From Chryseobacterium sp. G0162 (lineage in GTDB: Bacteria; Bacteroidota; Bacteroidia; Flavobacteriales; Weeksellaceae): DNA of 64,000 bases. The stretch covers positions 434,001-498,000 of the forward strand of contig NZ_CP033922.1 in the NCBI RefSeq assembly GCF_003815715.1, in the 5' to 3' direction. The notes under the pieces were generated by a model, which saw nothing but the letters and a program-made list of their open reading frames with translations, had not been told where the DNA came from and searched no databases. The position numbers and the translations under genes were made by a program. Shown here in pieces: positions 1 to 64,000 of the stretch. How positions within the stretch are numbered: the stretch's first letter is position 1; each line of letters starts with the position of its first letter.

Positions 1-535
1 ACTGAAAGTTTGATAGTTCCGCCCTACAAAATCCCTGGCATTCTGTAGCCGCCGCACAAATCGGGCAATGATTTTCGATCAGGAAATATTCTTTTCCTTC
101 TTTCTTCCATTCTGCCATATATCCTTCTTTGCTTCGGGCTTCGGCAAGAACCTCCAGGCGTTGTTCTAAATTTTTTGTCTTAGCAAGGGCCTTTTCATAT
201 CGCTCGTGGGTATTTTTTTCCCGGTCACTAATTAACAGGTCTAATGCATTTTCCCCTAAAATATTTTTTACAGATTTCAAAAGCTGAACCGTTACTTCAG
301 CATGAGTGTCCGGAAATTGAGCCAATCCCTTATCCGTAAGGATATAATAAGTAGATGGCCGGCCCACTCCTTCACTCTTCATTGTCGGTTCAATCAATCC
401 GGCTTCTGCAAGGTTCAGTAAATGCTTTCTCGCTCCCTCTTTCGTGATGGATAATTCTTTAGCAATCAGAAGTGAAGTAGCTTCCCCTCTCATCTTTAAA
501 AACATCAGGATACGATCTGCTGCCGGTTTCTTCAT
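1..535 (-). CDS. SufR-like HTH transcriptional regulator with C-terminal cysteine cluster (partial, cut by left edge)
   Basis: Read from the reverse strand, an open frame starts at ATG 535 (MKKPAADRILMFLK) and runs off the left edge. The N-terminal ~60 residues form a winged HTH of the ArsR/DeoR type (TSLLIAKELSITKEGARKHL, then a GRPSTYY wing). Residues ~155-175 hold four cysteines (CPIC, then C-X3-C), the arrangement expected for an Fe-S-binding regulator of the SufR/COG2345 type. It is divergent from the superoxide dismutase operon, whose promoter carries a CAAC-N6-GTTG palindrome matching the published cyanobacterial SufR box. Inference: it senses Fe-S or redox status and represses that operon. 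The C-terminal end is not visible. Confidence 0.8.
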   Translation of the reverse strand, partial: MKKPAADRILMFLKMRGEATSLLIAKELSITKEGARKHLLNLAEAGLIEPTMKSEGVGRPSTYYILTDKGLAQFPDTHAEVTVQLLKSVKNILGENALDLLISDREKNTHERYEKALAKTKNLEQRLEVLAEARSKEGYMAEWKKEGKEYFLIENHCPICAAATECQGFCRAELSNFQ

Positions 536-549
536 TTGACAATATTTAG

Positions 550-569
550 GTTGTTTTATTTTCAACAAC
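550..569. promoter_or_regulatory. Inverted repeat GTTGTT-N8-AACAAC near regulator start
   Basis: GTTGTT (550-555) and AACAAC (564-569) are perfect inverted arms 15 bp upstream of the regulator's start codon. The left part, GTTGTTTTATT, recurs exactly at 670-680 beside the operon promoter. A shared word on both sides of a divergent intergenic region suggests an autoregulatory operator; that is inference. Confidence 0.5.
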
Positions 570-657
570 AAAGATAGTCATTTTCTATAATCTTAAAATA
601 TTAAACACAAAACACTAATTACCAACACATTAAAAATACAAATCATGCGACCTATAA

Positions 658-675
658 AACAACCAAAAAGTTGTT
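658..675. promoter_or_regulatory. SufR-like operator CAAC-N6-GTTG
   Basis: AACAAC (658-663), spacer CAAAAA (664-669), GTTGTT (670-675). The core is an exact CAAC-N6-GTTG, the motif described for SufR in cyanobacteria. It covers the TTG (671-673) that serves as the -33 element of the downstream promoter, so a bound repressor would block transcription. Confidence 0.65.
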
Positions 676-700
676 TTATTCAAATATATTGCTACCTTTG
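671..700 (+). promoter_or_regulatory. Bacteroidota-type promoter of the SOD/ferredoxin operon
   Basis: TTG at 671-673, a 19-base spacer, then TACCTTTG (TAnnTTTG) at 693-700. This fits the -33/-7 consensus of Bacteroidota housekeeping sigma. Transcription would start near 706, leaving a leader of about 16 bases before ATG 722. Confidence 0.75.
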
Positions 701-721
701 TCCAACATTAATCAAAAATAA

Positions 722-1354
722 ATGCACATGAAACCATTTACACTACCTCAATTATCTTATGCTTATGATGCTTTAGAGCCATTTATCGATAAAAATACAA
801 TGACTATTCACCACCAGCGTCACCATCAGGCCTATGTAGATAACCTGAATGCTGCTTTAGAACAGACCCATGAAACCAATCCTGATCTTGATTCCTTATT
901 ACAAAGAATCAGTGAATATAGTCCGGCCGTAAGAAATAATGGTGGTGGACATTTCAATCATTCTTTATTCTGGGAAATCCTTTCTCCACAACCTAAATTA
1001 ATCCCTGAGGGAAAACTGAATGAAGTCATTATCTCCACCTTCGGAAGTCTTGAAGAACTTAAGGCAGAAATGAAGAAGGCAGGACTTGGGCAATTTGGAT
1101 CCGGCTGGGTTTGGTTGTATGTAAAATTCAATGGATCTCTTGCGGTAAGTTCAACGCCTAATCAGGACAATCCTATGATGGATATTCTTCCGGTGAACAG
1201 AGGATTTCCAATCCTTGGAATTGATGTTTGGGAACATGCCTATTATCTGGCTTATCAGAACAAAAGAGCAGATTATCTGGATTCTTTCTGGTCTGTATTA
1301 GATTGGGCATCTGTAGAGAAAAAATATGAAGAAGCTCTTTCAAAAATAAGATAG
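722..1354 (+). CDS. sodA: Superoxide dismutase, Mn-type or cambialistic
   Basis: Converts superoxide to peroxide and oxygen. It is 210 residues, a normal length. Metal ligands fit the Fe/Mn SOD family: H30 (IHHQRHHQAYV), H80 (GGGHFNHSLFW), D168 and H172 (DVWEHAYY). The GGGH stretch before the second ligand and Gln148 in PNQDNP are signatures of Mn rather than Fe enzymes, though cambialistic activity cannot be excluded. ATG 722 is used; ATG 728 (MKPFTLPQL) is equally plausible. No signal peptide, so cytoplasmic. First gene of an operon continuing to the ferredoxin at 3835, driven by a promoter with a SufR-like operator. Confidence 0.95.
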   Translation: MHMKPFTLPQLSYAYDALEPFIDKNTMTIHHQRHHQAYVDNLNAALEQTHETNPDLDSLLQRISEYSPAVRNNGGGHFNHSLFWEILSPQPKLIPEGKLNEVIISTFGSLEELKAEMKKAGLGQFGSGWVWLYVKFNGSLAVSSTPNQDNPMMDILPVNRGFPILGIDVWEHAYYLAYQNKRADYLDSFWSVLDWASVEKKYEEALSKIR

Positions 1355-1375
1355 TAAATACAAATATTGCTAACA

Positions 1376-1876
1376 ATGGATACCCAGACTTTCGTAAATA
1401 AAGCAAAAGCTTCCGGCATTATTGCTTTTGACTTTTTAGACTATAAACCCACTACTGAAATTGTGGAATTAGATATCAGGAATCATCTTTTTATGGGAAT
1501 GATCGTCAAGGAAAAGGAATTTAAAGAATCAATTGCAGCAGTAGATTATTCTGTGTACAAAAACAAAGCTGTTGGAATTATTTGTTCAACCGACGCTATT
1601 ATTCCGCCTTGGGCCTACATGTTTCTCATGGAAAAACTATCTCCTTATGCTGCTTATGTAGATTTAAACAACGCTGAAACCGTTCTCCTTGATCTCTGGA
1701 AACGTCGTCTAATTTATGCAGACCTAAGACATTTTAAAAACCAGAAAGTAGTTGTTAGAGCTAATACCTCCCATGATCCTGCGCTGTATTTATTAGCCAC
1801 TGAACTTTTAAAACCATTAGTCAAAAGCCTGATGTATGGCGAAATAGGGTTACCCAAAGTAATTTTCAAAAAATAA
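1376..1876 (+). CDS. DUF2480 family protein
   Basis: A 166-residue protein of the Bacteroidota-specific DUF2480 family; function not established. The start is taken at ATG 1376 (MDTQTFVNKAKASG); the open frame extends only to an unlikely TTG at 1367. It has no membrane segment or signal peptide. The gene lies 21 bp after the SOD gene and 6 bp before the flavin reductase, so it is surely co-transcribed. Members often lie near Fe-S assembly genes, which matches the SufR-like control here. A role in Fe-S or redox homeostasis is inference from context. Confidence 0.85.
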   Translation: MDTQTFVNKAKASGIIAFDFLDYKPTTEIVELDIRNHLFMGMIVKEKEFKESIAAVDYSVYKNKAVGIICSTDAIIPPWAYMFLMEKLSPYAAYVDLNNAETVLLDLWKRRLIYADLRHFKNQKVVVRANTSHDPALYLLATELLKPLVKSLMYGEIGLPKVIFKK

Positions 1877-1882
1877 AACAAA

Positions 1883-2452
1883 ATGAAAGCAATCATATTC
1901 AACGGATCTTTGGAAAGAAGAACAGAATCCACTTCCGGACTGATCTCTGCTTACCTATCAGAGCAGCTGAAAGCGCTTGGAATTCACACTGATGTTTTTA
2001 CGCTTGCAGATTCCGGAATTCCTTTATTTGATGTCACACTCAACAAAACACCTCTGGCTGTTGAACGGATGACACAAATGTTTCAGGATGCAGATCTTCA
2101 TTTCTGGCTAGCTCCACTCTATCATGGAAGTATTCCGGGAGTAATGAAAAATTGCCTAGACTGGCTGGAAGTAACAGCTAATACCTATGAGCCTTATCTT
2201 ACAGACAAAACCATAGGTCTGGTATGCTGGGCAGATGGTTTACAGGCCATGCAGGGAATCAATGCGATGGATGCCATTGCCAAATCATTACGGGCATGGC
2301 CTCTTCCTTTCAGTGTTCCGATTCTCAGAACATCATTATTTGACAACGAGAATCCAAAGCAGATCTCAGCATTCTATTCCGGTAAACTTGATAAGCTTAT
2401 CAGCATAGCTACCACAAAGAAAATAGAAAAAATGATAATAAATCAATCATAA
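1883..2452 (+). CDS. NAD(P)H-dependent FMN reductase family protein
   Basis: A 189-residue flavodoxin-fold protein. The N-terminus MKAIIFNGSLERRTES is the FMN phosphate loop of NADPH-dependent FMN reductases, and LAPLYHGSIPGVMKNCLDWL (about residues 75-95) is the family's second flavin-binding stretch. It probably reduces flavin or quinone-like acceptors in the cytoplasm. It lies 6 bp after DUF2480 and 1 bp before the ferredoxin-NADP reductase, pointing to tight co-translation. Substrate cannot be told from sequence. Confidence 0.85.
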   Translation: MKAIIFNGSLERRTESTSGLISAYLSEQLKALGIHTDVFTLADSGIPLFDVTLNKTPLAVERMTQMFQDADLHFWLAPLYHGSIPGVMKNCLDWLEVTANTYEPYLTDKTIGLVCWADGLQAMQGINAMDAIAKSLRAWPLPFSVPILRTSLFDNENPKQISAFYSGKLDKLISIATTKKIEKMIINQS

Positions 2453-2453
2453 C

Positions 2454-3506
2454 ATGATAGAAACAGATATACTGATCATTGGTGCCGGCCCTGCAGGGTT
2501 ATTTACGGTTTTTGAAGCCGGCCTTCTCAAAATGCACTGTCATATTATTGATGCATTGCCACAGATGGGAGGCCAGTTATCAGAATTATATCCCAAGAAA
2601 CCCATTTTTGATATTCCGGGATTTCCGAGTGTATTGGCTGGTGACCTGATTGATAATCTTTATGAACAGATCAAACAGTTTGAACCCGGATTTACATTTA
2701 ATGAAACCGCTGTACATCTCCTGAAACTGGAAGAAAATCTTTTTGAAGTAATTACAGATAAAGGAACAAAACATAGAGCAAAGGCTGTTGTAATTGCCGG
2801 TGGCCTGGGAAGTTTTGAACCTAAAAAACCACCTATTGAAAACATTTCCTTGTATGAAGACCGTGGTGTCAATTATTTCATCAAACGTCCGGAAGATTAT
2901 GCAGGAAAGCGTGTGGTGATTGCCGGAGGCGGAGATTCTGCCCTGGACTGGACTATACATCTTGCGGAAAAAGCATCATCATTGACTTTAATTCACAGAC
3001 GAAATGAATTCAGAGGAGCTCTGGATTCAGTAGAAAAAGTAAAAAAATTAAAGCATGAAGGAAAGATCAATCTGGTGACTCCGGCAGAGGTTATTGGCCT
3101 TAAAGGCGAAAATTCTCTACAGGAAATTGTAGTGGAAAAAGAAGGAGCCATTCAAACCATTGAAGCCGATCATTTTATTCCTTTATTCGGATTGGTTCCT
3201 AAGCTTGGACCTTTGACTGACTGGGGGCTGGAACTTGAAAAAAACGCAATTAAAGTGGATAACGGTACAGATTTCCAGACCAATATTGGAGGCGTTTATG
3301 CTGTAGGCGATATCAATACTTATCCTTTTAAAATGAAGCTAATCTTATGTGGGTTTCATGAAGCAGCCATTGCTTGCCAAAGCATTTACCAGCGGCTGAA
3401 TCCTAATAAAAAGTTTGTTTTAAAATACACTACTGTAAGCGGTGTTGAAGGTTTTGACGGAACGAAGAAACAAGCAGAAAAACAAGTAGTAGCAACGATT
3501 GACTAA
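2454..3506 (+). CDS. Ferredoxin--NADP(+) reductase, thioredoxin-reductase-like (type 2)
   Basis: A 350-residue two-domain flavoprotein: FAD motif GAGPAG at 10-15, NAD(P)H motif GGGDSA at 158-163, and a C-terminal FAD stretch GGVYAVGDINTYPFK. The redox CxxC of thioredoxin reductases is absent, as expected for the bacterial type 2 FNR family. It moves electrons between NADPH and ferredoxin; the 2Fe-2S ferredoxin gene follows 5 bp downstream and is the likely partner. Together with SOD and the SufR-like operator this suggests an electron-supply module for Fe-S repair or oxidative stress. Confidence 0.92.
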   Translation: MIETDILIIGAGPAGLFTVFEAGLLKMHCHIIDALPQMGGQLSELYPKKPIFDIPGFPSVLAGDLIDNLYEQIKQFEPGFTFNETAVHLLKLEENLFEVITDKGTKHRAKAVVIAGGLGSFEPKKPPIENISLYEDRGVNYFIKRPEDYAGKRVVIAGGGDSALDWTIHLAEKASSLTLIHRRNEFRGALDSVEKVKKLKHEGKINLVTPAEVIGLKGENSLQEIVVEKEGAIQTIEADHFIPLFGLVPKLGPLTDWGLELEKNAIKVDNGTDFQTNIGGVYAVGDINTYPFKMKLILCGFHEAAIACQSIYQRLNPNKKFVLKYTTVSGVEGFDGTKKQAEKQVVATID

Positions 3507-3511
3507 TATCC

Positions 3512-3835
3512 ATGAAAGACGAAATAACAATTACAGTGACAGATCAGACTGGTATTCAACATACCCTGATCTGTCCACTGGAGATGGGACTTACTTTAAA
3601 AGACATCTGTAAAGCCTATGAACTTCCTATGGAAGCCATGTGTGGTGGTATGGCGATGTGTGCCACCTGTCATTGCTATATTCTGAATGGAGCGGCCTCA
3701 TTATCTGAGAAAAATGATGTGGAAGAGGCCCTTCTTTCAGAATTATTCACCACCAAGGAAACCAGCAGATTGGCATGTCAAATCTATCTGACTGGTCAAA
3801 TGGATGGACTCTCCATAGAAATTGCAGCAAATTAA
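3512..3835 (+). CDS. 2Fe-2S ferredoxin (adrenodoxin type)
   Basis: A 107-residue ferredoxin. Cluster ligands are C44, C50, C53 and C89 in the spacing C-X5-C-X2-C...C (MCGGMAMCATCHC and LACQI), typical of adrenodoxin-like vertebrate/bacterial ferredoxins. Cytoplasmic one-electron carrier, almost certainly reduced by the upstream FNR. Last gene before a strong hairpin terminator at 3906. Confidence 0.93.
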   Translation: MKDEITITVTDQTGIQHTLICPLEMGLTLKDICKAYELPMEAMCGGMAMCATCHCYILNGAASLSEKNDVEEALLSELFTTKETSRLACQIYLTGQMDGLSIEIAAN

Positions 3836-3905
3836 CAGATTCAAGATCAAGTTTGCACAGTTTATGATGTAATAAATTGTTGGAACTGTTTTAATTAAGT
3901 TTAGT

Positions 3906-3945
3906 AGGGATTTCTAAAACAGTATGTTGAAGAAATCCCTTTTTT
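3906..3945 (+). terminator. Rho-independent terminator after the SOD-ferredoxin operon
   Basis: Perfect 10-bp stem AGGGATTTCT (3906-3915) / AGAAATCCCT (3931-3940) followed by a T run. It lies only 23 bases before the next ferredoxin start at 3968, so it may also act as an attenuator for that gene. Confidence 0.85.
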
Positions 3946-3967
3946 ACAACATTTTAAAAATAAAAAT

Positions 3968-4318
3968 ATGGCAATTAAAATAACTGATGACTGTATCAAT
4001 TGCGGAGCCTGTGAACCGGAATGCCCAAATTCAGCCATTTACGAAGGCGCCATCGACTGGCGTTGGCAGGATAAAACCAAACTTTCGGGTCATATCACCT
4101 TCCCGGATGGAACTGAAGCTGATGCAGGAGCTTATAATCAGGCGGTTTCGGATGAGGTCTATTATATTGTCTCTGGAAAATGTACGGAATGTAAAGGTTT
4201 TCATGAAGAACCTCAGTGTAAGGCTGTTTGCCCTGTAGACTGCTGTATTGATGATCCGGACCATCGTGAAAGTGATGAAGTATTATTTGACCGGCAGAAA
4301 TTTATGCATGAAGTTTAA
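3968..4318 (+). CDS. 4Fe-4S dicluster-type ferredoxin
   Basis: A 116-residue ferredoxin with two cysteine sets: C9, C12, C15, C19 (CX2CX2CX3C) and C72, C75, C84, C88 (CX2CX8CX3C), with an extra C92. The long insert between the clusters and the CX8C spacing resemble the YfhL-type ferredoxins. It is separated from the upstream operon by a terminator and no clear promoter is seen in the 133-bp gap, so read-through or attenuation is possible. Electron carrier in the cytoplasm; partner unknown. Confidence 0.9.
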   Translation: MAIKITDDCINCGACEPECPNSAIYEGAIDWRWQDKTKLSGHITFPDGTEADAGAYNQAVSDEVYYIVSGKCTECKGFHEEPQCKAVCPVDCCIDDPDHRESDEVLFDRQKFMHEV

Positions 4319-4424
4319 TCTTTCATATATTATTCATTAATTTATTTTGTAACAATGACTTAACCTATTTCTACTAATCGGGAAACGAAATATCATCAAT
4401 AATTTAAACCCAATACTATAAATT

Positions 4425-5309
4425 ATGAAACCGGTATTATTTTTTCTCGTTATGCTCTCTGCTTTAATATCAGCTCAGACAGATGTTCCAAAGCTCAAAA
4501 AAGAATATATTCAGCTTTTAGAAAAATCCAATTATGGTAATAATCCAAAAGCAGGTAAATATTATGATATTAATGGAATCAAAATGTATTGTGAAATCTA
4601 TGGAGAAGGCCAGCCCTTGCTTCTCATCCATGGAAATGGGGGCTCAATTGTAGATTTTTCTAAACAAATCCCCTATTTTTCCAAACATTATAAAGTGATT
4701 GTTGCCGATAGCAGAGCACAGGGAAAATCAATAGATAAAGGAAACGCTCTTACTTACGAAATGATGGCTGATGATTATGCAGCACTCCTTCAGACAATGA
4801 AAATTGATTCTGCTTTTGTGATGGGCTGGAGTGACGGAGGAATTAACGGACTTTTGCTAAGCATGAGACATCCGGAAAAGGTAAAGAAACTCATTGTTAC
4901 CGGAGCTAATTTAAGACCTGATTCTACAGCAGTACAACCTGATGTATTTAAAAGAGTGAGTGATAATTATGCAAAATTTAAAGAGGTTTTTGCCAATAAA
5001 AAAAACAAAACAGATCTGGATGATATGGTTTTCAAGCTTAAAAGATTATTGAGTGAACAGCCCAATATAGATCCAAAAGCTTTAAAGAGCATTAAGGTTC
5101 CTGTTCTTGTAATTGGAGGAGATAATGATGTGATAAAACCGGAACATACCCTGGAAATCTTCAGAAATATCCCTAAAGCCAATCTTTGGATTTTACCCAA
5201 CTCTGGACATGCTACTTTAGTGGTTTATACAGATGAATTCAATGCTAAAGCAGATACTTTTTTTAAAACAAAATTCAGAACTATTAAAGATCGGGATCGT
5301 GAGTTTTAA
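4425..5309 (+). CDS. Secreted alpha/beta-hydrolase
   Basis: A 294-residue protein with an N-terminal signal peptide (MKPVLFFLVMLSALISAQ) and an alpha/beta-hydrolase fold. Visible motifs: oxyanion region LLIHGNGGS, nucleophile elbow GWSDGG, acid GGDNDV and catalytic His in NSGHATLV. Likely periplasmic or exported esterase, lipase or related enzyme; the substrate is unknown. Monocistronic, with a bidirectional terminator just downstream. Confidence 0.88.
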   Translation: MKPVLFFLVMLSALISAQTDVPKLKKEYIQLLEKSNYGNNPKAGKYYDINGIKMYCEIYGEGQPLLLIHGNGGSIVDFSKQIPYFSKHYKVIVADSRAQGKSIDKGNALTYEMMADDYAALLQTMKIDSAFVMGWSDGGINGLLLSMRHPEKVKKLIVTGANLRPDSTAVQPDVFKRVSDNYAKFKEVFANKKNKTDLDDMVFKLKRLLSEQPNIDPKALKSIKVPVLVIGGDNDVIKPEHTLEIFRNIPKANLWILPNSGHATLVVYTDEFNAKADTFFKTKFRTIKDRDREF

Positions 5310-5356
5310 TAATAGCCACGCATAATCAACATTATATTTAAATTTCTTCAATCTAT

Positions 5357-5382
5357 AAAGGCGGGTTTCAATCCGCCTTTTA
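5357..5382. terminator. Bidirectional terminator between convergent genes
   Basis: AAAGGCGG (5357-5364) pairs with CCGCCTTT (5373-5380); flanked by A and T runs, so it can serve both the hydrolase gene and the convergent ketopantoate reductase family gene. Confidence 0.85.
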
Positions 5383-5408
5383 GTATTTAATCCGGTTTTA
5401 GTCCAAAC

Positions 5409-6344
5409 TTACTTTCCTTTAATTTCATGATATATCTTTTGAGTAAAAGGTGTATCAAGATGAACATCTGCTCCATATTTTAAAACCGCTCCGGCAAACA
5501 ATTCCAGTTCGTTATCTTTCTTTCCGGAATGAATATCCAACTGTAAGGATGTTGGAGTTTCAAAAGGAAATGTAGATGCTTTTTCAAAGGTTCTTTCTAT
5601 AATATCTTCCGAAAGGTGAATTTGTTTTTTATCTGCAATCTGTTTTATTTCCTTCATAATTTCCGTTGCTTCAGCTTTCTGCTGTTCATCAGTACATACG
5701 GTTCCTATGGATGAATTATGTTTGGCTGTTACCAGTCCAAAGCTGGCAATGAAAATAAACTTCGTCCAGATATCGGCTAAGGAATTATCTTTAAAGTCAA
5801 AGTCAATCTTGCTTTCTTCAAGTAGCTCTGTTACCCATGCAACATCACTTGAAAAATGTTCAGGATCTCTTCCTACAATCATTTTCCCAGCTTTTCCTTT
5901 ATGTTCCACTGTCCCTCTTTTTTTGATATGAGACGCTACATAAATACAGGTTGGTAGAATAATGTGGTCTGGAATTATTTTTCGGATTCTGTCATAAATG
6001 TCTGCTCCATTCATCATGGGAAGTACTATTGTCTCTTTGGTAATAACCTCTTTAAGTTGTTTACAGACATTTTCAAGATCATATTCTTTTACACAGATCA
6101 AAACCAGATCGGGATTTTTAATATCGCTGATATTCTCCTCAATCGCATTAGGGCGAGTCCGGTCATTGGGATGCTCCGGTGAAAGTAATACTAATCCATT
6201 TTCTTTTACTTTATCATAAGTTTCTCCTCTAGCCGCAAAAGAAACAGTATATTTCCCGGAAGTTTCGTTAATCTGATTGATTTTAAAACCAAAGTATCCC
6301 CCTACGCCTCCTAATCCTACAACTACAATATGTTTTTTGTTCAT
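5409..6344 (-). CDS. Ketopantoate reductase family (ApbA/PanE) oxidoreductase
   Basis: About 311 residues from ATG 6344 (MNKKHIVVVGLGGVGGYFGFK); the open frame extends upstream only with non-native residues. The GLGGVGG loop binds NADPH; VLICVKEYDLENV and LPMMNGAD match the family's Rossmann domain, and the central WTKFIFIASFG helix holds the typical Lys. Members reduce 2-dehydropantoate to pantoate for CoA synthesis, but many paralogues have other substrates, so the panE name is not assigned. Single gene. Confidence 0.88.
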   Translation of the reverse strand: MNKKHIVVVGLGGVGGYFGFKINQINETSGKYTVSFAARGETYDKVKENGLVLLSPEHPNDRTRPNAIEENISDIKNPDLVLICVKEYDLENVCKQLKEVITKETIVLPMMNGADIYDRIRKIIPDHIILPTCIYVASHIKKRGTVEHKGKAGKMIVGRDPEHFSSDVAWVTELLEESKIDFDFKDNSLADIWTKFIFIASFGLVTAKHNSSIGTVCTDEQQKAEATEIMKEIKQIADKKQIHLSEDIIERTFEKASTFPFETPTSLQLDIHSGKKDNELELFAGAVLKYGADVHLDTPFTQKIYHEIKGK

Positions 6345-6445
6345 GAAATTATTTTTAGCAAAGATGAATGACAAATTTTAATCTATCACTTGACAAATGA
6401 AAAGAAATGGTAGATTTTGAGGAAATAATGGGGTTTTGACGGGAT

Positions 6446-6472
6446 GGAAGCTGGGAGCCGGAGGTAGGAAGC
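6446..6472. repeat. Degenerate inverted copy of the dispersed 19-bp repeat
   Basis: GGAAGCTGGGAGCCGGAGG... is an imperfect reverse complement of the 19-mer at 6685-6703. The two copies flank a gene-free 200-bp stretch between two reverse-strand genes. Confidence 0.55.
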
Positions 6473-6684
6473 TATGGAGATTCCAAAACAAAATTCATTC
6501 TATTTTTACAGATTTTCTCTTGTTATAGGGGTAGGTTTGTTGGAAATCGCGAAGGCGCAAGAGGTTTTGGATGTGGACAATTTTTTAAGGCACAACGATT
6601 TTATCTCCGATAAAATTGCATGCTGTAGATTTCATAAGTGCTTAATTAAGTAAAAAAATATCAGAAATTATTCGTCTGCAATAC

Positions 6685-6703
6685 CTTCCAGCCTCCAGCT
6701 TCC
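6685..6703. repeat. Dispersed 19-bp repeat (copy 1)
   Basis: CTTCCAGCCTCCAGCTTCC occurs here and again, identical, at 62832-62850. Both copies lie just downstream of the stop codon of a reverse-strand gene. Exact recurrence in AT-rich spacers marks a dispersed intergenic repeat family. Confidence 0.7.
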
Positions 6704-6707
6704 CTCT

Positions 6708-7286
6708 TTACTTATGAATATCTCTTCTGATTCTGCTTAATGAGCTGTCCTTAATTCCAAGATAGGAAGCAATTACCTTAAGCGGAACATGTTGAAAAAT
6801 ATTGGGATCTTTCTTCATCAGATTAGAATACCGGGTAGAAGCCTTCTGGCTCGCCATCTCAATCAGTCTGTCGTGAATGTTGTGATAGTTCAGGACAAAA
6901 AGCAGCCTGCTGAATTCCCGGAATTCAGGAATATTATGGAAATTATACTGTACATTCTCCAAACCGGTTTCCCAGAACATACAGTCTGTAACAGCCTGAT
7001 AGATCTCTTTGGTGGGCTGCTGCCTGAAAAAGGATAAAAAATCATTCACAAAACAAGGGGCAGCATAAATATTTGTGGTAATTTCTTCATTATCTTCATT
7101 CAGCAGATAAGAACGAACGTAACCTTTTTCCAGAAAATAGGTTTTAGTGCTGATGGTATTCTGATCCAACACAATATCATTAGCTTTCAGCTCAAACGGT
7201 TTGAAGGTTTCTGTAATTTTCTCAACCACTTCATCTTTAATACTGAACAGGGAATGAAAATAATTATTGATCGATGATTTATCCAT
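6708..7286 (-). CDS. Crp/Fnr-family transcriptional regulator
   Basis: 192 residues from ATG 7286 (MDKSSINNYF). The N-terminal cNMP-binding-like jelly roll runs to about residue 115 (LEKGYVRSYLLNEDNEEIT), followed by a dimer helix and a C-terminal HTH (PLKVIASYLGIKDSSLSRIRR). No cysteine cluster of the Fnr type is present, so it is not an oxygen sensor; ligand unknown. Such short Crp relatives are very common in Chryseobacterium and usually control a neighbour. No neighbour is an obvious target. Confidence 0.87.
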   Translation of the reverse strand: MDKSSINNYFHSLFSIKDEVVEKITETFKPFELKANDIVLDQNTISTKTYFLEKGYVRSYLLNEDNEEITTNIYAAPCFVNDFLSFFRQQPTKEIYQAVTDCMFWETGLENVQYNFHNIPEFREFSRLLFVLNYHNIHDRLIEMASQKASTRYSNLMKKDPNIFQHVPLKVIASYLGIKDSSLSRIRRDIHK

Positions 7287-7406
7287 TGCAAAGTACAAGG
7301 CTATATATTTTTAGCTGTCTAAAATAGGGATAATTCTGTGAATTTTCAGTGAAAATATAAATTGAAGAACAGATAATAAACCCTCCATCAATTCTACGAT
7401 TTGACA

Positions 7407-7423
7407 CCCTTCCGGTGGAAGGG
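7407..7423. repeat. Short hairpin CCCTTCC-GGT-GGAAGGG
   Basis: Perfect 7-bp arms with a 3-base loop, between two reverse-strand genes. It has no T run on either side, so it is not a standard terminator; it resembles a REP-type intergenic palindrome. Confidence 0.5.
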
Positions 7424-7501
7424 AATGATTACGTCTTCAACTGTGATATCAGTAATGATGAGAAACTTTAATTTAAAAAGTTACAGTTTTTATGATTACA
7501 T

Positions 7502-8296
7502 CTAATTTAGTTTTACCGCTTTTGTTGCTATAAAGGTCGGCAGGTATTTATCAATTAAAAATCTTGGATGGGGCTGCATTTCTTCTGTAAAATCGGCAAT
7601 CACAAAGCCGGCCTTTAATTGGCCACCAATCAGATCAGAAAGAGAATGTCCAAAAACCAGTGCTTCCTGATTCTCCATTTTTCTGGCAATCTGCTCCTGA
7701 TTCAGGTCTCTGATATCTGCATAAGGCAAAGTATATTTAGGTCTGATGATTCCTTCTGCCATATCCTGTGGATTACGGTCCGCTACAAAAACAACCGGAT
7801 TGAAAAAACTGGACAATAAAGATCCACCCTTTTTTAAGACTCTGTAAGCTTCTTTCCAGACAGGATTTACGTCTTCCACATAATGATTGGAGATGGGATG
7901 AAAAACGATATCAAAAGATTCATTTTCAAAAGCACTGAGGTCTCTCATATCTCCCTGGACCGTTTTCAGGGATAATCCGTCGCGTTCTGCTACCTTGTCA
8001 TCCTGTCTCAGCTGCTCTTCCGAAATATCAAACACAACAACCTCTGCTCCCACAGCAGCCAGCACCGGAGCCTGCTGCCCACCTGCAGATGCCAGACACA
8101 AAATTTTCTTTCCTTTTATATCTCCCAACCAGGCTTTATTTAAAGGTTTTGGGGTAAGATGTACTTCCCATTTCCCTTCCTTTGCCTCATTAATTAATTC
8201 TGAACTTACTGCCTGAGACCATTCATTCTGTTCCAATGCCTGTTTGTCCCAGGCTGACTCATTGTGGTGTAAAAAGTCAATTTTTTCTTCTTGCAT
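7502..8296 (-). CDS. Class I SAM-dependent methyltransferase
   Basis: 264 residues from ATG 8296 (MQEEKIDFLHHNESAWDK). Motif I is KILCLASAGGQQAPVLAA (SAM glycine loop), then the acidic VVFDIS, then motif IV-like FDIVFHPISNHYVEDV. This is the Methyltransf_11 type. The substrate is unknown; similar proteins are annotated only as class I methyltransferases. Single gene with its own upstream spacer. Confidence 0.88.
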   Translation of the reverse strand: MQEEKIDFLHHNESAWDKQALEQNEWSQAVSSELINEAKEGKWEVHLTPKPLNKAWLGDIKGKKILCLASAGGQQAPVLAAVGAEVVVFDISEEQLRQDDKVAERDGLSLKTVQGDMRDLSAFENESFDIVFHPISNHYVEDVNPVWKEAYRVLKKGGSLLSSFFNPVVFVADRNPQDMAEGIIRPKYTLPYADIRDLNQEQIARKMENQEALVFGHSLSDLIGGQLKAGFVIADFTEEMQPHPRFLIDKYLPTFIATKAVKLN

Positions 8297-8454
8297 ATTA
8301 TTATCTTTTTCATTGGCATTATAAAACACTTACAATGCATTACAGTATCCAAATATAGAGACTTTAATACCCAACAACGCTGAAAAGGCTGTCTATTTTC
8401 GCGAAAAAGACTGATAAATGATTGTATTTTGGCTGTATTAGATTATTTTATTAC

Positions 8455-8489
8455 AGAAAAAGTCTTTAAACCGTATATGTTTAAAGACT
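8455..8489 (-). terminator. Terminator of the GIY-YIG/DUF4041 gene
   Basis: Perfect 10-bp stem AGTCTTTAAA (8461-8470) / TTTAAAGACT (8480-8489). On the reverse strand it is followed by a T run, directly after the stop at 8537. Confidence 0.85.
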
Positions 8490-8536
8490 TTATAGATGAC
8501 ATTCACAATCTTCTCTGGTGTATTGAAAAAAGAATC

Positions 8537-10198
8537 TTATTCCTCACTCATTACTTCATCATACGTAACAGGATCTTCAATTTCCTGATATTGTTCCCAT
8601 TCAGCCTCAAGTTGTTTATTCGTTTTCATTTCTTCTTCAAGCTTCAAAGTTTCACGATATTGTTTGGCTTCCGCAGATAGGGTCCATTTACAGCTAATCC
8701 CCATAGATTCCAGATAACTTCTTACCTCATGGATATTTAATTTAAAAAACTCTTTTCTTGGATTGATTTTATTAAGCTGCCTTTTCAAGAACTTCCGGTG
8801 CAATTGTTTTTCCAATGCCGGTGCATCATCACAATAGATCATCGCGTGAACATCAAATTCAAATGGAACACTGGCATCTCCTAATTCCCGGACACGGTCT
8901 AAAGGTTCCAGACGTCTTGTCATACCAATTTTATAAACATCTTCTCCAAATGACCCAATATTGGAAATAATATAGACATTTCCTGTTCTGGTCTGTTGAG
9001 CCATGGATATAGCTCTTTGATTTTTTTCTTCTGCCTGAGTAAGCTTCTGCTGTAGCTCTTCCAGTTTCTGTTGAAATTGCAGCTTTTGCTCTTCATTTGC
9101 TCTTGCGACCTGAGATTCTGCTTTTTCAATCAATCTTTTTAAAGTCAATTCTTCTTTTTCAGCTTCTTTAATAGCTCTTTCATATTCCTTACGGGCTCTC
9201 TCCTCTTCACGGATCTGTTCCCGAATTTGTCTTTGCTCTTCCTGCTCCTGCCACTTCAGTTCCTGAGCAACAACTGCCCATTTTAATTCTTCAACTCTAG
9301 CGCTGTGGTATACCTCTGAGATTCTTGCATTTCTAAAGGCCTGCCCGTTAAAATTAACCAATTGGAAAGCATCATCCATCTTTTGTTTCAATGTTCCAAA
9401 ATTGTCTTTTTTTACGGAAGATAAAATAGAGTCTGCTTTTCCGTTATAAGCATCAATAACAAAATCAATAGCTGTGTTCCTTCTTGATTCATCCATATAA
9501 TCACAAATTCCAGCTTGTCTGCTTACAATCATAAGCTTATTATTCTGACGCAGTTTCTTCAAATTTTCTCCAGCTTCTTTATGTCCAAAATCTTCAGCCA
9601 GCTCATCCAGTAAAGTATAGGTTGGTATTAAATATTCATTTCCATAGCCTTTGATGACATTTTTCATGGCTTTAACCCTCTCTGCAATCTGATCGGCTTC
9701 TCTTAAGCTTCGGTACGCGTCACCGCCAATTGATTCGGCCCTTATTTCTGCATTATCAACAATACGCTTAGCCTCATTTACAGCATTTTCATACAGTAAT
9801 TCAATTTCCCTCGATCTTTTATCTGTGAGTTCCTTTACATTTCTACGCATTTCTCGTGCCTGTCCCTGTGCATCAGAAAGTTCCAGTTCTGCCCTTGCCT
9901 TTATCTTCAAACCATCTCTCTGTGCTTTTTGCAATAGATATTCACACTCTAATTTAACATCAATGATATCCTGATATTTTCTTAAAGCATCATTGTGTTG
10001 TAATAACTCTGCATTTTTTTTGCTTAAAACACCTTTATCTGTCTGTAATTTTAATACATCAGTCTTTAATTGACTATTTTCACGGTTCAGGTTTGCAATC
10101 TTAGTATCTTTTTTAAGAGATTCTTTTTTTAATGTTCCAGATTTTCCAAATGCATAAAACACTAACAGAAGCAAAATAATAATTAATACGATTTCCAT
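8537..10198 (-). CDS. DUF4041 and GIY-YIG (T5orf172/MUG113) domain protein
   Basis: 553 residues. Residues 1-17 form an N-terminal membrane anchor (IVLIIILLLLVFYAF). Residues ~20-130 and ~305-390 are long charged coiled coils; the part between (about 150-300) fits DUF4041. Residues ~398-500 form a GIY-YIG-like domain: GNVYIISN, then VYKIGMTRR, then ALEKQLHRKF and NPRKEFFKL, typical of T5orf172/MUG113 nucleases often carried by phages. Probably a membrane-tethered nucleic-acid-acting protein. It stands alone with its own terminator. Family role is not established; a link to phages or defence is inference. Confidence 0.85.
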   Translation of the reverse strand: MEIVLIIILLLLVFYAFGKSGTLKKESLKKDTKIANLNRENSQLKTDVLKLQTDKGVLSKKNAELLQHNDALRKYQDIIDVKLECEYLLQKAQRDGLKIKARAELELSDAQGQAREMRRNVKELTDKRSREIELLYENAVNEAKRIVDNAEIRAESIGGDAYRSLREADQIAERVKAMKNVIKGYGNEYLIPTYTLLDELAEDFGHKEAGENLKKLRQNNKLMIVSRQAGICDYMDESRRNTAIDFVIDAYNGKADSILSSVKKDNFGTLKQKMDDAFQLVNFNGQAFRNARISEVYHSARVEELKWAVVAQELKWQEQEEQRQIREQIREEERARKEYERAIKEAEKEELTLKRLIEKAESQVARANEEQKLQFQQKLEELQQKLTQAEEKNQRAISMAQQTRTGNVYIISNIGSFGEDVYKIGMTRRLEPLDRVRELGDASVPFEFDVHAMIYCDDAPALEKQLHRKFLKRQLNKINPRKEFFKLNIHEVRSYLESMGISCKWTLSAEAKQYRETLKLEEEMKTNKQLEAEWEQYQEIEDPVTYDEVMSEE

Positions 10199-10339
10199 GG
10201 TTAATTAGAGATTAGGGTACAATAATAGGCAAAATCATGAGCCTTGATGTATGGGAAACCGTAATCTATCTAGTTTTATTTATTTTTCAGAACATTTTCT
10301 GATCCCCTGAATTCTGACTATTTTTATATTCGATAAAAA

Positions 10340-10909
10340 ATGCATTATTCAATGAGCGACCTTATATTAAAATCAAAACAGTTAACCCTGCGTCCATTCA
10401 AAGAAAGTGATGTTTCAAGTGTGCATGAAATGCTTTTAAAACCAGAAAGTACAGCATTTAATCCTACTTCTTACGCCGATGACGAAAAAGAAACCCAAAA
10501 ATTGATAAACACATGGCAATCAGAAGCAAAATATGGTGAAGACCGGAAAAAGTTTACTTTTTTAATAGAAACGGCCATTGACCAAACTTTTGCAGGCATT
10601 ATCGGTATTGATCTTATTAAGCTTCATTACAAAAATGCAGAAACATGGTATAAGCTTAGCCCTGAAGTCTGGGGAAAAGGATATGGAACGGAAGCGTTAG
10701 AAAGAATCATTCAATTTGGTTTTGAAGATTTAAAACTGCATAGGATTGAAGCCGGTTGTGCTGTTGACAATATTGCTTCCTATAAAGTCATGGAAAAGTG
10801 TGGTATGATAAGAGAGGCACATCGCAGAAAACTACTCCCCTTAAAAAGCGGATGGAGTGATAATTACGAATATGCTATTCTTGAAGAAGACTATTTTTCG
10901 AAAGCGTAA
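10340..10909 (+). CDS. GNAT-family N-acetyltransferase (RimJ/RimL type)
   Basis: 189 residues. Starts with the typical LTLRPFKESDVSSVHEML; acetyl-CoA site in LSPEVWGKGYGTEAL; ends with IEAGCAVDNIASYKVMEKCGM, the conserved final strand of COG1670 enzymes. Acetylates an unknown amine, perhaps a ribosomal protein N-terminus or small molecule. ATG 10340 or 10352 may be the start. Single gene. Confidence 0.88.
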   Translation: MHYSMSDLILKSKQLTLRPFKESDVSSVHEMLLKPESTAFNPTSYADDEKETQKLINTWQSEAKYGEDRKKFTFLIETAIDQTFAGIIGIDLIKLHYKNAETWYKLSPEVWGKGYGTEALERIIQFGFEDLKLHRIEAGCAVDNIASYKVMEKCGMIREAHRRKLLPLKSGWSDNYEYAILEEDYFSKA

Positions 10910-10956
10910 ACTAATAAAAACCAAATATTTGTGAAAGTGGCTATATTATACATCAC

Positions 10957-11077
10957 TGTCATTGACTACGTCGAATCTTCGATTTCTGACAAAGGAAGAA
11001 TCTCATAATATCGCTTAGATTCTTCATTTCACTTCTGAACTACGTCCGCAGACCTCCAGTCTGTATTCAGAATGACA
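10957..11077. repeat. Nested-palindrome intergenic repeat, about 120 bp
   Basis: Outer arms TGTCATT (10957-10963) and AATGACA (11071-11077). Inside are a perfect 9-bp hairpin GAAGAATCT (10995-11003) / AGATTCTTC (11017-11025) and CAGAC (11049-11053) / GTCTG (11059-11063). No reading frame crosses it. This looks like a MITE- or REP-like structured repeat; phrases such as tctgtattcagaatga recur in part at 38490-38512. Confidence 0.55.
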
Positions 11078-11301
11078 GAGCCATAGTAATAAGATAACCG
11101 CATTAGTGTAAAATTGTATATAATTACCTTTGTGAATTATAAAACTTCTTTTCCAGTAGTAAAATGGTTCTGTCTATATCTTCAATAAACAATCATAAAA
11201 GCCGGCCTGTATAAAATTAATAAATAACTTTCATCCAGGTCAAAATCTATGTGCTTATACGGTTAAAAAAAATAGAAGCACATAGAAAATATGGTGAAAC
11301 T
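11078..11301. other. Intergenic stretch without recognised features
   Basis: AT-rich spacer between the palindromic repeat and the 3' end of the reverse-strand secreted protein gene. No credible ORF, RNA gene or terminator was seen. Confidence 0.5.
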
Positions 11302-11850
11302 TTATATGGATGGAGAGGGAGAATATTCCGATTTACTAAATACTCTTCCTGTCTTTACTTCCTTGATCTTAATAATTTTATTTCCTTTTTTTATCACCTC
11401 AAGGATTATTTTTTCCTTTTTAGGATCTTTTTTATCAGAAATTGTCATTTTACTTCCTTTTAGTTCAATGGTATCGTAATCTTCATATCTTACAGTATAT
11501 CCTAGAAGAACAACACGATCATCTCCTTTATCCGGTTTTTTATAGCTTACGGTCTTCAATGGATAATGAGACATAATACGTACAGCATACATTCCACTGA
11601 AATCATAGATCTTTTCCACAAGGTCATCAGGAGTGAAAGTGGTTAATATTTCGGGCTCATTCTTCCATCTGAATGCTGTGTTACCCTCCATTTCAGCATT
11701 GAGAGCCGCTTCTTTTGCTTTAGGTTCAGGATACATATACTCCACTTTTTTAGGCGTTGGTGGAGCCTCTTTATTTTTCTTTTTCTGAGCAGGTACAGCG
11801 ATGGAAATCAATATAAAAAACAGGATAAACTGATACTTGGATATATTCAT
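11302..11850 (-). CDS. Secreted protein of unknown function
   Basis: 182 residues with a clear signal peptide (ISKYQFILFFILISIAVPAQ), then a Lys/Pro-rich linker (KKKNKEAPPTPKKVEY) and a compact beta-rich domain. No family is recognised. The linker suggests a surface or periplasmic anchored position. Monocistronic; the upstream 295 bp to the next forward gene are AT-rich with no clear promoter match. Confidence 0.75.
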   Translation of the reverse strand: MNISKYQFILFFILISIAVPAQKKKNKEAPPTPKKVEYMYPEPKAKEAALNAEMEGNTAFRWKNEPEILTTFTPDDLVEKIYDFSGMYAVRIMSHYPLKTVSYKKPDKGDDRVVLLGYTVRYEDYDTIELKGSKMTISDKKDPKKEKIILEVIKKGNKIIKIKEVKTGRVFSKSEYSPSPSI

Positions 11851-12145
11851 TTTGTTATCATTTTTAAATTAAAATTAGCCTATCATACAGGTGCTTTACT
11901 CAAAATTACTACTTTTTTATATTCAAAATCAAAAAGTCATTTTTTTCAACATTCTCATTAAACCTTAAAAAGCGAGAAACATTAAATTAATACATTGATT
12001 TGCAAAAACATAACAATTAAAATACATAAAAAAAGCATAAAACAAGTATTCTATAAAGAAGTCTATTCCGTCCTGATTTTGAACATTTTTAAAAGGTTTT
12101 TGGTAAGAATGCAGGTGCTAAAATGATGTAAATTTGCTATACTCA
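11851..12145. other. Divergent intergenic region
   Basis: AT-rich spacer between two divergent small genes. A TAnnTTTG match (TAAATTTG, 12129-12136) lies too close to the ATG at 12146 and has no TTG at the right distance, so no promoter is called. Confidence 0.4.
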
Positions 12146-12508
12146 ATGAAGAAGTCTCTTTACATATCAATTACTTTTATGCTTGTCCTGTTTTTTACAT
12201 TACTACTGGGATTCGCTCACCACAAAAAAAGTAATATTTCTGTTCATTCTTCAGAGAATCAAATAAGTTTTAAAGTATCTAATTCCGTTCAGCAGCATGA
12301 TCTTTTGTTCATCGCATCGATTGTTGAAAATGATTTTGATGTTGACAAAACTTTTTTTGATCTGCCTTTTATCCTTTTTGAAAAAGAAATGTTTTCATGG
12401 GGATCTCCCTTAAACTCTACTACGATAATGAGTTCTGAAACACAATGGGCACATCATTATCACCTTCCCAAATATCTTTTATTTCATAATCTAAAGATCA
12501 GAATATAA
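12146..12508 (+). CDS. Small membrane-anchored protein, unknown function
   Basis: 120 residues from ATG 12146 (MKKSLYISITFMLVLFF); the frame upstream begins only at a TTG. One N-terminal hydrophobic segment (residues 5-25) acts as a membrane anchor or uncleaved signal. The rest is exported and holds His clusters (AHHKK after the anchor, WAHHYHLPKYLLFH near the end). No family is recognised. It lies 117 bp upstream of hypA, so a role in metal handling is possible but speculative. Confidence 0.6.
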   Translation: MKKSLYISITFMLVLFFTLLLGFAHHKKSNISVHSSENQISFKVSNSVQQHDLLFIASIVENDFDVDKTFFDLPFILFEKEMFSWGSPLNSTTIMSSETQWAHHYHLPKYLLFHNLKIRI

Positions 12509-12625
12509 GCTTCATGCTTTAATCTACATTTAAACACCCGCCAATATTGGGTTTCACATCTATAATTCTTATTAAGGTTATCCGAAAAATTCAGGTAATC
12601 AGTTTCACCTATAAAAATATAAGCT
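12509..12625. promoter_or_regulatory. Leader region of the nickel operon
   Basis: Holds the palindrome CCAATATTGG (12541-12550) and complementary words GGTTATC...ATAACC-like pairs (AGGT near 12592, ACCT near 12607) just before hypA. No canonical TAnnTTTG is visible; TACATTTA near 12524 is the closest. A regulatory role is unproven. Confidence 0.3.
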
Positions 12626-12979
12626 ATGCATGAATTGAGTATAGTGAAGGATATCTTTGACACTTTGCAAGAGCATTATCATGCTAAAGTAGAAGATATC
12701 CAACAGGTTCAGGTAACGGCAGGACTATTATCCAATGTGCAGCCTGTCCTGATTCAGAATGCGTTTGATGCATTCATTACCGACCATCCGTACTACCAGG
12801 AAATGGAACTTGAAGTGCGCGTCAACGATATTATAGCTCACTGTGACCGGTGCCACAAAGATTTTCCGGTCAGGTACCACAAATTTGTGTGCGACGACTG
12901 CGGAACTCCCTCTGCTCATATTGTTCAGGGAAACGAACTCTTTATTTCAAAAGTAATTTTTAAACAAAAAAATCATTAA
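12626..12979 (+). CDS. hypA: HypA-type nickel metallochaperone
   Basis: 117 residues. MHE at the N-terminus supplies the conserved Ni ligand His2, and C73, C76, C89, C92 (CDRC and CDDC) form the structural zinc site of HypA/HybF. HypA delivers Ni2+ with HypB to [NiFe]-hydrogenase, and in Helicobacter also to urease. hypB starts 1 bp after the stop. No hydrogenase subunit or other hyp gene (CDEF) is in the window; instead a UreE-like gene and an uptake system follow. This favours urease or another Ni enzyme as client, or general Ni trafficking. Confidence 0.92.
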   Translation: MHELSIVKDIFDTLQEHYHAKVEDIQQVQVTAGLLSNVQPVLIQNAFDAFITDHPYYQEMELEVRVNDIIAHCDRCHKDFPVRYHKFVCDDCGTPSAHIVQGNELFISKVIFKQKNH

Positions 12980-12980
12980 T

Positions 12981-13694
12981 ATGTCAACAGCTAATCCAAA
13001 AAGTCTAGGAAACCGCGTAGGATCGGTTCAATGTGATAATACCACTCTTCATTTATTAAAGGCTAATGATTTTGTAGCCAAAGCCATCAGAGACCGTCTG
13101 AAAGATGTCTGCGTTATCAATGTATGTTCCTCTCCGGGATCCGGGAAAACAACATTAATGCAGGAAACCGGAAAAAGACTGGCGCAGGATCTTAATATTT
13201 CAATTCTTGTAGGCGACCCGGAAACAGAGCGTGATGCGATCAGAATGCGTGAGGTAGGAATCAATGCCTTACAGATTGTAACGGGTGGCATGTGTCACAT
13301 TGAGGCTCAGATGATTTTGCAGGCACTGGATCACATCGATTTAGAAGGTGTTGATTTATTATTCATCGAAAACGTAGGAAATCTTCTTTGCCCATCAGCA
13401 TTTGACCTTGGAGAAGATTATCGTGTCACTCTTCTGGCTTCTACTGAAGGCGATGATAAACCTAAAAAGTACCCCCGTATGTTCTTAACCAGTGAACTGA
13501 TGCTTGTTTCTAAAGCAGACTTGCTTCCTTATGTTCCATTCTCTGTAGAAGCGGTAACAAAAGATGCCCATGAAGTAAACCCTAATCTTGAAGTAATGAC
13601 CATCAGCACACTCAACGGTGACGGAATTGAAGAATGGTGCAACTGGCTGAAGGAAAAAGTAAAACTGAAAAAAGAAAGCGCTAAAGAAGCTTAA
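12981..13694 (+). CDS. hypB: HypB-type nickel-insertion GTPase
   Basis: 237 residues of the SIMIBI GTPase class. Walker A SPGSGKTT at 51-58, switch DPETERDA (79-86), and the G4-like SKADLL. The dimer-interface metal site is conserved: C105-H106 (GGMCHIEA) and C137 (NLLCPS). The N-terminal high-affinity CxxCGC motif and the His-rich tract found in some HypB proteins are both missing, so this form should not store nickel. It provides GTP-driven Ni transfer with HypA. The UreE-like gene starts 1 bp downstream. Confidence 0.92.
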   Translation: MSTANPKSLGNRVGSVQCDNTTLHLLKANDFVAKAIRDRLKDVCVINVCSSPGSGKTTLMQETGKRLAQDLNISILVGDPETERDAIRMREVGINALQIVTGGMCHIEAQMILQALDHIDLEGVDLLFIENVGNLLCPSAFDLGEDYRVTLLASTEGDDKPKKYPRMFLTSELMLVSKADLLPYVPFSVEAVTKDAHEVNPNLEVMTISTLNGDGIEEWCNWLKEKVKLKKESAKEA

Positions 13695-13695
13695 T

Positions 13696-14172
13696 ATGAA
13701 TACAGTACAACCAATCGTAATTGATGAAATAAAAACAGGAATTGATCTGAACCATCAATGCTCTGACGTTCTGGAACTCGAATGGTTTGAAAACAAAAAG
13801 CAAAAACTAACCCGGACTACCAGATCCGGGCTTGTTTTGGAACTGAGATTAGGAAATAGCACGGAATGGCAGCAGGGAGACGGCTTATATCATAATGGGC
13901 AACTGATGGCAACGATTGAAATCAAACCCTGTCTTACCATAAGTTTTCCCGCAGAAAATGATGCCGAAGCTGCAGACTTCTGCTACTTTATCGGGAATCA
14001 GCATTTACCTGTATTCATGACCTCTAATCAACAGTTTGCAGTGCCTTATGATGGAAAACTTTATGAACAGCTGTCTTTCAGGTATAGTGGACGTATTGAG
14101 CTTACCGATGCCCAGCTTTTATCTCATCAATCCTTACGTTATCTGGCAAAAAATAGAATCTATGAAAATTAA
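13696..14172 (+). CDS. UreE-like nickel chaperone
   Basis: 158 residues. LVLELRLGNSTEWQQGDGLYHN (46-67) and FCYFIGNQHLPVFMT (95-109) match the two conserved parts of urease accessory protein UreE; H103 aligns with the conserved Ni-binding His of UreE. The His-rich C-terminal tail is absent. UreE stores and hands Ni2+ to the UreDFG-urease complex. Its place between hypB and a binding-protein lipoprotein gene (11-bp overlap) without any ure structural gene is unusual. Similarity is motif level, so a divergent nickel chaperone is the safest call. Confidence 0.75.
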   Translation: MNTVQPIVIDEIKTGIDLNHQCSDVLELEWFENKKQKLTRTTRSGLVLELRLGNSTEWQQGDGLYHNGQLMATIEIKPCLTISFPAENDAEAADFCYFIGNQHLPVFMTSNQQFAVPYDGKLYEQLSFRYSGRIELTDAQLLSHQSLRYLAKNRIYEN

Positions 14173-15175
14173 AAGTCTGTTTATTATAAGTTGTTCTGCT
14201 CTGCTTCTGGCATTGCAAAGCTGTAATAACCCGAAAAATTCCGGTACTAAAGAAAATTCAGCGAATGCGGAAGTATCTGCAACAGACAGCAGAGGTAAAA
14301 AGATCATCCTTCCTCATGAAGCGATGCGCGTTGTTGTTTTATACAATGCATTGGTGGATGATGTTTATATGCTTCAGGCAGGCGAAAAAATTGTAGGAAT
14401 CCCCCAACAGATCTACGAAATGGAAGATACTTACAGCTTCCTTTCCAAGCTTGATGACCGTATTAAAAATAAAAGCATTGCCACACCTACTTTTGGTGGC
14501 CAATCCAGTAATGCAGAAAGTATTGTAGGATTGAAGCCTGATTTGGTGCTCACCTTCAATACAGATGAGGATAATATCAATCAAATTGAAAACCTTGGAA
14601 TTCCGGTATTTACTTTTTCTTCTTTAAATGATGAAAAGATTCTTGATGAATTAAAAAATGTTGGGAAACTGCTTGGAAAACAGAAACGAGCTGAGGAAAT
14701 TACAGGATATGTTGCTGATGAAGTAAAAAAAATGAGAGCATCGCAAGCCACTTCTCCTAAAAAGATCTACTATGCGTGGTCAAAAGGACGTATCATGTCT
14801 ACTTCAGGAAAAGGAAGCCTGATTGATATGGCCATTACCCTTTCCGGAGCTCAGAATGCCTGTCCTGTTCCGGTAGAAGCCCCCAATATCAGTGCTGAAA
14901 CCATGTATAAGTGGAATCCTGATCTTATCATTCTGTGGAATTCAAAGTTATCGGATGTTTACAGCCTTAAGGAATTGGAAGCACTTCCTGCCGTTAAAAA
15001 TAAGCAGGTATTTGTAATGTCTCCATCGTTTCCGTACGACCCGCATACGGTGAAGTTTATGTTGTTTGCCAAACAGCTTCGTCATTGGTGTATGCCTGAA
15101 TATACACAGGAACAGCTGGATCAGGATGTAAAAAAAGCTTTCGAGATAATCTATGGCAAAAAAGGATTGATCTGA
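14162..15175 (+). CDS. ABC transporter substrate-binding lipoprotein (FecB/BtuF type, likely nickel or Ni-chelate)
   Basis: 337 residues from ATG 14162 (MKIKSLFIISCSALLLALQSC). The lipobox LQSC places the lipidated Cys at 21, followed by an N/K/S-rich linker. The body is a helical-backbone metal/siderophore binding domain: GRKKIILPHEAMRVVVL, ESIVGLKPDLVLTFN and the closing lobe SAETMYKWNPDLIILWN. It captures substrate in the periplasm for the permease that follows (TGATG overlap). Linkage to HypA/HypB/UreE-like genes suggests nickel or a nickel complex rather than iron. Confidence 0.88.
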   Translation: MKIKSLFIISCSALLLALQSCNNPKNSGTKENSANAEVSATDSRGKKIILPHEAMRVVVLYNALVDDVYMLQAGEKIVGIPQQIYEMEDTYSFLSKLDDRIKNKSIATPTFGGQSSNAESIVGLKPDLVLTFNTDEDNINQIENLGIPVFTFSSLNDEKILDELKNVGKLLGKQKRAEEITGYVADEVKKMRASQATSPKKIYYAWSKGRIMSTSGKGSLIDMAITLSGAQNACPVPVEAPNISAETMYKWNPDLIILWNSKLSDVYSLKELEALPAVKNKQVFVMSPSFPYDPHTVKFMLFAKQLRHWCMPEYTQEQLDQDVKKAFEIIYGKKGLI

Positions 15176-16185
15176 TGATAAAAAGCATTAAAACATCTTC
15201 CTTACTCATCCTGCTTCCTATACTTTTGGTGTTTGTTTCACTGGTTATAGGTTCCAGCCAGAATATTGGAATGGGAGAACTGTTTCATCATATCGCCCTG
15301 GAGTTTGGGATTTCCAAAGATGAAGCCGTTCTGCAGGGAAGTCTGCATACGATTTTATGGCAGGTTCGTCTACCACGCATCATCCTTACTTTTCTCGTAG
15401 GTGCTTCTCTGGCTTCTTCCGGAGGAGTTTTGCAGGCTGTTTTCAGAAATCCTATCGTTGACCCATTTACATTGGGAATTTCATCTGGTTCCGCATTTGG
15501 AGCGGCATTAGCCATGTTATTTCCCATAATGGCGGTTAATATTTCTGCTTTTATCTTCGGAGTTGTGGCAGTGGGTATCACTTATCTGGTTTCGTATGCC
15601 GGGGCCAAAACATCCATTGTCAGTATGGTTCTAGCCGGAATGATCGTATCGGGAGTATTTACAGCATTTCTTACCGTTTTACAATATCTGAGTGATCCTT
15701 ATAAATTACAGGCTATTGTACAATGGACCATGGGGAATCTGCATACTGCTTCATGGCAGAAAGTTCATACTGCTGTATTCCCAATTCTTATTGGTTTAAC
15801 CGTAATTGTTGTACTTCGATGGAAACTCAACCTTTTAGCCTTGGGAGATCATGAAGCCATGGCTGTTGGAGTCAATCCTACAGTGCTGAAACTGATTCTG
15901 ATGGCAGTAGCCACGATGATTACAGCATCATCTGTTGCCGCTGTTGGGGTCATCAGCCTGTTCGGATTAATCGTTCCTCATATCAGCAGAATGATTTTTG
16001 GTCCGAACAACAGCATTACCGTTTGGGCTAATATTAGTATTGGTGGTGCATTTTTATTATTGATCGATGATTTCTCACGTACTGTAATGCCTTTTGAAAT
16101 TCCGATCGGAGTATTTACCATGATTATCGGAGCCCCTATTTTCATCTATTTAATGCGTAAAAATGTCATAAACTGGAACTCATGA
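15175..16185 (+). CDS. FecCD/BtuC-type ABC transporter permease
   Basis: 336 residues, about ten membrane segments. The LPRIILTFLVGASLASSGGVLQAVFRNPIVDPFTLGISSG region is diagnostic of the FecCD family; the C-terminal VGVISLFGLIVPHISRMIFG is the coupling-helix region that meets the ATPase. Inner-membrane channel of a metal- or chelate-uptake ABC system. Start overlaps the upstream stop (TGATG) and the end overlaps the ATPase start (ATGA), so all three are translationally coupled. Confidence 0.93.
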   Translation: MIKSIKTSSLLILLPILLVFVSLVIGSSQNIGMGELFHHIALEFGISKDEAVLQGSLHTILWQVRLPRIILTFLVGASLASSGGVLQAVFRNPIVDPFTLGISSGSAFGAALAMLFPIMAVNISAFIFGVVAVGITYLVSYAGAKTSIVSMVLAGMIVSGVFTAFLTVLQYLSDPYKLQAIVQWTMGNLHTASWQKVHTAVFPILIGLTVIVVLRWKLNLLALGDHEAMAVGVNPTVLKLILMAVATMITASSVAAVGVISLFGLIVPHISRMIFGPNNSITVWANISIGGAFLLLIDDFSRTVMPFEIPIGVFTMIIGAPIFIYLMRKNVINWNS

Positions 16186-16952
16186 ACACTATGATTAGTA
16201 TAGAACAGCTTTCTTTTGATTATGGAAAAGATCAGGTGCTGAATAATGTTAATGCAAAATTTGCAAAAGGAAAACTGTCGGTTATTTTAGGAAGAAACGG
16301 AAGTGGTAAATCTACTTTGTTTAAGATTATTGCCGGGTTAGAAAAAAATTACAAAGGAAGCGTATGGATTGCCGATAAGGAACGCCGAAAAATAAAAATA
16401 GGGACATCTACTCCAGTTCGCATAGGGTTTTTAACCCAATTTCATCAGACTACATTTCCATTTAAAGTGTTTGATGTGGTCTTAACAGGTAGAGCTTCTT
16501 TTTCCAGGTTTTCACCCAAACAATCGGACCATCAGGAAGTAGAAGCCATTCTTCAAAAATTTAATTTAACCCACTTAAAAGATAAACCTTATACTTCTCT
16601 TTCCGGCGGCGAGCGCCAATTGGTACTGTTATGCCGGGTATTGGTTCAGAAGCCGGATATTTTGATGCTGGATGAACCTACCAACCATCTGGATCTTCAT
16701 TATCAGGTAGCTGTATTAGAAGTTATTCGTCAGTTAGTCCGTGAAGGAACTACCGTTTTATGTGTAATGCATGATCCTAATCTTGCTTTTCAGTTTGGCG
16801 ATGATTTTTTTGTCATGCGCCATCATGAACTGGTAGCTGTTAAGTCATTGGAAACAGATGAATTGAAACGGCTTCTTGAAGAGACATATCAGGTTCCTTT
16901 ACTTGCCCTGAATAATCAGGGAACTCCCATGTTTGCCCCACAACTAAAATAA
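16182..16952 (+). CDS. ABC transporter ATP-binding protein (FecE/BtuD type)
   Basis: 256 residues. Walker A GRNGSGKS near residue 37, signature LSGGERQ, Walker B ILMLDEP and H-loop VMHD. Energises the FecCD permease at the cytoplasmic face. ATG 16182 overlaps the permease stop; MISIEQLSF at the fourth codon is an alternative start. Member of the metal-uptake operon. Confidence 0.93.
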   Translation: MNTMISIEQLSFDYGKDQVLNNVNAKFAKGKLSVILGRNGSGKSTLFKIIAGLEKNYKGSVWIADKERRKIKIGTSTPVRIGFLTQFHQTTFPFKVFDVVLTGRASFSRFSPKQSDHQEVEAILQKFNLTHLKDKPYTSLSGGERQLVLLCRVLVQKPDILMLDEPTNHLDLHYQVAVLEVIRQLVREGTTVLCVMHDPNLAFQFGDDFFVMRHHELVAVKSLETDELKRLLEETYQVPLLALNNQGTPMFAPQLK

Positions 16953-16957
16953 AATAT

Positions 16958-17476
16958 ATGAAAAATCATGAAGAAATAACGATTTCGTTGGTACAGGATT
17001 ACCAGGTATTTGAAGTTCTTCCTTATGTCATGGAATTCAGACGTCAATTGTACCCTTTATTAGATCCCTTGATCGTCCCTAAAGATCTTGTCAATTTTGA
17101 ACAGAATTATTTACTCTCTCCTACCGGAGCTTTTTTACAAGCCCGAACCGCAACCGGAAAACTGATAGGTGTTATTGGTATGATGCCCTATGATTATCGT
17201 TTTCCTCATCTGGACATTGATGAAAAAACAACCGTAGAAGTGGCTAGATTATTCGTCAACCCGGAGTACCGAAGAGCAGGAATTGCTACCCAACTGTTTC
17301 AGGAACTGATTAAAACTGCACAACAGAAAAATATAAAACGATTATACCTGCATACCCATCCTTTTCTGCAGGGAGCGTATGATTATTGGCTCAAACAGGA
17401 TTTTAAACTTCTAAAATCATGTTATGAAGGTACCTACCCAACTCTTCACATGGAATTAATGATTACCGCAGAATAA
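16958..17476 (+). CDS. GNAT-family acetyltransferase within the metal operon
   Basis: 172 residues. The central TTVEVARLFVNPEYRRAGIATQLFQELI carries the acetyl-CoA loop (R-x-x-G-I-A), so GNAT fold is secure. It sits 5 bp after the ATPase and 29 bp before the TonB receptor, so it is part of the transcript. Its role is unclear: it might modify or release a metallophore, or act on an amine produced during metal stress. No metallophore synthase is in the window. Confidence 0.82.
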   Translation: MKNHEEITISLVQDYQVFEVLPYVMEFRRQLYPLLDPLIVPKDLVNFEQNYLLSPTGAFLQARTATGKLIGVIGMMPYDYRFPHLDIDEKTTVEVARLFVNPEYRRAGIATQLFQELIKTAQQKNIKRLYLHTHPFLQGAYDYWLKQDFKLLKSCYEGTYPTLHMELMITAE

Positions 17477-17505
17477 TAAATACTACAACAGCGTAGAAAG
17501 ATACA

Positions 17506-19941
17506 ATGAAGCACATCACTAAAAAAGTATTATACATCAATGGTATAATGCTCTTACTTCCTTTTGCCCTATCGGCACAGGAAACCCATCCTATTTTTGG
17601 AAAAATCCTGAATCAGGGAGGGAAAATAATTTCTAATGCCACGGTTTCCATCAACCAGGGAACCATGACCACAACGAGTAAAGACGGTAAATTTCAGTTT
17701 GAAACTCCGGTTCAATATCCCGCTCAATTAATGATTGATGCCCAAGGGTATTCCGGATCCAATATCACATTAGATTCCCTTTCTTATGATGATAAAAACG
17801 GAATTACCATTCGCCTGGTAGAAAATCAAACGGCTCTTCAGGAGGTTTTAATTACTGCCAGAAGAAACAATTCTTACCTTACCAATAATTTGGAATTGGG
17901 TGGAAAATTTTCGGGGAATTTAAAAGACCTTCCACAATCCGTTTCTATTGTCAGCAGTGAGTTTATGGAAGACAAACAAGCCTATACTACCCGCGATGTG
18001 GCTCAGGATTTGGCCGGGGTAACCACAGCCTCTTCTTATGATGATCTTATCATTCGTGGTTTTAAAAGCGGCTACGAAACCGGAATCCGACTTGTGAATG
18101 GACTCCGATCAGGATATAGTTACGGAAACAGTTACTATCGTTCTCCCTTAACTATCAATCTGGAAAGTGTTTCTGTTTTAAAAGGCCCTGGCGCCTCATT
18201 ATTCGGAGATGTGACTCCCGGAGGAACGATTAATATGGTGACTAAAAAGCCGTTGGATAAGCAAAAAGGTTCTATCAATTTCTCCGTTGGGAGTTTTCAG
18301 ACTATCCGTACCAGCATTGATTTGACAGGGCCATTGGATAAAGAAAAGAAAATCCTGTACCGTCTGAATGCAGGGTATGAAGACAGCAAAACCTTTCGAA
18401 ATGTCAATCAGCAGAAAAACTTTATGATTGCTCCTTCCTTTACTTTTAAACCATTTGACGGAACTCAGGTAGATATTGATCTGGTATATGACCAGTTTCA
18501 TGGATATCTTGACCGCGGAATGGGTTTGAGAAACAATGATTTTTATGCCCTGGACCGTTCCTTTACTTTAAGTCAGCCATCGGATTTTTATAATACTAAA
18601 ACGTTGTCATTCAGTGCAAGACTAAGCCAGCGTCTTACGCATAACCTCTCATTGAATGCAAGCTATATGAAGTCTATCTATCAGGAAGATGTGAATGAGC
18701 ACCGTACCCTGAACAGCTATGCGGACGCTCCCAATAATACGATCATGAATATGCGTTTTTTTGACCGTCATGGAAAAGATTATACGGATAACTCTGTAGT
18801 GTATCTGAAATGGGATCTTACCGGACATAAAATCGAAAATCATATTGTAACAGGAGTAGATTATGCCCAATATGAAGGAGACAGCAATAATCAGCAAAGA
18901 GAGGCAAGGCAACAAAGAATAGATGGAAAAATAGTTCCGTTGACATTTGACCTTAACAATCCTACGTATACCACTCACGACCTTAGTAATTACGTATGGT
19001 TATCTCAGGGAAATTATCCCTTTTTAAGTCCTTATAAAACAACCGGAATCTATGTACAGGATCAGATTTCATTTGCAGACAGATTAAAACTTATTGTCGG
19101 ACTGCGTCATGAGCATTATTATTCTGAAACTGTAAGTGGTAAAGACCGTTTTAGTGCTACTCAAAATGCTTGGTTGCCTCGTATTGGATTAACATACCAG
19201 ATCAATGATCAGATCAATTATTTTGCAAGTTATTCACAGGGATTTGCTCCCGTTGGCGCCAACTTTATCCAGAACTATCAGGATTATGGTGCTGATAAAC
19301 CATTCACCGCTGAACATAGCTTCCAGGTGGAAACAGGTCTTAAAACCGGATTTTTTAAGAACCAATTACAAATGGACTTATCTCTTTTCCAGATTGAGCG
19401 CAAAAATATGCTGATTGCAACAGGAGAAATCAGTACAACAGGATTTCCTGTCTACAGACAATCAGGAGAAGCCGTATCTAAAGGAGTGGAATTGGATATC
19501 CGTGGACAGCTGACAAAGGAGTTTCAGATCATGGCGAATTATACTTATAATGATACAGAAGTAAAATCTTCCTCCATTGCCTCTGAAGTAGGACAAGCCT
19601 TACCGGGAGCTCCTAAAAACATGGCCAGCATGTGGTTGAAATATGTTTTCTCAACCTCTGCCTTAAAAGGGCTTGGTTTCGGAGCCGGAGTGTATTATGT
19701 AGACACCAGACGTATGGATAACAGCATTGGAAAAGACAGCAATGGAACTGCCCTTTGGGGAGAATGGCCGTCTTACACCACTGTAAATGCAGCCGTATAT
19801 TATCATATCGGAAAAATGAAAATGGCAGTGAATGTCAACAATATTTTCGATACCTATTATTTTCTTGGTGGTTTTGATTATACACGAGCCTTTCCGGGAG
19901 CTCCAAGAAATGTAACGGTTTCTGTGGGGTATTCTTTTTAA
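17506..19941 (+). CDS. TonB-dependent outer-membrane receptor (FhuA-like), metal/metallophore uptake
   Basis: 811 residues. Signal peptide to about residue 24 (LPFALSAQ), then a carboxypeptidase-regulatory-like domain (about 28-110), a TonB-box-like ALQEVLITARR, the plug (DLPQSVSIVSSEFMEDKQ through LFGDVTPGGTINMVTKKP) and a siderophore-receptor barrel ending in the aromatic SVGYSF. It imports a chelate across the outer membrane and feeds the binding lipoprotein. Final gene of the operon, followed by a strong terminator. Nickel specificity is inferred from the HypA/B and UreE-like neighbours. Confidence 0.93.
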   Translation: MKHITKKVLYINGIMLLLPFALSAQETHPIFGKILNQGGKIISNATVSINQGTMTTTSKDGKFQFETPVQYPAQLMIDAQGYSGSNITLDSLSYDDKNGITIRLVENQTALQEVLITARRNNSYLTNNLELGGKFSGNLKDLPQSVSIVSSEFMEDKQAYTTRDVAQDLAGVTTASSYDDLIIRGFKSGYETGIRLVNGLRSGYSYGNSYYRSPLTINLESVSVLKGPGASLFGDVTPGGTINMVTKKPLDKQKGSINFSVGSFQTIRTSIDLTGPLDKEKKILYRLNAGYEDSKTFRNVNQQKNFMIAPSFTFKPFDGTQVDIDLVYDQFHGYLDRGMGLRNNDFYALDRSFTLSQPSDFYNTKTLSFSARLSQRLTHNLSLNASYMKSIYQEDVNEHRTLNSYADAPNNTIMNMRFFDRHGKDYTDNSVVYLKWDLTGHKIENHIVTGVDYAQYEGDSNNQQREARQQRIDGKIVPLTFDLNNPTYTTHDLSNYVWLSQGNYPFLSPYKTTGIYVQDQISFADRLKLIVGLRHEHYYSETVSGKDRFSATQNAWLPRIGLTYQINDQINYFASYSQGFAPVGANFIQNYQDYGADKPFTAEHSFQVETGLKTGFFKNQLQMDLSLFQIERKNMLIATGEISTTGFPVYRQSGEAVSKGVELDIRGQLTKEFQIMANYTYNDTEVKSSSIASEVGQALPGAPKNMASMWLKYVFSTSALKGLGFGAGVYYVDTRRMDNSIGKDSNGTALWGEWPSYTTVNAAVYYHIGKMKMAVNVNNIFDTYYFLGGFDYTRAFPGAPRNVTVSVGYSF

Positions 19942-19960
19942 ACTTATTTTTAATCTTGAT

Positions 19961-19996
19961 AAAGCCTGGGCTGTTTTTTACAGTCCGGGCTTTTTA
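19961..19996 (+). terminator. Terminator of the nickel operon
   Basis: Stem AAAGCCTGGGCTG (19961-19973) with CAGTCCGGGCTTT (19981-19993), two wobble pairs, followed by a T run. Confidence 0.88.
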
Positions 19997-20053
19997 TTGT
20001 GCGGTATATCGCAAGGATTTCACGTTTTATACATTGAATCGGAAAGATATTTT

Positions 20054-20080
20054 CACGCAGATTTTGCTGATTACGAAGAT
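20054..20080. repeat. Dispersed intergenic repeat CACGCAGATTT... (copy 1)
   Basis: 27 bp closely matching 40479-40505 (shared CACGCAGATTT and GATTACG-AGAT). Followed at 20101 by the word AATAGCCACG, which also occurs at 5311. These are short spacer repeats seen across related genomes. Confidence 0.6.
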
Positions 20081-20177
20081 GATTGAGTGAGGTTACTTTT
20101 AATAGCCACGAATGCACGAATAAATTAATTTAAAATTCTTAAAACCTATGTATCTATATAGTTTTATGAATGTTCAA

Positions 20178-21566
20178 TTATTTCCAGCCTCCGCCTAAAG
20201 CTGCGTAAAGATTAACCAATGCCTGAAGCTGTTGCAACTTATCTGTAACAGCATTTTGTCTTGCACTTAAAAGGCTTTGCTCTGAAGTAAGAACATCTGT
20301 ATAATTGGTTGCACTTGTATATTTCAATAATTCTTTTGTAAAATATACTGCCTTTTCAAGGTTGGCAATCTGCTCCTTTCTGGAGATTGCTTTTTCATCC
20401 ACCATCTGATACTGATAAAGAGCATTCGAAACTTCCTGCCCTGCTGTTAATAACACTTTCCTGTAATTGTATTCTGAAGCTTCATAATTAGCCTGAGCAA
20501 CTTTTAATTTCTGTTTATTCAGTCCGTTATTAAAAATGGGCTGAGTTAATCCACCTACAATATTGGCAAAGAAAGCACCGGCATTGAAAAATGATTTTAG
20601 CTGTGTCGCATATAACCCGGACTGTCCTGTTATGGTCAATGCAGGATAAAAAGCTGTTCTTGCCACATTAACCTGTTCGAAATTGCTTCTCAACTGCAGC
20701 TCAGCCTCCTTCACATCAGGTCTGTTAGCCAATAATTGAGCAGGAACTCCAATTGAGAGTTCACTATAAACCTGTTCACTAAACAATGAATCTCTCTTTA
20801 TAGATCCGGGTGCTCTTCCCAGTAGTAAACAAAGTGTATTTTCTGCCTGACGAATATTATTTTTAATATCAGGTACTGTAGATTTTACCGCATAATAATT
20901 AGCTGCACTTTGTACTACAGCCGCTCCTGTTACTACATTACTGTTTTTCAGAATCTTCATTGTTTCCGTGTCTTTGGAATATACCTCCAGAGACTGTTGT
21001 ACAATGTTCAACTGTTCATCATAAGCCAGCAACTGATAATATGTGGCTGCTATGTTAGCTACAAGCTGTGTCTGCACTGCCTGCCGGTAAGCTTCACTGC
21101 CAAGATAAGCAGCATACATAGATCTTTTTGTACTTCTCAACTTACCCCAAACATCTACCTGCCAGGATGAAAGCGCATACAGCTGATACACCTGGGAAGC
21201 AGAAGCCTGAGCACTGGCCGGATCATAAGCTCCGGCAGAAGCATTCCCTGACAAAGATGGCAAAAATGCCTGTTTACTTTGTACAAAATTCGCTTCTGCC
21301 GCTTTAAGATTAGCAGCTGCTGTTTTCAGATCCAGATTATTAGAAATCCCCTCAGTAATAAGCTCTTGCAACAAAGGATCTTTAAAAATTTCTTTCCATG
21401 ACAGTGTTGCCATATTGTTGTTGGAATCTGTTACTGCATCTCCGTATAGACCATCCGGAACAACCTGATTATTAGCATAGGGCTTAGTAACATCACAACT
21501 AAAAAGCATCACTGATAAAAATGCAGCCTGCACAAAATGGTTATATTGTTTTGACCAATGTATCAT
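20178..21566 (-). CDS. Outer-membrane efflux lipoprotein (NodT/OprM family)
   Basis: 462 residues. Lipoprotein signal ending LFSC (Cys about 24), then two outer-membrane-efflux repeats rich in heptads (ITEGISNNLDLKTAAANLKAAEANFVQ; LANRPDVKEAELQLRSNFEQVNVARTAFYPALTITG). Forms the trimeric TolC-like exit duct. Last gene of the RND operon, 3 bp after the pump gene. Confidence 0.93.
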   Translation of the reverse strand: MIHWSKQYNHFVQAAFLSVMLFSCDVTKPYANNQVVPDGLYGDAVTDSNNNMATLSWKEIFKDPLLQELITEGISNNLDLKTAAANLKAAEANFVQSKQAFLPSLSGNASAGAYDPASAQASASQVYQLYALSSWQVDVWGKLRSTKRSMYAAYLGSEAYRQAVQTQLVANIAATYYQLLAYDEQLNIVQQSLEVYSKDTETMKILKNSNVVTGAAVVQSAANYYAVKSTVPDIKNNIRQAENTLCLLLGRAPGSIKRDSLFSEQVYSELSIGVPAQLLANRPDVKEAELQLRSNFEQVNVARTAFYPALTITGQSGLYATQLKSFFNAGAFFANIVGGLTQPIFNNGLNKQKLKVAQANYEASEYNYRKVLLTAGQEVSNALYQYQMVDEKAISRKEQIANLEKAVYFTKELLKYTSATNYTDVLTSEQSLLSARQNAVTDKLQQLQALVNLYAALGGGWK

Positions 21567-21569
21567 ACT

Positions 21570-24500
21570 TTACGATAGATTATTTTTATTTTCAACAATC
21601 AGCTCATCGTTTTCATCATATTTATTCGTTCCTGCTTTCTCCTGCAATCCCTGGAAAATCACATACAATCCGGGAATTACAAATATTCCCAACAAGGTTC
21701 CGAACAGCATTCCGCCAATGGAACCTATTCCTATGGACTTGTTTCCATTGGCTCCCACTCCTGTTGAAAACATCAAAGGCATTAATCCAAAAATAAAAGC
21801 CAGTGAAGTCATTAAAATAGGCCGGATTCTTATTTTTGCTCCTGCCAGCGCACTATCAAACAAACTCATTCCTTCATGTCTTTTTTCCAGTGAAAGTTCT
21901 ACCATTAAAATGGCATTTTTAGCCAAAAGCCCGATCAACATAATCATACTGATCTGCACATAAATATTATTATCAATTCCAAATAATTTGGCAAATACAA
22001 AAATTCCGCTTAATCCTACAGGTAAAGAAAGAATAACAGCCAACGGCAGAATATAACTTTCATATAGCGCACTTAAAAGAAGGTAAACAAAGCAAAGGCT
22101 TAACAGAAATATAACAACGGCCTGTGATCCTGAACTTTGCTCTTCCTTACTAATTCCACTGTATTCAAAACTATATCCCGGAGGGAGACTTTGCTCAGCC
22201 ACCTGATTGATGGCTTCCATAGCCTGCCCGGTGCTGTAGCCGTTATTGGGTGAACCACTCACGGAAATAGCATTGTACATATTAAACCTTGATACAGAAG
22301 AAGGCCCGTATACTTTTTTCATGGTGATGTACTCAGAAATAGGGCTCATCGTTCCGCTTTTCGTTCTTATTTTGATATTGTTCATCTGTTCAACGGTTCC
22401 CCTGTAAGGATTATCCGCCTGAAGAATGATCTGATACTGTTGCCCGAATTCGGTGAAATTGCTGATATAGGAACTTCCGTAGTATACATTCATAAGATTC
22501 AGAATGTCTGATGGCTGTATTCCATTATCTTCACACTTGGCTACATTCACATCCACTTCATACTGCGGAAAATTCGGATTAAATGCTGTAGCAGCATATT
22601 GAATTTCACTTCTTTTATTAAGTTCTGCCAGAAATTTTTGAGCCACTCCAAAAAAATCATTGATGCTATGTCCACCACGGTCTTCAATCTGGAAAGTAAA
22701 TCCACCACTTGTTCCAAAACCACTTATCGTAGGCTGCTGCATAAAATTGATGGAAGCTCCCTGTATATGTTTTGTTTTCTCAGTCAACTGCTGTATGACA
22801 TCTTTATCCGTAACTCCAGGACGCTCACTCCAGGGTGTAAGCCTTAGAATTAGCATTCCATAAGAACTACCGCTTCCGCCCAGCTGATTTTGTCCTAAAG
22901 TAGTCATCGATGCCTGGATCTGAGGAATGGTATGAGCAATACGGTCTATCTGACTATTAATTCCCTGCACTCGTTCTTTAGTAGCAGCTGCCGGAAGGGT
23001 AACATTCACAAACACAGTTCCCATATCCTCCGAAGGAACAAAACTGGAAGCGACACTTTTAATCGTAAAGTAAAAAAGACCTCCAAAACATATCACGAGT
23101 CCAATAGTCAGCCATTTTCTTCTGATCAGAAAACTGACCGCTTTCATGTACTTATTGATCAGCTTATCATAATTTGAATTAAAACCAGTCTTAGCTTTTT
23201 GCAGGAAGCTTTTCTTTTCTTCTTTTTCATTGTGTTTGGGTGGACGAAGAAACATAGCCGCCAAAGCAGGACTTAAAGTAAGTGCATTTACGGCTGAAAT
23301 CATAATCGCTACTGCCAGGGTAATTCCAAATTGTTTATAGAAAACCCCTGCCGATCCTCCAAGGAAAGTTACTGGCAAAAATACGGATGCCATTACCAAG
23401 GTAATGGAAACAATAGCCGGAGCAATTTCTCCCATAGCATCAATTGCCGCTTTACGTGGAGAAGTATAGCCATGCTCAAGTTTACTATGAACCGCTTCTA
23501 CAACTACCACAGCATCGTCCACCACAATCCCAATTGCCAAAACAAGGGCAAACAGAGTAAGTAGATTAAGACTATATCCGAATAAATACAGAAAAAAGAA
23601 TGTTCCTATAATAGATACCGGAACCGATACACCATGGATAATTGTAGAGCGTACATCCTGTAAAAAAATAAGAATCACAAGAAATACCAATAAAAAACAT
23701 TCTACCAGCGTATGCAGTACCTTGGAAATACTTTCACTAAGGAAATTATTAATATTTACAAGTTCTATTGTTTTGATTCCTGACGGAAAACTCTTAGCGG
23801 CATCTGCCATTACCTTCTGAGCCCCTATAATAACCTCCTGTGCATTGGAGCCCGGAGTCTGGCTGATAGCAATAGCAACAGCAGGTTTACCATTAATGGC
23901 AGTAGCACTGGTATAAGTTTGTGTACCCAAATCAATACGTGCAATATCTTTCAGATAAAGATACTGTCCGTTTCCTATAGATTTAACGATAACATTCTGA
24001 AACTGTTCTAAAGAAGACAAAGTCCCTGAATAGGTAATATCATATTGAAATGCCTGCGCCAGGTTATCTCCTATCTTACCCGGTGCAGCATTAAAGTTCT
24101 GAGCATTCAAGGCAGTTGTTACATCAGAAGGAACCAATCCGTAAGCGGCCATCTTATCCGGCTGTAACCAGATCCGCATAGCATACGTCATGGCTCCACC
24201 AAAAACATTGGCTCCTGCTACACCATTGGCTCTCTGTAATTGGGGAACGAGGTTAATTGCCGCATAATTCTGCAGAAATTTCTGATCGTATTGTGCCCTT
24301 TCACTGAACAGTCCTAATATCAACACATTACTGCTCTGTTGTTTTCTAACCGTAACTCCAGCCTGTGTTACTGCCTGAGGCAATTTGGAAAGAATGGTAC
24401 TGATCCTGTTCTGCACATCCACCGCAGCCTGGTTAGGATCCACCCCTACCGCAAAATAAACACTGATGCTGGCAGAACCTGTGTTACTGGCAGAAGAAGT

Positions 24501-24734
24501 CATATAGGTCATTCCCTCTACCCCATTAATCTGCTGTTCAAGTGGAAAAACCACACTATTAATAAGTGTAGTAGTATTGGCTCCGGGGTAAGATGCCGAA
24601 ACCTGGATGGTAGGAGGTGCAATATTGGGATATTGAGCTACCGGTAAACCACTGATCCCTAAAATCCCTAATACAACGATGATTACAGAAATCACCGTAC
24701 TGAGTACCGGTCTTCGTATAAATAATTTCAGCAT
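21570..24734 (-). CDS. RND multidrug efflux pump, HAE1 family (AcrB-like)
   Basis: 1054 residues, full length. Begins LFIRRPVLSTVISVIIVVLGI (TM1), has two large periplasmic loops, and twelve membrane helices. The TM4 proton-relay Asp pair is present (GIVVDDAVVVVEAV). It exports drugs, dyes or bile-like compounds using the proton gradient, with the upstream adaptor and downstream outer-membrane lipoprotein. The order adaptor-pump-channel is the usual Bacteroidota layout. Confidence 0.95.
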   Translation of the reverse strand: MLKLFIRRPVLSTVISVIIVVLGILGISGLPVAQYPNIAPPTIQVSASYPGANTTTLINSVVFPLEQQINGVEGMTYMTSSASNTGSASISVYFAVGVDPNQAAVDVQNRISTILSKLPQAVTQAGVTVRKQQSSNVLILGLFSERAQYDQKFLQNYAAINLVPQLQRANGVAGANVFGGAMTYAMRIWLQPDKMAAYGLVPSDVTTALNAQNFNAAPGKIGDNLAQAFQYDITYSGTLSSLEQFQNVIVKSIGNGQYLYLKDIARIDLGTQTYTSATAINGKPAVAIAISQTPGSNAQEVIIGAQKVMADAAKSFPSGIKTIELVNINNFLSESISKVLHTLVECFLLVFLVILIFLQDVRSTIIHGVSVPVSIIGTFFFLYLFGYSLNLLTLFALVLAIGIVVDDAVVVVEAVHSKLEHGYTSPRKAAIDAMGEIAPAIVSITLVMASVFLPVTFLGGSAGVFYKQFGITLAVAIMISAVNALTLSPALAAMFLRPPKHNEKEEKKSFLQKAKTGFNSNYDKLINKYMKAVSFLIRRKWLTIGLVICFGGLFYFTIKSVASSFVPSEDMGTVFVNVTLPAAATKERVQGINSQIDRIAHTIPQIQASMTTLGQNQLGGSGSSYGMLILRLTPWSERPGVTDKDVIQQLTEKTKHIQGASINFMQQPTISGFGTSGGFTFQIEDRGGHSINDFFGVAQKFLAELNKRSEIQYAATAFNPNFPQYEVDVNVAKCEDNGIQPSDILNLMNVYYGSSYISNFTEFGQQYQIILQADNPYRGTVEQMNNIKIRTKSGTMSPISEYITMKKVYGPSSVSRFNMYNAISVSGSPNNGYSTGQAMEAINQVAEQSLPPGYSFEYSGISKEEQSSGSQAVVIFLLSLCFVYLLLSALYESYILPLAVILSLPVGLSGIFVFAKLFGIDNNIYVQISMIMLIGLLAKNAILMVELSLEKRHEGMSLFDSALAGAKIRIRPILMTSLAFIFGLMPLMFSTGVGANGNKSIGIGSIGGMLFGTLLGIFVIPGLYVIFQGLQEKAGTNKYDENDELIVENKNNLS

Positions 24735-24739
24735 GGCAA

Positions 24740-25888
24740 TCAGTTTGATTTGAGTTTCATAGTACGGTAGATTTCAGCGGCATTGGCAGGTGTAGGTTTA
24801 ATTACTGTACTATCACTGATATTAAGCCCGTTAAGAACAAGCTTATCTCCTGCTTTTACCCCACTGTTAATCACAACAAAATTACCATCATCTGTAGGTG
24901 AAGTAGTTACAGCTTCACTCATGACCCTATTCCCACTCATTACTTTATAAACAAAAGATTTATCCTGCATCTGATACACTGCAGTCTGTGGAATCAATAA
25001 AGCATTATCCAAATTAACAGGTATCCTGATCGTAGCACTCGCTCCATTCTGAATAATTCCCAGTTTATTATTAAATATCACTTTAAAAGTAGCGGTTCCG
25101 GTACTGCTATCGATTCCGCCACTGGCTGTTTCCATCTTTCCTTTTTCCGGATATATCGTTCCATCTGCCAACACTAAGGTAATAAGCGGCATATTATTGA
25201 GCTTTTCTGCTGTGGTACGGCCTTTCATGCTATTCATAAAACTCAGCAGCTGCTTTTCACTTAATGAAAAATAAGCAAATATGTTTGAGGTGTTGGAAAG
25301 TGTGGTCAGTGGATCTGCAGTAGTACTGCTTACCAAAGCTCCAATTTTATAAGGAATCAGACCAATTGTTCCACTTTGGGGACTTCTGATGTAGGTATAT
25401 CCCTGATTGGTTTGAGCATTGGCAAGAGTAGCCTTTGCCTGCGAGAGCGCAGCTTCTTGGGATTGCAGAGTATACTGTGCCGAACTCAGTTCATATTTAC
25501 TTACAATTTCCTGCTGTACCAGAGGTTTGGCCTTTTCTACGTTCATCCTTGCAGCATTCACATTGGCTTCAGCAATTTTTATAGCAGCCTTTGCAGTAAT
25601 AATATCCTGCTCATACTGAGGGTTTTTAATTCGAAACAATAATTGCCCCTTGGTGACGGAAGCTCCTTCCGGAACATAAATATCCTGAAGATATCCGGAC
25701 ACCATAGGTTTGATCTCCACGACATTCTGTCCCTGTATAGATGTTGGAAAATCATTATAAACAGTAACTTCTCCAGGGGTTAAAGTCAATACCTGATAAC
25801 TTTGTATCTCCGGGGTTTTCTGGAGTTTCTTTTTACTACAAGACAACAGTATAACCAGAATAAAAAGGATATAGCAGCTTTTTTTCAT
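24740..25888 (-). CDS. RND efflux periplasmic adaptor (MFP) lipoprotein
   Basis: 382 residues. Signal MKKSCYILFILVILLSC with lipidated Cys17. Lipoyl/hairpin parts (VVEIKPMVSGYLQDIYVPEGASVTKGQLLFRI, long alpha hairpin to about residue 170) and beta-barrel end (AGDKLVLNGLNISDSTVIKP). Bridges pump and outer-membrane channel. First gene of the operon; the pump starts 5 bp downstream. An imperfect palindrome lies 19 bp upstream of its ATG. Confidence 0.93.
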   Translation of the reverse strand: MKKSCYILFILVILLSCSKKKLQKTPEIQSYQVLTLTPGEVTVYNDFPTSIQGQNVVEIKPMVSGYLQDIYVPEGASVTKGQLLFRIKNPQYEQDIITAKAAIKIAEANVNAARMNVEKAKPLVQQEIVSKYELSSAQYTLQSQEAALSQAKATLANAQTNQGYTYIRSPQSGTIGLIPYKIGALVSSTTADPLTTLSNTSNIFAYFSLSEKQLLSFMNSMKGRTTAEKLNNMPLITLVLADGTIYPEKGKMETASGGIDSSTGTATFKVIFNNKLGIIQNGASATIRIPVNLDNALLIPQTAVYQMQDKSFVYKVMSGNRVMSEAVTTSPTDDGNFVVINSGVKAGDKLVLNGLNISDSTVIKPTPANAAEIYRTMKLKSN

Positions 25889-25906
25889 ATTGATGTAATT
25901 GGCTAA

Positions 25907-25933
25907 AACGGGAATAAGAGGGACATTCCTGTT
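25907..25933. promoter_or_regulatory. Candidate operator upstream of the RND operon
   Basis: AACGGGAAT (25907-25915), 9-base spacer, ATTCCTGTT (25925-25933): 8 of 9 positions are inverted. It sits just upstream of the adaptor ATG, in the divergent spacer shared with an AraC-type regulator gene. Confidence 0.45.
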
Positions 25934-26170
25934 TTATTTCATATATATAAAAATAAGATTTTAACAGGTTATTTCTTAAAGAAAATTTTAAATTTTAATT
26001 AAAAAATACATATATCTAATAAAATAATATTGATAAAACAACTACCAACTCTTATCAATACAATATACTTTTATAATAACTCTTCTTTTCAACATTAAAA
26101 AAACTATTCTTCAAATAGTTTATCAGAGATTAGGCCTATTTTTGTAATTTAATTCATTAAAAATCAAGAT

Positions 26171-26926
26171 ATGGATAATGATTTCCAGTTTCATTTCATT
26201 GAGCCAGATCTAAGCATCGTAGATTTTGTAGAAAATCTGGGAACATTCCATAACCAGTCGGATGAAGCAAAAGAAGTCGTTATCATTCCGGATGGAAGGG
26301 TTGATTTATTTTTTATGCAATCGCCTTCAGAGCCCTTTCACGTTGCTCTCATCGGATTGGAAACTTATCCTGAACAAAGACAGATCCAGCCACATACCCA
26401 GGCTTTTGTAGTGAGTTTTAGACCTATCGCTGTGGAATATATTTTAAATACAACCATTGCTGACGTATTAAATACAGCAAAAGAACTTCCTAATGATTTC
26501 TGGGGCTTTAAAGCTGATGACTTACAGGATTTTGAACTTTGCTGCACCAAAGCCATACAAAAAATACAGGAGCTGATTCCTCAAAAAACGGACGAGAGAA
26601 AACATAAACTTTTTGAGCTGATCTATACATCAAAAGGCGAAATGAGTGTGAATGAACTTTCTGAAAAAGTGGGTTGGAGCAGCAGACAGATCAATCGTTA
26701 TTTTACGAAACAACTGGGATTATCCCTAAAGGCCTATTCTACGATTTTACGTTTCAGAGCTTCTTTGGAACATATTGCACAAGGTCAATTATTTCCGGAA
26801 CTTAATTATACGGATCAAAATCATTTTATTAAAGAAGTCAAAAAATTTTCAGGAGTGGCTCCGAAAGAATTATCAAAAAATAAAAACGACCGATTTATAC
26901 TATTATCCGTGCTGAAAGGACTGTAA
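26171..26926 (+). CDS. AraC-family transcriptional regulator
   Basis: 251 residues. N-terminal DUF6597-like ligand domain (PDGRVDLFFMQS, then ALIGLETYPEQRQIQPHTQAFVVSFRP), C-terminal two-HTH AraC domain (SVNELSEKVGWSSRQINRYFTKQLGLSLKAYSTILRFRASL). Divergent from the RND pump and 25 bp upstream of the Tet(X)-like gene, so it likely controls one or both. A TAnnTTTG match (26137-26144) lies 27 bp before the ATG without a clear -33 TTG. Confidence 0.9.
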   Translation: MDNDFQFHFIEPDLSIVDFVENLGTFHNQSDEAKEVVIIPDGRVDLFFMQSPSEPFHVALIGLETYPEQRQIQPHTQAFVVSFRPIAVEYILNTTIADVLNTAKELPNDFWGFKADDLQDFELCCTKAIQKIQELIPQKTDERKHKLFELIYTSKGEMSVNELSEKVGWSSRQINRYFTKQLGLSLKAYSTILRFRASLEHIAQGQLFPELNYTDQNHFIKEVKKFSGVAPKELSKNKNDRFILLSVLKGL

Positions 26927-26951
26927 TTTTGTCCTGTAAAATTCAAATACA

Positions 26952-28118
26952 ATGCTGATAGACAATATATCAATAGCTATCGTTGGTGGTGGTCCTGCAG
27001 GACTTACACTGGCCAGACTTTTACAGCTGAAAAATGCCAATGTAAAAGTATATGAAAGAGATTTTAATAAAGAAGCCCGTGTACAGGGTTCGCCACTTGA
27101 TATGCACGAAGATTCGGGGTTGGCGGCCTTACGTAAAGCTGAGCTGCTAGAAGAATTTAAAAACACATACCGTCCGGGTGCCGATAAAATGCTTATTGTG
27201 AATGAACAGGCAGAAATCCTTTTCAGTGATCATGATACCAAGCCGGAAGAGGATTTCGGAGCTGAGCATTTCCGTCCCGAAATAGACCGTGGTCCATTGA
27301 GAAATATGCTGCTGGAATCTCTTCAGCCGAACACCGTAGTATGGGACAGTCATTTTATATCAATGGAACCTAAAAATGAAGGGTGGCTGCTTCATTTTAA
27401 AAACGGAACCTCTGCCTATGCTGATCTGGTGATTGCAGCGGACGGAGCTCATTCCAAAATCCGGTCTTATCTCACCAATAACAAACCTGTTTATTCAGGA
27501 GTGATTATGCTGGAAGGAATTATTTCGAAAGAGCATGCCCCTCGCATCAATGCATTGATTAACGGTGGAAAAATAATGGCTTTTGGGAACTCCAAAAATA
27601 TATTGATGGGTCAGAAAGGGAACGGTGATCTCGGTTTTTACGCAAGCTTTAAAGCTGATGAAAACTGGGCAGCTATTACCGGGCTGAATCTCTCCGATAA
27701 TACTGCGGTTCTTCAATGGTTTAAGACAGAATATCCGGAATGGAATGCAATATGGTATGAACTATTTGAAAAAGCTACTGTTCCTTTCATTCCCCGTCCT
27801 ATTTACTTCATGCCTTTGGATCAGTCTTGGGAAACAAAATCCAATATAACCTTAATGGGTGATGCCGCTCATGTTATGCCTCCCTTTGCAGGAGAAGGCG
27901 CCAACATGGCAATGCTTGATGCTCTGGAACTGAGTGAACATCTAACAGATCACCACTATACTACTTTGCAGGAAGCTATTTTCCATTATGAAACCAATAT
28001 GCGTAACCGAGCTGCCGCTGCAACAAAGGAATCTCTTGAAAACGGAGAGCGGATGCATTCTGAAACATCATTAGCAACCATGTTGGAGTTCTTTAACGGA
28101 CATACTCCTGCTTCTTGA
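26952..28118 (+). CDS. Tet(X)-like FAD-dependent monooxygenase
   Basis: 388 residues, the length of Tet(X). FAD loop GGGPAG at 12-17, then VYERDFNKEARVQGSPLDMHEDSG, which tracks the Tet(X) segment of the same shape; an Arg in IDRGPLRNMLL; the second FAD motif GDAAHVMPPFAGEGAN, nearly the Tet(X) wording. Tet(X) hydroxylates tetracyclines; many Chryseobacterium homologues have weak or no such activity. In a two-gene unit with the AraC regulator and next to an RND pump. Resistance is plausible, not shown. Confidence 0.85.
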   Translation: MLIDNISIAIVGGGPAGLTLARLLQLKNANVKVYERDFNKEARVQGSPLDMHEDSGLAALRKAELLEEFKNTYRPGADKMLIVNEQAEILFSDHDTKPEEDFGAEHFRPEIDRGPLRNMLLESLQPNTVVWDSHFISMEPKNEGWLLHFKNGTSAYADLVIAADGAHSKIRSYLTNNKPVYSGVIMLEGIISKEHAPRINALINGGKIMAFGNSKNILMGQKGNGDLGFYASFKADENWAAITGLNLSDNTAVLQWFKTEYPEWNAIWYELFEKATVPFIPRPIYFMPLDQSWETKSNITLMGDAAHVMPPFAGEGANMAMLDALELSEHLTDHHYTTLQEAIFHYETNMRNRAAAATKESLENGERMHSETSLATMLEFFNGHTPAS

Positions 28119-28148
28119 TTCTATTATTTCATTTATAGTAATGAAAAA

Positions 28149-28176
28149 GGCTGCTTCATTTGAAACAGCCATTTTT
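28149..28176 (+). terminator. Terminator after the Tet(X)-like gene
   Basis: GGCTGcTTCA (28149-28158) / TGAAaCAGCC (28161-28170), one mismatch, followed by ATTTTT. Confidence 0.8.
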
Positions 28177-28816
28177 CCCTCTAAAAAATAAATATTTTCT
28201 CTCTCCTTAAGATCCTGATTTCGGAGATTCATCTGTGTTTTTTGGATTCATATATTGGTGTTTATTTTTTAGTATTCATTATGATTGTCATGTTCACAGA
28301 GTAAAGAAATGATTTAAGAATTTTATAAAAAAATTGTACCTCTACACTGTAAATATTATTCACGATCTTCCCTTATCAATTGAGATGAAATAATCTCTTA
28401 TCTAACTTACCTACAAATCTATATTTTAAATCTAAAAAAGTAAAAAATTAACCTACTACACAAATACATCACCAAAACAAAATATTAAAAATCAATAAAT
28501 TAAATACACCCAGAAAAAAGAAGTCTATTGCTTAAAATCAGAATATGCAGAAAAAAAGTGTAAAAAATACATAGAAAACATTTCTTAAATACCCCTCAAT
28601 ATAGGGTCTATATAAGACTACATGTTGCTGATGGTATTCAAATTCAAAAATATTAGCACTAAAATACAAAACATTAATTATCAATGTATTAAATTCAAAA
28701 TAATTAACTGTAGTATTCATGTAGTAGACCTATTTTTTATTATTTAACGAAATTTATTCAAATTTGAATCAAGAGACCACAAAGAAACCTGAGTGGCGAA
28801 AAAAAATATTTCGAAT
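28177..28816. other. Long AT-rich gene-free spacer
   Basis: More than 600 bases with no credible protein gene; the one short open frame on the reverse strand (28538-28720) has AT-driven composition. It contains a 14-bp palindrome ATTCAAATTTGAAT (28756-28769) about 50 bases upstream of an orphan terminator. Confidence 0.5.
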
Positions 28817-28849
28817 ACTGTCTGATATGATGAATCAGGCAGTTTTTTT
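28817..28849 (+). terminator. Orphan terminator hairpin
   Basis: ACTGTCTGAT (28817-28826) / ATCAGGCAGT (28834-28843) with one wobble, followed by a T run. No forward gene lies between it and the terminator at 28149, so it may end a small transcript. Confidence 0.6.
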
Positions 28850-29074
28850 ATGCATCAACATGATCAAAAAAGGTAAGTATTAAGTACTGATGATAATATT
28901 GAATCTTTTCCGGATTTTATATTTTTCGCCAAATTGTAGGACACTGAATAAAAATATAATTACCTCGTAAGAAAAGCTTAAACAGAACATAGAACTCCAC
29001 CTCAAAATCTTCAAGGTCAGGATAAATACTTTCTTACTACTGAAATACCTTATAAATAAGGGAACGTTTAGCGA
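28850..29074. other. Spacer with no recognised feature
   Basis: Rest of the gap before the convergent TPR regulator gene; no ORF or hairpin of note. Confidence 0.4.
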
Positions 29075-30496
29075 TCATTTGATATTATCAAAGAAAACAT
29101 AAATATCTGTTTCTGTAGGGATATTCATTTTTTTTCGGATTCTGTATTTCTTCTGCTGAATAGTTCTATGCTGAACAAGGGTATAATTCGCAATTTCTTT
29201 AGAACTGAAATGCAGTTTCAACATAGCACAAAAAATCAATTCTGAGTTTTCAAGGTTGGGATTAATAGCTAAAAGCTGATCTATATATCCCGGATAAACT
29301 TCTTTAAAACAAGAAAGAAACTCAGGATCATTCCTCTTGGCCATCTCCATAATTTCCTCCTGTCTGTTATCATTAATCCTGATCTTCAGATTTTCAGCCT
29401 CTGATTTCAGATCCGCTTTTCTTTTTCTTAATGTATTGATGATTCTCCATGCATACATAGCCAACAACGAGAGCCCGGCAAAAGACAGAAAAACAACCCA
29501 CTGCATCTTACTTCTATGATTTTCAGTATCATTTTTGTCCTCTGAAATAAAAGATTTCATATCGTGGTTAATGCTAGCTAGCAAAGCTGTATTGGTCTTA
29601 TTTTTAGCCTCTGTATAGGCTTTCAGATAAAAATAAGCTTTTTCTTGATCTCCAGTAGATGCATATAAAGACCTAAGATCATTGTAAATATATTTGGTAT
29701 ACTGTGCAAAAATGCGCCGGGTCTTCTTATCGATTTCCAAAGCCTTCAAAAATTCTTTTTCTGCCTTATCATATTCACCATAAGCAACATAATACTCACC
29801 CATAACCGTGTGAATATTAAGCGCTATAGCATCATCTTTTTTGTTCATACTCATGGTATGATAAGCTCTTGTTATGTACTTATAAGCCGAGTCTTTATTC
29901 TTATGATTGTAAACATAATCACTTATTACACAATCTGCAATTCCGGTGTTATCCAGCATTCTTGCTTTATGAAAATATTCCAAAGCTTCTTTAGGCTTCT
30001 TTTTTTGTATATAATAGTCTCCCTGCTGCAGATAAATATAATAAAGAACCGTCTTTTTTAATTCAGACTTTTTGCTTTTTTCAATATTACTTAATGCCTC
30101 ATTATTGTACTCAAATGCTTTATCTACTCTTCTCAGTTCTGCATTGAATCTGCTATAAATATTATAAAACATAGCCTTGTGTAAAGGATTGTCTGAGTCT
30201 TTCAAAATTTCTTTAGCACTATTAAAAAGAATATTGGATTTCCGGTAATTCTCCAGCGACATATTAACTCTGGCTAAGTTAATATAACATAACGCCTTAC
30301 CGTCTTCATATCCTATTTCCTGTGCTTTTTTGTAGTATTTTTTATTGAGGTTAACCAAGGAGTCATATTCACCCGCAAGCCGAAATTCTTCATTCTGCTT
30401 CATCAGGGGAATATCAAAACTCTTTTCATATTTACTGGAATCAGGGCTACAGGAAATGAAAAGAAGCAATAATATAAAAAGAAGAGCGCGTATCAT
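29075..30496 (-). CDS. Membrane-spanning TPR/HTH regulator, lipoprotein-like N-terminus (paralogue 1)
   Basis: 473 residues. N-terminal lipobox-like LFISC (Cys16), then TPR helices to about residue 310 (YGEYDKAEKEFLKALEIDKKTRR), one membrane helix (WVVFLSFAGLSLLAMYAW, about 330-348), a coiled linker and a LuxR-like C-terminal HTH (FCAMLKLHFSSKEIANYTLVQHRTIQQKKYRIRKK). The layout predicts a periplasmic TPR sensor joined to a cytoplasmic DNA-binding domain. The next gene is a close paralogue. Ligand and targets are unknown. Confidence 0.85.
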   Translation of the reverse strand: MIRALLFILLLLFISCSPDSSKYEKSFDIPLMKQNEEFRLAGEYDSLVNLNKKYYKKAQEIGYEDGKALCYINLARVNMSLENYRKSNILFNSAKEILKDSDNPLHKAMFYNIYSRFNAELRRVDKAFEYNNEALSNIEKSKKSELKKTVLYYIYLQQGDYYIQKKKPKEALEYFHKARMLDNTGIADCVISDYVYNHKNKDSAYKYITRAYHTMSMNKKDDAIALNIHTVMGEYYVAYGEYDKAEKEFLKALEIDKKTRRIFAQYTKYIYNDLRSLYASTGDQEKAYFYLKAYTEAKNKTNTALLASINHDMKSFISEDKNDTENHRSKMQWVVFLSFAGLSLLAMYAWRIINTLRKRKADLKSEAENLKIRINDNRQEEIMEMAKRNDPEFLSCFKEVYPGYIDQLLAINPNLENSELIFCAMLKLHFSSKEIANYTLVQHRTIQQKKYRIRKKMNIPTETDIYVFFDNIK

Positions 30497-30614
30497 AATG
30501 CTTTTTCCCTTTAACTGAATTTTTGTATAAATTAAGATTTAAAACGGAGCTTCCCGAATTTACAATATTACATTTTCTTTAAATCATCTTTCAATATAAA
30601 CTCATCATGATTCT

Positions 30615-32045
30615 TTAATTACCTATTTTATCGAAAAAATCATAAATATCTTCTTCTCCCGGAATATTCAGTCTTTTCCTAATCCTGTATTTTTTTTGTT
30701 GAACAGATCTGTGTTGAACAAAGGTATAATCTGCAATTTCTTTAGATGAAAAATGAAGTTTCAGCATGGCACAAAATGACAGTTCAGAATTCTCAAGATC
30801 TGGATTGATCTTTAAAAGGGTGTTTATAAAATCCGGATACAGTTCTTTAAACTTCATCAGAAATGAGGAATCATTTCTTCTGGCAAGCTCATTAACATCT
30901 TCCAGCATTTTTATTTTAACATGGTTTTTCAATTCCTCGGTTTCTTCCTTTAAAGCTTTCTTTTTTAACTTCTGAGACTGAATAGTTTTCTGAACAAATA
31001 TTCCTGAGACTGTAAGTATCGTGATGGATAAGGCAATGGCTAAAGGTAAATCACTTCTATGCCAGTCGGTTTCCGGCTTCATTTCAGAGATGAAGCTTTC
31101 TGTTGCTTTATTCATGGTATTTAATCGGGCTACATCCAGACGTCCCTCCTCTTCCATATATTTTTTAAGGTAATAATAAGCTTTACCGCCATCATCTTTC
31201 TTTTTATAAAGTTCTGCGAGAGATTTGTACACATTATTGATATGCGAAGAATAAGTACGTCTTGTTTTTATATTAATTTCCAGTGCTTTTTTAAGCGCTT
31301 TTTCTGCCTGGTCATTATTATTAATTTCATTATAATAATATCCCATGGTATAGTATACCCAGAGAGATTCTGCATCGCTTGTTTTTTGACTGAACATCTT
31401 TTCTTCTGACCTTATAATATAGACTCCTGCAGAATCCGGCTGATGTCTGAACAGATAATACTGGGCTACCATACAGTTGCTATATGCTGAGTTTTCTAAT
31501 TCATTCCCTTTCAGAAAAGATTTCAGTGATGTTCCATACCAGCCTTTCCATGCATATTGAATCCCTTTATTGATGAATAGTCTGGAAAAAAGCTTTTTTT
31601 TAAGCTCAGAATCCTTTGCTTCTTTCAGGTATAAGAATGCTTTGTTATTACATGCTATAGCTTTATCATATAATTTAAGATGAGAATAATATTGGCTATA
31701 ATCATCATAAAATGCAGCTTTATGGAAACTATTGGGGGAATTTTCCAGGTCTTTTTTCGCTTTATTAAAAAAAAACAGTGCATTTTCATAGTTTCCTGCA
31801 GATACATTTACCTCTGCCATATTAAGGTAACAAAGGCCTATTCCTTCTTTATACCCCATTTTGGTGGCCTTTTTCAAATATTCAATATTGAGTTCAATAA
31901 GTGCTTCATATTCTCCGGAAAGCTGCAGATCTGAACTTTTATTGATCAAAGCCACATCAAAGGCTTCCTTCTCTTTATCCTGCGGATCTGTACTACAGGA
32001 AACCATATACAACAGCAGACTTATGCTTATAACACAAATCATCAT
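30615..32045 (-). CDS. Membrane-spanning TPR/HTH regulator (paralogue 2)
   Basis: 476 residues with the same plan as its downstream neighbour: lipobox LYMVSC (Cys17), TPRs, membrane helix near 330-350 (LPLAIALSITILTVSGIFV), coiled linker, C-terminal HTH (FCAMLKLHFSSKEIADYTFVQHRSVQQKKYRIRKRLNIPGEEDIYDFF). The HTH ends are nearly identical in the two proteins while the TPR parts differ more, as expected if they share DNA targets but sense different cues. A 118-bp gap separates them. Confidence 0.85.
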   Translation of the reverse strand: MMICVISISLLLYMVSCSTDPQDKEKEAFDVALINKSSDLQLSGEYEALIELNIEYLKKATKMGYKEGIGLCYLNMAEVNVSAGNYENALFFFNKAKKDLENSPNSFHKAAFYDDYSQYYSHLKLYDKAIACNNKAFLYLKEAKDSELKKKLFSRLFINKGIQYAWKGWYGTSLKSFLKGNELENSAYSNCMVAQYYLFRHQPDSAGVYIIRSEEKMFSQKTSDAESLWVYYTMGYYYNEINNNDQAEKALKKALEINIKTRRTYSSHINNVYKSLAELYKKKDDGGKAYYYLKKYMEEEGRLDVARLNTMNKATESFISEMKPETDWHRSDLPLAIALSITILTVSGIFVQKTIQSQKLKKKALKEETEELKNHVKIKMLEDVNELARRNDSSFLMKFKELYPDFINTLLKINPDLENSELSFCAMLKLHFSSKEIADYTFVQHRSVQQKKYRIRKRLNIPGEEDIYDFFDKIGN

Positions 32046-32443
32046 CTTTCGTAAGATTATTGTATATGTTTTATTTTTTTTAATAACGATCGATTTTTAA
32101 TTTCTCTCTTTCTGCCCACTTCAATTCCCATATTTACCCATCACTTAATGGATTCATAAAACGATCTTCAAATTGATATTTTTACCAATCCATTTTATAA
32201 ATATACATAATTTATATCATCAATTTTCATATAAAATCATAATCTCCCACAGATCCTAAGGTGAAAAATAATACCGATTTATTTCTTACTATAAGACAGG
32301 TTAAAACGAAACATTTTACACTTTAATTCCACTTAAATGATGAATTTTATTCCATTTTTATTTAAAACCAATATAACCTCACTCTAATCAATTTATGCAG
32401 TTAAAGAAAATTAACTCTACCTTTATCATCCAAAAAATTAATC
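32046..32443. other. Divergent AT-rich spacer
   Basis: About 400 bases between the TPR regulator and a GNAT gene. No ORF is seen. TACCTTTA at 32418-32425 is one base off the -7 consensus and may drive the GNAT gene. Confidence 0.45.
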
Positions 32444-32926
32444 ATGAATATAATATATCGAAAACTTTTATCCCATGAGAGCACCCTATACCGAAACATC
32501 CGGCTGGAAAGCCTAGAACAGTTCCCCGACTCTTTTGAAACCAGTTATCAGGAAGCGCTGAATACAAAGAAACTCAGAATGGAAATTGATATTGAAAATC
32601 AAACTCCTGAAAAGTTTGTCTTTGGAGCTTTTGCAGATCATACCCTTATTGGCCTTTGTACTTTTGTTAAAAATGAAGACAATTCCGGAAATATCTACCA
32701 GATGTATGTAAAAAAGGGGTTTCAGGGAAAAAGCATAGGTTCCGGCTTAGTACAATCAGTTATTCAGGAAGCCAAAAAGAAATTTACCATCACTGAAATA
32801 GCCTTAGAAGTCGCTCCTAAAAATCACTCTGCTTACCAGCTATACAAAAAGAATGGGTTTAAAGAAATTAATGATAAAAATGATACGAACACTTCCCATA
32901 TTATTGTCATGAAATACATTGTATAA
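32444..32926 (+). CDS. GNAT-family N-acetyltransferase
   Basis: 160 residues. IYQMYVKKGFQGKSIGSGLVQSVIQEAKKK is the acetyl-CoA binding region (Q-G-K-S-I-G), and APKNHSAYQLYKKNGFKE the conserved last part. Substrate unknown. Single gene ending at a strong terminator that it shares with the convergent tRNA-Lys. Confidence 0.88.
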   Translation: MNIIYRKLLSHESTLYRNIRLESLEQFPDSFETSYQEALNTKKLRMEIDIENQTPEKFVFGAFADHTLIGLCTFVKNEDNSGNIYQMYVKKGFQGKSIGSGLVQSVIQEAKKKFTITEIALEVAPKNHSAYQLYKKNGFKEINDKNDTNTSHIIVMKYIV

Positions 32927-32930
32927 AACA

Positions 32931-32960
32931 AAAAAGAACTACAAAAATGTAGTTCTTTTT
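32931..32960. terminator. Bidirectional terminator between GNAT gene and tRNA-Lys
   Basis: 12-bp perfect stem AAAAAGAACTAC (32931-32942) / GTAGTTCTTTTT (32949-32960). The same stem, with another loop, follows the tRNA cluster at 38591-38617. Confidence 0.9.
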
Positions 32961-32962
32961 AT

Positions 32963-33038
32963 TGGTGACCCGGCTGGGATTCGAACCCAGGACCCATACA
33001 TTAAAAGTGTATTGCTCTACCAGCTGAGCTACCGAGTC
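32963..33038 (-). tRNA. tRNA-Lys (UUU)
   Basis: 76 nt including encoded CCA. Acceptor GACTCGG pairs with CCGGGTC; anticodon loop CTTTTAA gives UUU; T-loop GGTTCGAATCC. Transcribed from the promoter at 33082-33111. Confidence 0.97.
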
Positions 33039-33081
33039 GGCCCCTTACTTTTTCAAGTAAATCCCTTTATTTAAGGGACTG

Positions 33082-33111
33082 CAAAGATAGAAAAATATCC
33101 TTTGAATCCAA
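33082..33111 (-). promoter_or_regulatory. Promoter of the single tRNA-Lys gene
   Basis: On the reverse strand TTG (33111-33109), 19-base spacer, TATCTTTG (33089-33082). An identical arrangement precedes the tRNA cluster at 39025-39054. The leader has an inverted repeat TCCCTT/AAGGGA. Confidence 0.8.
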
Positions 33112-33227
33112 GTCTTCTAAAGCTTTTTTATCTAAAATTTCGCTATTCTCCATTAGAAGGACCAATACTGTTTTTACTGTCTTAAATAAAGCCTACCATA
33201 CAAGAGACTGATAAATAAATGTTTATC

Positions 33228-33263
33228 AATAAAATGCAACATGAAAATTTTTCATGTCGCATT
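33228..33263 (-). terminator. Terminator of the PhlG-like hydrolase gene
   Basis: AATGCaACATGAAAA (33233-33247) pairs with TTTTCATGTcGCATT (33249-33263), one mismatch; followed by T-rich sequence on the reverse strand. Confidence 0.7.
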
Positions 33264-33311
33264 GTAATAATTTTACTGTTTTAACATATTAGGAACATGT
33301 TTTTACCATGA

Positions 33312-34013
33312 TTACCAAAGAAGCGGGGCTTTGTCTCCATTTTTATTTTCAGCGTAATAAAGAGAAGGAAGAACCTGAGCAAGATAGGTAAATTCACTAT
33401 AGCAATGTTCCATCAGTCCGAATCCTACTTCATCCGATAACGGGTTTTCACTGTCTGCTATTAATGCTCCAAGATAAAAATGACTTCTCAATGTACATCC
33501 TTGTCCCGTATCTCTGACTACATGGAACATATAACCATCAATAGGATCACCATTGGTATCTATAAGAGTATCTTTACCAAAACCTATTCTAGCATAAACC
33601 ACCGCACTCACTGCTTTATCAGCATAGGCTTGCTTTAAAATATCAGCATCAAAAATCTCTGCCGGATCGTGGAATTTTATCGTCGCAGGTACAGGTGGAA
33701 TATCCCCTAAAGACTCTGTAGCATGTATGGTAGCCCCAATATAATTTTCATTTTTGATCCATTTTCTGTCCCAACCGCCATGTTCCACATGGTCATGAGG
33801 ATGCCATAGTTTAAGATCTGCTGTTGTTTCAAAATACTTGAACCACCAATCCAGCATTTTTCCTTTGCAGTTATGCAGAACATTTCTCATTGCAATATGG
33901 AGCATTCCGTTCTCGAGTCTCCTGATCCCAGCTTCAAGGGCTATGGGTTTAGGAGATAAAAGTGTATTAATATCCCTGAACATTAGTTCTTCAGTTTCCT
34001 TTGTTGGTTTCAT
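33312..34013 (-). CDS. DAPG hydrolase (PhlG) family protein
   Basis: 233 residues. MLDWWFKYFETTADLKLWHPHDHVEHGGW (about 53-81) matches the zinc-binding core of 2,4-diacetylphloroglucinol hydrolase, with H71 and H75 as likely ligands, and later VRDTGQGCTLRSHFYLG and GLMEHCYSEFTYLA. PhlG breaks a C-C bond in the Pseudomonas antibiotic DAPG; relatives act on similar acylated phenols. No signal peptide, so cytoplasmic. An AraC-type regulator lies 250 bp upstream on the same strand and may control it. Actual substrate unknown. Confidence 0.8.
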   Translation of the reverse strand: MKPTKETEELMFRDINTLLSPKPIALEAGIRRLENGMLHIAMRNVLHNCKGKMLDWWFKYFETTADLKLWHPHDHVEHGGWDRKWIKNENYIGATIHATESLGDIPPVPATIKFHDPAEIFDADILKQAYADKAVSAVVYARIGFGKDTLIDTNGDPIDGYMFHVVRDTGQGCTLRSHFYLGALIADSENPLSDEVGFGLMEHCYSEFTYLAQVLPSLYYAENKNGDKAPLLW

Positions 34014-34263
34014 ACTTGATATTTTAATTACATTATCTGAACTTTCAATCGAACAGCCGGGAAGCAGGTTGAAATTATTTTGATTCTTTCACCATGCACT
34101 TCTTACCCCTTTGATTGTTGTACAAATTTAACTCAGTAGGATACTCAGGTTATTGTACTATTTCCTAATCGATCTGTACAATTTGGAAATGTTTTGTCAT
34201 AAGATTACCAATCTCATGTATAAAGCATAAAATGAATTTAAAAAGATGAAAATCTAACTGCTT

Positions 34264-35067
34264 TTACAAACAGGCATTACGTTTCTTGAATTCCTCAGGA
34301 GTTTGTCCTGTTTGTTTTTTATAAAACCGGGAAAAATAAGCCGGATCATCAAAATGAAGATCAAATGCAATTTCTTTTATTGTGAGCTCTCCGGAAATCA
34401 ACATCCTATCTGCCTCTACAACTACTCGTTCATGCAGTAGTTGAGTAAGGGTCTTATTCATTTTTTCCTTTAGAATCTGGTTGATTCTTTTTTCGCTCAC
34501 CCCTATTTTTGAAGCGTAAAATTCTGCCTTCCGTTCAATTTTGTAATGTTCATCCATCAGCATAATGAACTGATAAACTCTTTTCTGATGGATATCCTGG
34601 TTTAAAAAATAGTGTTGACTGGCACGGATTAAATTCAGGAGAAAGACTTTCAGTAAGGATTTTAAAACCAAATAGCTACCCCTTGAATTCTGGTATTCTT
34701 TTTCAATCAATATACTGAGGTACTGAAGTATTTCTACAACATCCTCATCCAAATGAAGGCTGGTATACTGCCCATGTATATTGAAAAGATTGAAAACATC
34801 CAGTGCAAATTCTTTATTGTCTTCTTCCAGATAGTCCCTTTTGAAAGCAATCACACATCCCTTCTTTCCTTCAAAATTTATTTTTTCAGAACGATATAGA
34901 GGAATAAGATATATACAGTGACCATTATTTATCGAATTGCGATCATTTCTAAACCACATCATTTCAAAAAGATGGGTCCGTTGAGAACTCTCCATATAGG
35001 TATCCGGGCAGTTTTGGAATTCAAAAAAGGTAAATTTCGATGGATCGATCTGATGAATGAATTTCAT
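34264..35067 (-). CDS. AraC-family transcriptional regulator
   Basis: 267 residues from ATG 35067 (MKFIHQIDPSKFTFFEF); the frame runs further only to a TTG at 35079. N-terminal sensing part to about 165, C-terminal AraC domain: EFYASKIGVSEKRINQILKEKMNKTLTQLLHERVV then TIKEIAFDLHFDDPAYFSRFYKKQTGQTPEEFKKR. Same strand as and upstream of the PhlG-like gene, a plausible regulator-target pair. Confidence 0.9.
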   Translation of the reverse strand: MKFIHQIDPSKFTFFEFQNCPDTYMESSQRTHLFEMMWFRNDRNSINNGHCIYLIPLYRSEKINFEGKKGCVIAFKRDYLEEDNKEFALDVFNLFNIHGQYTSLHLDEDVVEILQYLSILIEKEYQNSRGSYLVLKSLLKVFLLNLIRASQHYFLNQDIHQKRVYQFIMLMDEHYKIERKAEFYASKIGVSEKRINQILKEKMNKTLTQLLHERVVVEADRMLISGELTIKEIAFDLHFDDPAYFSRFYKKQTGQTPEEFKKRNACL

Positions 35068-35126
35068 ATCCGCGTTCAATTTATAATGTTATACAAATAT
35101 ACGGGACTACAAGATTGGAATAAAAC

Positions 35127-35159
35127 AATAAAGAACTACTGAAACAATAGTTCTTTATT
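35127..35159 (-). terminator. Terminator of the collagen-like gene unit
   Basis: Perfect 12-bp stem AATAAAGAACTA (35127-35138) / TAGTTCTTTATT (35148-35159), just past the stop at 35184 on the reverse strand. The core AAGAACTA/TAGTTCTT is shared with the tRNA-Lys terminators. Confidence 0.85.
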
Positions 35160-35183
35160 ATTGATAAAAGATTTAATATCACA

Positions 35184-36641
35184 TTATTTAATCACTGTAG
35201 CTTTGAAAGAAAAAGATGAACCCCCGGCAGAGCCGGCGTCATATACATAAACAGTTATGGTATTTGCAGAAGTTACTTTAGGGGTAAAGATTGGCGGATA
35301 ATCTCCTGCTGGAATATTACCTGTTGGGTTTACAATAACTGCATCTCCTACCGCAGCTCCATTGACTGTAATTGTAAATGACCCAGCATTACCCGCAGCC
35401 GGCATTGTTGCAGTCGCAGTTCCTGTTAACAGTTGTGCCCCGCCACTACTTGGTGCAGCCCAGGTTCCATCACCTCTAAGATAAGTCGAAGAACTTGCAG
35501 TACCTGAAGTTGTAGATATCTTGGCGACTGTAACAGAGGCATCTGCAATCTTAGTTGTAGTTATTTTATTAGCTCCAATAGTTAATACTCCGGAAGTATT
35601 TATTGTGGCGTCCCCACTCATATTTACAGGAGTTCCCGGTGCAAAAGGTGCAGCTGAATTAGTCAAAATAATTTGTCCGCCGGCTGTTCCATTAGAAAAA
35701 CCAGCCCCAGTAACTCCTATTAATCCCTGAGCGCCTACAGGTCCCGTTGGACCCGTAATTCCCTGAATACCTTGTATCCCTTGAGCACCTGTGGCACCAG
35801 TAGCGCCTATTAATCCTTGAGCACCTACAGGACCCGTTGGGCCGGTAACTCCCTGAATACCTTGTATCCCCTGAGCGCCAGTGACACCGGTAGCTCCAAT
35901 TAATCCCTGGGCTCCTACAGCTCCTGTTGGACCCGTAATTCCCTGAATACCTTGTATCCCCTGAGCACCTGTGGCACCAGTAGCTCCAATTAATCCCTGG
36001 GCTCCTACAGCTCCTGTTGGACCCGTAATTCCCTGAATACCTTGTATCCCCTGAGCACCTGTGCCACCAGTAGCGCCTATTAATCCTTGAGCACCTACAG
36101 GACCCGTTGGGCCGGTAACTCCCTGAATACCCTGTATCCCCTGAGCGCCAGTGGCACCAGTAGCACCTATTAATCCTTGAGCACCTACAGGTCCTGTTGG
36201 ACCGGTAACTCCCTGAATACCTTGAGGGCCAGGAATAGAACTTCCTGAAGTTTTCGCATATAAAGCATAAGGAACACTTAATAATTGAGATATTCCTGTT
36301 ATGGTATAATTATTTGCTCCATTAGGATCTGTTTCTATTTTTATAAAGTAAATATCGGATCCCCAATTAATTGTGGAATACGAGCCACTAACCAAGGTAC
36401 CTGCACCAATTCTTACAGTTACTAAACCATTAATATTGGTAGATTGAGTTTGAGTTTCTGAGTATACTACAGTTCCAGTTGTTGAGCCTTTCAATATAGA
36501 AAACTTCATTCCTACATTCTGGTTACTTACCAATTGATTACTTGAATTTCTAATAATAGCCTGGTAGCTCATTGCATCCTGCACTTGCGAGAACATTACA
36601 GCAGAAGCTAAAGAGGCTGCTAGAATGGAAAGCTTTTTCAT
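35184..36641 (-). CDS. Secreted collagen-like repeat protein
   Basis: 485 residues. Signal peptide ([16 protein letters not shown]), then an N-terminal beta domain to about 135 ([37 protein letters not shown]) typical of Bacteroidota surface proteins, a Gly-X-Y stretch (about 137-315) of five full 30-residue repeats plus a partial one, and a C-terminal beta domain ([13 protein letters not shown], then a final sandwich). The Thr-rich triplets (GAT, GPT) could be O-glycosylated. Follows a T9SS cargo gene by 19 bp. Confidence 0.88.
35707..36231. repeat. 90-bp tandem repeat array coding the collagen-like region
   Basis: Five complete and one partial 90-bp units, each coding G-P-T-G-(P/A)-V-G-A-Q-G-L-I-G-(A/V)-T-G... 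Units differ by a few synonymous and Ala/Pro, Gly/Val changes, so copy number is prone to slippage. Confidence 0.9.
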
Positions 36642-36660
36642 AGGTAATTAGTTTTATAGT

Positions 36661-37143
36661 TTATTTGTTTTTTATAACCTTAAAAATTTTGATATTTTTT
36701 CCCTCTCTTGATATTTTTAATAAATAAACCGAAGCAGGATAAGACGTCATTGTAATTTGAGTTTGTGGTTGAGTGATAGGCTGACTTGTCAGTAATTTAC
36801 CACTGCTATCAAAAAGCTCATAGCGATATTTATTGTAATCTTTAAATCCCACTTTCAAATTAAGAATATCTGTTGTCGGATTGGGGAAAATATTGAGACT
36901 CAAATTGATTTCAGTAATGTCAACTCCTAATGTAGGCACAATTTCATAAGACTGCTGAACACCAGCGGCAATACTTCCTGCAGGAGAAGATATTGTTTCA
37001 TAAAAGCTTTGACCAACAGTAGCTGTGACATTGCCCGTACTACCAGACATATTATTACCACTGGTATTTAAAGTTTCCTGTGCAGAAATCTGAATAGAGA
37101 AGCTAATAAGAAACAATGAAAGTGTAAAAAATGTAGTTTTCAT
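36661..37143 (-). CDS. Small T9SS-secreted protein with type A C-terminal sorting domain
   Basis: 160 residues. Signal peptide ending SIQISAQ, a short repeat-like segment (NMSGSTGNVTATVGQSFYETISSPAGSIAAGVQQSYEI), then a type A sorting domain (about 85-160: INLSLNIFPNPTTDILNLKV ... YPASVYLLKISREGKNIKIFKVIK). Substrate of the type IX secretion system, delivered to or beyond the cell surface. Probably co-transcribed with the collagen-like gene. Confidence 0.9.
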   Translation of the reverse strand: MKTTFFTLSLFLISFSIQISAQETLNTSGNNMSGSTGNVTATVGQSFYETISSPAGSIAAGVQQSYEIVPTLGVDITEINLSLNIFPNPTTDILNLKVGFKDYNKYRYELFDSSGKLLTSQPITQPQTQITMTSYPASVYLLKISREGKNIKIFKVIKNK

Positions 37144-37309
37144 ATCACATTGATGTATATGTTTATTAGTTATTCAAATATATAACTATATTATGACAAC
37201 TATATTAATATATGATTAAAAATATAAATATACCAATAGTGATATAGCCTATTCTTTACTCATTTTATCATTAATAGTTTCTACATTTTATTTTTGATTC
37301 TTAAAACAA

Positions 37310-38377
37310 CTATATAAGTTCTTTTAAATAATCTCTATTTTGCCTTACAGAAGGACAGTCTGGTCTTGAAAGAGCTGCTTTTTCATTGTATTCATTAGCT
37401 TTTTTATATTCTCCTAAAAAAGATAAACAGACACAAGCTTCAACATTAGGAATATATCCAAAGTAATCAGAAAATACAAAACCTACTGAATGAGATATTG
37501 GTAATCTTGTCGCCATATCAAACCATTTAAAAGCCTGATGATAATCTTGCTTATCTTTATAATAATAGCCTAATTCACAACAGATTTCCGGTCTAGGAAT
37601 ATCATATTCAAAACTTTTTAGTAAAGTGGGCAGAACTTTTTCTTTGATGTTATTATTTTTATATTCAATGGCTAATTGATGGCAACAGCTAATCACATCT
37701 TCTATCCAGCCTGCTCCGGATGCTAAAAATTTTTCAAAAAAAGTTATTGCTTTAGCTGTTTCATTGTGGTCTTTCAATTCTCTTGCATAGTAATACAGCT
37801 GTCTTGCAGAAAACTCTTTTCCACTTTGCTCTAAAGCTCTATATATATCAATATTTCTTGTTGATATGACTCCGGATTCTGCTTTTTTATGCCAAATTTC
37901 AATATCAGTATAGTGTATATTGCCCACTAAAGGGATACATTCGTGAACAGGGTCAATCCATTGATAATTTTTGTTTTTTTTGAATAATCTTTCACGGGTG
38001 GAATAAAAAGCTGGATGACCATTTTGATCAAATGACAAAACGTATTTCATAGTAACAATCTCAACATCACCATTCAGTCTTTTCTTCAATTCATTAATTT
38101 CCTTAACTGATTTTTCAGGTATAACATCATCTGCGTCTAGCCACATCTGATAGTCCATAACCGCTTTAGAGAATGCAAAATTACGTGCAGCCGAAAAATC
38201 ACTAATCCACTCAAAATCAAAAATTTTATCTGTAAATTTTCCAGCAATTTCTTTAGTTTTATCGGTAGATCCTGTATCTACAACAATAATTTCATCTGCA
38301 AATCTTACTGCACTTTCCAAACATCTGCTTAAAACTTTTTCCTCATTTTTAACAATTAAGCACAAACTTATTTTCAT
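37310..38377 (-). CDS. GT2-family glycosyltransferase with C-terminal TPR-like region
   Basis: 355 residues. GT-A fold: SLCLIVKNEEKVLSRCLES (1-22), VDTGSTDKT (34-41), and the metal-binding DADD (81-84); then a helical repeat region (about 170-350). This N-GT2/C-TPR layout is that of SunS-like peptide or protein glycosyltransferases. It lies 166 bp upstream of the T9SS/collagen-like genes on the same strand, so the Thr-rich collagen-like protein is a plausible acceptor. The acceptor is inferred. Confidence 0.85.
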   Translation of the reverse strand: MKISLCLIVKNEEKVLSRCLESAVRFADEIIVVDTGSTDKTKEIAGKFTDKIFDFEWISDFSAARNFAFSKAVMDYQMWLDADDVIPEKSVKEINELKKRLNGDVEIVTMKYVLSFDQNGHPAFYSTRERLFKKNKNYQWIDPVHECIPLVGNIHYTDIEIWHKKAESGVISTRNIDIYRALEQSGKEFSARQLYYYARELKDHNETAKAITFFEKFLASGAGWIEDVISCCHQLAIEYKNNNIKEKVLPTLLKSFEYDIPRPEICCELGYYYKDKQDYHQAFKWFDMATRLPISHSVGFVFSDYFGYIPNVEACVCLSFLGEYKKANEYNEKAALSRPDCPSVRQNRDYLKELI

Positions 38378-38583
38378 GGACTTCTAGTAATTTTTATGGA
38401 TATAAATATACTAGTATTAATTGTAGATATTAATGAATAGGAATTCTTATTGAAAATAGCACTCTAAACTCTTGAAATATACTCCAAAGCATCTGTCTGT
38501 ATTCAGGATGATACATATCAAAGAGATAAAAACAAATAATAAGAGGAAGTAAAAATGTATATGTTCACCAAAATAATTGACCA

Positions 38584-38617
38584 AACAAAAAAAGAACTAC
38601 TGAAACAGTAGTTCTTT
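38584..38617 (-). terminator. Terminator of the tRNA-Lys cluster
   Basis: AAAGAACTAC (38591-38600) / GTAGTTCTTT (38608-38617), perfect 10 bp, T run on the reverse strand. Confidence 0.88.
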
Positions 38618-38621
38618 GTAT

Positions 38622-38697
38622 TGGTGACCCGGCTGGGATTCGAACCCAGGACCCATACATTAAAAGTGTATTGCTCTACCAGCTGAGCTACCGAGTC
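38622..38697 (-). tRNA. tRNA-Lys (UUU), cluster copy with encoded CCA
   Basis: Sequence identical to the copy at 32963-33038, including the encoded CCA. Last gene of the three-copy cluster. Confidence 0.97.
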
Positions 38698-38766
38698 GGT
38701 CACTTACTTTTTCAAGTAAATATTTTTCTTAAATAAAAACTACTAAAACAGGAGTTTTTTTGTTTG

Positions 38767-38839
38767 TGACCCGGCTGGGATTCGAACCCAGGACCCATAC
38801 ATTAAAAGTGTATTGCTCTACCAGCTGAGCTACCGAGTC
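38767..38839 (-). tRNA. tRNA-Lys (UUU), cluster copy without encoded CCA
   Basis: Identical over the 73-nt body, but the discriminator A is followed by CAA, not CCA. The end must be made by CCA-adding enzyme. A weak A/T-rich hairpin lies downstream. Confidence 0.95.
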
Positions 38840-38908
38840 GGCCACTTACTTTTTCAAGTAAATATTTTTCTTAAATAAAAACCACTAAAACAGGAGTTTT
38901 TTTGTTTG

Positions 38909-38981
38909 TGACCCGGCTGGGATTCGAACCCAGGACCCATACATTAAAAGTGTATTGCTCTACCAGCTGAGCTACCGAGTC
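38909..38981 (-). tRNA. tRNA-Lys (UUU), cluster copy without encoded CCA
   Basis: First gene in the cluster; same 73-nt body, again followed by CAA. The 70-bp segments following the second and third tRNAs are nearly identical, showing recent tandem duplication. Confidence 0.95.
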
Positions 38982-39024
38982 GGCCACTTACTTTTTTAAG
39001 TAAATCCCTTTGTTTAAGGGACTG

Positions 39025-39054
39025 CAAAGATAGAAAAATCTCTTTTAAATCCAA
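39025..39054 (-). promoter_or_regulatory. Promoter of the tRNA-Lys cluster
   Basis: Reverse-strand TTG (39054-39052), 19-base spacer, TATCTTTG (39032-39025). Nearly the same sequence as the promoter at 33082-33111. Confidence 0.8.
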
Positions 39055-39252
39055 GATTTATAACGCTTTTTTATCATAAAATTTTGCTCCTAACCGGCAA
39101 ATATCTGTTTATAAATTAATTATGAAAATTATTTTTTTTCAAAAAAATACAATATGGTACTGCTTATTGAAATCGCTGGCAATTTCTATTAGGATCTGTA
39201 TCGATTAAGACCCCAATAAAATCCACTTTATTCTCTTTTCTATTACTGTTCA
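39055..39252. other. Spacer between tRNA promoter and S66 gene promoter
   Basis: AT-rich, no ORF, hairpin or repeat of note. Confidence 0.4.
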
Positions 39253-39283
39253 TTGGATTTCTTATAAAGATGTTCTATTTTTG
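39253..39283 (+). promoter_or_regulatory. Promoter of the S66 peptidase gene
   Basis: TTG (39253-39255), 20-base spacer, TATTTTTG (39276-39283). Predicts a leader of roughly 85 bases. Confidence 0.6.
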
Positions 39284-39376
39284 AACAAAATGGTCATAGA
39301 GATTCATGATGGGTTTAGTTTTCCAACAAAATAAACCTTTATCAATCATAGCTTTCTGCTTTATAAGTCAATATTT

Positions 39377-40411
39377 ATGAAATTAATTACTCCCAACAGA
39401 TTAGTTGATGGTGATAAAGTGGCAAGCATTTCCATGTCATGGGGTGCTGCCGGCGAACTGCCACACCGATATTTAAAAGGTAAAAAACGACTGAATCAGG
39501 TTTTTAATCTGGAAGTTACCGAAACTAAACATGCACTACAATCTGCGCAATGGATCTATAAAAATCCGGAAGCGAGAGCTAATGACCTTATGGAAGCATT
39601 TTCAGATCCTGCCATAAAAGCCATTATCTCAAATATTGGTGGAGATGACAGTATACGGATGCTGAAATACATTGATCTTGATATCATTAAAAATAATCCT
39701 AAAATATTTCTTGGGTTTTCCGACAGTACTATTACCCATTTCATATGCCTCAAAGCAGGTCTAAGCTCATTTTACGGTACTTCCCTATTGGTTGGTTTTG
39801 CAGAAAATGTAATGATGCATGATTACCAAATCAATGATATCAGACAAACACTGTTCTCTCCTTCTATTATTGGACAAATTCATCCGAACCCAGAAGGCTG
39901 GACTACTGAATTCCTCGATTGGTTTGATGTTTCCTTACAGGAAATAAAAAGAAAACTGACCCCACCATCAGGCTGGCGTTTTATCAGAGGAAATTCTATC
40001 GTTCAGGGACCATTGATTGGTGGTTGTATGGAAGTATTGGAAATGCTTAAAGGAACCGAATATTGGCCAGATGCCGAAGTCTGGAAAAACTGCATCCTGT
40101 TTTTTGAAACATCAGAAGGGAAGCCACACCCTGATTATTTCAGATACTGGCTTCGGAATTATGCCGCAACCGGAATTCTGAAAAATGCCAAAGGAATTAT
40201 TTTCGGAAGACCTTATGACAATCTGTATGCTGAAGAATATGAAATAGAATTATTAAAAGTATTAGATGAAGAGGGCTTATATGATTTACCCGTCATTACA
40301 CAAATGGATTTTGGCCACACCTGCCCTACTTTTACCATTCCTTATGGAAGATTGGCAGAAATTAATTGTGTAGATAAGACTTTTTCTATATTGGAAAGCG
40401 GAGTTCTGTAA
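39377..40411 (+). CDS. S66 family peptidase (MccF/LD-carboxypeptidase-like)
   Basis: 344 residues. NIGGDDSIRML (86-96), nucleophile S115 in GFSDST, acid Glu in FETSEGKP, and His in DFGHTCPTFTIPYG form the S66 Ser-Glu-His triad. The family includes muropeptide LD-carboxypeptidases and MccF, which gives immunity to microcin C by cutting its amide bond; length and wording are closer to MccF. Cytoplasmic, no signal peptide. Monocistronic with its own promoter. Confidence 0.87.
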   Translation: MKLITPNRLVDGDKVASISMSWGAAGELPHRYLKGKKRLNQVFNLEVTETKHALQSAQWIYKNPEARANDLMEAFSDPAIKAIISNIGGDDSIRMLKYIDLDIIKNNPKIFLGFSDSTITHFICLKAGLSSFYGTSLLVGFAENVMMHDYQINDIRQTLFSPSIIGQIHPNPEGWTTEFLDWFDVSLQEIKRKLTPPSGWRFIRGNSIVQGPLIGGCMEVLEMLKGTEYWPDAEVWKNCILFFETSEGKPHPDYFRYWLRNYAATGILKNAKGIIFGRPYDNLYAEEYEIELLKVLDEEGLYDLPVITQMDFGHTCPTFTIPYGRLAEINCVDKTFSILESGVL

Positions 40412-40431
40412 AGGCTTATTTTTTATAAAAC

Positions 40432-40462
40432 AGTTTCGACGGGCCAAAGGCCCGCCGAAACT
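40432..40462. terminator. Strong hairpin after the S66 gene
   Basis: AGTTTCG-A-CGGGCC (40432-40445) pairs with GGCCCG-C-CGAAACT (40449-40462), loop AAA. GC-rich in an AT-rich setting; may be a terminator or a REP-like palindrome. Confidence 0.7.
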
Positions 40463-40478
40463 TCTTAATTTAGAATCT

Positions 40479-40505
40479 CACGCAGATTTCACAGATTACG
40501 CAGAT
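40479..40505. repeat. Dispersed intergenic repeat CACGCAGATTT... (copy 2)
   Basis: Near match of 20054-20080; internal half-repeat CGCAGATT/CGCAGATT. Confidence 0.6.
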
Positions 40506-40590
40506 TTTTAATCTTCATTACATGATAGGTTTATATTCTACTATTATCCAAATCATTTTTAAATAATAAAATACCTAATAATTTGTAACA

Positions 40591-41220
40591 TTAGTGCCTA
40601 AACTCCTTCTGCTGATATTCAAAAAGCGACACAATAGTATCTACCAATTCTTTCCCATGATGTTTTTCAACCAAATATAACGCAGCATCTATTCCTGCTG
40701 TTATTCCCGCTGTAGTAATCAACTGGTCCTGATCGACAAAACGCACATTTCTTTTCACCGTACTCTTCGGGTTATGTTGCTCTAAAGTATCCAGCAACAT
40801 AGAATGGGTCGTAATTTCATGATGATCTAAAATGCCCGTTTTAGATAAATGCATACTTCCTGTACAGACAGTGAAAACAGTAGTTCCCTTATGATACAAA
40901 TCTTTTACCCATTGCATCACCGTTTTCTGAAAGCCATCATCCTGCAGATATTCCATCACACGGTCCGGATTGGCACCCGGTATGACAATCATATCCGGTT
41001 GGGGAGCTGTTTGTATAGTATATGTTGGAATGATTGCCATCGTATTTGCTTCCATAAATACGGCGTCTTTAGTTTTTCCAACAGTATAACAGTTATAGCT
41101 TCCTTCAGCGATTACATTCGCCTTAATAAATACATCCAATGGACCATTCAGATCAAGGGCTTCTACCTGATCATAAATCAGAAATGCTACATTCATTGTC
41201 TTGTTCTTTTGTTGATTCAT
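40591..41220 (-). CDS. DJ-1/PfpI family protein (isonitrile hydratase-like)
   Basis: 209 residues. MNVAFLIYDQVEALDLNGPLDVF opens the fold; nucleophile elbow FTVCTGSMHLSKTGIL with the catalytic Cys; ITTAGITAGIDAALYLVEK closes it. MNVAF at codon 9 is an alternative start. Same fold as the N-terminal half of the next regulator. The family includes isonitrile hydratases and ligand-sensing relatives; substrate not known. Confidence 0.87.
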   Translation of the reverse strand: MNQQKNKTMNVAFLIYDQVEALDLNGPLDVFIKANVIAEGSYNCYTVGKTKDAVFMEANTMAIIPTYTIQTAPQPDMIVIPGANPDRVMEYLQDDGFQKTVMQWVKDLYHKGTTVFTVCTGSMHLSKTGILDHHEITTHSMLLDTLEQHNPKSTVKRNVRFVDQDQLITTAGITAGIDAALYLVEKHHGKELVDTIVSLFEYQQKEFRH

Positions 41221-41313
41221 ATAATATTCTAAAAAATTAATAGTTTAAATAAGGGCACAGTTTTCCTCGCTGACCATTGATTATCAGCTTTAAAAATTAA
41301 AAAAGTAAAAGAA

Positions 41314-42315
41314 TTACATTGTTTCTTTAGATGTTTTCCGGTATTGTGACGGAGAAATAAAGAGATATTTCAAAAATAACCGCCGAAGAGAAACTACAGT
41401 ACCAAAACCACACTTTTCAGCAATCATATCGATACTCATTTCTGTATATTCCAACATATTTTTAGCCTGATCCAGTCTCATTTTTTCAAGAAACTTACCG
41501 GGAGTCATTCCTGATTCTTTCAAAAATACTCTGGAGAAATTACGGACACTCATATGTACAGATTCTGCCATAAATTCTATACTGATGACCTGCCCGAGCT
41601 TATCTTTAAGCAAATCCCTGATTTCCTTGGTGAGCGGAGACAATGTTCCATAATCGGAAATAGCATTTCCAAACTGAGACTGCACTCCAGGTCTTTTTAA
41701 ATGCAAAACGAGATGTTTTGCCACCTCAGAAGCTATTGGTTTTCCAAAATCTTCTTCCAATAAAGCTAGTGCCAGATCTATTCCGGAAGAAACGCCTCCT
41801 GAAGTGTATATTCCCTGATCACAGATAAAAAAAGGATTGATATTGACGTTCAGATCAGGATAAGTCCGCTGTAGAATATCAGCATATTTCCAGTGGGTTG
41901 TCACTTGTTTTCCCGTCAGCAACCCAGCTTTCGCTAAAATAAATGCACCTACACATACTGATCCTAACCGTCTTACTTCTCCCATTATATTTTGTAAATA
42001 ACCATAAATTTCAGGATTAACGGCATCTAATGTGCTCAAATCAGTACCCGCAACCAACAAAGTATCTATCGGAAAATCTATATCATAAATGGTATAACTG
42101 CAGATTAAAGGAATTCCCGAACCGGAATAAATTATTTTATCTGAAGTGCCGGATATCAGACGGACCTGATATTTTAAACCATATTGGGTATCCGTCAAAA
42201 AGAAATTGGCTGCTGTGAATACATCGCAGGGACCGGCAACATCCAACAACTGGACCTGGGGCAAGACCAAAATTGCTATATTTTTTATTCCTGAATATTT
42301 TCCTGCATTTTCCAT
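41314..42315 (-). CDS. GlxA-type transcriptional regulator (DJ-1/PfpI domain plus AraC HTH)
   Basis: 333 residues. Residues ~10-190 form a DJ-1/PfpI-like domain (VQLLDVAGPCDVFTAANF, SVCVGAFILAKAGLLTGKQVTTHW); residues ~225-330 an AraC domain (ISIEFMAESVHMSVRNFSRVFLKESGMTPGKFLEKMRLDQAKNML, EMSIDMIAEKCGFGT). Upstream of the DJ-1 gene on the same strand, so it may control it; the pairing of a GlxA regulator with a stand-alone DJ-1 protein is common. Confidence 0.9.
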   Translation of the reverse strand: MENAGKYSGIKNIAILVLPQVQLLDVAGPCDVFTAANFFLTDTQYGLKYQVRLISGTSDKIIYSGSGIPLICSYTIYDIDFPIDTLLVAGTDLSTLDAVNPEIYGYLQNIMGEVRRLGSVCVGAFILAKAGLLTGKQVTTHWKYADILQRTYPDLNVNINPFFICDQGIYTSGGVSSGIDLALALLEEDFGKPIASEVAKHLVLHLKRPGVQSQFGNAISDYGTLSPLTKEIRDLLKDKLGQVISIEFMAESVHMSVRNFSRVFLKESGMTPGKFLEKMRLDQAKNMLEYTEMSIDMIAEKCGFGTVVSLRRLFLKYLFISPSQYRKTSKETM

Positions 42316-42413
42316 GTATCAATCTGTATACTACAAATGTACTGAGAATGATACATGGCTGCAATGACAAATAACAGACAGTTTCGGCCATTTTATGTTT
42401 TTACCTTCCTGAA

Positions 42414-42445
42414 CAAAAAAAGAGACTGCCTTAAAAGACAGTCTC
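42414..42445 (-). terminator. Terminator of the MFS/HlyD/TolC operon
   Basis: GAGACTG (42422-42428) / CAGTCTC (42439-42445) followed on the reverse strand by seven Ts. Confidence 0.88.
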
Positions 42446-42496
42446 AGCACTCTCACTATAAAATTAGCTAATAAGCTATACTTTTAAACTAAATAT

Positions 42497-44089
42497 TTAT
42501 GCAGGAGATAACCTGCGGGATTTCAAATAAAGTGCGGTACGGTTCAGATAGGGAAAAAGAATAATCAACAGTAAAACACCTGCTAACAGCCAGACCATCA
42601 TTTCGTAATAATCCATAGCAAAACGTACATGATTCTGAACATTTAATCTTCCTACCAATAATTTATTGGAAGCTTTTACCGCATGGTCCTCAAGCATACC
42701 TTTCGCAGTAAGTTTAGAGGTTTGTTTATGAAGGAAGTCTTTTACAAAAGGATCAACCGCCGTTATATGATCCTGAAAGGCATTGTAGTGACGGCTTTTT
42801 TCGAAAAGTTCAAAAAAATTGATCAATGCGATACTGGCACAGAAGCCAAAATAACGGATCGCTAATGCTGTTGCAGCAGCAGATGGACCAATAGAAGCAG
42901 GAACTGATGATATAATGAAAATAATCGTTGGAACCATAATTAATCCCACCCCTAATCCTTGAAGAAATAATGGTATATAATAATTGAATTCATCAGCCTG
43001 TACATCAAAGGAATAATACATCAATGCATGAAACAGCAGCAACATCAAAAAGCCCGGTCCCCAGATATATTGTATTCTTTTTTTCTGTAAAACCATACAA
43101 CAGGCAATGATGACTCCAACGATTAATCCAGAAAGATTAAAAACATTAATATAAGAGATATAAAACGGATCCAAATGCAGTTCTGATGCAAAAAAGCTGT
43201 TTGTAATTCCTGATGCGAAACGGCAAATGTACATGACGAAGAGAATCAACAATCCTACTTTAAAATTTCTGTATTTGAAAATCCGGAGGTCTATATAAGG
43301 TCTTTTAATCGAACGCTGACGGAAAATCGATATTCCTACCAATACAATGATGCCTATTATACTTCCTAAAATCCGGCTATCTTCCAGCCAATAATATTCC
43401 TGTCCGAAAATGGTTATATATCCTACCAACACCAAAATAATACTGAAAACCACAAAGCTCTGCCAATCCAGTTTATACAAATGAAATCTCACATTAGGTC
43501 TGTAATTCGTCATGGCCAATGTTAGAAAAATAAGACCTGGCAGATATGAAAAGATGGCAGTTTTATAAACGATATTAAAATTATAAGAGTCTATAAGGTC
43601 TGTTGTAATCAGATTATTAAAGGGTAAAGCACAGATCAGAATTCCAAAAAATACGGAAAAACTGATTTCCCGCCCTCTTTCACTGCTCAACCGGGTAAAA
43701 ATGAGAGTTAATGAAAGATTGACATTCCCCGCAAACAACATTCCCTGGATAAAACGTGTAGGAAAAAGAACGTAAACTTCGCGGGTAAAGTAACATATAA
43801 GACAAGCTATAATCTGTAAAGTGGTAAATAAAAGAAAATACTCCTTCGCCGCCAGAAAACTAAAAAATCTTCTTTCCAGACAGTAAAACCCAACATATCC
43901 GGCATAGAATAATGCTACTGAAAACTGAATATCAGCAGGTTCGCTTCCGTAATATCCTGCTGCGGCATTAATATTGGTCAGCGGCAGGAAGAAGATGATA
44001 ATTCCCGGTAAAGTCATGGAGAAAAGAATAATTTTCACCAGCCATTCCGGCACCCATCTTTTAAAAAAAGGCATTTGTCTTTTAGCCAT
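42497..44089 (-). CDS. MFS efflux transporter, DHA2/EmrB type
   Basis: 530 residues, about fourteen membrane segments, opening with KIILFSMTLPGIIIFFLPLTNINAAA and including GRxxQG-like TRFIQGMLFAGNVNLSLTLIF. The long C-terminal loop before the last helix (AFQDHITAVDPFVKDFLHK) is typical of EmrB-like pumps. Works with the HlyD adaptor and TolC gene upstream; its start overlaps the adaptor stop by one base. Drug substrate unknown. Confidence 0.9.
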   Translation of the reverse strand: MAKRQMPFFKRWVPEWLVKIILFSMTLPGIIIFFLPLTNINAAAGYYGSEPADIQFSVALFYAGYVGFYCLERRFFSFLAAKEYFLLFTTLQIIACLICYFTREVYVLFPTRFIQGMLFAGNVNLSLTLIFTRLSSERGREISFSVFFGILICALPFNNLITTDLIDSYNFNIVYKTAIFSYLPGLIFLTLAMTNYRPNVRFHLYKLDWQSFVVFSIILVLVGYITIFGQEYYWLEDSRILGSIIGIIVLVGISIFRQRSIKRPYIDLRIFKYRNFKVGLLILFVMYICRFASGITNSFFASELHLDPFYISYINVFNLSGLIVGVIIACCMVLQKKRIQYIWGPGFLMLLLFHALMYYSFDVQADEFNYYIPLFLQGLGVGLIMVPTIIFIISSVPASIGPSAAATALAIRYFGFCASIALINFFELFEKSRHYNAFQDHITAVDPFVKDFLHKQTSKLTAKGMLEDHAVKASNKLLVGRLNVQNHVRFAMDYYEMMVWLLAGVLLLIILFPYLNRTALYLKSRRLSPA

Positions 44090-45147
44090 TAGGAATGCTT
44101 TTTATGGGCATACACGTTCACATTCATTCCCATTTTGAGAATATCTATATCTCTTCTTTTTCCATCCACTCTGATTCTCACAGGAATACGCTGCACAATT
44201 TTCACATAGTTCCCCGTGGAGTTATCAGGCGGCAATAATGAAAAACTGGAGCCTGTAGCCGGTGATAATGAAATAATAGTTCCTTGAAATTCTTTGTCAG
44301 GATAAGAGTCTGCAACAATTTTCACCTGATCTCCAATTTTCATATCCTTGATTTGGGTTTCCTTGTAATTCGCAACCACCCATTTATCGGTTTCATTATT
44401 AACAATGAATGCCAGCGTTTCTCCCGCATCAATCATCTGCCCTACTTCAACGGTTCGTCTTCCCATTCTTCCATCATAAGAAGCAACTACTGCGGTATAG
44501 CTTACATCTAATTTATGACGGTCTAATAAAGCTTCCAGTCTTGCAATTTCAGCCTGTACCACTGTTTTTTCAGCCTGAATATCATTAATTTTAGATACAG
44601 AAGCCGCATAATTATCCTTAGACGATTGATAATCACTTTCATTCACATCCAGGGTTGCTTTCACATCTTCAAGTCTCTGTTTTGTAGCCGATTCTTCATC
44701 GTAAAGCTTTTTATAACGGTTGTAATCAAGCTGTTGTTTCCAGACTTTTGCCTTACTGGCATCTACCTGTGCCTGTGCAGCTGCAGCTTCTTTCTCTGTG
44801 GTCCCCGTATTACTCTGTAAAACTTTTAGCTGTGCACGGGCTTTCTGAAGGGCTGCCTGAGTTTGTTTTTGCTGAAGAACATACTCACGGTTATCAATCA
44901 ATAAAAGAGTATCTCCTTTTTTAACTTCCTGATTTTCCTCAAATTTTACAGCCACGATGAAACCGCCAGCCCTTGAAATAACCGGATTCACATATTCCTG
45001 AATCTGAGCGTCATTGGTCTGCTCATATCTGTAATAATTTTTTAGGGTAAAACCGCCCCAAACAGCAAGTGCGGCAACGATTAAAACTGAAATCCATCCT
45101 GTGATCTTTGTGATCAGCCTATCGGTAGGGGTATATTTTTTTTTCAT
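44089..45147 (-). CDS. HlyD/EmrA-type membrane fusion protein
   Basis: 352 residues from ATG 45147 (MKKKYTPTDRLITKITGWISVL); the longer frame overlaps the TolC gene and is not native. One N-terminal membrane helix, biotinyl-lipoyl halves (VNPVISRAGGFIVAVKFEENQEVKKGDTLLLID; VVASYDGRMGRRTVEVGQMIDAG) around a long hairpin, and a beta-barrel. Adaptor between MFS pump and TolC. ATG is 4 bases after the TolC stop. Confidence 0.92.
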   Translation of the reverse strand: MKKKYTPTDRLITKITGWISVLIVAALAVWGGFTLKNYYRYEQTNDAQIQEYVNPVISRAGGFIVAVKFEENQEVKKGDTLLLIDNREYVLQQKQTQAALQKARAQLKVLQSNTGTTEKEAAAAQAQVDASKAKVWKQQLDYNRYKKLYDEESATKQRLEDVKATLDVNESDYQSSKDNYAASVSKINDIQAEKTVVQAEIARLEALLDRHKLDVSYTAVVASYDGRMGRRTVEVGQMIDAGETLAFIVNNETDKWVVANYKETQIKDMKIGDQVKIVADSYPDKEFQGTIISLSPATGSSFSLLPPDNSTGNYVKIVQRIPVRIRVDGKRRDIDILKMGMNVNVYAHKKHS

Positions 45148-45151
45148 TGTA

Positions 45152-46474
45152 TTATAAAACGCCTGTAATATTTTGTAGTAAATAATAATTGTTCTGTGCC
45201 ATGATTTTTGCCGCTTCCAATTCAAATTTTGTCTGAAGTAGCTGGATATCCGCATCTAAAAGTTCTGTAATAAGGGAAGTCTGATTGAAGTAAGTATTTT
45301 TAATAATACGTGCATTCTCCTTAGCCTGCGCAACATTGGTTTCAGCAACCTTGATCTGTTCAAGCGCTTCCTGATACCTCAAATAAGCTTCTTTTACCTG
45401 TTGTCTTACCTTGTCTTCAGTATCTTTATGAACTTCCTCTTCTTTTTCAAATTCAAGCTTAGCCGCCTTTACTTTATTAGTATTGTGATACAGTGATGAG
45501 ATCGAAAATGAAGCCTTTACCCCAACAATTCCCAATGAATACCAATATGGATTGTATGGGTAAAGGAAGATCTGCGGATTGGCGTAATAAAACTCACCAT
45601 ACATCCCGACTTTAGGGCTTACATTGGCTTTAACCTGTTTCAGTCTGAGCTTGCTTAATTCAGTCTGCTGTTCAGAAACATGATAATCGAATGAATGATC
45701 CAGCGCCAATTTCAGATAATCTGCATAAGTAGTATTGGCATCCCATTGATTAGAAGGGTTTTCCGGAATAACGACCTCCTCATCAGGAACTCCTAAAATA
45801 ATATTCAGTTTCTGCATGGCAATCAGAATATCATTTTCAATAGTCACCAAGGTCATTTTACGTTTCGAAAGTTCAAGTTCTATTCTTAAAACATCACTTT
45901 TTAGAACTACTCCGTTTTTATATAAAGACTTAATTTCTTTAAGCTGTACCTCCTGATCTTTTATATCCTGTTTGATAAGATCCCTGAAGATTAATGTTTT
46001 CTGAAGTTCAAGATAAAGGGTTGCTGTTTTGTAATGGATATCGGAAATCGCCTGTTCTTTCTTAATTTCTTTGACTTTCTGCAAAGTTTGGTTTTCTTTG
46101 ATTTTAAGATTGAGCTTATTTCCGTTGTAAATATTCAGATAAAAATCGGCTCCGACTCTGTAAAGGGTGTGGATCACCTCGTGTTGGGTAGGTTTGGAAA
46201 AAATTCCGTTTTCATAGATAGGGATGTTGGAAGCTTTTTCAGCAGATCCTTTGACTTGTATTTCCGGGAGCCGTTCTCGTTTGGCATCTTTTACTTCTGT
46301 TTCGGCAATGTCTACACTGATGGTGTTGATTTTAATATGACGGCTGTTTTCTTCAGCTCTTTGCCATGCGTCTTTTAGAGAGATTCGGATGGTATCATTT
46401 CGTGGACTGCCTGTCTGAGCTGATAAAGTGTAGGAAGCTCCCAACATCAGCAGTCCGGTGACATAAATTTTCAT
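45152..46474 (-). CDS. TolC-family outer-membrane protein
   Basis: 440 residues. Signal peptide ending TLSAQ, then two OEP repeats (DAWQRAEENSRHIKINTISVDIAETEVKDAKRERLPEIQVKGS; HSFDYHVSEQQTELSKLRLKQVKANVSPKVGMYGEF). No lipobox, unlike the RND-linked channel at 20178. Exit duct for the EmrAB-like pump; first gene of the operon. A TAnnTTTG (46507-46500, reverse) lies 26 bases upstream. Confidence 0.92.
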   Translation of the reverse strand: MKIYVTGLLMLGASYTLSAQTGSPRNDTIRISLKDAWQRAEENSRHIKINTISVDIAETEVKDAKRERLPEIQVKGSAEKASNIPIYENGIFSKPTQHEVIHTLYRVGADFYLNIYNGNKLNLKIKENQTLQKVKEIKKEQAISDIHYKTATLYLELQKTLIFRDLIKQDIKDQEVQLKEIKSLYKNGVVLKSDVLRIELELSKRKMTLVTIENDILIAMQKLNIILGVPDEEVVIPENPSNQWDANTTYADYLKLALDHSFDYHVSEQQTELSKLRLKQVKANVSPKVGMYGEFYYANPQIFLYPYNPYWYSLGIVGVKASFSISSLYHNTNKVKAAKLEFEKEEEVHKDTEDKVRQQVKEAYLRYQEALEQIKVAETNVAQAKENARIIKNTYFNQTSLITELLDADIQLLQTKFELEAAKIMAQNNYYLLQNITGVL

Positions 46475-46571
46475 TTGAATTTTTCGAATTATTGCACTGC
46501 AAATTTATTGGCAATCCTGAAATTATTTTTATCTAAAATAGTCAACTTTTACATGATTCCGGCCAAATGAT

Positions 46572-46579
46572 TATATTTG
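46572..46579 (+). promoter_or_regulatory. -7 element TATATTTG of the AraC regulator gene
   Basis: TAnnTTTG 28 bases before ATG 46607; no ideal TTG at -33. The reverse strand carries another -7 match (46507-46500) for the pump operon, so the 132-bp gap holds two divergent promoters. Confidence 0.5.
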
Positions 46580-46606
46580 CATTTTCATCAGTATTTTAGT
46601 TTTGAT

Positions 46607-47404
46607 ATGGGATTAATTGCAGCACTTCCGGACATCGACAAACATGAGAAAAGTGTATTCGTCATGCATGAAAAATCAGAGAAACTGATTCCGTTTCATA
46701 AACATACAAAAGGGCAATTAAGCTATGTAGAAGGCGGTATTGCTTATATCACCATTGATAACAGGACATATGTGGTACCTGCAAGACATTTCTTTTGGAT
46801 TCCACAGGGTATGGAACATATTCTGGAAATTGGGCATACTGCCACTGTTCTGCGTTCTCTTTATTTTTATGCTCATGATGATGTTTCAGATGCTTTTTAT
46901 GGCAGACTGGGAATATATCCCGCTTCGGAACTTTTGATCCAGATGATTAAATATACGGAAATGTGGGATGAGAAACATGTCACTGATAAAGATGAAAATT
47001 TTGAGTTCTTGGTCGCATTAAAAAAGATCCTGCCTAAAACTCATAAACAGCCTCTACCTATAATTCTTCCAGCGACCCACAATAAACAAATGATGAAAAT
47101 AGTCTCTTATCTTGAATGGAATATGGGAGAAAAATTGACTCTTGCTAATGTAAGCGCCCGATTTGGATTGAGTGAGCGTTCTATGTCCCGATTGTTTAAA
47201 GCAGATATGGATATTTCTTTTCTTCAATACCTGAAAACATTAAGGATCATTAAAGCTATTGAACTGCTTCTCAATACAGATAAACCTATTAACGAAATTG
47301 CTGATGATGTTGGTTACAGCTCAATTAGTGCATTTAGTGATACCTTTCATGAGTTTACCCAATCCAGACCTTCTGATCTTAGGAAAAGCAGTAAGACTTT
47401 TTAA
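46607..47404 (+). CDS. AraC-family regulator with cupin domain, divergent from efflux operon
   Basis: 265 residues from ATG 46607 (MGLIAALPDIDKHEKSVFVMH); the frame upstream begins at TTG. N-terminal cupin (IPFHKHTKGQLSYVEGGIAYITIDNRTYVVPARHFFWIPQGMEH) with His ligands, C-terminal AraC domain (TLANVSARFGLSERSMSRLFKADMDISFLQYLKTLRIIKAIELL). Likely regulates the TolC-HlyD-MFS operon. Confidence 0.9.
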   Translation: MGLIAALPDIDKHEKSVFVMHEKSEKLIPFHKHTKGQLSYVEGGIAYITIDNRTYVVPARHFFWIPQGMEHILEIGHTATVLRSLYFYAHDDVSDAFYGRLGIYPASELLIQMIKYTEMWDEKHVTDKDENFEFLVALKKILPKTHKQPLPIILPATHNKQMMKIVSYLEWNMGEKLTLANVSARFGLSERSMSRLFKADMDISFLQYLKTLRIIKAIELLLNTDKPINEIADDVGYSSISAFSDTFHEFTQSRPSDLRKSSKTF

Positions 47405-47450
47405 TCTTTTGAATAGTAGGATAGAACTACCATATCAATTTCCACCTTTT

Positions 47451-48056
47451 TTAGTTTTTAACGAACTTTGTTCTGCTGTGAATTAATTCTCCATTTTTAT
47501 AGATAAAATAATCAATTCTGCTTCCTGACTTCTGCCACCATTCCCCATGAGGTAGACCATTCTCATATATTTCTATTTTAATGGGATTAATAGTTTGTTT
47601 ATAATTTTTATCCCCTGACAACGATTTTATAGCGTCCATGTTTTCTGTAGAATAGAAATCTTCATTCCTATAATATTTCCAAACTCCATCTTTCATTCCA
47701 TTTTTAAATACTGCAACTATGCTATATGGACTATACTCGCTCCATGATTCATTAATATTTACGATCTTATAAGTTCCATTTATGGGCGTCTGATTACTCC
47801 TTAGCAGTAATTTATCATTACAATTAGGTTTAATATAAATTGGACCTTCAAAATTGAATGATTTTTTATCCTTTACTGCTTTAATTACAGTCACTCCATC
47901 AGAAAATGATTCATTATAACGCATACAATTTCCCCAATATATTTCAGAGGAGCTCAATTGAGGGATTGAATCTACTTTAACATTAATGTTTGAGTTTGCT
48001 TTACACGAAACAAATAATGCTAATAAAAGAATATAATTAAGAAATCTCTGTACCAT
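47451..48056 (-). CDS. Lipoprotein with MORN/YwqK-like repeats, unknown function
   Basis: 201 residues. Lipobox LFVSC (Cys18). Two MORN-like turns: FKNGMKDGVWKYYRN (about 115-129) and YENGLPHGEWWQKSGSRIDYFIYKNGELI (about 164-192), as in YwqK-type proteins often listed as antitoxins or immunity-like. Its 5' end overlaps the truncated metalloprotease by 20 bp. No further function can be given. Confidence 0.75.
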   Translation of the reverse strand: MVQRFLNYILLLALFVSCKANSNINVKVDSIPQLSSSEIYWGNCMRYNESFSDGVTVIKAVKDKKSFNFEGPIYIKPNCNDKLLLRSNQTPINGTYKIVNINESWSEYSPYSIVAVFKNGMKDGVWKYYRNEDFYSTENMDAIKSLSGDKNYKQTINPIKIEIYENGLPHGEWWQKSGSRIDYFIYKNGELIHSRTKFVKN

Positions 48057-48648
48057 TAGTTGCGTTTATTTTAATTAAATCTCCTCTTTGAGAAGATGTT
48101 CTTACATCTCCAAGCATAATATCCCACTGATATTTATACAAATATATTCCAAAATCTACAGGAATAGTTACAATACTAGAATCTTTTGGGTAATCCATTA
48201 CATTAAGAGTTTCACTTTTAATAAAATGATGCCTATTACTATTTTCAGTAAAGTCTACAAATGGATGATGCAAAGCTAATGAATGTCCTACCTCATGAGC
48301 AGGGACTTCTTTTGCATTTTCTTCCAGTAATGACCTTGCTAAAATTAAATATTTACTATCATAAGAAACTTGATCTACTCTTCCTTTAAAATTATTGTAA
48401 ATTTCCATTCCTGAACTATCTAAACCATTATATTCAACTATAGTAAAAGGAATTAAAAAAATCAAAATTCCTCTTTCATCTTGCCCGTTTGATCTAATAT
48501 ATTCTCTTATTAAACCATTGATAAGATCATCAGAATTCACTCTTAAAGTAAAATCATTATATTCACTATATTGAAGTAGTGATCTCTTAATTAGATCTAC
48601 CCCATTTGTTATTGAAGAAGGTGGAGAATTGAAATATGTAGCACTTCG
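48037..48648 (-). pseudogene. Metzincin-type zinc metalloprotease, 5'-truncated
   Basis: The frame holds HEVGHSLALHH (an HEXXHXXGXXH-type site with Ala for Gly) and the Met-turn NVMDY, so an M43/metzincin protease is clear. Open frame continues upstream of GTG 48540 to 48648 (NGVDLIKRSLLQYSEYNDFTLRV) with family-like residues but no ATG, and stops at TGA 48649-48651. Signal peptide and N-terminal part are missing. The sequence beyond resembles a dispersed spacer repeat. Most likely a broken gene; use of GTG 48540 would give a 167-residue protein. Confidence 0.65.
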
Positions 48649-48762
48649 TCAGTAATACATATGAAAATTATGTGTTTTCAGAAATTTATGAAGTAAAAAA
48701 TCTTTTGTGTCTTTTGCTGTTAAAGAAAACCTCAATTTATGATCTTTATCAAACCCACTTAA
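48649..48762. other. Spacer with short repeat-like sequence
   Basis: Contains TTTTGTGTCTTTTGCTGTTAAAG-like wording typical of flavobacterial spacer repeats; borders the truncated end of the protease gene. Confidence 0.4.
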
Positions 48763-48788
48763 AATAAAAGACTATTTTATCTTTTATT
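48763..48788. promoter_or_regulatory. NsrR-like operator, site 1 (Rrf2 gene)
   Basis: Perfect palindrome AATAAAAGA (48763-48771), 8-base spacer, TCTTTTATT (48780-48788), overlapping the expected -33 region of the Rrf2 gene promoter. Implies autoregulation. Confidence 0.7.
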
Positions 48789-48801
48789 AAAAATAAATTT
48801 A

Positions 48802-48809
48802 TACCTTTG
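48802..48809 (+). promoter_or_regulatory. -7 element TACCTTTG of the Rrf2 gene
   Basis: TAnnTTTG 21 bases before ATG 48830. Its -33 region falls inside the palindrome. Confidence 0.65.
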
Positions 48810-48829
48810 TCCTATAAAATTCAGCTAAA

Positions 48830-49261
48830 ATGTTTTCAAAAACCTGCGAATATGCCTTAAGAGCACTAATTTACATTGCCCAGCAATCTAAAAATGACAG
48901 CAGGGTCGGTATTAAGGATATTGCCAAAAGCATCAATTCCCCCGAACATTTTATTGCAAAAATTCTACAGGATCTGAGCAGAAAAGGATTTGTACAATCT
49001 GCAAAAGGCCCAAACGGAGGATTTTATATGGATTCTAGAAATCTGAATACCACCATTGCAGATATTGTAAGGGAAATAGATGGTGATAAATTATTTTCAG
49101 GCTGTGGGCTTGGACTTAAGCAATGCTCAGAAACTCATCCCTGTCCGCTTCATGAACAATTCAAAAGCATCAGACAGAACCTTCGCATTATGCTTGAAAC
49201 CTCTAAAATACAGATGTTTGTAGATAACCTTGATTTAGAATTGACTTATCTTAAAACGTAA
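48830..49261 (+). CDS. NsrR-like Rrf2-family transcriptional regulator
   Basis: 143 residues. N-terminal winged HTH (SKTCEYALRALIYIAQQ; GIKDIAKSINSPEHFIAKILQDLSRKGFVQSAKGPNGGF) and three cluster-binding cysteines C92, C99, C105 (GCGLGLKQCSETHPCPLH). Rrf2 proteins of this kind bind an Fe-S cluster that reacts with NO. The next genes encode qNOR, RIC and hemerythrin, so NO-dependent derepression is the likely role. A matching palindrome occurs three times in the cluster. Confidence 0.9.
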   Translation: MFSKTCEYALRALIYIAQQSKNDSRVGIKDIAKSINSPEHFIAKILQDLSRKGFVQSAKGPNGGFYMDSRNLNTTIADIVREIDGDKLFSGCGLGLKQCSETHPCPLHEQFKSIRQNLRIMLETSKIQMFVDNLDLELTYLKT

Positions 49262-49276
49262 AAAAAATTTTAAAAC

Positions 49277-49302
49277 AATAAAAGATAAAAAGGTCTTAAT
49301 AT
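49277..49302. promoter_or_regulatory. NsrR-like operator, site 2
   Basis: AATAAAAGA (49277-49285), 8-base spacer, TCTTAATAT (49294-49302): left half identical to site 1, right half partly conserved. Located 17 bases before the ATG of the 4-TM protein gene. Confidence 0.6.
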
Positions 49303-49318
49303 ATTTAAATTAAAAAAA

Positions 49319-49780
49319 ATGAAGATTCATCTCAAAAACCCTTTCGTACTGATGTTATTCAGCCTTATGGCAGGAATGTTTATAACGGTCAGTTTTTTAG
49401 AAACTCCATTGAAGTTTCAGGTACAGGGAATGACCTTAACAACAGCTTTAGGGTTGGGAAAAATTATGTTTGGAATCTCTACTAACATACAATGGATATT
49501 TCTGATCTTAATTCTGATACTTATGATAGTTAGCTATAAGAACTACACCAAAACCGACTTTATGATTCTCATAGCCTTAGTCACTATACTTGCTTCAGAA
49601 CATCTTTGGATGTTACCGGTTCTGAATTCAAGAGTTGATTTACTTTCATCCGGCAAACCTTTATCACCTACTCCACTGCATGATTATTTTATTTATGCTG
49701 AAGCAGGAAAAGCTGCCCTTCTGATGCTTGCCATTATATTACAATTTAAAATCCAGTCTCATGAAAACAGATCCTATTGA
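49319..49780 (+). CDS. Four-helix membrane protein of unknown function in the NO cluster
   Basis: 153 residues with four predicted membrane helices: PFVLMLFSLMAGMFITVSF, IQWIFLILILILMIVSY, DFMILIALVTILASEHLWM and GKAALLMLAIILQF. No family name is recognised. It is preceded by operator site 2 and overlaps the methyltransferase gene by 20 bp, so it belongs to the NO-response operon. A role as heme/electron-transfer partner or membrane sensor would be speculation. Confidence 0.75.
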   Translation: MKIHLKNPFVLMLFSLMAGMFITVSFLETPLKFQVQGMTLTTALGLGKIMFGISTNIQWIFLILILILMIVSYKNYTKTDFMILIALVTILASEHLWMLPVLNSRVDLLSSGKPLSPTPLHDYFIYAEAGKAALLMLAIILQFKIQSHENRSY

Positions 49781-50537
49781 AAAAATGTCCGCCCATTGGC
49801 TATTAGCTAAAATTGGCAAAAAAGTACTTCGCCCAGGGGGTATTGCCCTTACTCATAAAATGTTATCAATGTTAAATATAACAATCAATGATGATGTAGT
49901 GGAATTTGCTCCCGGCCTTGGGCTGACAGCAGAAATAACTTTGAAAAAAAGACCAAAATCTTACACAGGGATTGATGCAGACGAAAATGCCATAAGTTAT
50001 TTGAACAGTAAGTTTGAACAAAGTCCTGCAGTATTCCGATTGGGAAACGCAGCACTAAGCGCTCTACCTGAACAGTCTGCAGATAAAGTATACGGGGAAG
50101 CCATGCTGAGCATGCATGCGGATCACAGAAAATCTGAAATTATTCAGGAAGCTTCCAGGATTTTAGTACCTCAGGGATTTTATGCGATTCATGAACTTGC
50201 TTTAACTCCTGACAACCTCGATGAAAATGTAAAATTACAGATACAGAAAGAACTTGCCTTATCCCTAAAAGTAAACACAAGACCATTAACTGTCTCGGAA
50301 TGGACCTGTTTACTAGAAAAGGAAGGCTTTCAGGTGATAAAAATAGAAACTGCTCCCATGCATCTTTTAAAGCCTCAAAGAATCATCAGTGATGAAGGAT
50401 TTTCCGGATTCCTGAAAATTGCAGGGAATATCATAACGCAGCCTAAAATCCGATCCCGGATCAAACAGATCAGGAAGGCTTTTAAAAAATATGATGACTA
50501 CCTCTGTGCCGTAGCTATTCTTGCTCAGAAAAAATAA
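49761..50537 (+). CDS. Class I SAM-dependent methyltransferase in the NO cluster
   Basis: 258 residues from ATG 49761 (MKTDPIEKMSAHWLLAKIG). SAM motif VVEFAPGLGLTAEITL, acidic loop TGIDADENAI, then DKVYGEAMLSMHADHRKSEIIQEASRIL in the Methyltransf_11 layout. Overlaps the 4-TM gene and lies 18 bp before the cytochrome gene. Its presence inside an NO-defence operon is unusual; substrate unknown. Confidence 0.85.
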   Translation: MKTDPIEKMSAHWLLAKIGKKVLRPGGIALTHKMLSMLNITINDDVVEFAPGLGLTAEITLKKRPKSYTGIDADENAISYLNSKFEQSPAVFRLGNAALSALPEQSADKVYGEAMLSMHADHRKSEIIQEASRILVPQGFYAIHELALTPDNLDENVKLQIQKELALSLKVNTRPLTVSEWTCLLEKEGFQVIKIETAPMHLLKPQRIISDEGFSGFLKIAGNIITQPKIRSRIKQIRKAFKKYDDYLCAVAILAQKK

Positions 50538-50555
50538 TTTTAAATGATATGCATT

Positions 50556-50978
50556 ATGAAAATACAACTTTTTAATACCGGAATCATTCTGACCTTAGCC
50601 TCTATTCTCTTATCCTGCTCAAAGCCTGAAACTACACCGATTCCACAAGCAGATCCATATTCTGCACAGCAATCTTCCCAACCTGTAGAGACAGCCCCGG
50701 CACCACCCATTGCAAGTACAGTTTCTGTAGAGGAAGGCCTGAAACTAATTGAAGGAATGGATTGTCTTACCTGTCATAAAACAGATTCAAAATTAATAGG
50801 TCCATCCTATCAGGAAGTCGCTGCAAAATATACTGAAGCAGATATTGATAGGCTGGCTCAGAAAATCATTGAAGGCGGAAAAGGAAATTGGGGTGATATT
50901 CCAATGGCTCCTCATAATGGCTTGAGTAAAGACAACGCAAAACTTATGGTGAAGTATATTCTTTCATTAAAGAAGTAA
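50556..50978 (+). CDS. Cytochrome c lipoprotein (class I)
   Basis: 140 residues from ATG 50556. Lipobox ILLSC, a Pro/Gln/Ser-rich tether, then a small cytochrome c domain with heme site CLTCH, K-x-IGPSY after it and the axial Met in DIPMAPH. Membrane-anchored periplasmic electron carrier; may feed the NO reductase or a terminal oxidase, although the qNOR here takes quinol. Confidence 0.88.
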   Translation: MKIQLFNTGIILTLASILLSCSKPETTPIPQADPYSAQQSSQPVETAPAPPIASTVSVEEGLKLIEGMDCLTCHKTDSKLIGPSYQEVAAKYTEADIDRLAQKIIEGGKGNWGDIPMAPHNGLSKDNAKLMVKYILSLKK

Positions 50979-50992
50979 AAAAAATTTAAAAT

Positions 50993-51018
50993 AATAAAAG
51001 ACAAAAAAGTATTATATT
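50993..51018. promoter_or_regulatory. NsrR-like operator, site 3
   Basis: AATAAAAGA (50993-51001), 8-base spacer, TATTATATT (51010-51018); 7 of 9 right-half bases match site 1. It ends directly before ATG 51019. The surrounding ~40 bases closely resemble the site 2 region. Confidence 0.6.
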
Positions 51019-51744
51019 ATGAACACAAAGACAGATTTTATAGGAAATATGGTAGCTGAAGACTTCAGAACTGCTGCTATTTTTAAAAGACACGGAATCG
51101 ATTTCTGCTGTAAAGGCGGAAGAACAATAGAAGAAGCATGTAGCAATAAAAAGCTTAATCCGGAAAAAATTTATGAAGAGCTGGAAGCTCTCCCAAAAAA
51201 TGAAGGCACTTCTATCGACTTCAATAGCTGGCCACTGGATCTTCTGGCAGATTATATCGAGAAAACACACCATCGGTATGTGGAGGAAAAAACTTCCGTT
51301 TTACAGGCTTTTCTTGATAAATTATGCAAAGTTCACGGAGGCAGACATCCGGAATTATTTGAGATCAACGCCATATTTAATGAATCTGCTCACGATCTGG
51401 CAGCTCACATGAAAAAAGAAGAACTGATCCTGTTTCCTTTTGTAAGAAATATGATAAAATCCAAAACATCCGGAAAAAACCTGCTACAACCCCCATTCGG
51501 AACAGTAGAAAATCCGGTGCATATGATGCAGCATGAACATACAGTAGAAGGAGACCGTTTCAGAAAAATAGCAGAGATTACACATGAATACACTCCTCCT
51601 GCTGATGCGTGCAATACGTATAAAGTGGCTTTTGCTATGCTCCAGGATTTTGAAAATGACCTTCACAAACATATTCATCTTGAAAATAATATTCTTTTCC
51701 CGAAAGCCATCCAATTGGAAAAAGAATTTAGTCTTGAACCTTAA
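51019..51744 (+). CDS. ric: Iron-sulfur cluster repair di-iron protein (RIC/ScdA/YtfE)
   Basis: 241 residues. N-terminal ScdA part DFRTAAIFKRHGIDFCCKGGRTIEEAC, then a hemerythrin-like di-iron core with His in HHRYVEEK, HMKKEELILFPF, MQHEHTVEGD and HKHIHLENNILFPKA. Repairs Fe-S clusters damaged by NO or oxidants in the cytoplasm. Preceded by operator site 3 and 13 bp upstream of qNOR. Confidence 0.95.
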   Translation: MNTKTDFIGNMVAEDFRTAAIFKRHGIDFCCKGGRTIEEACSNKKLNPEKIYEELEALPKNEGTSIDFNSWPLDLLADYIEKTHHRYVEEKTSVLQAFLDKLCKVHGGRHPELFEINAIFNESAHDLAAHMKKEELILFPFVRNMIKSKTSGKNLLQPPFGTVENPVHMMQHEHTVEGDRFRKIAEITHEYTPPADACNTYKVAFAMLQDFENDLHKHIHLENNILFPKAIQLEKEFSLEP

Positions 51745-51757
51745 AAACTGATTCCAA

Positions 51758-54001
51758 ATGACACCTAAAAAACTTTGGAGATGGCTTGCTGTAGTAATGG
51801 TTGCTTCGTTTGCTGTCCTTATATTTTACGGAACTGAAATTTACAGGAAAATCCCTCCTATTCCTAATCAGGTCGTAAGTACCGATGGTACCGTGCTTGC
51901 TACCGGACAGGACATTAAAGACGGTCAGAATGTTTGGCAGTCTATTGGAGGTCAAACCGTGGGAAGTATATGGGGACATGGTGCCTATATTGCCCCTGAC
52001 TGGACTGCTGATTACCTCCACAGAGAATCTCTTCTTCTGCTTGATGAGTTGGCTAAAAAAGATAATAAAATCTATAAAGAATTATCTGATGACGAACAGG
52101 CAAAATATCAGGTATTGCTGAAAAAGGAACTTCGCACCAATACTTTTGATGAAGGAAAAAATGCAATCATATTCTCCCCGGAAAGAGCAAAAGTACAGAA
52201 GCAGCTTTCTCAATATTACTCAAAATTATTCATGAATGATCCTTCCATGGCGCAGCTTCGTGATCAGTATGCTATTCCCAAAAATACAGTCAAAGATAGT
52301 GGAAGAATGTCTCAAATGAGTGCTTTTTTCGCCTGGAGTACATGGGTATTCATTACAGAGCGTCCCGGGGATACTGTTACCTATACCAATAACTGGCCGC
52401 ACGATGAGTCTGTAGGCAATGTTCCACCACCTTCTTTACACTTATGGTCAGGATTCAGTGTATTATTACTACTGGCTTCCGTGGGGTTGTTGGTATTCTA
52501 TCATGCCAGAAATAAAGAAGAAGAAATCAGTGAGGCTCTTCCTCTTGAAGACCCATTACGAAATATGAAGCCCACTCCCTCTATGAAAGCTACGCTGAAA
52601 TATATCTGGGTAGTCGCATTACTGATACTGGTGCAGATGCTTGCCGGAGTCATTACCGCTCATTATGGAGTTGAAGGAAGCGGATTCTATGGAATTCCTC
52701 TGGATGAGTTTCTTCCCCAGTCGGTTTCCAGAAGCTGGCATGTACAATTAGCCATATTCTGGATTGCTACCTCCTGGTTGGCTACAGGACTTTACATAGC
52801 TCCAGCGGTATCCGGACATGAACCGAAATATCAAAAATTAGGGGTCAATGTCTTGTTTGGAGCATTATTGATTGTTGTATTAGGATCTTTAACCGGGCAA
52901 TGGCTTGGGGTCATGCAAAAATTGGGACTGGTAGATAACTTCCTATGGGGCCATCAGGGATATGAATATGTAGAACTGGGAAGAATCTGGCAGATTTTAT
53001 TGCTTATCGGATTGATCCTTTGGTTAGTTTTAATGGTAAGAGCCCTCCTTCCTGCCTTAAAACGTAAAGATGGCGATCATCATTTATTGCTTTTATTTAC
53101 GCTTTCTTCTGTTGCTATTGCTATGTTTTATGGTGCCGGACTTATGTATGGAAGACAAACCCACATGGCGATTGCAGAATATTGGAGATGGTGGGTGGTT
53201 CACCTTTGGGTAGAAGGGTTTTTTGAAGTTTTTGCCACAGTAGTTGCTGCTTTCCTGTTTACCAGATTAGGTTTATTACGATTAAAATCGGCAACTAATG
53301 CAGTGTTATTTTCCACTATTATTTTCCTGGCAGGAGGTATTCTGGGAACATTCCATCACTTGTATTTCAGTGCAACGCCTACCGCTGTACTTGCATTAGG
53401 AGCTACTTTCAGTGCGTTGGAAATTGTACCTCTTGTATTGATTGGGTATGAAGCTTATCAGAACTACCAGCTGAGTAAATCTACCCAATGGATCAAAGCT
53501 TACAAATGGCCCATCTACTGTTTTATTGCCATGTGTTTCTGGAATTTTCTGGGAGCCGGAATCTTTGGATTCGCCATCAACCCTCCTATTGCCTTATATT
53601 ATATTCAGGGATTAAACACTACTGCTGTGCACGGTCATGCCGCTCTGTTTGGAGTATATGGAATTTTAGGAATCGGATTGATGATGTTTGTACTCCGGGG
53701 GCTTTATCCTGATCGTGAATGGAATGACAAATTAATAGGCTGGGCTTTCTGGTTAACCAATATCGGATTGCTGGTGATGGTTACCATTAGTCTTCTTCCT
53801 ATAGGAATTATGCAATCTGTAGCTTCTATTAAAGAAGGATATTGGTATGCGCGTTCCGCAGAGTTTATGCAAACAGATATTATGCATTTCTTACGATGGA
53901 TGAGAGTTCCGGGCGATATTTTATTAGCTGCCGGAGAGCTGTTACTTGTTATTTTCATCATCGGGTTAAAATTTGGATGGTCATTGAAAGAAAAACGTTA
54001 A
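51758..54001 (+). CDS. norZ: Quinol-dependent nitric oxide reductase (qNOR)
   Basis: 747 residues. N-terminal soluble part (GQNVWQSIGGQTVGSIWGHGAYIAPDWTADYLHRE) fused to a 12-13-helix heme-copper-type core. Heme/FeB His: EYWRWWVVHLWVEGFFEVFA and GTFHHLYFSATP; also WHVQLAIFWIATSWL. The N-terminal fusion and lack of a heme c site define qNOR, which reduces NO to N2O with menaquinol. Single-subunit detox enzyme. No nitrite reductase is in the window, so defence rather than denitrification is likely. Confidence 0.95.
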   Translation: MTPKKLWRWLAVVMVASFAVLIFYGTEIYRKIPPIPNQVVSTDGTVLATGQDIKDGQNVWQSIGGQTVGSIWGHGAYIAPDWTADYLHRESLLLLDELAKKDNKIYKELSDDEQAKYQVLLKKELRTNTFDEGKNAIIFSPERAKVQKQLSQYYSKLFMNDPSMAQLRDQYAIPKNTVKDSGRMSQMSAFFAWSTWVFITERPGDTVTYTNNWPHDESVGNVPPPSLHLWSGFSVLLLLASVGLLVFYHARNKEEEISEALPLEDPLRNMKPTPSMKATLKYIWVVALLILVQMLAGVITAHYGVEGSGFYGIPLDEFLPQSVSRSWHVQLAIFWIATSWLATGLYIAPAVSGHEPKYQKLGVNVLFGALLIVVLGSLTGQWLGVMQKLGLVDNFLWGHQGYEYVELGRIWQILLLIGLILWLVLMVRALLPALKRKDGDHHLLLLFTLSSVAIAMFYGAGLMYGRQTHMAIAEYWRWWVVHLWVEGFFEVFATVVAAFLFTRLGLLRLKSATNAVLFSTIIFLAGGILGTFHHLYFSATPTAVLALGATFSALEIVPLVLIGYEAYQNYQLSKSTQWIKAYKWPIYCFIAMCFWNFLGAGIFGFAINPPIALYYIQGLNTTAVHGHAALFGVYGILGIGLMMFVLRGLYPDREWNDKLIGWAFWLTNIGLLVMVTISLLPIGIMQSVASIKEGYWYARSAEFMQTDIMHFLRWMRVPGDILLAAGELLLVIFIIGLKFGWSLKEKR

Positions 54002-54077
54002 CCCATCTTCATTAAACCTTATGGACCTGAAAATCTATAGGGTTTAATATTTTTATTTCTTCTCAAATTAAAAAGTC

Positions 54078-54530
54078 ATGAAACGCAATGAAAATATAGT
54101 ACTCCTTTCAAGAGATCATCATTCCGGACTGCTTTGCAGCTGGAAGATCAGGCAAGGAATAAAGAAAGAAATTGAATCTGAGCGAATTAAAAAGTACATT
54201 ATTTATTTTTTTGAACATCATCTGGAAGATCATTTCAGAGAGGAAGAAGAAATTCTTTGTCCTTCTTTTGAGGATGAATATACAGAGCGTATCCGATCAG
54301 AACACCAACAAATAAAGATATTGATTTCTCAAATTAAAGATTCAGGAGCGCCTTATTTATTTTCTGATTTCGCAGACCTTCTTGAGCAGCATATCCGCTT
54401 TGAAGAACGGAATTGGTTTCCTCATTTAGAAAAAACGCTAGATAGTTCCGACCTGAATAAGATTGGAAAAGACCTGGATCATATTCATGTTGAGAAAAAA
54501 GAAATGTACAATGATGAATTCTGGAAATAG
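54078..54530 (+). CDS. Hemerythrin-domain protein
   Basis: 150 residues. Iron ligands of the hemerythrin HHE fold: SRDHHSGLL, FFEHHLEDHFREEEEILCP, RSEHQQIKIL and EQHIRFEERNWFPHLEK. Stand-alone hemerythrins of this kind bind oxygen or NO. It follows qNOR by 76 bp and ends at a strong terminator, so it is the last member of the NO cluster. Confidence 0.9.
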   Translation: MKRNENIVLLSRDHHSGLLCSWKIRQGIKKEIESERIKKYIIYFFEHHLEDHFREEEEILCPSFEDEYTERIRSEHQQIKILISQIKDSGAPYLFSDFADLLEQHIRFEERNWFPHLEKTLDSSDLNKIGKDLDHIHVEKKEMYNDEFWK

Positions 54531-54552
54531 TTTCTATACATATCAAAAACAA

Positions 54553-54603
54553 AAATACTGTTTCAACATTCGAAGAAACAGCACTTTTGAAACAGTATTT
54601 TTT
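54553..54603. terminator. Bidirectional terminator after the NO cluster
   Basis: 12-bp stem AAATACTGTTTC (54553-54564) / GAAACAGTATTT (54589-54600), with an inner GTTTC/GAAAC alternative, and T run; lies between convergent genes. Confidence 0.85.
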
Positions 54604-54731
54604 AATAAAACCCATTAAGGAGATAAGTTTTCAGAATGTACAAGGTAAAATCAAAGATTTTAAAAACGAAACTATAAAAACAAAATCCTTTATTCTGAAA
54701 GCCTTACCTCATCTTAATGGTTATATTTTTA

Positions 54732-57700
54732 CTATTGTGTTGCTTTTATGATTGCTGCAGTAATCTGTTCCTCTTTCTTTTTTGCATAAGTAGAATCAAA
54801 AGGCTCCATGACATTGAATAAATACTGATAAAAAGGAGTGATCTGCTGAACATTTTCAGATTCTTTCATCGCTCTTTCTTTATCCATCTGTTGTAAATTT
54901 TTCACAAAAACATTAAACTTTTTATCCACCGGTTCCACCGATTTCAACAGATAGCCTTGAGCTTTTCCATTTTGGCCTAATGTTCTGTAGGCTTCTGTTA
55001 CTCCGGAAACAACAAAAGCATATTCCATAGGTTTGGATCTCATTTGTCTTCTGGCGACAGCCCTAAACTTAGAAGAAAGATTCAGATAATAATCATATTC
55101 ACTAAAAATTTCTTTTTTCAGATTTTCTGCCAATTGAATTCCTTTCTGTTCCTGCCCTGCCACGATATAAGCTGTAACAAGAGCACTTAATGAACGTGGA
55201 TCATTGTATTTCTCCGCAGGTATTTCTTTGGCTGCCAGATTCAGTAATTCCAATGCTTTTTCTTTCTGTCCATTTGCTGCTAAAGCTAAAACAGCTCTGC
55301 TTACAGACGTCCTGTAATTTATAATATTGGAAGTAGCCGTTTCATCATAATAAACATTCAGGTCCTTAAAGTTACCCCATTTATAATTTTTCACCACTTG
55401 ATAAAGAGAATCAGCATCCACTCTGCCTTTATCCCCATCCGGGCTTTGAGGAGTATGGATAGGAATCAGTCTGTAACTAAAACCATCGAACTGCAGGTAA
55501 TCATCAAGGTAAAAAATATTTTCGCTATCATATATTCCTCCGGAAGAGAAGTTGATCGGACGCTTCCAATCAAAATTAGCCAGAATATCCAGCATAATAA
55601 GATGGCTTTTATAAAGAGTATTGGCTTCATATTTAATCATAATCTGATCTACTGTATTTGGGAGATCAGCCTGATTAATAATTCCAGACTTCACTGCATT
55701 TTCCTTATTGACAGGAAGAATGAATTGATGTACCGGAATGATATTGTATTTTTCATATTCTTTTTCCCCGAAATACATTTTCAGTAACTCATCTTTTGCC
55801 GGAGATTTATATTTCAGAAACTTAATCGCATCTTTTAAGGTCATTGAATCCTGAGTCAGAAATTTTCTGAATTCCTGAAATTCAGTTTCAGGAGCTCCCT
55901 GCTCTTTTAACATAGCAAACAATCCTTCCCAGTCTTCTTTTTTCATCAGATAAACCTGATCGTTGACGCCGTCTCTGTAATCCTCATGGGTTAATTCACC
56001 CGGAACTCCCATGGCATTATAAGTTTTTCTTTTTACCTGATCGATATTCCACGGAGTGGCAAGCATAGTGAAATTCACGGTTTTCACATCATCCCTTACC
56101 CTTTCTGTTTCCTGAATTCCCCAAACCGGATACGTATCATTATCAGCATAGGTAAAAATAATTCCGTTTTTAGGCAATGACACCAGGAAGGAATAGGCCG
56201 AATCATAAGCCGCTGACTTCTGGCTCCGATCATGTGGAACATAATTCTGGAACTCCATCATAAAAGGAATTCCTAACAAAACTATCCCGAATATCATATT
56301 TACTGCATCAGATTTTACTTTGGACTGAATAAACCATAGAACAGATCCGGCTCCCAACCCAATCCAGATGGCAAAGGCATAGAATGACCCTACCATTGCA
56401 TAATCTCTTTCTCTGGGTTCAAACGGTTTAACGCCTGTATAGAAAACAATTCCGATACTGGTGACAATAAACAGGGAAAGAAGAGCATAGAACCTTCCAA
56501 AATCTCTGTTTAACTGAAAGAAGAAACCAATCAATCCCAAGATCAATGGCAGGAAAAAGAATTTCACAGTGCTCTCATTTTTAAATTTTGCAGGAATATT
56601 ATCCTGATTCCCCAATAAAGCATTGTCAATAAAAGAAAAACCTGAAATCCAGTTTCCATGAGTATTTTCCAGGTGACCCTGAAAATCATTCTGTCTTCCT
56701 ACAAAGTTCCACATCAGATATCTTACAAAATAATATCCGTTCTGAAAAGAAAAGAAATAATTCATATTCTGGCCCAATGAAGGTCTTTGCACATTAATAA
56801 GATCATAGGGTTTTACCTTCATATAATCTTCAACCGTAATGGAATCATCTTCATATTTGGCTCTTAGTTCATCAAAAATCTGTTTAGCCTGCGGATTATC
56901 TGCCACATCCTCATTATCATAGTTGAATGTAAAATCAGGAGCTCCGTACATCGAAATGTAATTCGCCATCACCTCCTTGTCCTCACTAAACATTCTGGGC
57001 ATAAAGCTTATATGAGATTTATTGTATACATAATTAAACCTTTCCCCTGTTTTTCTATAAGTCTTAGTTTTTTCATCTTTTTCGTAGATATCTCCGGTTA
57101 TTTTTCTTTTATAGCTTCCGTCTTCATTCTTTTCAAGCCCTTTTTTATCAAGAGCTGCTGTGTAATTTTGTCCGTAAACTGTAGGCCAATCCCCATACTG
57201 CTCCCTGTTGTAATAATCCTTCATCCCGATAGCTGTATCAGGATCATTAAGATTCATAGGCGGATTGGCATTTGCCCTGATGGGAATTACCAGCCAGCAT
57301 GAAAAGCCTATTACCATATACACTACAGATAAAACTATGGTCTGATAGATATTTTTTTTTGTTTTTCTCGCATACGTAATCATCAGATAACAAAGTACTG
57401 CCATCAAAATAAAAGCGACGATCGTCCCGGAATGAAAAGGAAGCCCTAACCCATTGACAAAGAAGATTTCCAGTTGTCCGAACATCGTCATAATCAGCGG
57501 AAAAATAATTTTAAAGACAAATGCTAACACTCCAAGCGTTATCAGATTGGCCAAAATAAAACTCTTCCAGGTAAACGTATAGGTTCTGGCATAATACACC
57601 AGGCATATTGCAGGAATGGCCAGCATACACATCATATGAACTCCTACTGAAAGCCCTATAATAAAGAAGATAAGAACAATCCATCTTTCATTATCTGCTG

Positions 57701-58217
57701 CTTTATATTCGTTTTCCCATTTGGTAATCAGCCATACTAAAATTGCGATAAATAAAGAAGCCATTGAATAGACTTCTCCTTCTACCGCTGAAAACCAAAA
57801 CGTATCTGAAAACATAAAACATAAAGCACCTATAGTTCCGGCAAACAGAATGGAAATTTCCTGATGCTTCGTAACATCTTCAAAATCCTTATGTAAAAGT
57901 CTTCTTAAAAAATGGGTAATAGTCCAAAACAGAAACAAAATCGTCAATGCACTGAAAAGCGCTGACATCGCATTAATCACAATAGAATAATTGCTGCTGT
58001 TTCCCAATGCAAAAATACTTGCCACAGCTCCTACAATTTGGAATAAAGCAGCTCCAGGAGCATGTGTTACTTCAAGTTTCGCCGCTGAAGAGATATATTC
58101 CCCGCAATCCCAAAAGCTCAGAAAATGCTCCATGGTGGAGAAATAAGTAATTAATGCAATAGCAAAAAGGAACCATCCCAGTACGGTGTTCCATTTTTTA
58201 AAAGACCAGTTTTTCAT
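54732..58217 (-). CDS. DUF2723 family membrane protein (protein O-mannosyltransferase-like)
   Basis: 1161 residues from ATG 58217 (MKNWSFKKWNTVLGW); only a TTG lies further upstream. About eleven membrane helices in the N-terminal ~320 and 560-680, with FLSFWDCGEYISSAAKLEVTHAPGAALFQI holding the Asp-Glu motif typical of GT-C enzymes; long exported C-terminal part with TPR-like helices (about 1000-1160). DUF2723 proteins are linked to protein O-glycosylation in Bacteroidota. Monocistronic. Confidence 0.88.
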   Translation of the reverse strand: MKNWSFKKWNTVLGWFLFAIALITYFSTMEHFLSFWDCGEYISSAAKLEVTHAPGAALFQIVGAVASIFALGNSSNYSIVINAMSALFSALTILFLFWTITHFLRRLLHKDFEDVTKHQEISILFAGTIGALCFMFSDTFWFSAVEGEVYSMASLFIAILVWLITKWENEYKAADNERWIVLIFFIIGLSVGVHMMCMLAIPAICLVYYARTYTFTWKSFILANLITLGVLAFVFKIIFPLIMTMFGQLEIFFVNGLGLPFHSGTIVAFILMAVLCYLMITYARKTKKNIYQTIVLSVVYMVIGFSCWLVIPIRANANPPMNLNDPDTAIGMKDYYNREQYGDWPTVYGQNYTAALDKKGLEKNEDGSYKRKITGDIYEKDEKTKTYRKTGERFNYVYNKSHISFMPRMFSEDKEVMANYISMYGAPDFTFNYDNEDVADNPQAKQIFDELRAKYEDDSITVEDYMKVKPYDLINVQRPSLGQNMNYFFSFQNGYYFVRYLMWNFVGRQNDFQGHLENTHGNWISGFSFIDNALLGNQDNIPAKFKNESTVKFFFLPLILGLIGFFFQLNRDFGRFYALLSLFIVTSIGIVFYTGVKPFEPRERDYAMVGSFYAFAIWIGLGAGSVLWFIQSKVKSDAVNMIFGIVLLGIPFMMEFQNYVPHDRSQKSAAYDSAYSFLVSLPKNGIIFTYADNDTYPVWGIQETERVRDDVKTVNFTMLATPWNIDQVKRKTYNAMGVPGELTHEDYRDGVNDQVYLMKKEDWEGLFAMLKEQGAPETEFQEFRKFLTQDSMTLKDAIKFLKYKSPAKDELLKMYFGEKEYEKYNIIPVHQFILPVNKENAVKSGIINQADLPNTVDQIMIKYEANTLYKSHLIMLDILANFDWKRPINFSSGGIYDSENIFYLDDYLQFDGFSYRLIPIHTPQSPDGDKGRVDADSLYQVVKNYKWGNFKDLNVYYDETATSNIINYRTSVSRAVLALAANGQKEKALELLNLAAKEIPAEKYNDPRSLSALVTAYIVAGQEQKGIQLAENLKKEIFSEYDYYLNLSSKFRAVARRQMRSKPMEYAFVVSGVTEAYRTLGQNGKAQGYLLKSVEPVDKKFNVFVKNLQQMDKERAMKESENVQQITPFYQYLFNVMEPFDSTYAKKKEEQITAAIIKATQ

Positions 58218-58323
58218 ATTAATATTTTCCAATATTAATATGACAATTGGCAGGAAAGGAATATTACATCAAACTGTGAATTTTTCCATAAAATGATGAA
58301 TCAGGATGAAAACTTAAAATAGT

Positions 58324-59112
58324 CTAATATGTATTATTCAATCCCCCATCCAAAGGAATATTAGCCCCGGTAAGATAAGAAGCATATTCTGAAGCCAGAA
58401 AAGCCACCAGATGACCATATTCTTCCGGTTTTCCGAATCGTTTCATTGGGATTTTACTTTCCCTGGTCTTTTTAATTTCTTCTACAGATGAATTCATTTT
58501 TTGAGCATCATGACTGATTAAATTCTGAATGCGTGCTGTATCAAAATATCCTGTTAAGATATTGTTCACTGTAATATGATGCTGGGCAACTTCGATGGAT
58601 AAGGTTTTGGCCCAAGCCATTACTGCCGAACGGATAGAATTGGAAAGCGCCAGATTTCCGATGGGTTCTTTTACAGAGAGTGAAGAAACATTGATAATAC
58701 GGCCGTTTTTCTGCTCAATCATATGAGGTAAAGCCAATAAAGTTGTTTCACAAACCGTTTTAAACAGAAGGTCAAAAGCTTTCTGATAATCTTCAACATT
58801 TTTTTCAAGGGCAAGCCCCGGTTCCGGACCATTGGTATTATTCACCAAAATATCTATGGAATGGGTTTTAAAATATCCTGCGATGATTTGTTTATAGCTT
58901 TCAAAATCAGAAAAATCAGCAACCAGATATTCATGTTTCTGATCCGGATGAACAGTCGGTAATGAAGCCATAAAATCTTTAAGTTTTGCTTCATTTCTAG
59001 CCATTATAGTCACATTAGCCCCACATTTTGCCAGTTCAATGGCAATTCCTGCTCCTATTCCCTGCGTAGCCCCTCCTACCAGAGCATTTTTTGAAAAAAG
59101 TTGAATATTCAT
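58324..59112 (-). CDS. SDR-family oxidoreductase with atypical active site
   Basis: 262 residues from ATG 59112 (MNIQLFSKNALVGGATQGIG). NAD(P) loop GGATQGIGAG, NNTNGPEP in place of NNAG, Ser in INVSSLS, but the YxxxK site reads SNSIR, so both Tyr and Lys are replaced. This matches an SDR subgroup with the same change (LSNxxR). C-terminal GANIPLDGG is normal. Oxidoreductase of unknown substrate; activity may differ from classical SDRs. Confidence 0.85.
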   Translation of the reverse strand: MNIQLFSKNALVGGATQGIGAGIAIELAKCGANVTIMARNEAKLKDFMASLPTVHPDQKHEYLVADFSDFESYKQIIAGYFKTHSIDILVNNTNGPEPGLALEKNVEDYQKAFDLLFKTVCETTLLALPHMIEQKNGRIINVSSLSVKEPIGNLALSNSIRSAVMAWAKTLSIEVAQHHITVNNILTGYFDTARIQNLISHDAQKMNSSVEEIKKTRESKIPMKRFGKPEEYGHLVAFLASEYASYLTGANIPLDGGLNNTY

Positions 59113-59151
59113 ACACTCTATCTGATTACAAATTATCTTATATAAAGGTAA

Positions 59152-59179
59152 GAAAAAAACCTCCAAAATACATTGGAGG
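59152..59179 (-). terminator. Terminator between RidA and SDR genes
   Basis: CCTCCAA (59160-59166) / TTGGAGG (59173-59179), with a long T run on the reverse strand. It ends the RidA transcript, so the SDR gene needs another promoter or read-through. Confidence 0.8.
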
Positions 59180-59205
59180 CAACATTTTTAACCCTGCTGT
59201 GAAAA

Positions 59206-59595
59206 TTACTTTACAACCGTGGCTTCTAACTCTACTTTTAAGGTTTCAAATAAACCATTCACCTCAAGCATAGTGACCGCCTGCTCAATATTGTGTTTTG
59301 CAATCCATTCCTGAAGAATAGGAAAATGAGGCCATAATTCCTGGGTTGAAGTGGTATAGATATTTAATCTTACAACTCCTTTACACGCATACCCTGCTGT
59401 GGTAATCACTTGTTCAAGATTAGCGATGGCTTGCTCCAGCTGGCTTTTCATATCCTTATTACTCGAGGTACCATCCGGATCAATGGCAGCCTGTCCTGAA
59501 CAGTATAAAGTTGCTTCTGTGTTTTTGACTTCCACAGCTTGTGAATAACTGCGTGCTTCCTGCCATTTCCATGGGTTTACAATTCTTTTTTCCAT
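59206..59595 (-). CDS. RidA-family protein
   Basis: 129 residues of the YjgF/YER057c/UK114 fold: YSQAVEVKNTEATLYCSGQAAIDPDGT, QLEQAIANLEQVITTAGYACKGVVRLNIYTTS, ending VELEATVVK. RidA deaminates reactive enamines or imines; family members vary. The active Arg after NG...G is not obvious, so activity is uncertain. Between a Crp-type regulator and the SDR. Confidence 0.88.
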   Translation of the reverse strand: MEKRIVNPWKWQEARSYSQAVEVKNTEATLYCSGQAAIDPDGTSSNKDMKSQLEQAIANLEQVITTAGYACKGVVRLNIYTTSTQELWPHFPILQEWIAKHNIEQAVTMLEVNGLFETLKVELEATVVK

Positions 59596-59693
59596 TGTTG
59601 AATTTTGTTATACATTACTCTGCAAAATTGCAGAATAGGCATCTCAAAACTCTGTGACAGGAATCACGATTATTCAGTGACCGAAATCACATC

Positions 59694-60257
59694 TTATAAA
59701 GATAAACGGCTGAGTGTTTCGCGGGAAACGCCCAGATAAGCGGCAAGCAATGATTTGGGAACACGCTGAACAAGAGACGGATATTTTTCCAGGAGTTGTT
59801 CATATCGTTCTTTTATTCCGGTTGTCATGGTAGAAATAATGCGCTGTTGTGCTGAAATAAATCCCATATAGGCTTTTTCCAGAAAGAAATGCTCCATTTT
59901 AGGATGGATACTACATATCTTCCTATAATTTTCAAGGCTAAGGCACAATACTTCCGTATCTTCCACACATTCCAATGACATGGTGGCTTTCTGACTCAGA
60001 TAATAGGCAGGGAAATCAGTTTCCCACCAATCTTCCATGGCAAACCCTACGATATGCTCCTTTCCGGCTTCATCCGTATAGACTAATTTCAAAAGTCCTT
60101 TCAACACAAAATAATTATAGGAAACCCACTCTCCTTCTTGTATTAAAAACTGATGCTTCTTGTATTTTTTATAGATAAAACAGGAAGATATATATTCAAA
60201 CTCTTCTTCACTGAGAGGAAGTATTTTTTCGATATGGGTTCTTAAACGATCCGGCAT
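59694..60257 (-). CDS. Crp/Fnr-family regulator
   Basis: 187 residues: cNMP-like domain (FLIQEGEWVSYNYFVLKGLLKLVYTDEAGKEHIVGFAMEDWWETD), C-terminal HTH (VPKSLLAAYLGVSRETLSRL). Ligand unknown. Upstream of RidA on the same strand and divergent from another Crp-like gene across a 74-bp gap, so the two may share control. Confidence 0.88.
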   Translation of the reverse strand: MPDRLRTHIEKILPLSEEEFEYISSCFIYKKYKKHQFLIQEGEWVSYNYFVLKGLLKLVYTDEAGKEHIVGFAMEDWWETDFPAYYLSQKATMSLECVEDTEVLCLSLENYRKICSIHPKMEHFFLEKAYMGFISAQQRIISTMTTGIKERYEQLLEKYPSLVQRVPKSLLAAYLGVSRETLSRLSL

Positions 60258-60331
60258 ATGCTATTTCTTAAAGTATAAAAGTACTATTTTTTCATAAAGG
60301 AAGTTTGTATATTAGTAGTAAATACACTGTA

Positions 60332-60922
60332 ATGGACACCCATCAATATTTTGACATCATGATTAGCAAACTTCCTCCCATTAATGACAAGGCTATTTTA
60401 AATACCTTAGAAAACCAATATGAGGTTATTAATCTTGAGAAAGGGGAACCTTTAATTGCTTTTCAGTCTAACAACAGGAAAATATATTGTATTCTACAGG
60501 GAAGTTTTATCCGAAATATCATTACTTCGAGAGGGGAAGAGAAAACGGTTATGTTCCATACTGAATCTTTCTGCGAATTCTTCAAATCTTATGATTCGGT
60601 GTATTTTCATCAAAAAACCAATTATGAAATAAAAGCGAATGAAAAATCGGTAGTAATTGCGGTAGATTATGATTTCTTTTTTAATCTTATTCAAAATGAT
60701 ATAGAGCTCCTTCGTTTTTATACTCATAAAACTGAGGAACTTTTTCTGGCCATTGACCTTTTCCGGAATTTCCAATTGGGATTGACCAGTGAGGAGTACC
60801 TAAAATGGCTTTATGAGCATTACAATTTTCTGTTCCTTCGCTTTTCAGGTCAAAATATCGCCAGTTTTATGGGAATCACGAATGTATGGCTCAGCAGTCT
60901 GAAAGCCAAGATCACTTTTTAA
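60332..60922 (+). CDS. Crp/Fnr-like regulator
   Basis: 196 residues from ATG 60332 (MDTHQYFDIMISKLPP); only TTG further upstream. cNMP-like domain (LEKGEPLIAFQSNNRKIYCILQGSFIRNIITSRGEEKTVMFH) and a short HTH end (RFSGQNIASFMGITNVWLSSLKAKITF). 65 bp upstream of an alpha/beta-hydrolase gene on the same strand, a probable target or partner. Confidence 0.85.
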   Translation: MDTHQYFDIMISKLPPINDKAILNTLENQYEVINLEKGEPLIAFQSNNRKIYCILQGSFIRNIITSRGEEKTVMFHTESFCEFFKSYDSVYFHQKTNYEIKANEKSVVIAVDYDFFFNLIQNDIELLRFYTHKTEELFLAIDLFRNFQLGLTSEEYLKWLYEHYNFLFLRFSGQNIASFMGITNVWLSSLKAKITF

Positions 60923-60987
60923 ATTACTTTAAACGAATTCTTTTTTCTGATTCTGAACTTTGTGGTGTTAATTTAAATCAGTAAAAA

Positions 60988-61923
60988 ATGAAAACGTATC
61001 AAACCAATAAAGCTTGGAAACAATTGAACGAATTGCTTCCTGTTGATTTTCAGATTACAGACCACAATCTTCCCCTTGAAGAAGTATGGCAATGGAAAGG
61101 CAACAACATTCACCTTGACCGCTACCCTAATCCTACTGCTGAATACAGGATTTTTCTGCATCACGGGGTAGGAACCAACGGCCGGCAGATGAATATGATC
61201 TTCGGTCACCAGATGGCTGCACTTGGATATGAAGTAGTTGCTATTGATAATCTTGGGTATGGGATGACGGAAGTTAATCAAAAAGATATTACTTATGATG
61301 ATTGGGTACATTGTTTCGCAGATTTTGTAAATTCTGAAACGAAGCGTGATTATAAAAAGCCTGTTCTTTACGGATTAAGCGCCGGAGGAATGGTGTGCTA
61401 TAACTCGGCATGTTTTATGAATGAAGTCCATGGAATTATCGGAATGTGTTTCCTGAAAAATGATGATAAAACCGTTGGAAAAGAAACAGCAAAGTTCGGA
61501 TGGGCTAATGGGTTTATGTTTCCCATGATGAATCTCCTGAATACAATAGGTTTTAAAAGATTTCAGTTGCCGATGAAAGCAGTTTCCAAAATGAATTTTC
61601 TTACCAATAATGAAAAGGCTTTGAAAATCTTTCTGAATGATGATGCATCAGCCGGTGCTAACGTTCAGATGCAGTTTTTATATGAATATATGAATTATCA
61701 TTTGCCTATTCCTGTAACAGAGTTTAACAAATGTCCTATTCTGCTGACACAACCTGATAAAGACCGATGGACACCACTGCATTTGAGTCAACGATCGATG
61801 AAAGGCATTAAAGCTCCTTTTACAGTAAAATTATTAGAAAATGGTGGACATTATCCGATGGAAAAAACAGCTTTGGTGCAGCTTATTCAATATGCGGATG
61901 AGTTTATTACATCTTTGAAATAA
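60988..61923 (+). CDS. Alpha/beta-hydrolase
   Basis: 311 residues, no signal peptide. LHHGVGTNGRQM (oxyanion), nucleophile GLSAGGM, DKDRWTP acid region, and His in ENGGHYPME. Cytoplasmic esterase or related enzyme with unknown substrate. Follows the Crp-like regulator and ends at a strong terminator. Confidence 0.87.
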   Translation: MKTYQTNKAWKQLNELLPVDFQITDHNLPLEEVWQWKGNNIHLDRYPNPTAEYRIFLHHGVGTNGRQMNMIFGHQMAALGYEVVAIDNLGYGMTEVNQKDITYDDWVHCFADFVNSETKRDYKKPVLYGLSAGGMVCYNSACFMNEVHGIIGMCFLKNDDKTVGKETAKFGWANGFMFPMMNLLNTIGFKRFQLPMKAVSKMNFLTNNEKALKIFLNDDASAGANVQMQFLYEYMNYHLPIPVTEFNKCPILLTQPDKDRWTPLHLSQRSMKGIKAPFTVKLLENGGHYPMEKTALVQLIQYADEFITSLK

Positions 61924-61942
61924 CTCATGAAGACAATCCACA

Positions 61943-61975
61943 AAAAAGCCTGTAATCTTGATTTACAGGCTTTTT
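61943..61975. terminator. Bidirectional terminator between convergent genes
   Basis: Perfect 13-bp stem AAAAAGCCTGTAA (61943-61955) / TTACAGGCTTTTT (61963-61975). Confidence 0.92.
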
Positions 61976-62046
61976 AAAATTTTATCCGAGATACTTATGA
62001 CTTTCGAGATTTTGTATAATTAAACCTTGTATTTCCTCCACCTCGT

Positions 62047-62637
62047 TTACGTATTACGCTCCATACAGATATAAGAAGATTTCTTTTTGTCATAAAATAT
62101 TTCTACAAACGGTTCATCCTGTAATCCGATCTGAAAAAGAAACTCTAGGTCCTCGTTCCACTGCATAGGAACGTCATCTTCAGGCCAAGTCATTGCCCAA
62201 CCGCCCTTATAGGCAAAAACATCATCATTGGAGTAAATAGGATGTGAATCTATCCAGATATCAGTATAGTCATCCGGAGCAAAAGCCATTAAGCTTGGCA
62301 GATCATCTCTATCTCCATCATTTTCAACAATCCATTGTTGGATTTCTTCATCTCCGTAATGCATCAATGTTTCAAATGGCGGGTAAATATCTGTTTCTTT
62401 TTCTGTTAAAGCTGTATAGGAGCTTAAGTCAACAGATTCTATATGAACTGGTACAAAGCTAAACTCATCCTGTTCTTCCATAAGTCCCATCCATTGATGT
62501 GAGTGCTTTACAATAAAACGAAGTGGTTCATCTTCATTAGTATAAGCTGTTTTTTCATCCGCATCATTCGCTGAAATAAACAATTTGGCTTTACGGACCA
62601 TAGGCTGTGCCTTCTCCTTCAGTTGGTCTATATTCAT
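62047..62637 (-). CDS. Acidic protein of unknown function
   Basis: 196 residues, acidic, no signal peptide or membrane segment. Not recognised. Features: Trp/Asp-rich C-terminal half (DDYTDIWIDSHPIYSNDDVFAYKGGWAMTWPEDDVPMQWNEDLEFLFQIG). Next to a SUKH-like gene; acidic single-domain cytoplasmic proteins in such positions are often immunity proteins, but that is only context. Confidence 0.65.
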   Translation of the reverse strand: MNIDQLKEKAQPMVRKAKLFISANDADEKTAYTNEDEPLRFIVKHSHQWMGLMEEQDEFSFVPVHIESVDLSSYTALTEKETDIYPPFETLMHYGDEEIQQWIVENDGDRDDLPSLMAFAPDDYTDIWIDSHPIYSNDDVFAYKGGWAMTWPEDDVPMQWNEDLEFLFQIGLQDEPFVEIFYDKKKSSYICMERNT

Positions 62638-62831
62638 AAGTAGTGAAATGGTGTTCAGTAATTTTCTTTCTATTCAAAAATAAGCCTTTTTATCGGGCTT
62701 TACAATCATTACTGGGAATTAAGATAGAAGTTACTTACAGCTATTTGAATGATTTATAAAATCTACTCAATAGACTCGTATAAAAGTAATAAAGCAGAAA
62801 ACATCTCTACGAACACTTCAAGAACATCCTT

Positions 62832-62850
62832 CTTCCAGCCTCCAGCTTCC
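62832..62850. repeat. Dispersed 19-bp repeat (copy 2)
   Basis: Identical to 6685-6703 and likewise just past the stop codon of a reverse-strand gene. Confidence 0.7.
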
Positions 62851-62860
62851 GTTCAAACTA

Positions 62861-63346
62861 CTAAACTATAAAAGGGTAATTCTCTCCTAATTGGGGATGA
62901 ATGGCATTCAGCGTATCATAAAAGTTTTGTCTGACAGGTTCTGAAACTTCATCATACTCATCTAAGTAAAAATCCAATTGTTGAACAATGAATGCCATCT
63001 GCAACCATTCTTCAAAACTGATATTCATGGGTTCTGATTTTTCATCATCATGATTATAAAAGAAAACAGTTCCGCTTCTATCCAGAAACCATCGATCTCC
63101 TTGCCCATTTCCTGCAAAACACCAAGAGTCTGACAGGGCATATTCTTTATTTTCATTAACCGCTTCAACAGCATTATATAGAATAGCTTCTGATGCGATC
63201 TCCGTTGTTTTGATTACAGAAACAAGCTTTTTATAATGTTCAGGAAAAGGAAAATCAATGATTTTAGGGAAATTCTGTACGTTCCCTTTTGCTTTTAAAA
63301 TCTCAATTTCTATTTCTTCAATGGATCGTATTTTAAATGAAATCAT
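62861..63346 (-). CDS. SMI1/KNR4 (SUKH)-like protein, possible immunity protein
   Basis: 161 residues. Central WCFAGNGQGDRWFLDRSGTVFFYNHDDE matches the SUKH core (G-N-G-x-G-D, then a hydrophobic strand and N-H-D). Many SUKH proteins neutralise contact-dependent or polymorphic toxins; others have cellular roles. ATG 63346 overlaps the stop of a 57-residue upstream frame (TGATG), so the two are translationally coupled. Confidence 0.75.
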   Translation of the reverse strand: MISFKIRSIEEIEIEILKAKGNVQNFPKIIDFPFPEHYKKLVSVIKTTEIASEAILYNAVEAVNENKEYALSDSWCFAGNGQGDRWFLDRSGTVFFYNHDDEKSEPMNISFEEWLQMAFIVQQLDFYLDEYDEVSEPVRQNFYDTLNAIHPQLGENYPFIV

Positions 63347-63519
63347 CAGTAAGCTTTATTAGGGGTTTTCAGTTTACACTCAATTTTCAAATTATGCTGC
63401 TTCATCAGCTCTAAAAAAGCCTGGGTAACGAATTTGATTCCTTTATTTTCATTCTGAACAGCACTGAACAGCATATAATCTTCCTGTGGATGAAATGAAA
63501 GTAAGGTATACAAATTCAT
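63346..63519 (-). CDS. Small 57-residue protein coupled to the SUKH gene
   Basis: ATG 63519 to TGA 63346-63348: MNLYTLLSFHPQEDYMLF... ending KLKTPNKAY, 57 residues. The stop overlaps the SUKH start (TGATG), strong support for translation. No family is recognised; no membrane helix. It might be the remnant of a toxin end, a small partner of the SUKH protein, or a leader cistron. Confidence 0.6.
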   Translation of the reverse strand: MNLYTLLSFHPQEDYMLFSAVQNENKGIKFVTQAFLELMKQHNLKIECKLKTPNKAY

Positions 63520-63553
63520 ACTTCTAGTTACTCAAAGTGTTTATTGTCCTTTT

Positions 63554-64000
63554 TTATTTCAGTAAAGAATCAATTTGCTGGTAAAAAGAATCCTTGCTGT
63601 AATCTGCCACTCCGGTGTGATGAAGGCGGATTTCTCCTTTTTTATCCAGTACAACAGTAGTTGGCAACGAACCGTTATAAATTTCTCCCGGAATACTACC
63701 TGCAGGAATTATAAAAGGAACTGTAAATCCTTTTTCTTTTAAATAAGCTTTTCCCAAATCGGGGTTATCGTCAAGATTTATCGTGAGGAATATGATATTC
63801 GGATGGGTTTTGTATCGGTTATACAACTTTTCAATTGATGGAAACTCAGCCCGGCAGGGAGGACACCATGAGGCCCAGAAATTAATAAAGACCACTTTAT
63901 CTTTCAGATCAAAGGGATCAATAAGCGTCCCATCTTCATTTTTTAGCATCAAACCTGTATAAGCTACAGCATTTCCTGGTTTCTTCACGGATTCAGAAAT
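63554..64000 (-). CDS. TlpA/ResA-like thioredoxin (partial, cut by right edge)
   Basis: 149 visible residues; the frame is open through the edge, upstream of a possible GTG at 63988, so the true start (probably with a signal) is outside. Redoxin fold: VVFINFWASWCPPCRAEFPSIEKL with active-site CPPC, then the cis-Pro region NGSLPTTVVLDKKGEI. Periplasmic thiol-disulfide reductase family, used in cytochrome c maturation or redox repair. Confidence 0.9.
   Translation of the reverse strand: MSESVKKPGNAVAYTGLMLKNEDGTLIDPFDLKDKVVFINFWASWCPPCRAEFPSIEKLYNRYKTHPNIIFLTINLDDNPDLGKAYLKEKGFTVPFIIPAGSIPGEIYNGSLPTTVVLDKKGEIRLHHTGVADYSKDSFYQQIDSLLK

Follow-up and report, generated by a model that had tools for sequence, protein, structure and literature searches.

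The window analysed here, a 64,000-nucleotide stretch of Chryseobacterium sp. G0162 DNA, contains eight consecutive genes on the forward (+) strand. They encode the nickel metallochaperone HypA (12626..12979), the G3E GTPase HypB (12981..13694), a second UreE belonging to a HypB-linked lineage (13696..14172), a binding lipoprotein of the Peripla_BP_2 type (14162..15175), a FecCD-class permease (15175..16185), an ABC ATPase (16182..16952), a GNAT acetyltransferase (16958..17476), and a TonB-dependent receptor of the siderophore-receptor type (17506..19941). All eight were located where an earlier sequence-only reading had placed them, and the gaps and overlaps it described range from -11 to +29 bp (in gene order +1, +1, -11, -1, -4, +5, and +29 bp). 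The terminator it proposed corresponds to an intrinsic terminator-like hairpin with a 14-pair stem, found 3' of the receptor gene on the same strand (19961..19993). The hairpin scan gave 7 such sites vs 6.1 expected in shuffled sequences, and this one has the longest stem. Short distances between genes and one long-stem terminator-like site suggest that the eight genes are a single transcription unit.

HypA matches Pfam PF01155 with 86.4 bits (cut-off 28.9) and falls short of the TIGR00100 equivalog for hydrogenase maturation HypA (54.9 bits, cut-off 88.1). HypB exceeds the cut-offs of the Pfam cobW/HypB/UreG model (78.8 vs 20.7 bits) and of TIGR00073 (237.5 vs 121.2 bits). The residues read earlier from the translations are indeed in place: His2 (MHE) of the nickel site and Cys 73, 76, 89, and 92 of the zinc site in HypA, Walker A and the G-domain nickel ligands C105-H106 and C137 in HypB, and GNQH with the conserved His103 in the UreE-like protein. 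The GNxH motif is found in 57/57 members of the HypB-linked lineage.

The second UreE is below the Pfam cut-offs (UreE_C 18.2 vs 23, UreE_N 16.5 vs 26.9), and the top NCBIfam UreE model reaches 75.8 bits against a cut-off of 171. Because of the low Pfam scores, the label "UreE-like" required a test of the fold, which the protein passed. Structure prediction, suggested in the sequence-only reading, gave a predicted UreE fold and not the absence of one: the AlphaFold2 model, obtained from an alignment that included ordinary UreE rows, has a mean pLDDT of 87.2, and each of the 23 PDB structures matched at E ≤ 0.001 is a UreE (top 3l9z, E 3.7e-10). For comparison we used loci chosen by this type of HypB (named loci), the best 80 of 141 being analysed. 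In a tree built only from UreE rows of 110-230 aa taken from named loci, one well-supported branch (99/91) divides the proteins following hypB from those of urease clusters.

The binding lipoprotein scores 103.7 bits with Peripla_BP_2 (PF01497, cut-off 27.5). In the PDB it matches unnamed periplasmic binding proteins best, followed by BtuF, iron-complex, and heme-binding chains, with weaker matches to the nickel-labelled 4ino (E 3e-7) and 4ls3 (E 4e-7). The 4ino deposition describes a protein that binds nickel or iron. The permease matches FecCD (PF01032) with 277.3 bits (cut-off 26.5), the ATPase ABC_tran (PF00005) with 113.1 (cut-off 25), and the acetyltransferase the GNAT model PF00583 with 56.7 (cut-off 20.7); a GNAT match is present in 48 of the 57 named loci having the permease, among the best 80 of 141. 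In the receptor, the TonB receptor barrel reaches 201 bits vs a cut-off of 27, and the protein scores as a siderophore receptor (TIGR01783, 265.8 vs 223.5); its nearest PDB structures are 3qlb and CntO 6i97. The genomic context, together with a weak resemblance of the lipoprotein to nickel-labelled entries, suggests that this TonB-ABC system imports nickel or a nickel chelate.

The transporter half could alternatively import a ferric siderophore, heme, or cobalamin, and be joined to hypAB-ureE by chance or through iron-linked regulation. This would agree with a receptor that satisfies the TonB-siderophore model and with a binding protein and permease resembling BtuF/BtuC and heme or siderophore proteins. 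However, the eight genes are kept together in four families (Weeksellaceae, Sphingobacteriaceae, Flavobacteriaceae, and Hymenobacteraceae), and the whole block shares one 11-21 kb stretch with ureC in 35 of the 80 named loci (best 80 of 141), as well as lying beside urease in the relative G121. Genes joined by chance should sooner or later have separated. We consider this alternative unlikely.

The sequence-only reading had proposed searching related genomes for the same gene order and for urease. The order of all eight genes is the same in 13/13 carrier genomes, which confirms the operon as real and beyond chance, and all 13 are urease-positive. The UreE-like protein (E below 1e-40) was found in 13 of 296 genomes of the family, and urease in 92, including these 13 (hypergeometric P 1.4e-7, within the genus 8e-5, both uncorrected for kinship). 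Since 59 of the 71 urease-positive Chryseobacterium genomes are without the operon, it is dispensable for urease as such. No plasmid-borne copies of the operon were found at near identity.

Among the best 80 of 141 named loci, ureC is present in 52 and a NiFe hydrogenase match in 13, for instance in Spirosoma, while in 5 the fetched stretch contains hypAB but lacks ureC as well as hydrogenase. The complete module is present in L111, a locus of Chryseobacterium ureilyticum DSM 18017. Similar HypAB pairs thus occur beside hydrogenases, and HypA and HypB could be thought to serve a NiFe hydrogenase, the remainder being a general nickel importer. The operon indeed has the hypA-hypB pair in common with hydrogenase hyp clusters, its HypB being about 80% identical to that of hydrogenase loci (81% in Spirosoma). 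Unlike these clusters, it contains no hypD, hypE, or hypF in a Pfam search, and UreE after hypB is absent from all 13 hydrogenase-bearing named loci. No NiFe hydrogenase match was detected in the studied genome, nor in any of the 13 operon genomes, which led us to reject HypAB as hydrogenase factors here and makes the explanation as a whole extremely improbable.

The earlier statement that neither a client enzyme nor other ure genes are present holds for the window but not for the genome. A complete urease cluster (ureABC-E-F-G-D) with a urea transporter is situated near 3.99 Mb, on the same contig as the operon, which is near 0.45 Mb. The statement is further qualified by relatives with urease beside the operon. 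In G121 the operon is directly upstream of urease on the same strand, and in six other genomes of the family (HypA above the cut-off) hypAB adjoins urease; two of the six additionally carry binding protein, permease, ATPase, and receptor matches. In Chryseobacterium, operon and urease loci lie apart on the chromosome, yet the 15-base sequence GATTTTGAACATTTT is common to both. A genetic link between the operon and a nickel enzyme is accordingly found in the adjacency in G121, in GATTTTGAACATTTT, and in the ureC genes of the named loci.

The sequence GATTTTGAACATTTT is a promoter-proximal site and candidate operator located upstream of hypA (12075..12089, + strand). The genome contains exactly two exact copies, and none of the reversed control. 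Across the 296 family genomes, 123 sites were counted, 74 before ureC, 10 before the operon, and 39 elsewhere, a count that omits two weak second urease places, in G121 (1.6e-4) and G169 (5.8e-4). The site precedes urease in 69 of the 71 urease-bearing Chryseobacterium genomes, and it is exact in 7/7 testable named Chryseobacterium loci, six of which are also among the 296 genomes. Outside the family, the best match upstream of hypA or ureA is in most cases close to the shuffled mean, with about 4 mismatches (best 80 of 141 named loci); three Sphingobacterium loci (L115, L117, and L122) have 2 mismatches before ureA. Being mostly not above chance there, GATTTTGAACATTTT is regarded as a local feature. 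An AraC-TPR gene located some 4 kb ahead of urease was considered as its regulator and is not supported. Of 10 upstream stretches, 8 contain the gene, along with other tested neighbours that are equally syntenic; L197 and L198 lack it, yet the genomes they come from keep the exact site before urease.

A candidate -7 box of a Bacteroidota-type promoter, TAAATTTG (12129..12136, + strand), is proposed from its position 54 bases past the start of GATTTTGAACATTTT and from a comparable layout in relatives. We take TANNTTTG to be the -7 box pattern of such promoters. At the urease promoter of the same genome, the candidate box TACTTTTA is 53 bases past the start of the site. The first gene of the putative transcript would be a short ORF of 120 aa (12146..12508, + strand) with a hydrophobic N terminus and the C-terminal end PKYLLFHNLKIRI. 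Neither this ORF nor the site was mentioned in the earlier reading. An ORF occupies this position in 12/12 testable operon loci, with variation greatest at third codon positions, and a look-alike precedes 22/22 urease clusters. The two were rejected as one family, as own-genome searches found each itself and never the other, the second giving one extra chance-level match (E 0.32); they align at 27%. The case for kinship comes from their position, a hydrophobic start, and the resemblance of their last residues, and sequence search gives it no support. Pfam searches with the two short ORFs and with a membrane protein of the urease cluster and an OMP-like gene gave nothing above cut-off.

In other bacteria, both UreE and HypB are able to bind nickel and serve as nickel stores. 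The module might accordingly be a storage or detoxification relay, in which HypAB and the second UreE retain nickel and do not feed urease, and the urease cluster of the genome already has its own UreE and UreG. Against this stand the linkage to urease, the common site GATTTTGAACATTTT, and the operon itself, in which a Pfam search found no exporter. The second UreE is also devoid of the His-rich, metal-binding C-terminal tail that some UreE proteins have: at least three His in the final 25 residues were found in 0/57 HypB-linked proteins, but also in only 1/43 of urease clusters, some rows being cut short, so this feature hardly separates both and weighs little here. Such a storage role appears very unlikely.

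We therefore regard the operon as a likely nickel supply operon serving urease, and the import and hand-off of nickel proposed earlier is supported by genomic context and urease linkage. The TonB receptor would carry a nickel species, probably a chelate, through the outer membrane, and the lipoprotein, FecCD permease, and ATPase would bring this species across to the cytoplasm. There, nickel would be received by HypA, HypB, and the second UreE and delivered to the distant urease cluster, with its UreE/UreG/UreF/UreD machinery. A regulator reading GATTTTGAACATTTT just upstream of both promoters may govern urease and nickel supply jointly. We infer nickel as the imported species and the order in which it is handed on, and likewise both the regulator and the GNAT role. 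More tentatively, many Bacteroidota urease systems might have two UreE lineages, one of the urease cluster and the other tied to HypAB and TonB-ABC. The latter might be a dedicated adaptor at the membrane, taking nickel from the importer or HypA in a closed relay from outside to urease, with GNAT making or opening a nickel ligand.

Genes of the nickel route in H. pylori are scattered. According to the available text of the sources, this route comprises NiuBDE and FrpB4, and likewise uses a TonB receptor, a FecD/FecE-type ABC importer, and a CeuE-type binding protein (PMC5140060, PMC7840056). Similarly, full urease activity requires HypA and HypB; it is far lower in hypA and hypB mutants and restored by nickel, HypA binds UreE, and HypAB additionally serve a hydrogenase (available text of PMC7055735). 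The arrangement described here differs in forming a single block, in occurring in genomes that have no hydrogenase match, and in including a second UreE and GNAT. Helicobacter mustelae NikH with CeuE/FecDE also combines a TonB receptor and an ABC system, but the available description mentions no hypAB or ureE alongside. The standard cluster ureABC-EFGD, present in the studied genome, is the presumed client and the origin of the UreE family. Unlike it, the operon has no urease subunit, ureF, ureG, or ureD in a Pfam search, and its UreE is across the 99/91 branch.

Neither the parts nor the underlying idea is new, both having precedent in Helicobacter. The earlier statement that no operon with this combination has been described holds in the open-access literature, among the matches listed, where one-operon packaging, second UreE, GNAT, and common site were not found; likewise, no nickel route assigned to Bacteroidota carrying urease was found there. 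In the available text of a 2009 comparative study, the table includes 30 Bacteroidetes genomes, 2 with urease, and TonB, HypA, and HypB have zero occurrences in the main text (PMC2667541). The block represents a complete candidate route from the outer membrane to urease. With importer, HypAB, and second UreE placed in one unit that has a control site in common with urease, direct channelling of nickel can now be put to the test. HypAB, whose part in urease maturation is known in Helicobacter, would also act in this way in organisms whose genomes have no NiFe hydrogenase match.

The sequence-only reading described an operon of hypA, hypB, a ureE-like gene, binding lipoprotein, FecCD permease, ATPase, GNAT and TonB receptor (12626..19941, + strand), and all eight genes were confirmed at these coordinates on a single strand. 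Spacing across the block ranges from -11 to +29 bp, and a hairpin with a 14-pair stem lies 3' of it (19961-19993). Assignments of HypA, HypB, binding protein, permease, ATPase, GNAT and receptor are backed by Pfam and NCBIfam. Converging on the operon end on the - strand (20178-24734) are a NodT-type outer membrane efflux subunit and a large gene which, judged from its translation, looks like an RND pump.

Because the UreE-like protein scores below UreE cut-offs by sequence, it was modelled from a 14-row alignment, ordinary UreE rows among them. The predicted structure (mean pLDDT 87.2) agrees with a UreE fold: at an E cut-off of 0.001, every one of the 23 solved chains that matched is a UreE, with H. 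pylori UreE as the top match. His103 of the GNQH motif is conserved in 13/13 close homologues. In a tree of 100 UreE rows (98 different), a single branch splits 57 proteins encoded directly after hypB from 43 of urease clusters (support 99/91, recovered in 99% of 200 bootstrap trees). The program gave a long-branch warning, and depending on where the root lies either group may nest within the other. With shuffled labels, a mean of 32.6 changes is required. GNxH is present in all 57 members of the hypB-linked lineage.

The window contains no client enzyme, as had been observed, but this does not hold genome-wide. The 5.28 Mb genome, a single contig that includes the window, encodes urease at locus L002 (9588-17609), and the client is thus merely outside the bounds of the window; no NiFe hydrogenase match was found in this genome. 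The cluster is comprised of ureA, ureB, ureC, an OMP-like gene (12256-12906, without Pfam match), ureE, ureF, ureG, ureD, a membrane protein gene (15827-16528) and a urea transporter. The OMP-like gene between ureC and ureE, which possibly encodes a urea or nickel pore, occurs also in G121, a genome of another genus, and in 20/20 other fetched urease loci (L048-L067). The membrane protein (233 aa, no significant Pfam match) carries HTASGPDH, which resembles the nickel-permease signature H-x4-DH, and is possibly a second nickel entry.

Among 296 family genomes, the UreE-like protein has strong matches (E below 1e-40; the next is 4e-23) in 13, made up of 12 of the same genus, including this one, and G121. 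All eight genes follow in the same order in each of these carriers (12 fetched loci and the window). Urease is present in 92/296 genomes, all 13 carriers among them. The probability of this co-occurrence by chance is 1.4e-7, or 8e-5 within the genus, where 12 of 149 genomes are carriers and 71 have urease, values that overstate significance because the genomes are related. Another 59 urease-positive genomes of the genus are without the operon. In G121 the operon ends 1.0 kb upstream of a short ORF preceding ureA; one gene, DUF2490 (L036:13035-13817), lies between its TonB receptor and the urease transcript. HypA exceeds the Pfam cut-off in 29/296 genomes: the 13 carriers, 6 with hypAB adjoining urease (all fetched) and 10 others, of which 3 were fetched; HypB in these 3 is more divergent, with about 41% identity. 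G013 and G052, both among the six, additionally carry ABC genes and receptor matches next to urease.

The operon and urease also share an upstream site. Exactly two copies of GATTTTGAACATTTT exist in the G0162 genome, upstream of the operon (12075..12089) and of urease, and none of its reversed control. Both are just upstream of a TTTG box, 54 or 53 bases ahead of TAAATTTG or TACTTTTA (operon and urease, respectively), candidates for the TANNTTTG promoter box; the position of the site would suit an activator. Since the motif was chosen from these two sites, only other genomes, themselves related to one another, test it. Of the 123 copies in the 296 genomes, 74 precede urease and 10 the operon; the other 39 are comparable in number to the 34 of the reversed control. 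The distance from the 74 urease copies to the ureC match is near-constant (1280-1386 bp). The site precedes urease in 69/71 urease-positive genomes of the genus and 74/92 overall, and the operon exactly in 10/12 testable carriers, the contig of the thirteenth, G072, being too short; G238 has one mismatch and G121 two. In G121 the copy before urease carries three mismatches; T at position 2 and A at 15 are common to the two copies of this genome.

Short ORFs with a hydrophobic start precede both the nickel operon (120 aa, 12146-12508) and urease (L002:9123-9488). They end in PKYLLFHNLKI and PRYILYHSLQI; no Pfam family was found for either, and own-genome searches with each did not recover the other.

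A HypB-alignment scan of named genomes gave 141 relatives, and counts are from the best 80, thus skewed to near relatives; 7 of 8 Chryseobacterium loci, as well as L147, L153 and L175, match contigs of the 296-genome set in length and are therefore not new evidence. The full module (hypB followed on its strand by UreE, binding protein, permease, ATPase, GNAT and receptor) was found in 45/80, and 35 of these loci also contain ureC; the remaining 10 are from Chryseobacterium (8) and Myroides (2). Eight of the 80 have UreE after hypB, transporter genes and ureC, short of the full module, four have transporter genes and ureC without UreE after hypB, two UreE and ureC, and three hypAB and ureC. HypAB alone characterizes 18/80, 13 with a NiFe hydrogenase match and 5 with neither this nor ureC. 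UreE adjoins hypB in 55 of these best 80 loci and in none of the 13 with a hydrogenase match. As the module definition includes GNAT, it was counted separately: among the 57 permease-bearing loci of the best 80, 48 have a GNAT match and 48 a receptor match. Many loci of Sphingobacterium and Myroides have the module upstream of urease; in other Sphingobacterium, in Pontibacter and in Rufibacter it lies downstream of ureD. Rufibacter glacialis (L155 and L161) and Pontibacter chinhatensis (L158 and L163) have two HypB-urease loci each. In Myroides guanonis (L140), hypAB-UreE-permease-ATPase-GNAT is upstream of urease and a binding-protein match follows ureD, with no receptor match in this locus.

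The nearest solved relatives of the receptor are siderophore and metallophore receptors, including CntO, and for this reason the species it would import is likely a chelate. We found no published description of this gene combination among the matches listed in open-access literature. In H. pylori, urease activity is 40-fold lower after hypA deletion and 200-fold lower after hypB deletion and is restored by nickel, HypA complexes with UreE (PMC7055735), and both NiuBDE, an ABC system, and FrpB4, a TonB receptor, transport nickel (PMC5140060, PMC7840056). The simplest reading is that the operon would be an H. pylori-type nickel route to urease, packed in a single operon.
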